In this document: one piece after another, positions 1 through 32,970 of the stretch | How the letters are laid out: each line of letters opens with the position of its first letter | How positions within the stretch are numbered: position 1 is the stretch's first letter | From: a virus | Direction: 5' to 3' (one strand) | Virus record (IMG/VR): IMGVR_UViG_3300014819_000010 | Coordinates: 1 to 32,970 of that record | DNA: 32,970 nucleotides | Notes under the pieces: model-generated | Seen by the model: only the letters and a program-made list of their open reading frames with translations | The model's database searches: none | What the model was told of the DNA's origin: nothing | Program-made: the position numbers and the translations under genes

Positions 1-2520
1 ATTGCTGCAATGATGGTTGCTGCTGTAACTATGCTTGGAGAATTTTCAATTGCTCAAGTCGGAGTAACAGTAGCAGCTATGGCCGCTGGCGAATTGCTAT
101 TGCTAGGTATGGTTGGAATTTTGCAGGCTATTGGAATTGTTGGTGCTGCAATTACCGGTACCGGAGGAATTGGAGCGAAAGGAGCGGCGGGTGGGGTTTT
201 TGCATTAGGAGGTATGATAATTGTTCTTGCTTATGTAATGAAAACAGCAATATCAGAATTTGATGGAATAAGCAGTGCAGATATAAATAAAGCAATAATT
301 GCATTAGGAGCAGGCGAGCTATTGCTTTTTGGTGCTGCTGGTTTAGTTGGCGCAGTAGCCATTGTCTCACTATTATTACCTGCCGCTCCAGCTCTTATTG
401 CGGGTTTCGTTGCTTTAGGAGGAATAGTATTTGGCGTTGCTGACATGATCAAAAGCATTATAATCAGCATTCGTAAAATTCCAGAATTAGGAGCAGGATT
501 TGAAACTAAACTAAGTGCATTTTTGAGTATATTTGCAGCGGTTACTAATTTTATGAAAGTTCTTAATGGTATTATGATATCATCAGCTATTATAACTCTT
601 ATAAGGACTAGTCCATTTGGATTGTTAATGTCATTGTTAACAGAAACTAAATCTCCATTTGAAGAAATAACTGATTTTATTTCTACATTTGGACCGGTCA
701 TACAAAATTTAATTCGTTCTGTGATAACAAATACAGCCGGATTAACAAGTGAAAGAATAAAAGCACTTCAAGTTATAGGACCAGTAATTGAAGCTATAGG
801 AACATTAATAGAAGCAATGCAGCCGCCAACCAGTATTTCTCTTATTGGTTCTGTTATGCCAATTGGTACTCTTACAACCTTAACAACTTATTTTGATGGA
901 ATTAAAAATGCATTAACTGGTGATCGTGGTTTGGTTCAATCTGTATTGGGTATTGTTAATGAAATTGGAAATATTCCAATGACTGGTTTTAATTCGGAGG
1001 CTATTAAAGGATTTTCGTCTATATTAGGTGGACTTGCAACATTTATTGGAGCATTTGCTGAGTTGTCGGATACTGGAGTTTTACAAACTCTACTTGATGA
1101 ACGTTCTAGACTAATTTCTGGTCCAGTAGCTAGCTTTTTCTTGGCAATAGGCAATAAAGGTGCAGCAGCAGCGGCAATTGAAGATCCAGCAGTAAAAAGA
1201 TTAAACGGAATCATTACGTTTATGAAAAATGTTATTACTGGAATAAAATCAAGTGGACTCATCAACTCTATTAATGAAATAATAAGCAGTGCTAGTAGTT
1301 CATTAAGAGGTTTAACAAAAGAACAAGTAGCTGGAATTGCGCCTATTACATCAATGATATCATCCATATTTTCTTTCGTTGGACAAATTGGAGAAAATTT
1401 TAAAATTGATCCGGATGTTATAAAATCAATTTCTGAAGGAACATCACAAGAAGGTATTGAAGCGGCAAAAAATGCTGTTCTTCAGTTGCCAACAAATTTA
1501 GCATCCAATGTTTCTATAATTGTTAATAGCATCAGAGAAAACATAGCACCAATAATAAGAACACTAGCCGGTTCTATATCTGGCTTTAGTGAAACAGAAA
1601 TAAAAAAAGCTTCTGAAGCGGGTCAGTCCGTAATGTCTATTATTGGTGGAATTAGTACCTTTATGTCATCTATTAAAGAACTTGGTAGCGCAGAAGTTAC
1701 TTCAGCTTTGGAAGATGGTACGCCTTTTACAACAACAATATTTGACCCAACAAGAATCGATTCTATTATTATGTCGATGAATAGTATTGTACGTGCAATA
1801 TTTAGTGAACCAAATTCCGGCATGATTAAAACAATCGTTGATGGATTAATAAACTCTGGCATTTCTAGATTACCACGTGGTATAGGAGAAAAAGCAAAAG
1901 CTATAGTAGATATTTTAGGTCTTATATCTGTTGTTACAAATCCTGAATTTAAAAGTGCATTATCTAGTTTGAGTTCTGGTGGTGGTGGCGCCGGTAATAT
2001 CGCAAATGGTGTCATTGGTTCGGCTGTACAAGCTGTAACAAATATCGTAACTGGACTTGGAGGTATGTTGCAAGATAGGGAATTCGTTAGAAATTTAAAT
2101 AGTTTTACTAAAGGAAATATTGGTAAACTTGAAAATATTCAAAGTGCATTAAGTCAAATTGGTAATATTACACAAAATATATCTGCCAATTTAATCACTG
2201 GAGTTAGTACCGCATCTGCAAACCTAGGTGGAATAAAAACTGATATTGAACAAATTGTGAGAGAGGCAAATTCTATATTTGATACGATTAACCAAATTAG
2301 TGATTTTAATGTACCAACAACTTTACAAAAGCTTGGAAATTATTTGGGACTTGGTGGTAATAATACCATTACATTAAAAAATGAAAACGTTTCAATTAAT
2401 GTTACAGTTAATGTAAGTGTCGATGCTCGTGAACTTGAAAAAGTATTGCTTGAACGTCCACGTACAAGATTCCAAGAACGTGCAGCTCCAACGACGGCAG
2501 GCGCTACAGGAACCCGATGA
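1..2520 (+). CDS. Tail tape-measure-like structural protein, C-terminal part
   Basis: The reading frame is open at the left edge (Ile-Ala-Ala before the first Met at 10), so the true start lies outside the window and only about 839 residues are visible. The N-terminal 160 residues are very hydrophobic, with Gly/Ala/Leu stretches that could form several membrane-spanning helices. The remainder is long, Ile/Ser/Gly-rich and mostly helical, without a catalytic motif. The C-terminus is beta-like (alternating Asn/Val/Thr) and then basic. A long hydrophobic helical protein directly before baseplate genes fits a tape-measure protein, which sets tail length and enters the cell envelope on infection. 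This is inferred from composition and position, not from a signature motif. Another large tail-interior structural protein is the main alternative. Confidence 0.55.
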   Translation: MAAMMVAAVTMLGEFSIAQVGVTVAAMAAGELLLLGMVGILQAIGIVGAAITGTGGIGAKGAAGGVFALGGMIIVLAYVMKTAISEFDGISSADINKAIIALGAGELLLFGAAGLVGAVAIVSLLLPAAPALIAGFVALGGIVFGVADMIKSIIISIRKIPELGAGFETKLSAFLSIFAAVTNFMKVLNGIMISSAIITLIRTSPFGLLMSLLTETKSPFEEITDFISTFGPVIQNLIRSVITNTAGLTSERIKALQVIGPVIEAIGTLIEAMQPPTSISLIGSVMPIGTLTTLTTYFDGIKNALTGDRGLVQSVLGIVNEIGNIPMTGFNSEAIKGFSSILGGLATFIGAFAELSDTGVLQTLLDERSRLISGPVASFFLAIGNKGAAAAAIEDPAVKRLNGIITFMKNVITGIKSSGLINSINEIISSASSSLRGLTKEQVAGIAPITSMISSIFSFVGQIGENFKIDPDVIKSISEGTSQEGIEAAKNAVLQLPTNLASNVSIIVNSIRENIAPIIRTLAGSISGFSETEIKKASEAGQSVMSIIGGISTFMSSIKELGSAEVTSALEDGTPFTTTIFDPTRIDSIIMSMNSIVRAIFSEPNSGMIKTIVDGLINSGISRLPRGIGEKAKAIVDILGLISVVTNPEFKSALSSLSSGGGGAGNIANGVIGSAVQAVTNIVTGLGGMLQDREFVRNLNSFTKGNIGKLENIQSALSQIGNITQNISANLITGVSTASANLGGIKTDIEQIVREANSIFDTINQISDFNVPTTLQKLGNYLGLGGNNTITLKNENVSINVTVNVSVDARELEKVLLERPRTRFQERAAPTTAGATGTR

Positions 2521-2542
2521 TTGATACATGAGGAGTAAAAAA

Positions 2543-2707
2543 ATGACATTGTTTGATGATTTAATGAAACAAGAAGCATATAGGAAACTGTTTGAACTTT
2601 TTCCGGAGTCACAACGCCATTTAATAATTGATGGTGTAAAAAAGTTCATGGAAGATGCCGAAAAAAATATAATAAATGAATCCACAAAAAAAGATGAATC
2701 GAAGTAG
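2543..2707 (+). CDS. Small 54-aa hypothetical protein
   Basis: The short ORF begins MTLFDDLMKQ and ends TKKDESK. It is preceded by AGGAG at 2531-2535, 7 nt before the ATG, which is a strong ribosome binding site and the main support for the gene. The protein is charged and probably a single helical bundle or coil (FELFPESQRHLIIDGVKKFM), with an acidic/basic hydrophilic tail. It lies between the tape-measure-like gene and a large virion gene, with only 8 nt to the next start. That position suggests a small tail or chaperone-type protein, but no family was recognised. Confidence 0.7.
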   Translation: MTLFDDLMKQEAYRKLFELFPESQRHLIIDGVKKFMEDAEKNIINESTKKDESK

Positions 2708-2715
2708 TTAATCAT

Positions 2716-5700
2716 ATGTCAAATGATTTGCCAAGAAAAGTTACTGAAACTTTAGCTGCTCAAAATAAAAGAACCGTATATATTGTTTTGTCACCAACAG
2801 GAGATAACAATACGTTTAAGTTTAATTCCGATGATTATAATTCGGAAACAAAAGAGCTAGCTAATGCCATGACTGTTGGCACAATAGCAGAAAATACTAA
2901 TGAATATGGAGTAGCTACAGAACGTACAGAAATTTCTCTTAAAAGAGAGGATGGTTTTCCAGTAGGAATATCTGATAATGCGCCAGGTGGAGATGGTTCA
3001 GCATTTCTTCAAAGAGAAACTGTAGGACTTGGTGTAAAAGGTGGCCGTTCTTATTTTATTGATATATCAGATAGTAATTTTTTAGATATTAGTGTAATAA
3101 AAGGAAAATCTGATGCTCCAAATGATCATACAAGAGATTATGATGAGTTATTGGCTGAAGTGAATAGTGATAACAATTCAGCTACCACTTTAGGTGGTAG
3201 CGTAGCTACAACACAATTCAGAAAAAATACGTATTACCAAGATAATAGATTTTTACCTAATAACGTTATAGAAAAAGATTCTAATGCTGGAAAAAATGCA
3301 ATACAGTTAAAATTAGGTTCTTACACAAAAGCTTCAAATCAGCAATCAACTGGTAATCCAAATGCAGACGGCAATTTTCAACTTAATCAAGACATATTAA
3401 GTTCACTTGGTTCTCAGGTTACATTAAAAGCCAGCGGCGAATATTACATTCCCAAAACAATGTCAAAGCAAAGTGAAGTTTTATTGGCTCAGGCGGCAGC
3501 TATAGCGCCTAGTTTAGCTCGGCTGGGATTACCGGTACCATTTAATGCAATGAAGGCTGGAAACGTTTTAGAGGAAGTAAATTCTGAATTTGCAAACTCT
3601 AATTTGCCTGCACTTATAGAAGAAGATGGAAAACTTAGTTTTGGAAGCACTAATAACTGGTTAGTATTATTTGATGGATTTCAAACGCAATTTACATTAC
3701 CAGCCATAGCTGTACAGTTAGGTGCAGTTGCAGCAGTTATTTCGGCTACTGCTGAAGCTTATGATAAAAATAATGCTGGCCTAATCAGAGCAGGATTTTT
3801 AGAATATTTCGGAATTGCATATAACGGAGATCCCGAGTCATCAGCAATATTTGCTGCCGCAGTCGCTGAGGCGGTAGCTCTCGGTGCATCTGCGGCAGTT
3901 CCCGGCGTATCTTTCTTTGTTAAAACTAAACTAACAGAGGGAACTGGATGGTACACTGTAACATTACGAAAAATAATAAGATTGATTGCGGCGAGTACGT
4001 ATGGAACTGTTAGTAACATCACAAATCAAGTTTCAAATACATCAGTGAATAATATTACTAGCAACTTTAATATTGATAATGCAAACCTTATAGGCTCTCT
4101 TGGATCTGCTGTAAATCTAGCTAATAATAGCATAAACGCATTTGGCTTAATTAAACTTCTTGGAATATTCAAAACACTTGGCGCTACTTCCAAGTACACA
4201 ACTGGTACGTATGCAGGTCGTCCAGTGTCGAGTCGTGGTTTAAATAATGATAGCAAATCTTTTAAACCAAAAATGAAATCATATATCGATTCTTGTAGCG
4301 ACAACATGGACGGAGATAATCAAAAAATCAATGTTAAAGCTTTGATTAAAAAAGATCGATTAACTGAAACATATGGTTTGGGCAGTAATGCGGATAAAAA
4401 TCCATTGGCATGGGGTACGTCAACAACCCCGTCGCAATATATACTTCCTTCAAACATCAAGACAATAGGTGGTCAATTAAATGCAAGAAATGCTGCCACT
4501 GTATTAACAGAATTAAATGACATAGGAAGTTCTAATAAAACAGAAATAAATGTAGTTGATGTTGGTAGGTTAGGTTCTGATCTTGTGCGAGAACTTGAAG
4601 AGCAACTTGAATCTAGTTATATGCCATTTTATTTTCATGATTTACGTACTAATGAGATTGTTTCATTTCATGCATTTTTAGAATCCAGTAAAGATGGATT
4701 TCAAGCTGAATGGAACAGTGTTTCTTCTTACGGAAGAGTTGAACCGATTCATATTTACAAAGGTACAACTCGAGATATAAGCGTTACTTTCTTTTGTGTT
4801 TCTACCAACAATAAAGATCATGATAACATGTGGTGGAAAATTAATAAATTAGTTACTATGGTTTATCCACAGTATACAAAAGGAAGAAGTCTTACAACTT
4901 CCGATGGTAAAACATTTGTACAACCATTTTCTCAACTTCCTGGTAGTTCTCCAATCATAAGAATGAGATTGGGTGACGTTTGGAAATCAAATTATAATAA
5001 ATTTAATGCATCTAGATTATTTGGATTAGCGGATTCTGATTTTAATATTGATCCAGAAAATGCGTCTAGAACAAATACAAATACGTATAATACTGTTCTG
5101 ACAGGTAGCCAAATTATACAATTTCAAACTGATTTAAAAACTAGATTACAAAATCATATTTATGATATTGGTGATGAATTTATAATTAATTATTTGCCTG
5201 ATTATTATTCAATATCATATGTTTTTGGCAAACCAAATCCACCTGGCGGACCAATCGGAGAAGTTGTCAACTTCACTGAAACTGGTGGTCTAGGTGGAGC
5301 TGGCACTTTATATGCGCCCCTCAATTTAAGTGAAGGAATTTATAATTTACGTGTTAAGGAAGTTAATAAAAATTTTGAAGGCACAGATTTATATGTTGAA
5401 TATCAAGTAGAAATACTTGACGCAGCGAGTAGAGTAATCGATTCTGATGTTCTTATTAGATTCAGAAATCCAAGATATTCTGATAGAAGAGAAATAGATC
5501 GTATACGAACCCGTGACATTGTTGCGATTGGCGAAGAACCAATAAGAATTTATGATTCTAGACAACTTGAAACCCAGTTAAATACTGAATACGTTCGAAG
5601 AAAAGTTGAAGAACGTGTTAATCAAATCGTAAATCAAGATGGTAATCGTGCGGAACAGGAAAGAGAAGAGTTGACAGCAAAATCGGAATTATTAAGAAAA

Positions 5701-6066
5701 TTTTTCAACTCTTCTGGAAATGATCCTAATCCTATAATGCAATCCTTTGAATCTACTAGTGGAAAAGGATTAGCTGTAGCATTTAAAACTCTAGATATTG
5801 ATTGGTCTGGTGCTCCATGGGAGACAAAACGGTCTAGCACTAAACCAAATTCTAGAGCACCACAATGGGTCAAGTTAACTATGGCTGGCACTGTCATACA
5901 TGACATTACGCCTGGTATTGATTATAATGGATTTAATCGGGCGCCAGTTTATCAAGTTGGGGAATATTCGAATGCATTGAATTCAATAGACATACAAGAT
6001 TCAGCAGATAGAACTGCTGCATCAGCCGACGCAGCAGCGGCGAGCGGAGATACAATCGAAGAATAG
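2716..6066 (+). CDS. Large virion/baseplate structural protein (1116 aa)
   Basis: The protein has no signal peptide. Residues about 215-460 contain a long Ala-rich, hydrophobic region. Residues about 633-720 hold a segment typical of phage baseplate and tail-tube associated proteins, with YFHDLRTNEIVSFHAFLES, then a GRVEPIHIYKGTTRDISV stretch and KINKLVTMVYPQYTKGR. The C-terminus is Ala/Ser/Asp-rich and low in complexity. It sits between tape-measure-like and LysM-like baseplate genes, so a role in the tail or baseplate is likely. Just after the stop the +1 frame stays open and protein-like for another 19 codons, so the native C-terminus may be longer (see findings). The exact baseplate role is not identifiable from sequence alone. 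Confidence 0.7.
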   Translation: MSNDLPRKVTETLAAQNKRTVYIVLSPTGDNNTFKFNSDDYNSETKELANAMTVGTIAENTNEYGVATERTEISLKREDGFPVGISDNAPGGDGSAFLQRETVGLGVKGGRSYFIDISDSNFLDISVIKGKSDAPNDHTRDYDELLAEVNSDNNSATTLGGSVATTQFRKNTYYQDNRFLPNNVIEKDSNAGKNAIQLKLGSYTKASNQQSTGNPNADGNFQLNQDILSSLGSQVTLKASGEYYIPKTMSKQSEVLLAQAAAIAPSLARLGLPVPFNAMKAGNVLEEVNSEFANSNLPALIEEDGKLSFGSTNNWLVLFDGFQTQFTLPAIAVQLGAVAAVISATAEAYDKNNAGLIRAGFLEYFGIAYNGDPESSAIFAAAVAEAVALGASAAVPGVSFFVKTKLTEGTGWYTVTLRKIIRLIAASTYGTVSNITNQVSNTSVNNITSNFNIDNANLIGSLGSAVNLANNSINAFGLIKLLGIFKTLGATSKYTTGTYAGRPVSSRGLNNDSKSFKPKMKSYIDSCSDNMDGDNQKINVKALIKKDRLTETYGLGSNADKNPLAWGTSTTPSQYILPSNIKTIGGQLNARNAATVLTELNDIGSSNKTEINVVDVGRLGSDLVRELEEQLESSYMPFYFHDLRTNEIVSFHAFLESSKDGFQAEWNSVSSYGRVEPIHIYKGTTRDISVTFFCVSTNNKDHDNMWWKINKLVTMVYPQYTKGRSLTTSDGKTFVQPFSQLPGSSPIIRMRLGDVWKSNYNKFNASRLFGLADSDFNIDPENASRTNTNTYNTVLTGSQIIQFQTDLKTRLQNHIYDIGDEFIINYLPDYYSISYVFGKPNPPGGPIGEVVNFTETGGLGGAGTLYAPLNLSEGIYNLRVKEVNKNFEGTDLYVEYQVEILDAASRVIDSDVLIRFRNPRYSDRREIDRIRTRDIVAIGEEPIRIYDSRQLETQLNTEYVRRKVEERVNQIVNQDGNRAEQEREELTAKSELLRKFFNSSGNDPNPIMQSFESTSGKGLAVAFKTLDIDWSGAPWETKRSSTKPNSRAPQWVKLTMAGTVIHDITPGIDYNGFNRAPVYQVGEYSNALNSIDIQDSADRTAASADAAAASGDTIEE

Positions 6067-6140
6067 CGGAGAGACAATTCAAAATGTTGTAACTTCTCCA
6101 AATCAAACATCTGGTGATTAATATCTATTAGGTATATATT

Positions 6141-6437
6141 ATGTCAAATATTAGAAGATATGCTAGGACTCCGGTTATAGTTGCCGGTAAAAAATATGGA
6201 ACTTCCAATATTATTCCTATTATTAGAGAAAGAATAGCAAATAATTTACTGCCATATACCACATATACAACAAATGAAAATGAAAGATTAGATATTATTT
6301 CTGGACAAGTATATGGTGATGGCAGATTGTGGTGGATAATAGCGGCAGCTAGTGGAATTGGTTGGGGATTACAAGTCCCTTCAAATACTTTGTTATATAT
6401 ACCAAAACTTAATGATGTTGCACAACTTATAGGGTGA
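6141..6437 (+). CDS. LysM / tail-protein-X-like small baseplate protein
   Basis: This 98-aa protein carries the signature ERLDIISGQVYGDGRLWWI followed by a small-residue stretch, and ends with LLYIP. That is the pattern of phage tail protein X and gp53-like baseplate wedge proteins built on a LysM fold (ligand-binding alpha-beta motif with the conserved YGD..LWW..A). Members stabilise the baseplate and can bind peptidoglycan-like sugars. An AGG-type ribosome site lies about 8 nt before the ATG. The gene ends 3 nt before the next start, so the two are probably translationally coupled. Family assignment is good; whether it equals T4 gp53 is inference. Confidence 0.75.
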   Translation: MSNIRRYARTPVIVAGKKYGTSNIIPIIRERIANNLLPYTTYTTNENERLDIISGQVYGDGRLWWIIAAASGIGWGLQVPSNTLLYIPKLNDVAQLIG

Positions 6438-6440
6438 TAT

Positions 6441-9400
6441 ATGTCAATTTTTCGTAGAGAATTGAAAATGCAAAATGCGATACGAAAGTTGACTAAATAT
6501 TTTGGTCTACTTACAACTCAAGATTTGGCTAATGTCATAGCGGCATCGATGCGTTCTGGTGGTCTTGGAAGTTTGAGCACAGATACAAATGCGCTTGTTA
6601 ATCAAATTGATAACGGTAATTCATTTGCAAATTTAGGTTCTGTGACCGATGAAGATCGTATTCTCGGAGATATAATTGTAGATTTTCTAGATCAAAGTTT
6701 GGGTTGTTATACGACTCAAGAACTTTTACAACGACTTGCACAAAAAATGCAAATTGAAGGTGATGGAGTTTCGGAACCAACAGGACCAGATGCAGAAGAT
6801 ATTAATGTTCTAAGACAACGTTATTCAAACTTGTTTCATATAATAAGCGATGCACAGTTTGCTCATGCTATGCCATTTCCTCCTGGATACGAACGAATGA
6901 AAAATGGTAGCATTAAGAGCTTAATTGGTGATGCAGAACCAGGATTGCTAGCAAGTGGTGGTTTTGCTCCAACAAAAGGAAAGCCGGGGTTATCAGTAAT
7001 ATTATCAAATACTGGACGTATTTCTACGACTAATCGATATGTTAACTCAGCTTGTGTATTTCTAAATGCTATTCCATCAATAGAAATGTCAAAAGCTATA
7101 CCTTATTTAGAAGTTAATGTTTTGTTACCGGCCCAAGCTGTACAAAGATCGGGCGACCGATTAGTAGCTCCAACAATGTATAAATTTTTATTAGGTAGTG
7201 TATCTGCTCCAGCTTCCAGTAATTTACGACAATTAAGTTTAGCAAATGAAGAGGTAAGAAACTCAACAACAACATCTTCAACGAGTTCTTCATCAACAGA
7301 TCAAATGGTATATACTAATATGGGAATTGAAGCATTTATGATGCCTCAAACATTAGTAAATCCGGATGCGGCAACTCAAACCGGAAATTATGGAAGTCCT
7401 GTATTGGATAAATTTAGACCATTTTTAAGTGTTAAAGAATTCAGCGTAGAAGCAAGATTAATTTATTCTGCAAACATGTATCATACGGCAAAAATGTCTT
7501 TAACATTACATGATCGGTCACGTCTTTCAGAAATTGCCGAATTCGTTAAACCAGAAATTAGAGGCTCTACCGAGATTGTAGTTGAATTTGGTTGGTGTCA
7601 TAATGAATCTGAATATGATACAAATCCAGAAAATATTTGGGCAGCTATTATAAATGGTATGCGTAAAAGACAGAAGTATAATGTAGTCAATTCCAGTTTT
7701 AGTTTTGATGATAGTGGTCAAGTTGAAATACAACTAGATTTAGCAACTTCTGGAGAAAGTGCAACAACAGTCGAACCAGTTACAAATGATGTTAATGTTA
7801 GACCAATTTTAGAAGAAATTAATAATGCAGTTGATTTAATTTCACGTTTAAGATTAAACATTCCTGCTTTAAATCCTTCTTCAACTTCGACTAGTCAAAC
7901 TTCTGGTGATGGTGCTGGTGCACCACGACCATCAACTTCTGCCGAAATTCGTGGTATACAATTTCTTAATTCTACTCAAGACGTTTTTAGTAATCTTTCA
8001 TTAACACGTGAACAAAGAGAGGAATTTCGTAATTTAACGAGAAGTTTAGAAGCATTGCCACAAGCAGATGATATTCGTAGAATGAGAGCATTATTAACTC
8101 AATTATATGGGGATAGCAGTCCTCGTACTCGTTCACGGGGACCAAATAGAACTGGAGAAGGTTCTTTAACTGAGAGACTCCGATCGCAGATTAGAAATGA
8201 AATACAAAGAAAAATAAATACCTTGAAGAAAGGTACAGAAGATCCTTTTCTTGTTGGAACATATAATCCAGTTGTTGATAGAAGATTGCGAGAAAGAAAT
8301 AGTGTTCCAAGAACTCCTGTTTCTTCATCAACTCCTGTTTCTTCATCAACTGAACAAAATGCATCATATGAAGAACGTACTCGTATTTCAACTGCTCGTC
8401 GAGCAGCATCTTCTCCAGTTCAACGAGGAACGGTTAGTCTTGCAAATCTTTTAATGGTATTCATGGGTCAGCCATTAGCTGCAACGAATCAATTTGATGA
8501 TATACAATTTATATTTTATCCATTTAATCGATATGCTGCTTTTGCTTCAAGAATCAATATTGCAAATTTCATCATTAACATAGAAGATTTTGTTGACAAA
8601 TATACAGAATATCGTTTACAAAATGTAACAAGAAATGGCGTTTTTACTATTAGACAATTTTGGACTTTTTTAACTTCTCAAATTGTTGATGATCCTGCAC
8701 AAGATTCATATGGCTTGCAAGATAGAAGGGGCGCATTATATAGAAGACCAACGGTAACTAGAGATTCTGATCAATCTGGTGGTTCATCTCGTTCAACAAC
8801 TTCACAACCGGTTGATTCTGATGGAGCAACATTTACTGCTAGATTAAATAACTTACTTCAAAATGTTACACCTGATGGTTCTTTTAGACTACCAATGTTA
8901 CAATATGAATTAGAATGTTTACCAGGGCGCATTACAAGCGAAACCGATATTGAAGATAGAGCTATAGAAAAAAGCATTTTAAGAGTTCATATATATGACC
9001 AACAATATACTCCTTATGATGGATTAGGTTCTATATTGCAAGCGCAAAGAAATGCACAAGTAAGTATAAACAGTAATCCAACAGCAACAACAACCCCAGA
9101 TGGAACATCAACTGATATATCTCTTGTGGAATTAAATGCAAATAGATATAATCAAGAAGTATTAAACAGAGCAATACAAAATGGAATTGTAAGTCGCACT
9201 ACAGATGAACGTGGAAATAGTTTATATGAAGTTGTCGGTGGAGCTCAAGCTCTTAAACGTTTTTTATATGAAACAACGCCGTATATCATATATGGCGCAC
9301 AAAATTCTTTAGTTAAAAATGCCAATCTAGCGTCCATGACAGATCAAGCAGCAGCAACTATAGCCATGGTCAATGGTCCTACTAGTAATGGTTTACTAAG

Positions 9401-10109
9401 ACCAGATGGTCAAGATATAGGCAACATTCCTATGCAAATTTTACCAACTGAACTAAGTATCGACACCTATGGTTGTCCATTAATATATTCTGCAACACAA
9501 TTTTTTATTGATTTTGGAACAAATACAACAGCAGATGATATATATGCCGTAACAGGCATTGAACATAAAATAAGTGCAGGAGATTTTTCTACTACTTTAA
9601 AATTCCGAGCATTATCCAGTTATGGTCAATACAGAAATTATATTCATGATTTGCAAACTGCTGAACAACGATTGAGACAATATGAAGAACGATTAACTGG
9701 TGCACCCGCACAAGACGTAAATCCAAGACCAACACATTCTAGAACAAGAAGAACTTCCACAACTCCTTCCACAGCTCCTTCCACAGCTACAACAACTACG
9801 GGAACGGGTATATCGGACGAGCCACGTGTTGATACTCCAAATCCAGAAAGAGCTTCACAAGCACAGCAATCCGAAGCACAAAGACAAGCAGCCGAAGCTC
9901 AAGCAAATGCTATAAGACAACAAATTGAAATTGAAAGACAAGCAGCAACAGCAGCCGCTACAACAACTGGTAGATTACCTGCCTCTCCTGAAACCTCCAG
10001 TTCATCATCAACTTCGGGTTTAACTCCAACTACACCAACAACAGCTATTTCATCACCAACTTCTCGGCGTCCTTTTACTACAACTCGAGGCAGCTCGCTG
10101 CGGGAGTGA
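6441..10109 (+). CDS. Large virion structural protein with Ser/Thr-rich tail (1222 aa)
   Basis: The gene starts 3 nt after the LysM-like gene. Residues about 1-470 look globular and contain conserved-looking baseplate segments (YLEVNVLLPAQAVQ; TEIVVEFGWCHNESEYDTNP). The middle alternates Ser/Thr/Arg-rich linkers (about 480-500, 560-590, 620-660, 770-790) with folded blocks such as MLQYELECLPGR. The last about 170 residues hold a helical, probably coiled-coil Gln/Ala-rich segment (QAQQSEAQRQAAEAQANAI) and then a Ser/Thr/Pro tail. Position and size indicate a baseplate or tail structural component. No enzymatic motif was seen. It is the last gene of the tail block before the replication genes. 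Confidence 0.65.
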   Translation: MSIFRRELKMQNAIRKLTKYFGLLTTQDLANVIAASMRSGGLGSLSTDTNALVNQIDNGNSFANLGSVTDEDRILGDIIVDFLDQSLGCYTTQELLQRLAQKMQIEGDGVSEPTGPDAEDINVLRQRYSNLFHIISDAQFAHAMPFPPGYERMKNGSIKSLIGDAEPGLLASGGFAPTKGKPGLSVILSNTGRISTTNRYVNSACVFLNAIPSIEMSKAIPYLEVNVLLPAQAVQRSGDRLVAPTMYKFLLGSVSAPASSNLRQLSLANEEVRNSTTTSSTSSSSTDQMVYTNMGIEAFMMPQTLVNPDAATQTGNYGSPVLDKFRPFLSVKEFSVEARLIYSANMYHTAKMSLTLHDRSRLSEIAEFVKPEIRGSTEIVVEFGWCHNESEYDTNPENIWAAIINGMRKRQKYNVVNSSFSFDDSGQVEIQLDLATSGESATTVEPVTNDVNVRPILEEINNAVDLISRLRLNIPALNPSSTSTSQTSGDGAGAPRPSTSAEIRGIQFLNSTQDVFSNLSLTREQREEFRNLTRSLEALPQADDIRRMRALLTQLYGDSSPRTRSRGPNRTGEGSLTERLRSQIRNEIQRKINTLKKGTEDPFLVGTYNPVVDRRLRERNSVPRTPVSSSTPVSSSTEQNASYEERTRISTARRAASSPVQRGTVSLANLLMVFMGQPLAATNQFDDIQFIFYPFNRYAAFASRINIANFIINIEDFVDKYTEYRLQNVTRNGVFTIRQFWTFLTSQIVDDPAQDSYGLQDRRGALYRRPTVTRDSDQSGGSSRSTTSQPVDSDGATFTARLNNLLQNVTPDGSFRLPMLQYELECLPGRITSETDIEDRAIEKSILRVHIYDQQYTPYDGLGSILQAQRNAQVSINSNPTATTTPDGTSTDISLVELNANRYNQEVLNRAIQNGIVSRTTDERGNSLYEVVGGAQALKRFLYETTPYIIYGAQNSLVKNANLASMTDQAAATIAMVNGPTSNGLLRPDGQDIGNIPMQILPTELSIDTYGCPLIYSATQFFIDFGTNTTADDIYAVTGIEHKISAGDFSTTLKFRALSSYGQYRNYIHDLQTAEQRLRQYEERLTGAPAQDVNPRPTHSRTRRTSTTPSTAPSTATTTTGTGISDEPRVDTPNPERASQAQQSEAQRQAAEAQANAIRQQIEIERQAATAAATTTGRLPASPETSSSSSTSGLTPTTPTTAISSPTSRRPFTTTRGSSLRE
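8312..8347 (+). repeat. Two tandem 18-bp repeats coding TPVSSS
   Basis: AACTCCTGTTTCTTCATC occurs twice back to back inside the large virion gene, encoding Thr-Pro-Val-Ser-Ser-Ser twice in a flexible linker. A shorter degenerate Thr-Pro-Ser-Thr repeat lies near 9760-9790. Such repeats vary in length by slippage and mark disordered linkers. Confidence 0.85.
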
Positions 10110-10158
10110 TGTTTTTATATTTGTATAATTTGTTTTCTCTTTATGATAACATAACATT

Positions 10159-11415
10159 ATGCTAAAATATAGATTAGATCCATATGTTTGTGGAGGTAAT
10201 ATATCTGATTACTTTGTAGCTAATCATGGTTCTGGTATTTGCATAAGTAAATCACCAAAAAGCTTTAAAGATTCTAAGTATATCGAATTTCGTAGTCCAA
10301 AAATTATTGGAGAATTTTGTCGGCTTTATGGTATTAACACACCAATTTGGCCTCCACAAAAATATAATCGCATCTTATCTCAAATTGCACCAAAATTAGA
10401 ACATAATAATGTTAATTGGCCTAAATTCATAGGAACAAAACGTTATATGTTAGAAATGCAACAATTTGCAGAATCATTTGAACGTTCCGTATCTGAATAC
10501 AATATCGATTATTGGTTCGATTTGTATGATAGATATTTAAAAGGATTATTCTATAATATGGAATATTCTTATATTGATAAAAAGTTATATGAACAATATA
10601 AAATCGAAGCAACAGCATCACAGTTAGAAATATTAGAAACATGGAAACCATATGAAGATGGTACTGTCCCTCCAGCAAATTATTCTGGTACAGAAACAAG
10701 AACTGGAAGATTAAAAGTTATTGATGGACCGAATATTCTACATCTTAAAAAAGATTATCGTAATATGATAATCTCATCTCATCGTGAGCATGGGAAAATT
10801 GTTTATCTAGATTATTCTTCTTTAGAACCTCGTATACTCCTCTGCCTATCTAATCCTTCTCTAATTGGTAGCCTTCCACAAGATATATATTCTAAAATGT
10901 TGGATGACCTTGATCTTAAAGATAAAATACCGAGAACAGTGGCAAAAACAGCAATTCTTTCGGTATTGTATGGTCAAAAAGAAGAAAATACTATTAAAAC
11001 CTTATCCAATTATATTGGTAGTGCTGAAGACTTCCTCAATCTTGTTAATGAATACTTTGGCATTGAGAAGCTCAAGGAAAAACTAGCTGCGGATTTATTA
11101 AAAACCGGTGGGCGCTATATCTTGAACTACTATGGGCGTCCCATCTTTTGTGAAGATACAAAGTCTTATGCGCTTTTAAATTATTATGTTCAATCAACAG
11201 CAGTTGATGTAGCGATGTTGGGATTTTTAAATATTGTTAGTCGGTTGAAAGACTATCAATTAACTGATAAGATAAAACCAATCTTTATCTTACATGATGG
11301 TCTTTTTCTTGATATACATGAAGATGCCTATCATGTTCTTCCAAAAATAGAAAAGTTAGGTTCGACTGGTATTAAAGGGTTTAAAAACGTTAATTTTTGG
11401 TTGAGAATGGAATAA
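10159..11415 (+). CDS. polA: Family A DNA polymerase, polymerase domain only
   Basis: This is the replicative or repair DNA polymerase of the phage, with only the thumb-palm-fingers part of a Pol I enzyme (418 aa versus 928 in E. coli Pol I). The T.TGR motif lies at 178-184. Motif A is DYSSLEPR with catalytic Asp218. Motif B has Arg259, Lys263 and Tyr271 in the canonical spacing. Motif C is HDG at 379-381 with catalytic Asp380, where most homologues have HDE. The residue equivalent to E. coli Phe762 is Leu267. No 3'-5' exonuclease or 5' nuclease domain is present; a separate FEN-type nuclease is encoded at 17969. The start is the only ATG before conserved sequence. A TATAAT box at 10124-10129 could be a promoter, but no good -35 is visible. 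Confidence 0.93.
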   Translation: MLKYRLDPYVCGGNISDYFVANHGSGICISKSPKSFKDSKYIEFRSPKIIGEFCRLYGINTPIWPPQKYNRILSQIAPKLEHNNVNWPKFIGTKRYMLEMQQFAESFERSVSEYNIDYWFDLYDRYLKGLFYNMEYSYIDKKLYEQYKIEATASQLEILETWKPYEDGTVPPANYSGTETRTGRLKVIDGPNILHLKKDYRNMIISSHREHGKIVYLDYSSLEPRILLCLSNPSLIGSLPQDIYSKMLDDLDLKDKIPRTVAKTAILSVLYGQKEENTIKTLSNYIGSAEDFLNLVNEYFGIEKLKEKLAADLLKTGGRYILNYYGRPIFCEDTKSYALLNYYVQSTAVDVAMLGFLNIVSRLKDYQLTDKIKPIFILHDGLFLDIHEDAYHVLPKIEKLGSTGIKGFKNVNFWLRME

Positions 11416-11419
11416 ATTT

Positions 11420-11668
11420 GTGGCTAGTCTATATAATTGTTGGACATGTAATAAAAGCTTATTATCTGAGGAAGTAACGGAAGAATACTTCTTTTGGTGT
11501 AATAAAGACTGCCATGATAAAGATGAACAATACAAATACAAATCAAAAATTATTGATACAAAATTAGATGTTGCTGTTATTGATAAAAAAACTGAACAAG
11601 AACAACGAAAAGCAAAAATTCGAGCAGCAATTAGTGAAATTAAGAAAAGTAAAGAAGGAAAAGGTTAA
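11420..11668 (+). CDS. Small zinc-ribbon protein (82 aa)
   Basis: The gene starts with GTG, 4 nt after the polymerase stop. Cys7, Cys10, Cys27 and Cys31 (CWTC...CNKDC) form a plausible zinc-binding ribbon. The rest is a charged Lys/Glu-rich helix (residues about 45-82) that may bind nucleic acid or protein. It lies in an operon-like run with the polymerase. The function is unknown. Confidence 0.75.
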   Translation: MASLYNCWTCNKSLLSEEVTEEYFFWCNKDCHDKDEQYKYKSKIIDTKLDVAVIDKKTEQEQRKAKIRAAISEIKKSKEGKG

Positions 11669-11673
11669 TAGCT

Positions 11674-12105
11674 ATGAGCAGCAATGCAAAGATATGGTTA
11701 GAACGTTTTAACAAAAATCGAATTGCAGTTGATATAACATTATTTATTGTATTTCTTGCGATGGGACTTTATATTCTAAGTTGGTTAATACCAATTAACT
11801 CTTTAATGCAAGCAATATTGAATACATTAACAACGCTTGGTATATTATTGTTTGCTTTTTCTTGGTTGAAGCTAGCTGAAATTGCTTCATCCTTAATGAA
11901 GTTACAAATTGAAAAATTCGTTGAATTAGAAAAAACTCCAGAAGAAAAAGCGGCTCCAATTATTGTTGCTAAGAAATCTATATCGGTTGCAACACCGACT
12001 GCAACAACTTTTACAAACAAAGTCATTAAAACAACTAAAGGTATTTTAGAATCTGAAACAAATTTCGTGCAAAAACGTACACGTGTTAAAAAGAAAGAAG
12101 GATGA
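11674..12105 (+). CDS. Small membrane protein, two transmembrane segments
   Basis: Hydrophobic segments at residues about 17-38 and 45-64 are joined by a short loop and should form a hairpin in the inner membrane. The segment LMKLQIEKFVELEKTPEEKA after them is helical, and the C-terminus is strongly basic (KKRTRVKKKEG type), so it is probably cytoplasmic. A weak AAAGG site precedes the ATG. No family was recognised. Possible roles such as membrane remodelling or lysis accessory are not supported by any motif. Confidence 0.7.
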   Translation: MSSNAKIWLERFNKNRIAVDITLFIVFLAMGLYILSWLIPINSLMQAILNTLTTLGILLFAFSWLKLAEIASSLMKLQIEKFVELEKTPEEKAAPIIVAKKSISVATPTATTFTNKVIKTTKGILESETNFVQKRTRVKKKEG

Positions 12106-12106
12106 T

Positions 12107-12364
12107 ATGGCAGCTACAAAAAAAAGATTTTCATGCGGACATAAAGGTTATGGTGAATATTGTCACCGATGCGCTCAGGCCGAAGCTCTTGAACAAAAAG
12201 CAAATAGCCTAAAAGCGTCCCAGACGCCCTCAGAAGGCGAGAAGAAGGGTAAAGGCAAGAAAGCTACATCAGAAGATGTAACAGGGCTCTTAGAGGAAGC
12301 TAAGAGACTTCGTGGCCCACAAAAGAAAAGTAAAAGAGATACAGTTTCATTCATTGAAGAATGA
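12107..12364 (+). CDS. Small zinc-finger-like basic protein (85 aa)
   Basis: The ATG at 12107 is chosen over an in-frame upstream codon because GAAGG lies just before it and it follows the preceding stop at once. The N-terminus holds a compact Cys-His cluster (SCGHKGYGEYCHRCAQAEAL), which is a likely zinc site. The rest is Lys/Glu-rich and probably helical or disordered. Neighbouring genes are small and co-directional. The function is unknown. Confidence 0.72.
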   Translation: MAATKKRFSCGHKGYGEYCHRCAQAEALEQKANSLKASQTPSEGEKKGKGKKATSEDVTGLLEEAKRLRGPQKKSKRDTVSFIEE

Positions 12365-12374
12365 TATGTGACAT

Positions 12375-12599
12375 ATGGTACGTAATATTGAAGACTTAGA
12401 ATCATTAGCTGGATATGATGAATATGGACATTTCACATATCAAGTTTGGATTGATGATAAAGTAGTAGAAAATCTTGAAGATTGCGACCCAGATGAGGGT
12501 TGGATAAGATTACGTATTAAAAAATTTCGTAGCTCTGACGATTATTTTGTTGGTTCAAAAAAATGGGGCAGAGTTGCTATAGTAAAAGTTTATAAGTGA
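12375..12599 (+). CDS. Small hypothetical protein (74 aa)
   Basis: An acidic N-terminal half (NIEDLESLAGYDEYG) is followed by a compact alpha/beta-looking region with conserved-type aromatic residues (GWIRLRIKKF, KKWGRVAIVKVYK). No family was recognised. The gene closes the operon, since a strong hairpin terminator begins at its stop codon. Confidence 0.65.
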   Translation: MVRNIEDLESLAGYDEYGHFTYQVWIDDKVVENLEDCDPDEGWIRLRIKKFRSSDDYFVGSKKWGRVAIVKVYK

Positions 12600-12632
12600 A
12601 AAAGCCGACCAGATTTCCTGGCGGCTTTTTTA
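12600..12632 (+). terminator. Rho-independent terminator
   Basis: AAAAGCCG pairs with CGGCTTTT, with an inner CCAG/CTGG stem, followed by a T-run. It starts directly after the stop codon at 12599 and ends the 10159-12599 gene run. Confidence 0.85.
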
Positions 12633-12672
12633 TTTGGTTTATTTGTTCTTTTATCTCTTCTATGATTAGATC

Positions 12673-13317
12673 ATGAATAAAAAAGCAGAAAATAATCAAG
12701 AGTTAATTTTAAAGCGGGTTCAAGAAAATTGGGGAACATTAAAAGGGCTGGTTAATCGGATAGATAATCCAGAAGCAAGAGAAGGTGCAATTCATCTATG
12801 CGATGATTTACATGATCGTTTTGCTGTAGCTCCAGCATCTACCAGAACCGATTATGTTGGTTGCTTTGTTGGTGGTCTTGTATGGCATTCTTTAAACGTT
12901 CTAAAGGTAATGAAAGCTTTTAGAACATCTCTTGATCTTGAAAAGTCTGTTAGTGCAGACAGCGTGATCATTCTTGGTTTATTTCATGATATTGGTAAAC
13001 TTGGTAATGAGAAGGAGGATTATTATTTGCCCCAATCAAGTGATTGGCATAGAGATAAATTGGGTATGCATTATGAAGTTAATGAAGCTATGGGACATAT
13101 ACCGATTGCAGTAAGAAGTCTCTGGTGGCTTAACCACTATAAGGTTTCACTATCTGAGAATGAGGTATATGCTTTACAGTCGTTATCTATGAAGAATGGT
13201 GAGCAGATCAGTTTTACGCCCTCATTGAGAGATCCTTGGGAGGGATATTTGTTGCAGAGTGCAGTTAGGGGTGCTTGCATTAAACATCATGGTATAACAA
13301 GTTTGACACAGACTTGA
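12673..13317 (+). CDS. HD-domain phosphohydrolase
   Basis: The metal-binding signature of the HD superfamily is clear: His72 (VWHSLNVLKVM) and His105-Asp106 (GLFHDIGKLG), with later candidate ligands around His141 and Asp187. The 214-aa size is that of a single HD domain. These enzymes hydrolyse phosphate esters, often nucleotides or cyclic nucleotides. The substrate cannot be read from sequence, but the replication and nucleotide neighbourhood suggests a nucleotide. It stands alone between two terminators. No strong ribosome site is visible, only an AT-rich leader. Confidence 0.85.
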   Translation: MNKKAENNQELILKRVQENWGTLKGLVNRIDNPEAREGAIHLCDDLHDRFAVAPASTRTDYVGCFVGGLVWHSLNVLKVMKAFRTSLDLEKSVSADSVIILGLFHDIGKLGNEKEDYYLPQSSDWHRDKLGMHYEVNEAMGHIPIAVRSLWWLNHYKVSLSENEVYALQSLSMKNGEQISFTPSLRDPWEGYLLQSAVRGACIKHHGITSLTQT

Positions 13318-13324
13318 ATAAACG

Positions 13325-13390
13325 TCCCCTCCGGATTGAGGGATAGAAAGAGAAACGCCGCCTCAGAGAAATCTGGGCGGCGTTTAACTT
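13325..13390. repeat. 66-bp direct repeat, copy 1 (terminator cassette end)
   Basis: The 66 bases match 14890-14955 with one difference (G at 13350, C at 14915). The unit holds a small CCCTC/GAGGG hairpin and a large GC-rich hairpin. It forms the 3' end of a duplicated gene cassette whose minus-strand genes are paralogues. Confidence 0.95.
13353..13385. terminator. Bidirectional terminator hairpin
   Basis: AAACGCCGCC pairs with GGCGGCGTTT, and CAGA/TCTG extends the stem around a GAAA tetraloop with a one-base bulge. It lies between convergent genes (HD hydrolase on +, the 126-aa protein on -). T-runs on both sides are short. Confidence 0.8.
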
Positions 13391-13409
13391 ATATGATAGT
13401 TTAACTTGA

Positions 13410-13790
13410 TCAGATTTTGTATCCCAATTTTCTCAAAGCTTTTATTACAAATTCTGTATCACCTTCCTCGCCATGAGCCAGACCAGTAAGCTGATCAGCC
13501 AATTTTAGCGCAAATCGCTCGCCCAACTTTTGTTTAGCCTTTTGAAATAGTTCATCTCTAATTTCAAGATTGATCGTCTCCCAATCTTTTTCTGCCAAAG
13601 CTTGGGAAAGTATATTAGATGGTCGAACATCTTCAGCTTTCAAAGCAGCTTTAAATGCCCTGTATTGATCTGGAGATAACGCTCTAATTGAGGCTAAAAG
13701 TTCTTCTACTTGTGGGGAACGGTTTGCTCCAGCCATTTCTTCTACTTGTTCACGGATAAGCTGTTTAAGCTGTTTTACTGTAATCTTCAT
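13410..13790 (-). CDS. MKIT...LIREQVEE leader protein, paralogue 1 (126 aa)
   Basis: The protein starts MKITVKQLKQLIREQVEEM, almost identical to the first 18 residues of the 115-aa minus-strand protein at 14986-15333. The two differ completely after that. The common N-terminus is an amphipathic helix, as short leaders or docking tags often are. The remainder is helical and charged (SPDQYRAFKAALKAEDVRPS). AAAGGA lies about 9 nt before the ATG. The gene runs against its neighbours and carries its own promoter-like block and terminator. The function is unknown; packaging or compartment targeting through the leader is a speculation. Confidence 0.75.
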   Translation of the reverse strand: MKITVKQLKQLIREQVEEMAGANRSPQVEELLASIRALSPDQYRAFKAALKAEDVRPSNILSQALAEKDWETINLEIRDELFQKAKQKLGERFALKLADQLTGLAHGEEGDTEFVIKALRKLGYKI

Positions 13791-13830
13791 AAATAATATT
13801 CCTTTCTCTTCAATAAAGAGGTTTGTTTCC

Positions 13831-13884
13831 TTTAAATATTATTTATCAAACAATTATTCTTTTTTTTCATCCCTTTTCAGTTTA
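13831..13884 (-). promoter_or_regulatory. Conserved promoter-like block, copy 1
   Basis: TTTAAATATTATT and, 26 bases on (start to start), a 28-base T-rich block containing TTTCATCCCTTTTCAGTTTA recur at the same spacing at 15357-15409, while the bases between have diverged. Conserved elements at fixed spacing suggest a promoter. On the minus strand the AT-rich element reads AATAATATTTAAA (TAATAT as -10-like), 41 nt before the ATG at 13790. It could also serve the divergent SSB gene. Confidence 0.5.
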
Positions 13885-14055
13885 AAGTTAAGTTTGATTA
13901 AGTTATGTTAGAGGAACATCGATAGAGACAAAAAAATATTTTGAGTTATAATTAACATACAGAGGTACCTTATAAGCTTTTTTTCCATGGTGGATTTTAT
14001 GGCTTATACCTTTCCTCTGTATTTTTTAAAGTCCCAATGGGCAACAAAGGTGAAA

Positions 14056-14877
14056 ATGTATAACTTGGACGCCATTAAGGCGAAAATTAATCAATTATCT
14101 GGTAATCGCAGTTCAACTTCTGAAAAAACAGAAAAGACTAAGGTAAATTGGTGGAAGCCGCAGCTTGGTCAGCATGACATTCGCTTCCTTCCTTATCAAG
14201 ATCGTAATGGCCAACCTTTCCATGAGGTAAGTTATTATGATAGTCGGCTTCTTTCTGAACGCCGGTTTGTAGCTGGTTGTCAGTTTGAAGGAGTTACTGA
14301 TCCTGTCTTTAATCTTTTAACAGATTTAAAGAAAGATCGTAGTAAGGAAGCATGGACATTGTGGCGTAATCTTCAACCCAAAGAACGTTATTATGCACCA
14401 ATCATTGTTCGTGGCGAAGAAGATAAGGGTGTTCAGCTATGGGAGCTAAATAGCAAACTTGTAAAAGATATTTATAGTGTTCTTGCTCATCCGGATTATA
14501 AGGATGAAAATCTTATGGATCCAGACAGTGGTTATGATTTCACTGTAACAGTATCTCCAACTGATAAGACCTATGCTGGTAATCCAGTTAAGGATATTAA
14601 GCTTCAGCCCCGGCGCAAGCCATCACCTCTTGCTAAGAGTTCGGCAGATGCAGATAAGGTTATTGCTGCAATTCCAAATCTTGAAGCTTATTTTAGGGCT
14701 CAAGTAAAGAGTGAAGACGAATTGAAGGCTATTCTAGAAAACTTCCTTGCTGGTAATGGTTCCTCTGCCGAAGCTGCTTCTGATGAAGAGTTAGAAGAGG
14801 TTAAGGACAAGGCTGTTTCGGATGCTAAGTCAAAGAAAACCAGGAAAAGTATCGATGCGGCATTTGATGATTTATAA
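14056..14877 (+). CDS. gp32-like single-stranded DNA-binding protein
   Basis: The 273-aa protein resembles T4-type gp32 SSBs. A basic N-terminal segment is followed by an OB-fold-like core (VNWWKPQLGQHDIRFLPYQD, FVAGCQFEGVTDPVFNLL, YYAPIIVRGEEDKGVQLWEL) and an acidic C-terminal tail ending DAAFDDL, the part that normally contacts replication partners. The ATG at 14056 is chosen because AAAGGTG precedes it. The frame is open further up to 13987, but that extension is hydrophobic and poorly translated. The zinc-binding Cys/His set of T4 gp32 is missing; only one Cys is present. It coats ssDNA during replication and recombination, beside RecA and helicase. Confidence 0.85.
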   Translation: MYNLDAIKAKINQLSGNRSSTSEKTEKTKVNWWKPQLGQHDIRFLPYQDRNGQPFHEVSYYDSRLLSERRFVAGCQFEGVTDPVFNLLTDLKKDRSKEAWTLWRNLQPKERYYAPIIVRGEEDKGVQLWELNSKLVKDIYSVLAHPDYKDENLMDPDSGYDFTVTVSPTDKTYAGNPVKDIKLQPRRKPSPLAKSSADADKVIAAIPNLEAYFRAQVKSEDELKAILENFLAGNGSSAEAASDEELEEVKDKAVSDAKSKKTRKSIDAAFDDL

Positions 14878-14889
14878 TTTATAAAAACC

Positions 14890-14955
14890 TCCCCTCCGGA
14901 TTGAGGGATAGAAACAGAAACGCCGCCTCAGAGAAATCTGGGCGGCGTTTAACTT
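14890..14955. repeat. 66-bp direct repeat, copy 2
   Basis: This is the second copy of the unit at 13325-13390, with one mismatch. It lies between the convergent SSB gene and the 115-aa minus-strand gene, 1565 bp from the first copy. Confidence 0.95.
14918..14950. terminator. Bidirectional terminator hairpin, copy 2
   Basis: The stem-loop is identical to 13353-13385 (AAACGCCGCC with GGCGGCGTTT, GAAA loop). It ends SSB transcription on + and the 115-aa gene on -. Confidence 0.8.
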
Positions 14956-14985
14956 TGATATGTTGCTCTTTTTTAAAAGAGAGTC

Positions 14986-15333
14986 TCACTCGAAGTGAAA
15001 TATACCAGCGGCCTTTTTTAATTCTGCTCCTATTTTCGAATCTCTGTTCTGGACGACTTTTAAAACATCGGAAAGTTGATCGTAAGAGTCATCTCCTTCT
15101 CCAGTTTTTGTCGCATTTTTTATTGCCCTAATAAGCTTTGCAGGTGTGGCGCCTCTATTATAGCTGTCAATTACTGCTTTTGCTAGTTCTCCATAGACTA
15201 TTAGGTCTTCTTGACCGCTTTTGTCTGATTCCAAAGCTGATTTAAACCTTTCTACTGCGGTCTTTTCTCCTGTGGTTGCTTCTTCTACTTGTTCTCTGAT
15301 GAGCTGTTTAAGTTGTCCTATTGTAATCTTCAT
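14986..15333 (-). CDS. MKIT...LIREQVEE leader protein, paralogue 2 (115 aa)
   Basis: The protein begins MKITIGQLKQLIREQVEEA, sharing its leader with the protein at 13410-13790. The body differs: it is acidic and helical (ERFKSALESDKSGQEDL, SDVLKVVQNRDSKIGAEL), with no known motif. AAAGG lies 7 nt before the ATG. The same leader in front of an unrelated body, within an otherwise duplicated cassette, suggests that the leader is functional while the cargo is exchangeable. Confidence 0.75.
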   Translation of the reverse strand: MKITIGQLKQLIREQVEEATTGEKTAVERFKSALESDKSGQEDLIVYGELAKAVIDSYNRGATPAKLIRAIKNATKTGEGDDSYDQLSDVLKVVQNRDSKIGAELKKAAGIFHFE

Positions 15334-15356
15334 GTTAAACCTTTAAAGTTGATAGC

Positions 15357-15409
15357 TTTAAATATTATTCAACGCATAAATGTTCTTTTTTTCATCCCTT
15401 TTCAGTTTA
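15357..15409 (-). promoter_or_regulatory. Conserved promoter-like block, copy 2
   Basis: The block matches 13831-13884 in both conserved elements and in their 26-base spacing, differing mainly by one T in the T-run. It is 24 nt upstream of the minus-strand ATG at 15333 and 46 nt upstream of the RecA start on +, so it may be bidirectional. Confidence 0.5.
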
Positions 15410-15454
15410 CGTTTAGATGCGGTTGGTATATGATGATTGGAAAGAAGGAAACAC

Positions 15455-16195
15455 ATGGCAAAACCAACAAAAAAATCAGGAGATACAGTAGCAACAGTTC
15501 AAGATACAGTAATAGACGATTTCTCATCAGACCTTATCAAAGCAATCAATAAAGAACACAATGATAAGATCGCTTTCAATCTTGGTGTAGATGATGCACC
15601 AACTCATGTTCATCGCTGGATTTCTACCGGCTCTCGTCAGCTTGATTATATCATTGCTAATCGTAGAAATGGTGGTATGCCAGAAGGACGTATTGTAGAA
15701 ATACAAGGTCCACCAGGTATCGGTAAATCAACCCTAATGGCTCAAATCGCCCGCTCAACTCAAAGAATTGGTGGTATCGCCGTCTATATTGATACCGAAA
15801 ATGCAACAAATCCGGATACTCTTGCAGCTATGGGTGTTGATGTGGCAAGAAGATTCGTATTCGTTCAGTCTCCATGCACAGAGGAAATTCTTTCTGTAAT
15901 AGAAAGCACTATCCTCAAAGCTCGCACAATGACAAAAGATGTTCCCGTAACCGTTATATGGGATAGCGTCTCTCAGTCCTCGCCAAAGGCTGAGTTAGAA
16001 GGCGATTATGACCAAAATACAATTGGTCTACAAGCCCGTGTTCTTTCTAAAGGCATGAGAAAGATTGCTAACGTTATTGGCGGTCAAAAGGTTCTATTGG
16101 TGCTCGTATCACAGCAGAGAATGAAGATTGGAGTAATGTTTTCCGATCCGTGCGTAACTCCAGATACGAAAATCAAAATTCGCAGAAGGAAATGA
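15455..16195 (+). CDS. recA: RecA recombinase, N-terminal half fused to a short N-intein
   Basis: Residues 1-232 are the N-terminal part of a RecA recombinase: Walker A GPPGIGKST at 85-93, the catalytic Glu region YIDTEN around 115, Walker B VTVIWDS at 165-171, and SQQRMKIGVMFSDP at 219-232, the conserved RecA stretch leading into DNA-binding loop L2. It then runs into CVTPDTKIKIRRRK, an intein N-terminal block, and stops. ATG 15455 is chosen over TTG 15437 because GAAGGA lies just before it. RecA forms filaments on ssDNA and drives strand exchange. On its own this polypeptide lacks the C-terminal third, which is encoded at 16276-17172, so activity should require protein trans-splicing. Confidence 0.92.
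   Translation: MAKPTKKSGDTVATVQDTVIDDFSSDLIKAINKEHNDKIAFNLGVDDAPTHVHRWISTGSRQLDYIIANRRNGGMPEGRIVEIQGPPGIGKSTLMAQIARSTQRIGGIAVYIDTENATNPDTLAAMGVDVARRFVFVQSPCTEEILSVIESTILKARTMTKDVPVTVIWDSVSQSSPKAELEGDYDQNTIGLQARVLSKGMRKIANVIGGQKVLLVLVSQQRMKIGVMFSDPCVTPDTKIKIRRRK
16151..16192 (+). other. N-terminal half of split intein (14 residues)
   Basis: CVTPDTKIKIRRRK is a typical intein block A, with Cys1 as the splicing nucleophile, directly after the RecA residues SDP. The segment is very basic (Lys/Arg in 6 of 14 positions). A TGA stop follows at 16193. Such a short N-intein is unusual; most natural split inteins break after about 100 residues. Confidence 0.85.
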
Positions 16196-16270
16196 GCATG
16201 GAACAGAGATAATGGTAGAACATTATGCAAAATATGTCACCATAAACAACCAACACATGGAACAGGAGCC
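16196..16270 (+). pseudogene. Remnant of an HNH homing endonuclease C-terminus
   Basis: In the frame of the RecA N-half, right after its stop, 25 codons read AWNRDNGRTLCKICHHKQPT plus HGTGA. The N-G-x-T-L-C-x-x-C-H pattern is the hallmark end of HNH endonucleases. No start codon or N-terminal half remains, so only the last part of the domain survives. The distal part overlaps the Shine-Dalgarno of the next gene (AGGAG at 16264-16268). Confidence 0.65.
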
Positions 16271-16275
16271 CTAAA

Positions 16276-16644
16276 ATGGAAGAATATATAGAAGAAGAAA
16301 TAACATTTAGAGAGTTGGCAAAACGATTAGGAATAGAAGATTTGGATACTCCAGAAGAGTATGATATCAAAGAAGAAGGATATCAAATCTTATCATACGA
16401 TGAAGCAACTGGAAAAGAAGTTTGGCAAGCTTTAGAAGCATATGTAGTTAAAAAGAATGCTGCCGAACATTATCAGCTTAATACATTACATGGTACTGCC
16501 GATCATAAAGTCCTTCTTGGAAAAGAATATGTAAGGCTCGCAGATCATCCGGGCGCAGAGTTGGTTAAACAGCCAATCCAAGTTGTTGATTGCCAAGTAG
16601 CAAATACTCATTGTTACCTTGCAGAAGGTCAGATCAATCACAAC
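16276..16644 (+). other. C-terminal part of split intein (123 residues)
   Basis: The acidic start (MEEYIEEEITFREL) faces the basic N-intein. Block B is present as LHGTADHKVLL with the Thr-x-x-His pair. Blocks F and G are VVDCQVANTHCYLAEGQINHN, with penultimate His, terminal Asn and Thr as +1 residue. Together with the 14-residue N-part this forms a complete 137-residue mini-intein without an endonuclease domain. Confidence 0.88.
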
Positions 16645-17172
16645 ACGACAACATCTGGTGGTATGGCAATCCCCTATTCATCATCCGTTCGTATCCGTCT
16701 TGATGGTGGCTCACCTATCAAAGATAAAGATGAAAACGTTATAGGGATTAATGTAACGGCTAAGACTATTAAGAACAAAGTTGCCAAACCTTTCCGTAAG
16801 GTAGGTTTCCAGATAATGTTCGGTAAGGGTATCTTTGAGAATGATGAAACTTTCGATCTTCTTCGTGAATATTGTAAGAACTCAAAGAGCGGCGTTATGG
16901 TAAACAACAAATCCGTTATGATAGCTGGTGATGCAGCATGGAAAACGTTTACTGTAATTGATCTTAAGACCGGCGAAGTTGAAACAGAAGTTAAGTTCTA
17001 TAAAAATGAGTTTACGCAGAAAGTATTAAACAAACCAGAATATTCAGATTATATTAATGCCCTGATGGATGCAGCCCTCATCATAGGCAAGGACGACATC
17101 ACTGAAAGCCATTCCACATTTGAGGGGATTGCAGAAGGTGATGTCAAAACCGCTGATGAGTTAAGCGCCTGA
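16276..17172 (+). CDS. recA: C-intein fused to RecA C-terminal half
   Basis: Residues 1-123 form the large C-terminal part of an intein. Residues 124-298 continue RecA from TTTSGGMAIPYSSSVRIRL, the RecA region after L2, through KNKVAKPFRKVGFQI to an acidic tail. AGGAG at 16264-16268 lies 7 nt before the ATG, so this half is translated independently. Spliced to the N-half it gives a 407-residue RecA, with the junction P-TTTSGG matching the usual P-ETTTGG apart from Glu replaced by the obligate Thr+1 nucleophile. Two or more sequence errors would be needed to read the locus as one gene, so a genuine split is the better reading. RecA identity is firm; splicing activity is inferred. Confidence 0.9.
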   Translation: MEEYIEEEITFRELAKRLGIEDLDTPEEYDIKEEGYQILSYDEATGKEVWQALEAYVVKKNAAEHYQLNTLHGTADHKVLLGKEYVRLADHPGAELVKQPIQVVDCQVANTHCYLAEGQINHNTTTSGGMAIPYSSSVRIRLDGGSPIKDKDENVIGINVTAKTIKNKVAKPFRKVGFQIMFGKGIFENDETFDLLREYCKNSKSGVMVNNKSVMIAGDAAWKTFTVIDLKTGEVETEVKFYKNEFTQKVLNKPEYSDYINALMDAALIIGKDDITESHSTFEGIAEGDVKTADELSA

Positions 17173-17207
17173 TAGACCCCAATAGTAATAACACATAACA
17201 CCCAAAG

Positions 17208-17259
17208 TAAAGGCGATAATCTAAACTAACTGAAAGGTTAACAAGGATTATCGCCTTTA
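17208..17259 (+). terminator. Hairpin terminator after recA C-half
   Basis: TAAAGGCGATAATC is perfectly complementary to GATTATCGCCTTTA over 14 bp, with a 24-nt loop. It is followed by an AT-rich stretch and then the dUTPase ribosome site (AGGAG at 17273-17277). It is probably a terminator or an attenuator between recA and dut. Confidence 0.65.
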
Positions 17260-17281
17260 TCATTTTAAACACAGGAGAAAT

Positions 17282-17869
17282 ATGAAATCACATAATTCAA
17301 ATGATGCAATCAGAATAGCAATAGAAGAACCGATAGCAAAATCGGATTACAAAACAACGGATAAAAATTGGATAAGTCCCCAAATACCCAAAGAAGATAA
17401 AGTTTTATGTATTAAATTTAAGAGAATGTCAGAAACTGCAAAATTGCCAACAGCAATTCGGGCTGGTGATATTGGATTTGATTTATATTGTGATGAAGAT
17501 TTTCTGTTAATGCCCGGAAATGTTAAAAAAGTAAAAACAAATATCCAATTAGCTGATATGCCCACAATGGACAATGATCGCAATCGTATTTTTATAAAGA
17601 TTGAAGGTCGTAGTGGATTATCTGCAAAAGGTATATTTCCAACTGGAGGCATCATTGATTGCTCCTATAGGGGAGAAATAGGTGTAGTTTTAAACATGGT
17701 ATCAAATCCAGATAGTGGTCCACGTGGAATAGAGTTTAAATGTGGAGATAGGATTGCACAGTTGGTAGTATATAAGGTTGCAACAATGGGTGAAGTCGTT
17801 ATGGAAGAAACCGATACAGTTACTGATACAAATCGTGGTTCTGCTGGGTTCGGTTCGTCGGGAAAGTGA
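17282..17869 (+). CDS. dut: dUTP diphosphatase (trimeric dUTPase)
   Basis: It hydrolyses dUTP to dUMP and PPi, keeping uracil out of DNA and supplying dUMP to ThyX. All five trimeric dUTPase motifs are present in order: AGDIGFDLY (61-69), GRSGLSAKG (109-117), GIIDCSYRGEIGVVLNM (about 123-139), GDRIAQLVV (155-163) and the C-terminal P-loop-like RGSAGFGSSGK (185-195). A 42-residue N-terminal extension is not part of the fold. A strong AGGAG precedes the ATG, and a hairpin terminator follows. Confidence 0.95.
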   Translation: MKSHNSNDAIRIAIEEPIAKSDYKTTDKNWISPQIPKEDKVLCIKFKRMSETAKLPTAIRAGDIGFDLYCDEDFLLMPGNVKKVKTNIQLADMPTMDNDRNRIFIKIEGRSGLSAKGIFPTGGIIDCSYRGEIGVVLNMVSNPDSGPRGIEFKCGDRIAQLVVYKVATMGEVVMEETDTVTDTNRGSAGFGSSGK

Positions 17870-17890
17870 AATAGGTTAGACAGAAAAGAG

Positions 17891-17925
17891 AAACGCCGCT
17901 CCGAAATCAATCCTGAGCGGCGTTT
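17891..17925. terminator. Rho-independent terminator after dut
   Basis: AAACGCCGCTC pairs with GAGCGGCGTTT around a 13-nt loop, followed by TTC. Its arms resemble those of the two repeat-borne terminators (ACGCCGC core), but the loop differs. Confidence 0.8.
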
Positions 17926-17968
17926 TCAATTAGTATATCAATTAAAGTGGGTAGTATATATTAAGTCT

Positions 17969-18979
17969 ATGTTCCAACCAACCCAAGAAAGACCGATAAT
18001 AATCATTGATGGTTTTAATATCTTCATTAGAAATTTTCTGGTCAATCAAGAAATTAATCTCCGTAGTCAGCCGATTGGTGGAGTGGTTGGATTCATGAAA
18101 TCGGTTGACTATCTTGTTGGAACCTTCTGCCCATCCCGAGTATATGTAGTATGGGAAAATGGTGGTCCGTCTTCAAGACGGAAACACATATCCCCTCAAT
18201 ACAAGGCGAATAGAGCCAAGATGAAGGAAGTGAAGAAAATCCAACAAGGCAAGGAGAGCATACGGGATGTTTTAGCATTGGATGACGAGACAAGGGTTCA
18301 ACAGATCACCATGCTAACAGCTCTACTCAAGAGCACTCCTGTATGTCAGGTTTATGTGCAAGATACTGAATGCGATGATATTGTTGCATATCTTGCTCAA
18401 GATAAGTTCAAAATGGTTCCTGCAAAAAAGATCATTGTTTCTAATGATAAAGATTTTTATCAGTTATTGCACGATCCTCTTATTCAAATATATGATCCGG
18501 CAACCCGTAAGATTATAGATGATAAAGAGGTTATTAATAAGTTTGGGATATCTGCAAGAAACTTTTGTTTAGCTAAAACTATAGCTGGAGATGATAGTGA
18601 CAATGTTGAGGGAGTTCCCGGAGCAGGGTTCAAGACCGTCGCCAAAAGATTTCCCAAAATGTCTTCTGTAGAAGAAGATATGGATATAGCCACCATCATT
18701 TCGGAAGCCCGAGCAGCTAATATAGGAAAGAAAAAGCCGATAGCTATATATGACCACATATCCCAATGCGAAGAATTGATAAGACGCAATTGGGATTTAA
18801 TGTATTTGAATAGTAGCAATCTTAGTGCCAGTCAGATTAATAAAATCAACTATATTGTTGACACTCATGAACCTCGAATGGATAAGCTTGGTTTAATCAA
18901 AACTGTCATAGAATGTGGCATTAATTCGACATTTGATTATGATCGTTTTTGTTCTCAAATGCGTAATTTTGTCCGATAA
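17969..18979 (+). CDS. FEN-type 5'-3' exonuclease
   Basis: This stand-alone nuclease corresponds to the N-terminal domain of Pol I or T4 RNase H and removes RNA primers and 5' flaps. The acidic active site is intact: Asp14 (IIDGFN), Glu134/Asp136/Asp137 (ECDDI), Asp160/Asp162 (SNDKDF), and Asp208/Asp209/Asp211 (AGDDSDN). The helix-hairpin-helix VPGAGFKTV at 216-224 binds DNA. At 336 aa it has the usual length. Together with the polymerase-only protein at 10159 it makes up a Pol I divided over two genes about 6.5 kb apart. Confidence 0.92.
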   Translation: MFQPTQERPIIIIDGFNIFIRNFLVNQEINLRSQPIGGVVGFMKSVDYLVGTFCPSRVYVVWENGGPSSRRKHISPQYKANRAKMKEVKKIQQGKESIRDVLALDDETRVQQITMLTALLKSTPVCQVYVQDTECDDIVAYLAQDKFKMVPAKKIIVSNDKDFYQLLHDPLIQIYDPATRKIIDDKEVINKFGISARNFCLAKTIAGDDSDNVEGVPGAGFKTVAKRFPKMSSVEEDMDIATIISEARAANIGKKKPIAIYDHISQCEELIRRNWDLMYLNSSNLSASQINKINYIVDTHEPRMDKLGLIKTVIECGINSTFDYDRFCSQMRNFVR

Positions 18980-19033
18980 TTTGGGGTTTAAATTAATTTT
19001 TTGAATTGAGTAAGGTTACAAGAAAGGAAACCT

Positions 19034-20476
19034 ATGAGCGTAGTATTTATGAAAACGATGAGTGGCGGACAAACTAAACCAGAATCTTCAAAAGCAGAAA
19101 CTGGAAAGCATTTCTCCTTTGATAAAAGTTTCCAGGAAAAGATTGTTCAAGCCTTTTTAATAGACAGAAATTGGGCAGGCCAGTTTGCAGAAGTTCTTGA
19201 TGTTAACTTCTTCCAGTTTGCTTATCTTAAAAAGATAGCAGATACTTATATGTCTTATAATAAGAAATATAAAGAATTTCCATCATTAACACTTCTTGCT
19301 CAAATTATTGCTTCTGAACTGAAAAATCCTTCTGATAGTATTCTACGTTCTCAAATTCATGATTTTCTTTTGCAAGTAGAAGAAAACCGTGATCTTGGTG
19401 ATCTTGGTTATGTCAAAGAGAAATCTCTTGATTTCTGTAAACGTGCAGGGCTCCAGAAGGCTCTAGAAGCTTCTATTGAATTTATTGAGACAGAGAAGTA
19501 TGAAAAGGTTGTAGAAACTATTAAATCGGCTATTAATGCTGGTAATGAACATTCCCCAGGTCTTGAACTTAAAGATGATGTTGATGCTCGTTATAGCGAA
19601 ACCTTCCGTAGAACCGTTGCTACTGGCATTAAACAACTTGATGAAAAGAAGATCCTTAATGGTGGTCTTGGCGCTGGTGAACTCGGTGTAATCATTGCTC
19701 CTACAGGGGTAGGTAAATCTCACCTACTTACCCACTTTGGAGCACAAGCTCTACTTCAAGGCAAGAATGTATTGCATTATACGTTTGAGTTGAATGAGAG
19801 AGCTGTTGGTGTTCGTTATGACAGTCATTTGCTTGGTATTGACAGCATTGATTGTTATGAACATAAGGAACAGATTAAGAAGTATTATGAAGATAACGCA
19901 GAAACTCTTGGTCGTTTGAAGATCAAGTATTATCCAACTGGAACAGCAACAATCAATACCCTTCGTGCTCACATTGATAAACTTGCAAATGAAGGTTTCC
20001 GCCCTGACGTATTGGTTATTGATTATGCTGGTATTATGCGTTCTACAGAAAAGTATGAGCTTCTTCGTCTTGAATTAAAGAAGATATACGAAGAACTTCG
20101 TAGCTTTGCTAATGAAGTAGATATTCCAGTATGGACAGCTTCTCAGTCAAATAAGGAAGGCGCTAACAAAGATTACGTTGATCTTACAAATATGGCAGAA
20201 GCTTATGGCCAGGCACACGTTGCTGACTTTGTTCTCGGTCTTGCTAGAAAGAGTATGAGCAAAAGTACCGGATACGGGAATATATTTATTGCAAAAAATA
20301 GAGCTGGTGTAGATGGCATTCAATTTCAAATACACTTAGATACAGCTCGTTCAAAACTCAGAATTCTTTCAGAAGAAGAATTTAATCGTATTAAATCTGA
20401 TCAAGAAGAACTTGAAGATGGTAATCTTAAAAACTTTTTCCGGGAGAAGATTAGAGAATATCAGAAAAAATATTGA
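19034..20476 (+). CDS. DnaB-family replicative helicase (gp41-like)
   Basis: This hexameric 5'-3' helicase unwinds the replication fork. The N-terminal domain (about 25-165) is helical, as in DnaB. The RecA-like motor domain carries Walker A APTGVGKS (222-229), Walker B VLVIDYAG (326-333), sensor Gln371 (ASQSN) and the arginine-finger region KNRAGVDG (421-428). The 480-aa length matches T4 gp41. AAAGGA precedes the ATG. It overlaps no gene but lies only 8 nt ahead of nrdB. No primase gene is visible in the window. Confidence 0.92.
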   Translation: MSVVFMKTMSGGQTKPESSKAETGKHFSFDKSFQEKIVQAFLIDRNWAGQFAEVLDVNFFQFAYLKKIADTYMSYNKKYKEFPSLTLLAQIIASELKNPSDSILRSQIHDFLLQVEENRDLGDLGYVKEKSLDFCKRAGLQKALEASIEFIETEKYEKVVETIKSAINAGNEHSPGLELKDDVDARYSETFRRTVATGIKQLDEKKILNGGLGAGELGVIIAPTGVGKSHLLTHFGAQALLQGKNVLHYTFELNERAVGVRYDSHLLGIDSIDCYEHKEQIKKYYEDNAETLGRLKIKYYPTGTATINTLRAHIDKLANEGFRPDVLVIDYAGIMRSTEKYELLRLELKKIYEELRSFANEVDIPVWTASQSNKEGANKDYVDLTNMAEAYGQAHVADFVLGLARKSMSKSTGYGNIFIAKNRAGVDGIQFQIHLDTARSKLRILSEEEFNRIKSDQEELEDGNLKNFFREKIREYQKKY

Positions 20477-20484
20477 GGTGTTAT

Positions 20485-21465
20485 ATGTCCCTATTAGAAC
20501 GTCGTATCAATTATAGACCATTCTTATACAGCCAAGCTTATGATTATTGGCTAAAGCAACAGCAAGCACATTGGCTTTCTTCTGAGGTTACTCTTAATCA
20601 AGACCTTCTTGATTGGAACATGAACCTTACACCATCAGAGAAGTCAATCATTGGCGGCATTCTAAAAGGGTTTACTCAAACTGAAATATTTGTTAATGAT
20701 TATTGGTCGGGCAAAGTAGCTCGTTGGTTTCAACATCCAGAAATTGTAATGGCTGCTACAACTATGGCTTCTTTTGAAACCATCCATACTCAAGCCTATT
20801 CCCTACTTGATGAAACTCTTGGTTTTGCTGATTATGAAGCTTTTCTTGCAGAACCAACCATTAAAGCAAAGATTGATCGTCTTGTAGAAACTGGTAATAT
20901 TGATACAACGGATATGACCACAGAAAAGAAGATGACTATGGCTAAGTCTCTTGCTGTATTCTCTGCTTTTACAGAAGGCGTCTCTCTTTTCTCTTCATTT
21001 GCTGTTCTCCTACATTTCTCTCGTTTTAATAAAATGAAAGGTATGAGCCAGATTGTTACATGGAGCATTAAAGATGAAACCTTGCATTCAGAATTTGGTT
21101 GCTATTTATTTAGAACATTTGTTGAAGAAAATCCGGAAATTTGGACAGATGAATTTAAAAAAGAAATATATCAGGCTGCAAGAGACACTGTAGCATTAGA
21201 AGATAACTTTATCGATAAGGTATTTGAACATGGTAATATTGAAGGTCTAACAAAGGAAGATTTGAAGGATTTTATTAGACATCGTACAAATATGCAGCTT
21301 GGAAAGCTTGGTTTAAAACAAAACTGGAAAAATGTAGACAAGGAAGCATTGAAACGTATGGAATGGTTTGATGCTATTGGCGCAGGAGTTCGACTTGATG
21401 ATTTCTTTAGCGTTAAACCAACCGATTATAGTCGTGGCGTTGTAAATTTTGATGATATGTTTTGA
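20485..21465 (+). CDS. nrdB: Class I ribonucleotide reductase, small subunit
   Basis: It houses the dimetal centre and the radical of RNR and works with NrdA. Start 20485 is preferred because GAGGTG lies just before it; an in-frame TTG at 20473 would add only four residues. Ligand spacing equals that of E. coli NrdB: Glu67 (where E. coli has Asp84), Glu98 and His101 (FETIH), Glu164 (FTEGV), Glu198 and His201 (DETLH). The radical Tyr105 is kept in HTQAY. The C-terminus DDMF is short and acidic, as expected for docking to NrdA. nrdB comes before nrdA, the reverse of T4. Confidence 0.94.
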   Translation: MSLLERRINYRPFLYSQAYDYWLKQQQAHWLSSEVTLNQDLLDWNMNLTPSEKSIIGGILKGFTQTEIFVNDYWSGKVARWFQHPEIVMAATTMASFETIHTQAYSLLDETLGFADYEAFLAEPTIKAKIDRLVETGNIDTTDMTTEKKMTMAKSLAVFSAFTEGVSLFSSFAVLLHFSRFNKMKGMSQIVTWSIKDETLHSEFGCYLFRTFVEENPEIWTDEFKKEIYQAARDTVALEDNFIDKVFEHGNIEGLTKEDLKDFIRHRTNMQLGKLGLKQNWKNVDKEALKRMEWFDAIGAGVRLDDFFSVKPTDYSRGVVNFDDMF

Positions 21466-21479
21466 TTAAAGAGTAATAC

Positions 21480-24293
21480 ATGAAGACATTAGAAGAATTA
21501 AAAAACGAAGGCGAAGCACCAAGCTGGTTAACGAGCGATGCATTTCAAATGTTGCGAGGCGGTTATTTGTGGAATGATGAAACTCCTAAGCAGATGTATC
21601 GTCGTGTAGCAGCTTCTGTTGCTAAATCTCTAAAGAAGCCAGAATTAGAAGATAAGTTCTTTGACATTATGTGGAAGAACTGGTTATGCCCTTCTACTCC
21701 AGTATTATGCAATGCTGGAACAACTCGTGGTTTACCCATAAGCTGTTTTTCGTCCTATATGGCCGATGATACTTATGAAATTTTAGAAACCCTACAGGAA
21801 GTAGCAATGCTATCCAAGTATGGTGGTGGAACAGCTATCCATGTTAATGATGTTCGTGCCAAAGGAACACCAATCTCTAAGGGAGGACACTCAGATGGTG
21901 TAGTTCCATTCCTTAAAATGGCAGATAGCGTTATCCTTGGTATCTCTCAGGGTTCTACTCGTAGGGGTGCTTGTGCTGCTTATATTGATATTGAACATGG
22001 TGATTTTGACGAGTTCCTTCAGTCTCGTAGACCAACCGGCGATACCAATCGTCAATGCCTTAATCTTCATCATGGTGTTTGCGTCTCAAATGCATTTATA
22101 GACAAAGTAAAAGCTGGAGACACAGAAGCCCGTAGACGCTGGAAAGAGCTGATTAAGAGCCGTGTAGAGACAGGAGAGCCCTATGTTTTCTTTACGGACA
22201 ATGCTAATGATCAAGCGCCGCCTGTATTAAAAGAAACTGGTATTAAGCTTAAAGGCTCAAACCTTTGCGTAACCGGAGATCAGATAGTTGTAACTTCAAA
22301 AGGATTACGTAATGTCCTTGATCTTGTTTCTTCTGGTGAGGAATTGACTTTATTTGATGGAAGTAAAAAAGTAAATGCTTCTCCAATGAAGCTAATAGAA
22401 AAAAATGCTCCTGTATATCGTATTACTACAAAATCTGGACGAACACATGACGTTACATCATATCATAAAGTAAAAACAACTCGTGGAATGATTGCTTGTG
22501 AGGAGCTTAAAGATGGAGATAAAATCTTTGTTCAACGCAATGAAGGTTTGTTTGGCAATATACACAAGCCGGAAATGGCATTCTTATTAGGTCTTTATCA
22601 TGCAGATGGCACACAGACCGACAAATATGTTTATATTGACATTTGGGAAAATGATTTTAAACTTCGTTCAGAGATAGAAAATTCAATACAGAAAGTTTAT
22701 TGTGAAGAGAATTGGCTTGAATATGATATTAAAAATCAAACTGGCGTAAGTGTTGGTAAAAGAAAAACAAAAATTCCAACTTTTATTAAACAAAATACTG
22801 GATCATCATCTGTTCAAAAAATCCGTCTTGGATCACATAAGTTAAAACAATTTGGTTTTAAAAAAGGTGTAATACCAGACTGGATTTATCAAGGTGATAA
22901 AGAAACTATTTCTCAATATCTAAGAGGGCTTTACATCGCAGATGGAACAATAAACATCAGCAAATCACATGGAAATCCTCTATATCTTTCACTAGCTTCA
23001 ATTGATCGTGATTTTCTTGGAAAGATACAAATAATTCTTTCTAATCTCGGAATTGAATCAAAAATATATATAATGAGAAAAGCAGGTAAAAGTTTATTGC
23101 CTGACGGAAAAGGCGGTAGTAAATATTATGATACGAAAGACTGTTGGCGGTTAAATATTGGCAATAAAACTGATGCAATAAAGTTTGATAAAATTACAGG
23201 ATTTCTTGCATATAAAGGAAAATCTCTTCAAGAAAGAAAGTATAGAGATAATACAAAAAAATATGACGAAGTGAAGTCAGTAACTTACTTAAACAATCAA
23301 GATGTATATTGCACAACGGTTGATTCAAAAGAACATGTTTGGGTTTGTAATTCTTTTATAACTTCAAATTGTTCAGAAATCTTCCTACCAACAGATAAGG
23401 ATCACACCTTTGTTTGTTGTCTTTCTTCCCTTAACCTTGCAAGATGGGATGAGTGGAAGGATACAGATACGGTTCAACTATCTGTATGGTTCCTTGATGG
23501 TATTATGGAGGAGTTTATTCAAAAGGCGGCTAACTTGAGAGGATTTGAAAGAGCACTCAATTTTGCTCGTAAATCTCGTGCTCTCGGTCTTGGTGTCCTC
23601 GGTCTACACTCATACTTCCAAAAGAATATGATTGCATTTGATAGCCTTCAAGCATATCTCCAGAATAAGATTATATTCAAGAAGATTAGAGAAGAAGCTG
23701 AGTTGGCTACAACGGCTCTTGCTACTGAATATGGTGAACCAGAGTGGTGTCGGGGTCATGGTAGAAGAAATGCTACTCTTATGGCTATAGCTCCAACTGT
23801 ATCAAACTCCCTTATTGCTTCTAACGTATCTCAGGGTATTGAACCATGGATTGCCAATGCATTTGCTCAAAAGAGTGCAAAAGGAACGTTCGTAAGAAGA
23901 AATCCAGAACTTGAGAAGCTTCTCCAGAACATTGGACAAGATACCGATGATGTTTGGGGTTCTATTCTTAAGCATGATGGAAGTGTTCAGCATTTAGAAT
24001 GCTTAACCGCTGAACAGAAGGAAGTATTTCTAACTGCCAGAGAGCTAAATCAGTTTGCTATTATTAAGTTGGCTGCTGAAAGACAGAAGTTTATTGATCA
24101 AGGTCAGAGTATTAATATCTTCTTCCCAGCCAATAGCGATCCAAAGTATATCAATCAAGTTCACTTGGAAGCAGCTAATAGTGGTCTTAAGAGCCTTTAT
24201 TATTTACGTTCTACATCCGTTCTTAAGGCAGAGCAGAATAGTAATGCGGTATACAAGAGAGAACTAACAGAATGTAGTTGGTGCGAAGGATGA
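21480..24293 (+). CDS. nrdA: Class I ribonucleotide reductase, large subunit, with intein
   Basis: It reduces ribonucleotides to deoxyribonucleotides. The 937-aa product contains a 368-aa intein, so the spliced enzyme is about 569 aa, clearly shorter than typical NrdA (about 750) and without an N-terminal ATP cone. Spliced residues visible: Cys89 (ISCF) as redox Cys, NLC-SEI at 261-266 with the thiyl-radical Cys263 directly after the intein, Cys278 (VCCLSS) as its redox partner, the radical-relay tyrosines in LYYLRS, and C-terminal ECSWCEG for electron delivery. GIEPWIANAFAQKSAKGTF is typical of phage NrdA. Starts 14 nt after nrdB. Confidence 0.94.
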   Translation: MKTLEELKNEGEAPSWLTSDAFQMLRGGYLWNDETPKQMYRRVAASVAKSLKKPELEDKFFDIMWKNWLCPSTPVLCNAGTTRGLPISCFSSYMADDTYEILETLQEVAMLSKYGGGTAIHVNDVRAKGTPISKGGHSDGVVPFLKMADSVILGISQGSTRRGACAAYIDIEHGDFDEFLQSRRPTGDTNRQCLNLHHGVCVSNAFIDKVKAGDTEARRRWKELIKSRVETGEPYVFFTDNANDQAPPVLKETGIKLKGSNLCVTGDQIVVTSKGLRNVLDLVSSGEELTLFDGSKKVNASPMKLIEKNAPVYRITTKSGRTHDVTSYHKVKTTRGMIACEELKDGDKIFVQRNEGLFGNIHKPEMAFLLGLYHADGTQTDKYVYIDIWENDFKLRSEIENSIQKVYCEENWLEYDIKNQTGVSVGKRKTKIPTFIKQNTGSSSVQKIRLGSHKLKQFGFKKGVIPDWIYQGDKETISQYLRGLYIADGTINISKSHGNPLYLSLASIDRDFLGKIQIILSNLGIESKIYIMRKAGKSLLPDGKGGSKYYDTKDCWRLNIGNKTDAIKFDKITGFLAYKGKSLQERKYRDNTKKYDEVKSVTYLNNQDVYCTTVDSKEHVWVCNSFITSNCSEIFLPTDKDHTFVCCLSSLNLARWDEWKDTDTVQLSVWFLDGIMEEFIQKAANLRGFERALNFARKSRALGLGVLGLHSYFQKNMIAFDSLQAYLQNKIIFKKIREEAELATTALATEYGEPEWCRGHGRRNATLMAIAPTVSNSLIASNVSQGIEPWIANAFAQKSAKGTFVRRNPELEKLLQNIGQDTDDVWGSILKHDGSVQHLECLTAEQKEVFLTARELNQFAIIKLAAERQKFIDQGQSINIFFPANSDPKYINQVHLEAANSGLKSLYYLRSTSVLKAEQNSNAVYKRELTECSWCEG
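22266..23369 (+). mobile_element. Intein in NrdA with LAGLIDADG endonuclease
   Basis: The element spans 368 in-frame codons. It starts with Cys1 (CVTGDQIVVTSKG), has block B around HDVTSYHKVKT, two LAGLIDADG motifs (FLLGLYHADG and YLRGLYIADG) and ends VWVCNSFITSN followed by Cys+1. The penultimate residue is Ser instead of the usual His. The two DOD motifs with acidic residues suggest an active homing endonuclease. Insertion is directly before the active-site Cys of RNR. Confidence 0.93.
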
Positions 24294-24297
24294 AAAT

Positions 24298-24984
24298 ATG
24301 ACAACAAGGTTAATTGATTTAAGAGGACAACAAAAAAATATATTTCCAAGAAAAACTGGATCTGATGGCAAGGTTATTAACACATCAAAAGTTGTTAAAG
24401 GTAAAACTGTTTGTCGAGATCCAAAAACTATAACCGGTATTGGCATTCATCAAACAGCTTGTGTATTTGGACCAAGAAACGATAGAGAAAAGGCTTATTT
24501 GCGTGCTACTGGAGTGCCTGCCCATGTTGTAGCGTATAGAGATGGTGTATATGTAGCTACTGCACCACTAGATTGGTATCTTTATCATGGAAATGAACTA
24601 AATGAATTCTCTCTTGGATTGGAGTGCGAAGGTCATTATCCAGGATTATTAGATGACCCCAAGACGCCTATTAGAGAAGATATTAAAACAACCTGGGGTG
24701 GTAATCCAACTCCATTAGATGATAAGGCTATAGAGACGTTTAGAGCCGCCCTTAAATGGCTTGTCGATAATGGTAGAGCCGCTGGTATGCCAATAGAGTT
24801 TATCTGGGCACATAGACAGTCTAATGGTCAGAAACCATCAGATCCAGGTATGGGTATTTGGAAACATGTTGTATTAGAGTATGGTGTTCCAGTATTAGGT
24901 CTTAAAACTCAAACTGATAAATGTTGGAGAGATGGTAAAAAGATTCCAGTTGAATGGGATCCAGCCGGTGTCGGCAAATATTGA
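24298..24984 (+). CDS. N-acetylmuramoyl-L-alanine amidase (endolysin)
   Basis: This Amidase_2/PGRP-type zinc enzyme cleaves the amide bond between MurNAc and the peptide stem. Visible zinc ligands are His51 (GIGIHQTA) and His172 with Asp182 (WAHRQSNGQKPSDPG), along with the PAHVVAYRDG strand and FSLGLECEGH. At 228 aa it is one catalytic domain without a recognisable cell-wall-binding domain. No signal peptide is present, so export would need a holin or pinholin, and none is evident nearby. The AGGA ribosome site lies within the end of nrdA. A virion-associated lysin is an alternative. Confidence 0.85.
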   Translation: MTTRLIDLRGQQKNIFPRKTGSDGKVINTSKVVKGKTVCRDPKTITGIGIHQTACVFGPRNDREKAYLRATGVPAHVVAYRDGVYVATAPLDWYLYHGNELNEFSLGLECEGHYPGLLDDPKTPIREDIKTTWGGNPTPLDDKAIETFRAALKWLVDNGRAAGMPIEFIWAHRQSNGQKPSDPGMGIWKHVVLEYGVPVLGLKTQTDKCWRDGKKIPVEWDPAGVGKY

Positions 24985-25029
24985 TATATCATAATGTAAA
25001 TTCTTATGACGAAACAGTAATTAAGAAGT

Positions 25030-25905
25030 ATGAATACTGTTTTAGAGAAGCTTCTTGAATATCTTTTAACTGAAGAGGAGTTAGAAGAACAAAATGCTTT
25101 AGGTGGCGGAGGAGTAGGAGCTACTTCATCTGGGTTGGCATTAAATTTGTCAGATTTTAGACCACCACCACAAAGTAAACTTGAAGAAGTAAATTCTCTT
25201 GCTGGCTTTTATGATTTGATATTATCTGTAAATGAAGACCAAATACAGCAGGATCCGGATGATCCAAGTGATCCAAATCCACCTCCAAGTCATCACAAAC
25301 ATCAACCAAACAAATCATCAAAAGGTAAAAAGCAATATAACCCAAGTCATGATACAATGTGGAATTATGGAGATAAGCCAACTGGTGATCTTCCAGCAAT
25401 GCATGTAAAATACATTGCATTAGAAGAACAAGTTTCATTAAAGAAAAAAACTGATCGTGTAAGAATATTTCAAGATAGGGGTCATCCAATTAAACAGGAT
25501 TCATTGAACGTTCTTATAGATTTTTTAAAGTTCTGTAATAGTATCCTAAAAATGGAAGATATGCCTGACATATATCTTCATACGATTAAGAAGCCAGATA
25601 TGACAACTGGTATGTATAATCGTAGTGAACACATGATACACGTATTGGTTGGTAAGCGCCTTTTAGTGGATGTTTTAAGAACCATTGCTCATGAACTAAC
25701 TCATGCTCGCCAAGAGGAAACAGGATTGCTTGATAAGCATTTAGCAAATGTTGATCCGATGAATGAGATGGGAGACATAGACACGATATATGAGAATGAA
25801 GCTTATACGTTAGCTGGTAACATTGTAAAAATATTCTGTCGCAAGTATAAGCGCATACCTAAAGACGATTTGTATCAGCTTAATGAGAACAAGCGGTATT
25901 TATGA
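25030..25905 (+). CDS. HExxH zinc metalloprotease-like protein
   Basis: The 291-aa protein has HELTH at 221-225 and YENEA at 254-258, which fit a gluzincin (two His plus Glu as zinc ligands). Residues 1-55 are helical and Gly-rich; residues 70-100 are Pro/Asp/His-rich and probably disordered. The catalytic part is C-terminal. It may process virion proteins or act on the host; the target is unknown. AAGAAG precedes the ATG, and the stop overlaps the next start by 4 nt (ATGA), so translation is coupled. Confidence 0.75.
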   Translation: MNTVLEKLLEYLLTEEELEEQNALGGGGVGATSSGLALNLSDFRPPPQSKLEEVNSLAGFYDLILSVNEDQIQQDPDDPSDPNPPPSHHKHQPNKSSKGKKQYNPSHDTMWNYGDKPTGDLPAMHVKYIALEEQVSLKKKTDRVRIFQDRGHPIKQDSLNVLIDFLKFCNSILKMEDMPDIYLHTIKKPDMTTGMYNRSEHMIHVLVGKRLLVDVLRTIAHELTHARQEETGLLDKHLANVDPMNEMGDIDTIYENEAYTLAGNIVKIFCRKYKRIPKDDLYQLNENKRYL

Positions 25906-26555
25906 GTCTTATTGATAAAATAAGATATGGCAATTTATCAAAGGAATACTATGAAGTATCTCTACGGCAAGATGATATAAGTAAAAGTCTTGAAGAACTT
26001 GGTTTATATGACAAATTGTTTGATATGCCGCCGCCACCCAATTCATCTGCTATAACTCAAAAAGAATTAAAAAATTTGGTTAGTCATACCAATAACATAT
26101 CTGATATTGTTTTAGAATTTTGCAAGAATGCAGATAAAGACCATTTAGGTTTATTCATATCTTATTTGAAGAATCATGGAATATATGATATAACAAAAGA
26201 AGATTTAGATAGAGTAACCGACCAGACATATGCTTTTTTGATTCGTATTAAAGATCATTATAATCGTCCAAGACCATATCAGCTTGCCTATTATTATAAC
26301 ATAGATTTACATACGGCAGTAAATAGTCATACAGCGGATACTCCTTCGTATCCAAGTGGACATAGCTTTGAGAGTTTCATAATAGCAGAGCTTTTAGCTA
26401 ACAAATATCCAGAACATGCTATGGGTCTTTTAAAACTCGGTAAAAATATAGGTTTATCTAGATTGTTAATCGGCGTACATTATCGTTCAGATCATGATTT
26501 TGGTCGCTACTTGGGTAAAATAATAATAGAAAATGAATTGATCAAACAATTGTGA
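25902..26555 (+). CDS. PAP2 / vanadium-haloperoxidase-fold phosphatase
   Basis: All three PAP2 motifs are in order: K-x6-RP (Lys117 to Arg124-Pro125, KDHYNRPRP), PSGH at 151-154 (PSYPSGHS) and SR-x5-H-x3-D (Ser186 to Asp197). Family members remove phosphate from lipid phosphates such as undecaprenyl pyrophosphate, or from nucleotides. No transmembrane segment is obvious, so this one may be soluble. It overlaps the metalloprotease gene by 4 nt. Its place beside amidase and protease suggests an envelope role, which is inference. Confidence 0.85.
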   Translation: MSLIDKIRYGNLSKEYYEVSLRQDDISKSLEELGLYDKLFDMPPPPNSSAITQKELKNLVSHTNNISDIVLEFCKNADKDHLGLFISYLKNHGIYDITKEDLDRVTDQTYAFLIRIKDHYNRPRPYQLAYYYNIDLHTAVNSHTADTPSYPSGHSFESFIIAELLANKYPEHAMGLLKLGKNIGLSRLLIGVHYRSDHDFGRYLGKIIIENELIKQL

Positions 26556-26599
26556 GAAATATCATTTTTGAATAGACATATATATTAATAAGGGTGTTT

Positions 26600-27355
26600 A
26601 TGAAAAATTTATTATTTGGTATATTATTATCTCTGACGTTCTTGTTGAGCTGTTATAACGATCATTCTCGCAATAGAGTTTTAGAAACGAGAAATACGAT
26701 AAATGTTGCAACTCTTGCCACTGTAGCAATAATAGAAAATAGAACAGAATCTTCTGATGCGCCCGCTCAACCTTATTGTAGCGGGTTTTTTATTTCTAGA
26801 ACAAGAATTGTAAGTGCACTTCATTGTTTTCAAGATGTAAGAGAAATAACAGTTGGAGACGCAATATATAGAATATTTGTAAATCCAAATCCTATAGGAA
26901 ATGTAGTACAGTTTGTTCGATATGGTGAAATAAACATGATAACTAACAATTTTGAAACAACTGTGGTTCATGAAGCAAGAGTTATATATACAGATAGAGT
27001 TAATGATATTGCTTTATTGGATATAGAACAGGGAACTGAACCATCAAATGTTTACATTCATCTTAGTTCACGTGCTCCTTCAATAGCTGAACATGTATAT
27101 TTAATTGGTCATCCTGGTGGTATTGGTTGGACTGTTGTTGATGGTATTATTTCTAGAATAATGTACGATAATACAGGCGTTCCAAATATATTACAATCTA
27201 CAACACCCCTTATTGGTGGATTTTCTGGTGGACCGCTAATCAATGAACATGGAGAAGTTATTGGATTAGCTCGAGCATATATTAATCGTATGCATCATAT
27301 TTCTGTATTCACTAGTTCAAATGTTATATTAACAGATGTTTCTGTTGTTCATTGA
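26600..27355 (+). CDS. Trypsin-like serine protease lipoprotein
   Basis: Start 26600 is chosen because AAGGGTG lies just before it; the in-frame GTG at 26594 falls inside that site. The first 18 residues form a lipoprotein signal peptide (KNLLFGILLSLTFLLSC, lipobox LLSC, Cys18). The catalytic triad of the chymotrypsin/DegP fold is His75 (SALHCF), Asp136 (NDIALLD) and Ser209 (GGFSGGPL). Cys60 and Cys76 could form the typical disulfide next to the His. A lipid-anchored protease would sit in the cell envelope of the infected host, where it could alter surface proteins. It is complete at 251 aa. Confidence 0.85.
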   Translation: MKNLLFGILLSLTFLLSCYNDHSRNRVLETRNTINVATLATVAIIENRTESSDAPAQPYCSGFFISRTRIVSALHCFQDVREITVGDAIYRIFVNPNPIGNVVQFVRYGEINMITNNFETTVVHEARVIYTDRVNDIALLDIEQGTEPSNVYIHLSSRAPSIAEHVYLIGHPGGIGWTVVDGIISRIMYDNTGVPNILQSTTPLIGGFSGGPLINEHGEVIGLARAYINRMHHISVFTSSNVILTDVSVVH

Positions 27356-27374
27356 TTGGTTTAATGAATTATGT

Positions 27375-27400
27375 AAACATGATATGATATCATCATGTTT
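27375..27400 (+). promoter_or_regulatory. Inverted repeat over a start codon
   Basis: AAACATGAT (27375-27383) and ATCATGTTT (27392-27400) are perfect complements with an 8-nt spacer. The ATG of the next gene (27395-27397) lies inside the right arm, and no Shine-Dalgarno is seen upstream. The element could block initiation as an RNA hairpin or be a repressor operator on DNA. Confidence 0.55.
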
Positions 27401-27727
27401 AATTGGTTTAAAAATCTTCGGAAAAAATCCGATTCTAAATCTATTGAACAAACAATATCTGACATGTCAATTGGTCAATCCTTGAAACTTAAGTTTAAGG
27501 ATCCTAGGAGACTTGGATTAATTGACCCTTCTGGAACTTTGACAAGAAGATATGATCCAGAAGATTTAATAAATAGAGTTCTTATTGGTACATTATTAAC
27601 AAAAAAAGTTGTTAATAACATTGTTTTTATAGAAATTGGTTGTTTTAAAATGAGAAATGGAATGAGAGTTGAAAGAACCTATACGCTTATGTTAGAAGAG
27701 ATAGAACACTTAGAGGAAATTAAATGA
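27395..27727 (+). CDS. Hypothetical protein (110 aa) upstream of thyX
   Basis: A basic N-terminus (FNWFKNLRKKSDSK) is followed by alpha/beta sequence (IGQSLKLKFKDPRRLG, NNIVFIEIGCFKMRNG). No family was recognised. The ATG lies inside an inverted repeat and lacks a clear ribosome site, which may tie its expression to RNA structure. Its stop overlaps the thyX start by 4 nt (ATGA), so it probably controls thyX translation by coupling. Confidence 0.7.
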   Translation: MFNWFKNLRKKSDSKSIEQTISDMSIGQSLKLKFKDPRRLGLIDPSGTLTRRYDPEDLINRVLIGTLLTKKVVNNIVFIEIGCFKMRNGMRVERTYTLMLEEIEHLEEIK

Positions 27728-28461
27728 AAAAAGATTTTGATATAAAACATTTATTTCGTAAAGAAACAGTTTTAGACAAAGGTCATGTTGATTTAATGGA
27801 TGGCATGGTAACACATCCTATGTTAAAGGTTGTTAATTCTGCAAGAGTTTCTTTCTTAAAAGAAGCAAAAGAATTAACAGAACGTGACGCTAAACTTATA
27901 AAATATTTAATTGAACATGAACATTTCTCAACTTTGCGTCATTCTTATTTTTCTTTTAGAATAAAAGCACCTCTCTGTGTTTTCCGGCAATGGTGGAAAT
28001 ATCAGATAGGTTCTCAATGGCTTGAGAATGAAAATGTTGGTTCAGTTGAAATTCAAGATACTTCATGGAATGAAGCCTCCGGAAGATATGTAGAATTTGA
28101 ACCAGAATTTTATATTCCAGAATTAATTCGAGTTCAATCTAAAGACAACAAGCAGGGCAGTTATGGCAAGCTTGAAGCTTTGGAAAGCGGCGTTGATCCA
28201 GTAGATTTTTTTAGAAATGTTTGTGATTTTCAATATCAAAACTATAAAGCAATCGTGAATGCTGGTGGAGCAAAAGAGCAAGCAAGAATGCTTCTTCCAC
28301 AAAATATTTATTCCGAATGTATCTGGACTTGTTCTTTACAAACAATTCTATTTTTCCTTCATCAACGTCTTAAAGAAGATGCTCAATGGGAAATTAGAGA
28401 ATATGCAAAAGCTATTAAGAATTTAATACAACCAATTCTTATTGATGATATCGTTAAGTAA
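27724..28461 (+). CDS. thyX: Flavin-dependent thymidylate synthase ThyX
   Basis: It makes dTMP from dUMP with FAD and methylenetetrahydrofolate, linking to dUTPase upstream. Core features are EHEHFSTLRHSYFSFRIKA near 64-82 (the ThyX H..H...EH-type region), FRQWWKYQIG at 87-96 and SWNEASGRYVE at 114-124. The family motif RHRxxSxNExSxR is therefore altered: RHR reads KYQ, and roughly 19 residues separate it from SxNExSxR. The conserved C-terminal helix ARMLLPQNIYSECIWT is intact. At 245 aa the length is normal. A distinct phage-type ThyX loop is likelier than loss of function. Confidence 0.9.
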   Translation: MKKDFDIKHLFRKETVLDKGHVDLMDGMVTHPMLKVVNSARVSFLKEAKELTERDAKLIKYLIEHEHFSTLRHSYFSFRIKAPLCVFRQWWKYQIGSQWLENENVGSVEIQDTSWNEASGRYVEFEPEFYIPELIRVQSKDNKQGSYGKLEALESGVDPVDFFRNVCDFQYQNYKAIVNAGGAKEQARMLLPQNIYSECIWTCSLQTILFFLHQRLKEDAQWEIREYAKAIKNLIQPILIDDIVK

Positions 28462-28653
28462 TATAACTGCAATCAATCAAACCGTATTAAATTTTCCATC
28501 AATAGCTCATTTTTGTCGTCACATTAAAAGTGTTGTTGGAAAATGTAACTCAAAATATGTGTTTAAGTTACTTAAAAAAGAAATTGATCAATATATTCAT
28601 TGGAAATTAGTTTAGTAGATGAAAATGGAAAGATTAGAGAACCTTTTGAATGA
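28445..28653 (+). pseudogene. Frameshifted small gene remnant after thyX
   Basis: An ORF from 28445 (overlapping thyX by 17 nt) reads protein-like sequence, VLNFPSIAHFCRHIKSV and YVFKLLKKEIDQYIHWKLV, then stops at 28613. One frame over, the text continues as SLVDENGKIREPFE to a stop at 28651-28653. Removing the five bases TTTAG at 28611-28615, a near-duplicate of the preceding TTAG, would join the two as WKLVDENGKIREPFE. No ribosome site is visible. It is either a recently frameshifted gene or the tail of a lost one. Its short helix-rich text recalls DNA-binding tails of homing endonucleases, but this is not established. Confidence 0.5.
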
Positions 28654-28671
28654 GCCTAATATTTAACGGAT

Positions 28672-29109
28672 ATGGCATTTAATTATAGAACCGGTCCAAA
28701 CAATACGTCTGAATACATGGCAAGTGGGTTGCCGTATGTAACCCAATCTGCCGTAACTAGTTCACCGTTTAATATACAATTTCCATTTGTTACAAATGAA
28801 GTGACTGTTAAAAACAATACAGACGGAATATTAAGAGTTGGTTTTACGCAAAATGGTGTAAATGGTAGTAATTTCTTTACATTACCGGTAAGTGGTGCTT
28901 ATAGTGGCAAACTACGTATAACAGATTTATTTGTTCGTTCTGAAACCGGAACGGTAACATGTGAAATTGTTGCTGGTCTGACAACTATTCCAAGACAAGA
29001 ATTTTATATTCTTACCGGCGCTCTTAATGTATTCTCCGGTTCTGAACAACAAATCCTTGATTATGGTCTTCGTGGCTTAGGATATGGATCTTTTGGTGGT
29101 TTAGGGTGA
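28672..29109 (+). CDS. Small virion-type structural protein (145 aa)
   Basis: The protein is beta-rich, Gly/Thr/Asn-rich and lacks catalytic motifs (FNIQFPFVTNEVTVKNNTDG, SGKLRITDLFVRSETGTV). The C-terminus is Gly-rich (GLRGLGYGSFGGLG). This composition resembles head decoration or tail-fibre accessory proteins. It starts MAFN like the convergent gene downstream. The ribosome site is weak. A bidirectional terminator follows. Confidence 0.6.
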   Translation: MAFNYRTGPNNTSEYMASGLPYVTQSAVTSSPFNIQFPFVTNEVTVKNNTDGILRVGFTQNGVNGSNFFTLPVSGAYSGKLRITDLFVRSETGTVTCEIVAGLTTIPRQEFYILTGALNVFSGSEQQILDYGLRGLGYGSFGGLG

Positions 29110-29146
29110 CACAAACTCTATCCTCTAATATTGTTATATAGAATTT

Positions 29147-29174
29147 AAAAAGGCGGGTTTTATCCCGCCTTTTT
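29147..29174. terminator. Bidirectional terminator
   Basis: AAAAAGGCGGG pairs with CCCGCCTTTTT around a 6-nt TTTTAT loop, with A- and T-runs on both flanks. It serves the convergent genes at 28672 (+) and 29191 (-). Confidence 0.9.
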
Positions 29175-29190
29175 CATTTGGCTTATAATA

Positions 29191-30873
29191 TCAATATATT
29201 TCACGCCAAGATAGTGAACCATAATAATCCATTGTACTTCCACCAATATGCATGACAGCTAATACAAGTTGATCTGGAGTATTATTTACGTCTGCACTAA
29301 CCAAAAGAGAACTTCTCAAATCTCCTATTGTGGCAGCACTAACTGTTACGCCTTGTCCGGAAACATATCCACTTTTAATAACTGTTCCACCTGTTAAAGT
29401 ATTGCTTATGGTTCTTGAGATATCATATTGAATTGCAGAATTTGTGATATTAGTCCAAGATGCTGCATCGACTCCGGCGACAGTTGGATTTAATATAAGC
29501 GCCCAAAGAAATGTATCTGCTGATGTAGGAACCAGTGATATGTCGGTGGGATATATCGTTGCACCAATATAAGAACTTTTAAGCCTAATACCGATTACGG
29601 GACAGAAAACACCATTAGGTGCATTAACAAGTTTACTTGTTCCACGATTGGCAGTTCGTAGAGTTCCTATTATTTCGAAGCCACCTTCAGAAAGAACGGT
29701 AGAACATATTTCAGTGAGTGAACCTACTGAACCAGCCGCCAAACTTCTTATCTCATATCTTACAGGAAGATTTGGAGTTGACATATATACGCCAGTTAAA
29801 GTATTTGCTCTATTAAACTCATGAACATAAACTGGCAATCCATTAAAAACAAAACCAGCTCTAACTCTTCCAACGCCGAGCCATTCAAGATCAATAAAAC
29901 AGATTTGAGCTTTTGTTATATCAAGTGTTATTCCACTAGAGCCGCTACCATTTAATTTATCTAAATTCCAAGCACTTTGACTTACTTGAGTAGTTATTGG
30001 CGTGCCCGTATAATTGGAACGCAAACAAAAATTTAAATTACTGCCGCTTTGTTCAAAGAAAATACCATTATTATCATCATAATAGCCGTTTCTTCTTACG
30101 ATATTTGAAATCGGTGTACCAAATACAAATGTTGATATAAAAACTAAAGATTTTCCTGGTTGATAATTCATTCGTTGTCGAGATTGTTTAATGGCATATG
30201 CACCTGTTGTACCACTAACCGACATAAGAGTAGCGGCCTGATTTTGAATATAGTCAAATTGACCATTTGATGCAGTTGAAGACCAAAATAAATCTTGATT
30301 GTCAAATATTTGTTTGCTTTCAAAAACAGTAACTGGATTGCTAACTCTTAAACGACCGAATGCATCAAGACCTGGATTATCTCCAAATCCTGCAATTATT
30401 ACGCTACCAGACATAGCTACTGTCCAAGGATTTGTTCCCTGAGCAGTGGTTACGCTATCAGAACCAGAATTTAAATTGCGTATATCTACATCACCAGAAT
30501 TTAATTCATTGAATATAGCAGCAAGACTATTTGAAATGACGTTTTGAGAAGAAACTATTGAACTGGAAACATCGCTATCGACAACAATAAGTTTGTTATT
30601 AATATCTTGTTGAAGTGCAATTCCATTATCGCCATAAACTGTTACATCATCTGTGGTATAATCTAAATCTCTGATATCTAGATTAACGGCACTAACACTT
30701 TGAGTTACCGGTAAATTTGTTATTCCAACAGAACCGGTAATAAATAAGTCTCTTGAAGGGGCTTGTCTCAATATACCAACATCACCACTTGAAGTCACAG
30801 CAGCCGGAATATTAATTGTAGATCCTGTTATTACGATATCAACATCAGTTGCGATTGGTATATTAAATGCCAT
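29191..30873 (-). CDS. Virion/tail-fibre-type structural protein (560 aa)
   Basis: The protein is beta-rich, Ser/Thr/Asn/Gly-rich, with no signal peptide or enzymatic motif. The first about 180 residues are repetitive short beta strands (VVDSDVSSSIVSSQNVIS). Residues about 180-560 are a more globular part with GLDAFGRLRVSNPVTVFES and FVFGTPISNIVRRNGYYDD, a text type met in appendage or capsid-surface proteins of large phages. It is the only large gene on the minus strand here, so it has its own promoter, separate from the + strand late genes. The exact structure (fibre, spike or capsid) cannot be told. Confidence 0.6.
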   Translation of the reverse strand: MAFNIPIATDVDIVITGSTINIPAAVTSSGDVGILRQAPSRDLFITGSVGITNLPVTQSVSAVNLDIRDLDYTTDDVTVYGDNGIALQQDINNKLIVVDSDVSSSIVSSQNVISNSLAAIFNELNSGDVDIRNLNSGSDSVTTAQGTNPWTVAMSGSVIIAGFGDNPGLDAFGRLRVSNPVTVFESKQIFDNQDLFWSSTASNGQFDYIQNQAATLMSVSGTTGAYAIKQSRQRMNYQPGKSLVFISTFVFGTPISNIVRRNGYYDDNNGIFFEQSGSNLNFCLRSNYTGTPITTQVSQSAWNLDKLNGSGSSGITLDITKAQICFIDLEWLGVGRVRAGFVFNGLPVYVHEFNRANTLTGVYMSTPNLPVRYEIRSLAAGSVGSLTEICSTVLSEGGFEIIGTLRTANRGTSKLVNAPNGVFCPVIGIRLKSSYIGATIYPTDISLVPTSADTFLWALILNPTVAGVDAASWTNITNSAIQYDISRTISNTLTGGTVIKSGYVSGQGVTVSAATIGDLRSSLLVSADVNNTPDQLVLAVMHIGGSTMDYYGSLSWREIY

Positions 30874-30895
30874 ATAATATTACTTTCATATACCC

Positions 30896-30903
30896 TATAA
30901 ATA
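30896..30903 (+). promoter_or_regulatory. TATAAATA, T4-type late promoter octamer (candidate)
   Basis: An exact match to the T4 late promoter octamer lies in the intergenic gap, 47 nt before the ATG at 30951 and in the right orientation. Chance occurrence is quite likely in such AT-rich DNA; another match near 280 is inside a gene. Confidence 0.3.
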
Positions 30904-30950
30904 TGTATTCATGAGAGTTAAGATAACAACTAACATTAAAAGAGGTATGA

Positions 30951-31505
30951 ATGGGAAAATATACAGATTTAGCCGAAAAAATAGGCAAGTTAGTAGATGA
31001 CAAGAATAAAGCTTATGGATCATCTTTTGATCAGGCGGGAGATTTCTTAAAACTGTTATACCCAAATGGAATTCCAGTAGATGCGTACACTGATGCATTA
31101 TGCATTGTAAGAATATTTGATAAGCTTAAGCGATTAAGCAACACCAATGGACTCCCAGCAAATGAAGGCAAGATAGATGCTTGGAAAGATATTGTTGGTT
31201 ATGGATTATTGGGATTATATAAAGATGGTGGTTCACGAGAGTTAGAAACAGAATCTTTAAATACGCCGGTTCAAAAAACAATAGAACATGTTGGTGTTAA
31301 GAAAGAAATAATTCCTGCCGTTTCTGAAACAGAATCATCAAAACAAAAAAAAGAAGAGGTCGCCCCAGTAAAAAATCCTAATTGTGCCATCTGTGGGCGT
31401 GAAGTAGAAGGCACAATTCCTCCAGAAGAAATAGCTGCTGGTAAAACTATAGTTCATGCCGATTGTTGGAACAAATATCTGGAACAAAAAGGTAATACTC
31501 CATAA
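30951..31505 (+). CDS. DUF1599/Nmad1-like protein with C-terminal zinc ribbon
   Basis: Residues 1-95 have the pattern of the nucleotide-modification-associated DUF1599 family: a K..AYG segment near 19-23, then DKLKRLSN, NEGKIDAWKDIVGYGLLGL. A charged linker (about 100-140) leads to a Cys/His cluster (CAICGREV...HADC) that probably binds zinc. Family members occur in phages near DNA base modification or nucleotide pathways, which would fit the RNR-ThyX-dUTPase set here. AAAGAGGT precedes the ATG. The function itself is not established. Confidence 0.6.
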   Translation: MGKYTDLAEKIGKLVDDKNKAYGSSFDQAGDFLKLLYPNGIPVDAYTDALCIVRIFDKLKRLSNTNGLPANEGKIDAWKDIVGYGLLGLYKDGGSRELETESLNTPVQKTIEHVGVKKEIIPAVSETESSKQKKEEVAPVKNPNCAICGREVEGTIPPEEIAAGKTIVHADCWNKYLEQKGNTP

Positions 31506-31855
31506 TGGATCCGATGATATTTTTAGTAATTGCTAGCTATTTTTTGGTATTCGGCGTTGGATTTATTGCCGGTAGAATTGCAATTCCTATATCATCGACT
31601 GTTCAACAACCAATTCTTGTAAAAACAGAAAAACCATATATATCAAAAAATATAAGTTCTTCTGTAGAAGAAGTTAGTGATAAGCATAATCAACCAAATA
31701 TTGAAATTGATGATAGAATGTTTGTTACGGAACTTAAGACAGATAATCTAGAGAAAAAATTTAATGTTTTAGGTAAAACAACAATATCAAAAGATGAAAG
31801 TTTAAGTGCTAACGTTTCCAAGTTAGCTTCATTAAAAAAGCCTAAAGAGGAATAA
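31505..31855 (+). CDS. Single-pass membrane protein (116 aa)
   Basis: The start overlaps the preceding stop (TAATG). Residues 4-27 (IFLVIASYFLVFGVGFIAGR) form a transmembrane anchor, with the rest hydrophilic and Lys/Ser/Glu-rich, probably exposed on one side of the inner membrane. No family was recognised. It is co-transcribed with the ATPase that follows 1 nt later. Confidence 0.65.
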   Translation: MDPMIFLVIASYFLVFGVGFIAGRIAIPISSTVQQPILVKTEKPYISKNISSSVEEVSDKHNQPNIEIDDRMFVTELKTDNLEKKFNVLGKTTISKDESLSANVSKLASLKKPKEE

Positions 31856-31856
31856 A

Positions 31857-32970
31857 ATGGGCTTTAAAATACCAACAAGAGAAGAGTTAGAAATGTCAGA
31901 AAAAAAATCAAAAAAGAGGAGTAGAACAATGACAAAATTAGGAAAGGGATTAGATGTTGGAACATCATTTGTTGTTCTTGCATCTGAACAAGAAGAAGGA
32001 ACAGTACAATATAAAGATTTTCGTGACGCATTTTATGTAATAAAACCATCAACTCCAATCGCAGCAAAGATGATTGAAAAAGGTCTTACCGGTAAAACCT
32101 TTGTAAAAGACGTAGATGGTTCATTTATCCTACTTGGTAAGGACGCTATTGAAAAAGCCATAGAACGTAATGATAGCGCCAAGCGGCCTATGTATCGTGG
32201 TGTTGTTTCTAGCAAGGAAAAAGATGCTCGTAAAGTTTTATCATATATTCTTAAGGAAGTAGCCGGAACTCCTACTGAACAAGGAGAAAAAATCGTTTTT
32301 TGCATTCCAGCACAACCAATCGATCAAGATGATGAAGATTTTGATGTTGGCTATCATGAAGATGTTGTAAAAAAAGTTTTATCTGACGCTGGTTATACTC
32401 CAAGAGCTATCAATGAGGCAGAAGCCCTTTGTTATTCAGAACTTGAAAATGATGATTATACCGGTATTTCGCTATCTTGCTTAATTCCAGGTACTAAAGT
32501 ATATACTAAAAATGGCATTGTCAATATAGAAAATGTAAAGATTGGGGATTTGGTTTTTACTCATAAGGGTCGATGGCGTCCTGTAACAAATGTAATAACA
32601 AAACAATTTGAGGGAACGGCTACAAAATTGCAATTGCAAGGTTATTCAAATACATGCGAAGATTACAAATTTGTTGACAATCACGAATTATATGTGTGCC
32701 GCAATAATAAATGGCAATGGATCGGTTGCGAAGAAATTGAGGTTGGTGACATTGTAGGTGAACCCATACAGCAGCAAGATCGTTTTGGAAAAGGAGAGCC
32801 TGGAATTACTATATGTGAGCGTACAACAAGCTCAAATACATATTCAAAAACTAGGATTGCAGCAACTCCAAATGTTCAAAGATTAATTGGATATTTTCTT
32901 GGAGATGGAAGTGTTAATGAAGCAGAAGGTTGTATTCAATTTGATTTTTCAAAAAATGAAGAAAACAACA
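31857..32970 (+). CDS. Actin/Hsp70-fold ATPase interrupted by an intein (partial)
   Basis: The gene runs off the right edge. Two in-frame starts have ribosome sites: 31857 (GAGGA 5 nt upstream) and 31929 (AGGAG 7 nt upstream, MTKLGKGLDVGTS). The second gives the usual N-terminus; the first adds a Lys-rich 24-residue segment. Phosphate-1 motif GLDVGTS and connect-1 motif INEAEALCYSEL resemble Hsp70 and ParM-type proteins. Phosphate-2 begins GISLS and is cut by an intein. Such proteins hydrolyse ATP and may form filaments for DNA segregation or act as chaperones. The job here is unknown. Confidence 0.8.
   Translation, partial: MGFKIPTREELEMSEKKSKKRSRTMTKLGKGLDVGTSFVVLASEQEEGTVQYKDFRDAFYVIKPSTPIAAKMIEKGLTGKTFVKDVDGSFILLGKDAIEKAIERNDSAKRPMYRGVVSSKEKDARKVLSYILKEVAGTPTEQGEKIVFCIPAQPIDQDDEDFDVGYHEDVVKKVLSDAGYTPRAINEAEALCYSELENDDYTGISLSCLIPGTKVYTKNGIVNIENVKIGDLVFTHKGRWRPVTNVITKQFEGTATKLQLQGYSNTCEDYKFVDNHELYVCRNNKWQWIGCEEIEVGDIVGEPIQQQDRFGKGEPGITICERTTSSNTYSKTRIAATPNVQRLIGYFLGDGSVNEAEGCIQFDFSKNEENN
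32478..32970 (+). mobile_element. Intein in the actin/Hsp70-like ATPase, partial
   Basis: The element begins with Cys1 (CLIPGTKVYTKNGIVNIENV), the common block A, followed by KIGDLVFTHKGRWRPVTNVI and a B-block-like VDNHELYVC. It continues with the start of a LAGLIDADG endonuclease (LIGYFLGDGSVNEAEG). It continues past the window end, so the splice site at its C-terminus and the +1 residue cannot be seen. Confidence 0.88.

What the first reader, a model, noticed from the sequence alone, without database searches (positions are those of the whole stretch)
15455..17172. Atypically split RecA intein with a 14-residue N-half
Seen: RecA residues 1-232 run into CVTPDTKIKIRRRK and stop. A second gene with its own AGGAG and ATG starts 83 nt after the last intein codon (80 nt after the stop), with 123 intein residues ending INHN, then Thr and RecA. 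The halves add up to a 137-residue mini-intein with Cys1, block-B Thr/His, penultimate His and terminal Asn. The break point is basic on the N side and acidic (MEEYIEEEI) on the C side, the charge partition that helps natural split inteins assemble. Known: most split inteins break near residue 100; breaks close to the N-terminus (AceL-TerL, VidaL type) are rare and prized for labelling N-termini. A split RecA would place recombination under control of trans-splicing.
Basis: partly seen in the sequence, partly recalled or inferred. Interest (0 to 1): 0.92.

Follow-up and report, generated by a model that had tools for sequence, protein, structure and literature searches.

The report
Split RecA intein, endonuclease lost
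A phage makes its RecA DNA-repair protein in two pieces that should be stitched together by a self-removing protein element cut just 14 residues from its start, and relatives show that the cut is where a selfish DNA-cutting gene sits, a gene this phage has lost apart from its last bases.

Summary
Window 15455-16195 encodes RecA residues 1-232 plus CVTPDTKIKIRRRK; 16276-17172 encodes a 123-residue intein C-half plus RecA residues 233-407. Ten contigs carry the same RecA uninterrupted (...GDP|TTTSGG...), which fixes both intein boundaries. The split is not a sequencing error: other contigs have it. In them the gap holds a ~265-aa HNH endonuclease gene whose 3' end overlaps the start of the C-half. 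The window's 80-nt gap is the last ~30 codons of that gene (E 9e-18), left by a 726-nt deletion. So this is a homing element (half-intein, endonuclease, half-intein) in recA that has lost its endonuclease and kept its split intein. Transfer is supported by near-identical occupied and empty alleles and by much lower synonymous divergence in the intein than in recA. Protein trans-splicing is inferred. The AceL-TerL family of atypically split inteins shows the same states: split with an endonuclease gene at the split, split without, and fused with an endonuclease tail as linker. This suggests that the N-terminal split site is a docking site for free-standing homing endonuclease genes. It is a new variant of a known kind.

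The parts
15445..15449 (+). Ribosome-binding site AAGGA of the N-half, 5 nt before the ATG
   Evidence: sequence
15455..16150 (+). N-extein: RecA residues 1-232, ending ...VMFSDP
   Evidence: PF00154 E 1.4e-40; 92-99% identical to relatives
16151..16195 (+). IntN: CVTPDTKIKIRRRK and stop (14-residue N-half, block A)
   Evidence: relatives CV[ST]PDT[IT]IKIRRKIVG*, CLSPDTKINIRKRIV*; TIGR01445 matches only when the halves are joined
16198..16199 (+). Deletion junction (2-nt overlap AT): the left side matches L003 up to GCAT after the stop, the right side matches the L003 HNH gene from ATGGAACAG
   Evidence: 806 nt between stop and C-half in L003 against 80 nt here = 726 nt lost
16198..16291 (+). 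Relic of the HNH homing endonuclease gene: its last ~30 codons (WNRDNGRTLCKICHHKQPTHGTGALKWKNI, stop), overlapping the C-half by 16 nt
   Evidence: profile of four intact genes matches 16190-16288 at E 9e-18, model positions 232-264/264, the only match in the 55-kb contig
16264..16268 (+). Ribosome-binding site AGGAG of the C-half, lying inside the endonuclease relic, 7 nt before the ATG
   Evidence: sequence; identical in L003-L005
16276..16644 (+). IntC: 123 residues MEEYIEEEITFRELAKRLG...GTADHKVLLG...VVDCQVANTHCYLAEGQINHN; block-B Thr74/His77, block-F Asp105/His112, His122, Asn123 of IntC
   Evidence: weak colinear PF14890 matches at 16309-16524 and 16573-16644
16645..17172 (+). C-extein: RecA residues 233-407 (TTTSGG..., +1 Thr) and stop
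   Evidence: PF00154 E 8.6e-14

Best explanation
This is a phage recA gene fractured by an atypically split class-1 intein. The RecA N-half carries 14 intein residues (first beta strand with Cys1). A separately translated gene carries the other 123 intein residues and the rest of RecA. The halves should associate, the basic IntN strand pairing with the acidic start of IntC, and splice in trans (Cys1, block-B Thr/His, His-Asn, +1 Thr) into a 407-aa RecA of the same layout as the intein-free alleles. In relatives a free-standing HNH homing endonuclease gene occupies the split and probably cuts intein-free recA at GDP|TTTSGG, so that half-intein, endonuclease and half-intein are copied in together. 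In this phage a 726-nt deletion removed nearly the whole endonuclease gene but kept the C-half's ribosome-binding site, which lies in that gene's 3' end. What remains is a split intein without its own homing enzyme. Shown: anatomy, boundaries, conserved split, endonuclease relic, empty and occupied alleles, signs of horizontal transfer, purifying selection. Inferred: trans-splicing, endonuclease activity and target.
For: Boundaries: 10 intein-free contigs read GDP|TTTSGG with no intein residue. Conserved split: L003-L008. Endonuclease between the halves in L003, L004, L005, L007, L008, with HNH matches in PHROGs at E 1.6e-9 to 4.8e-12. Relic in the window E 9e-18. Mobility: the occupied allele L008 is 99.6/99.4% identical in DNA to empty alleles on the two sides of the insert; IntC synonymous divergence window-L004 0.18 against 0.57 and 1.36 in the flanking RecA parts. 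Selection: IntC window-L003 7 synonymous, 0 non-synonymous changes. Intein motifs: TIGR01445 E 0.003-0.004 in joined halves of all 4 distinct types, no match for the C-half alone. No intron and no unusual RNA structure in the gap. Parallel in the AceL-TerL family.
Against: No splicing data. Intein profile matches are below curated cut-offs, the AlphaFold model of IntC alone is poor (pLDDT 44) and a small profile comparison with three other inteins was uninformative. The endonuclease-less state is seen only in this one contig; a scan for the exact junction found no other. The window RecA has G230S and Q223M near the joint, absent from relatives.
Confidence: 0.87

Rival explanations
1. The intein is dead: after the endonuclease was lost the gene decays, and RecA is absent or works as two unspliced pieces.
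For: Two RecA replacements (Q223M, G230S) close to the joint are found only in the window; the endonuclease-less state is known from one contig.
Against: Both ORFs, both ribosome sites and all intein catalytic residues are intact. IntC shows only synonymous change from L003 (7:0), RecA parts dN/dS 0.08-0.13. The insert breaks RecA inside its conserved GDP-TTTSGG segment (DNA-binding loop L2, by knowledge of RecA), so unspliced pieces are unlikely to work.
Confidence: 0.08
2. The halves are joined at the RNA or ribosome level (intron, or bypassing of 83 nt), giving one contiguous intein precursor.
For: The gap is short in the window, and an HNH gene fills it in relatives, as in mobile group I introns.
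Against: No Rfam intron match in window, L003, L004, L007 or L008. Gap RNA has no unusual structure (z -0.10). The C-half has its own ribosome site and start, kept across relatives. With 800 nt in relatives, bypassing is implausible.
Confidence: 0.03
3. Assembly or sequencing artefact: the true locus has an intact endonuclease gene or a continuous frame.
For: Single metagenomic contig; junction not found elsewhere.
Against: The split itself is in other contigs. The junction has a 2-nt overlap only, too short for an assembler's k-mer join, and both sides carry their own differences from L003.
Confidence: 0.03

Closest known systems
AceL-TerL atypically split intein (terminase large subunit; IntN 25 aa)
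   Same: Short N-half, long C-half with its own start, in a phage gene. In IMG/VR this family also shows split loci with a GIY-YIG-like (L064, L072) or HNH (L069) gene at the split, split loci without one (L062, L063, L065, L066, L071), and fused ones (L067, L068).
   Different: Other host gene, no sequence kinship seen, split about 10 residues further in, different endonuclease families.
PolB16 OarG atypically split intein (PMC10189870)
   Same: IntN of 15 aa, described in 2023 as the shortest characterized; C-half long.
   Different: Ser1/Ser+1 nucleophiles, IntC 168 aa, DNA polymerase B host; no homing endonuclease is mentioned in the main text. RecA IntN here is 14 aa with Cys1/Thr+1.
'Fractured genes' with split inteins (Dassa et al. 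2009, not held; example phage MIJ3 PolB, PMC6892783)
   Same: Host-gene half + half-intein, free-standing endonuclease gene, half-intein + host-gene half. Seen in the RecA relatives.
   Different: MIJ3 is split at the usual site, with an IntN of about 110 aa and a different, longer (560-aa) endonuclease. The RecA element is split at residue 14-16 with a 260-270-aa HNH protein; the window has lost the endonuclease.
Contiguous RecA intein of Mycobacterium tuberculosis
   Same: Intein in RecA.
   Different: Single-chain intein with an endonuclease domain of its own; no direct sequence comparison made here.

Membership tests
Class-1 intein | Nucleophile at residue 1, block-B Thr/His, penultimate His, last Asn, +1 Cys/Ser/Thr | tested here: met
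   Cys1; GTADH; His-Asn; +1 Thr; all conserved in four distinct relatives
Class-1 intein | Insert exactly removable from a conserved host protein | tested here: met
   10 intein-free alleles join GDP directly to TTTSGG
Class-1 intein | Match to curated intein profiles | tested here: inconclusive
   TIGR01445 18.2 bits against cut-off 24.5 (E 0.0036); PF14890 E 0.33, below cut-off
Class-1 intein | HINT fold | tested here: inconclusive
   AlphaFold model of IntC alone has pLDDT 44
Naturally atypically split intein | Short IntN (about 15-25 aa) and long IntC made from separate ORFs, split conserved in relatives | tested here: met
   IntN 14-16 aa, IntC 123 aa, further contigs; size range from PMC11923092
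Naturally atypically split intein | Protein trans-splicing activity | not testable with these tools
   needs expression of both halves
Fractured gene with split intein and homing endonuclease (Dassa et al. 2009) | Intact free-standing endonuclease gene between the halves | tested here: not met
   Met in L003, L004, L005, L007, L008; in the window only the last ~30 codons remain: the window is a derivative, not a full member
Fractured gene with split intein and homing endonuclease (Dassa et al. 2009) | Split at the usual endonuclease site near residue 100 | tested here: not met
   split after residue 14-16; MIJ3 comparison
Mobile group I intron with HNH gene | Intron RNA in the gap | tested here: not met
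   no Rfam match in window or relatives; gap RNA z -0.10

The most novel reading that the evidence does not exclude
Atypically split inteins in general arise because free-standing homing endonuclease genes dock near the intein's N-terminus, a second site besides the one used by in-frame endonuclease domains. Endonuclease-less forms, the window's RecA intein and the biotechnology tool AceL-TerL alike, are relics after loss of that gene, and some then fuse back into single-chain inteins with a piece of endonuclease DNA as linker (L067, L068).
Probability: 0.55. Interest if true: 0.78.

Novelty: new variant of a known kind. Interest (0 to 1): 0.7.

Why it matters
It gives a natural split intein with a 14-residue N-half, one residue shorter than the shortest one characterized by 2023, with intein-free alleles at hand as controls. 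It also catches in one phage group the empty, endonuclease-bearing and endonuclease-less states of a split homing element. That makes the origin of atypically split inteins testable; endonuclease domains within inteins were said to sit always at one other site (PMC6801210).

Tried and rejected
Exact junction DNA in IMG/VR: no match. IntC in annotated phages: only chance hits at E 8-9; IntC of L008 in 84,980 prokaryote species: none. PDB search by sequence: nothing relevant. AlphaFold of IntC from five rows: too poor to search with. Profile comparison with three other inteins: score 16.8, 1 of 60 column shuffles as good, aligned over 10 residues only, uninformative. Group I intron and ribosomal bypass: rejected. 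The CATGGAACAG repeat at 16197-16206 and 16256-16265 is not a target-site duplication: apart from the first base of the first copy, both copies lie in the endonuclease 3' end also seen in L003. C-extein duplication after the IntN stop: present in TerL L064 but not in the RecA loci. RecA tblastn hits starting inside IntC (Hafnia phage yong2, Pseudomonas phage Y8): yong2 recA is annotated as one intact gene, and IntC alone finds no phage.

Full report
What is in the window. The window is bases 1-32970 of a 55,224-base virus record. A RecA gene is broken in two. ORF 15455-16195 gives RecA residues 1-232 followed by CVTPDTKIKIRRRK and TGA. ORF 16276-17172, with AGGAG at 16264-16268, gives 123 residues ending GQINHN, then TTTSGG and the rest of RecA, 175 residues. 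The frames differ, so the two cannot be read as one.

Intein boundaries. A scan for the RecA N-half found 23 contigs, 10 of which carry a near-identical gene uninterrupted, 407-408 aa, reading MFGDP-TTTSGG. The insert therefore begins at Cys and ends at Asn, with Thr as +1 residue. This is what a class-1 intein requires. The catalytic positions (Cys1, GTADH in block B, D...H in block F, His-Asn) are conserved in all relatives. Curated intein profiles match weakly and below their cut-offs. TIGR01445 matches the joined halves in 4 of 4 cases, but not the C-half alone.

The split is real and has a reason. The C-half was found in six other contigs, L003-L008. In five of them the N-half also ends after 14-16 intein residues, and a gene for a 260-270-residue HNH protein follows; L006 begins inside the tail of that gene. 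In L004 and L007 its start overlaps the stop of the N-half, and in L003 its end overlaps the start of the C-half. PHROGs names it HNH endonuclease (E 1.6e-9 to 4.8e-12). The C-terminal part of that protein is under purifying selection between L003, L004 and L007 (dN 0.03-0.06, dS 0.21-0.39).

The window lost this gene. A profile of the four intact endonucleases finds one place in the 55-kb contig: 16190-16288, model positions 232-264 of 264, E 9e-18. Compared with L003 the window has 80 instead of 806 nt between N-half stop and C-half start. It matches L003 through TGAGCAT on the left and from ATGGAACAG on the right, a 726-nt deletion with a 2-nt overlap. The deletion kept the C-half's ribosome-binding site, which lies inside the endonuclease gene. 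No other IMG/VR contig holds the exact junction.

It is a mobile element. The occupied allele L008 is 99.6% and 99.4% identical in DNA to the empty alleles L016, L017, L020 and L021 on the N and C sides, so the element entered a recA of this kind recently. The intein is far more alike between window and L004 (dS 0.18) than the flanking RecA (0.57 and 1.36), as expected for transfer between phage lineages. IntC differs between window and L003 by seven synonymous and no non-synonymous changes; three synonymous and no other changes fall on the window's branch. The numbers are small, and the time of the endonuclease loss is unknown.

How it most likely works. Shown: two ORFs, exact boundaries, intact catalytic residues, conserved split, selection. 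Inferred: the basic IntN strand pairs with the acidic start of IntC and the halves splice in trans into a 407-aa RecA. The joint lies in the GDP-TTTSGG segment, the L2 DNA-binding loop by knowledge of E. coli RecA, so function should need splicing. In relatives the HNH protein should cut the empty site, and repair should copy the whole unit (inferred). Nothing supports use of the split to control recombination.

A parallel. L064 and L072 have GIY-YIG-like genes at the split and L069 an HNH gene (PF13392 E 4.7e-12 for L069; PF01541 E 0.012 for L072; no Pfam match for L064, judged by eye from its similarity to L072). L062, L063, L065, L066 and L071 are split without one, and L067 and L068 are fused into one ORF. 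The linker of the fused form is identical over 22 nt to the 3' tail of the L069 endonuclease gene, whose protein end (EKKSWTNV) resembles that of L064 and L072. L062, the AceL-TerL type itself, shares its last 9 nt before the C-half start with the tail of L064; that short match alone is weak. The direct reading is endonuclease loss leaving a scar, as in the window. The opposite order, an endonuclease gene entering a contiguous intein and adopting its sequence, is not excluded.

Compared with what is known. Atypically split inteins with IntN of about 15-25 aa are known (PMC11923092). PolB16 OarG, with 15 aa, was the shortest characterized in 2023 (PMC10189870). Fractured genes with an endonuclease between half-inteins are known; phage MIJ3 PolB is one (PMC6892783), but reading its genes shows the usual split, after about 110 residues, and another, 560-aa endonuclease. 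PMC6801210 states that all endonuclease domains within inteins sit at one conserved site; here a free-standing gene sits at another. No open paper found holds both UvsX and split intein. The Dassa 2009 paper was not available, so whether it or later closed papers already describe an endonuclease at this split site could not be checked.

Limits. Splicing and endonuclease activity are untested, the fold of IntC could not be modelled, and the endonuclease-less state rests on one contig.

Noticed in passing
window 21480-24293: Ribonucleotide reductase large subunit with a second, contiguous intein (CVTGDQIVV...NSFITSN|CSEIFL) holding a LAGLIDADG domain (PF14528 E 2.5e-17).
   Followed up: partly
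window 31857-32970 continuing to contig base 34069 (L046 1-1099): ATPase-like gene (Hsp70/ParM type by appearance) with a third intein, CLIPGTKVY...FLTIHN|C; PF14890 E 1e-7.
   Followed up: partly
window 16142-16144 (RecA residue 230): Window RecA has Ser where all relatives have Gly (MFSDP against MFGDP); this corresponds to Gly204 of E. coli RecA, the residue changed in recA430 by my recollection.
   Followed up: no
L003, L004, L007, L008 endonuclease genes (alignment A2): Endonuclease N-terminal regions fall into different types (L004/L007 alike, L003 and L008 apart from them) while the C-terminal region of L003, L004 and L007 is nearly the same, suggesting recombination within the gene.
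   Followed up: partly
L064 861-874, L069 3394-3407, L072 3404-3417: Right after the IntN stop of three TerL loci lies a 14-nt copy of the start of the C-extein (TGTGAGTTCTTAGG), exact in L064, 12/14 in L069, 11/14 in L072; beyond all shuffles only in L064. Unexplained.
   Followed up: partly
L036, L037, L038, about 3204-5354: A related HNH gene sits between two ORFs that look like halves of one Ro60/TROVE-like gene, with no intein seen.
   Followed up: no
window 13410-13790 (-) and 14986-15333 (-); L047 4949-5839 (-): Several proteins begin with a similar peptide, M-K-I-T-[VIM]-x-x-L-K-x-L-I-x-E; possibly a shared leader or sorting signal.
   Followed up: no
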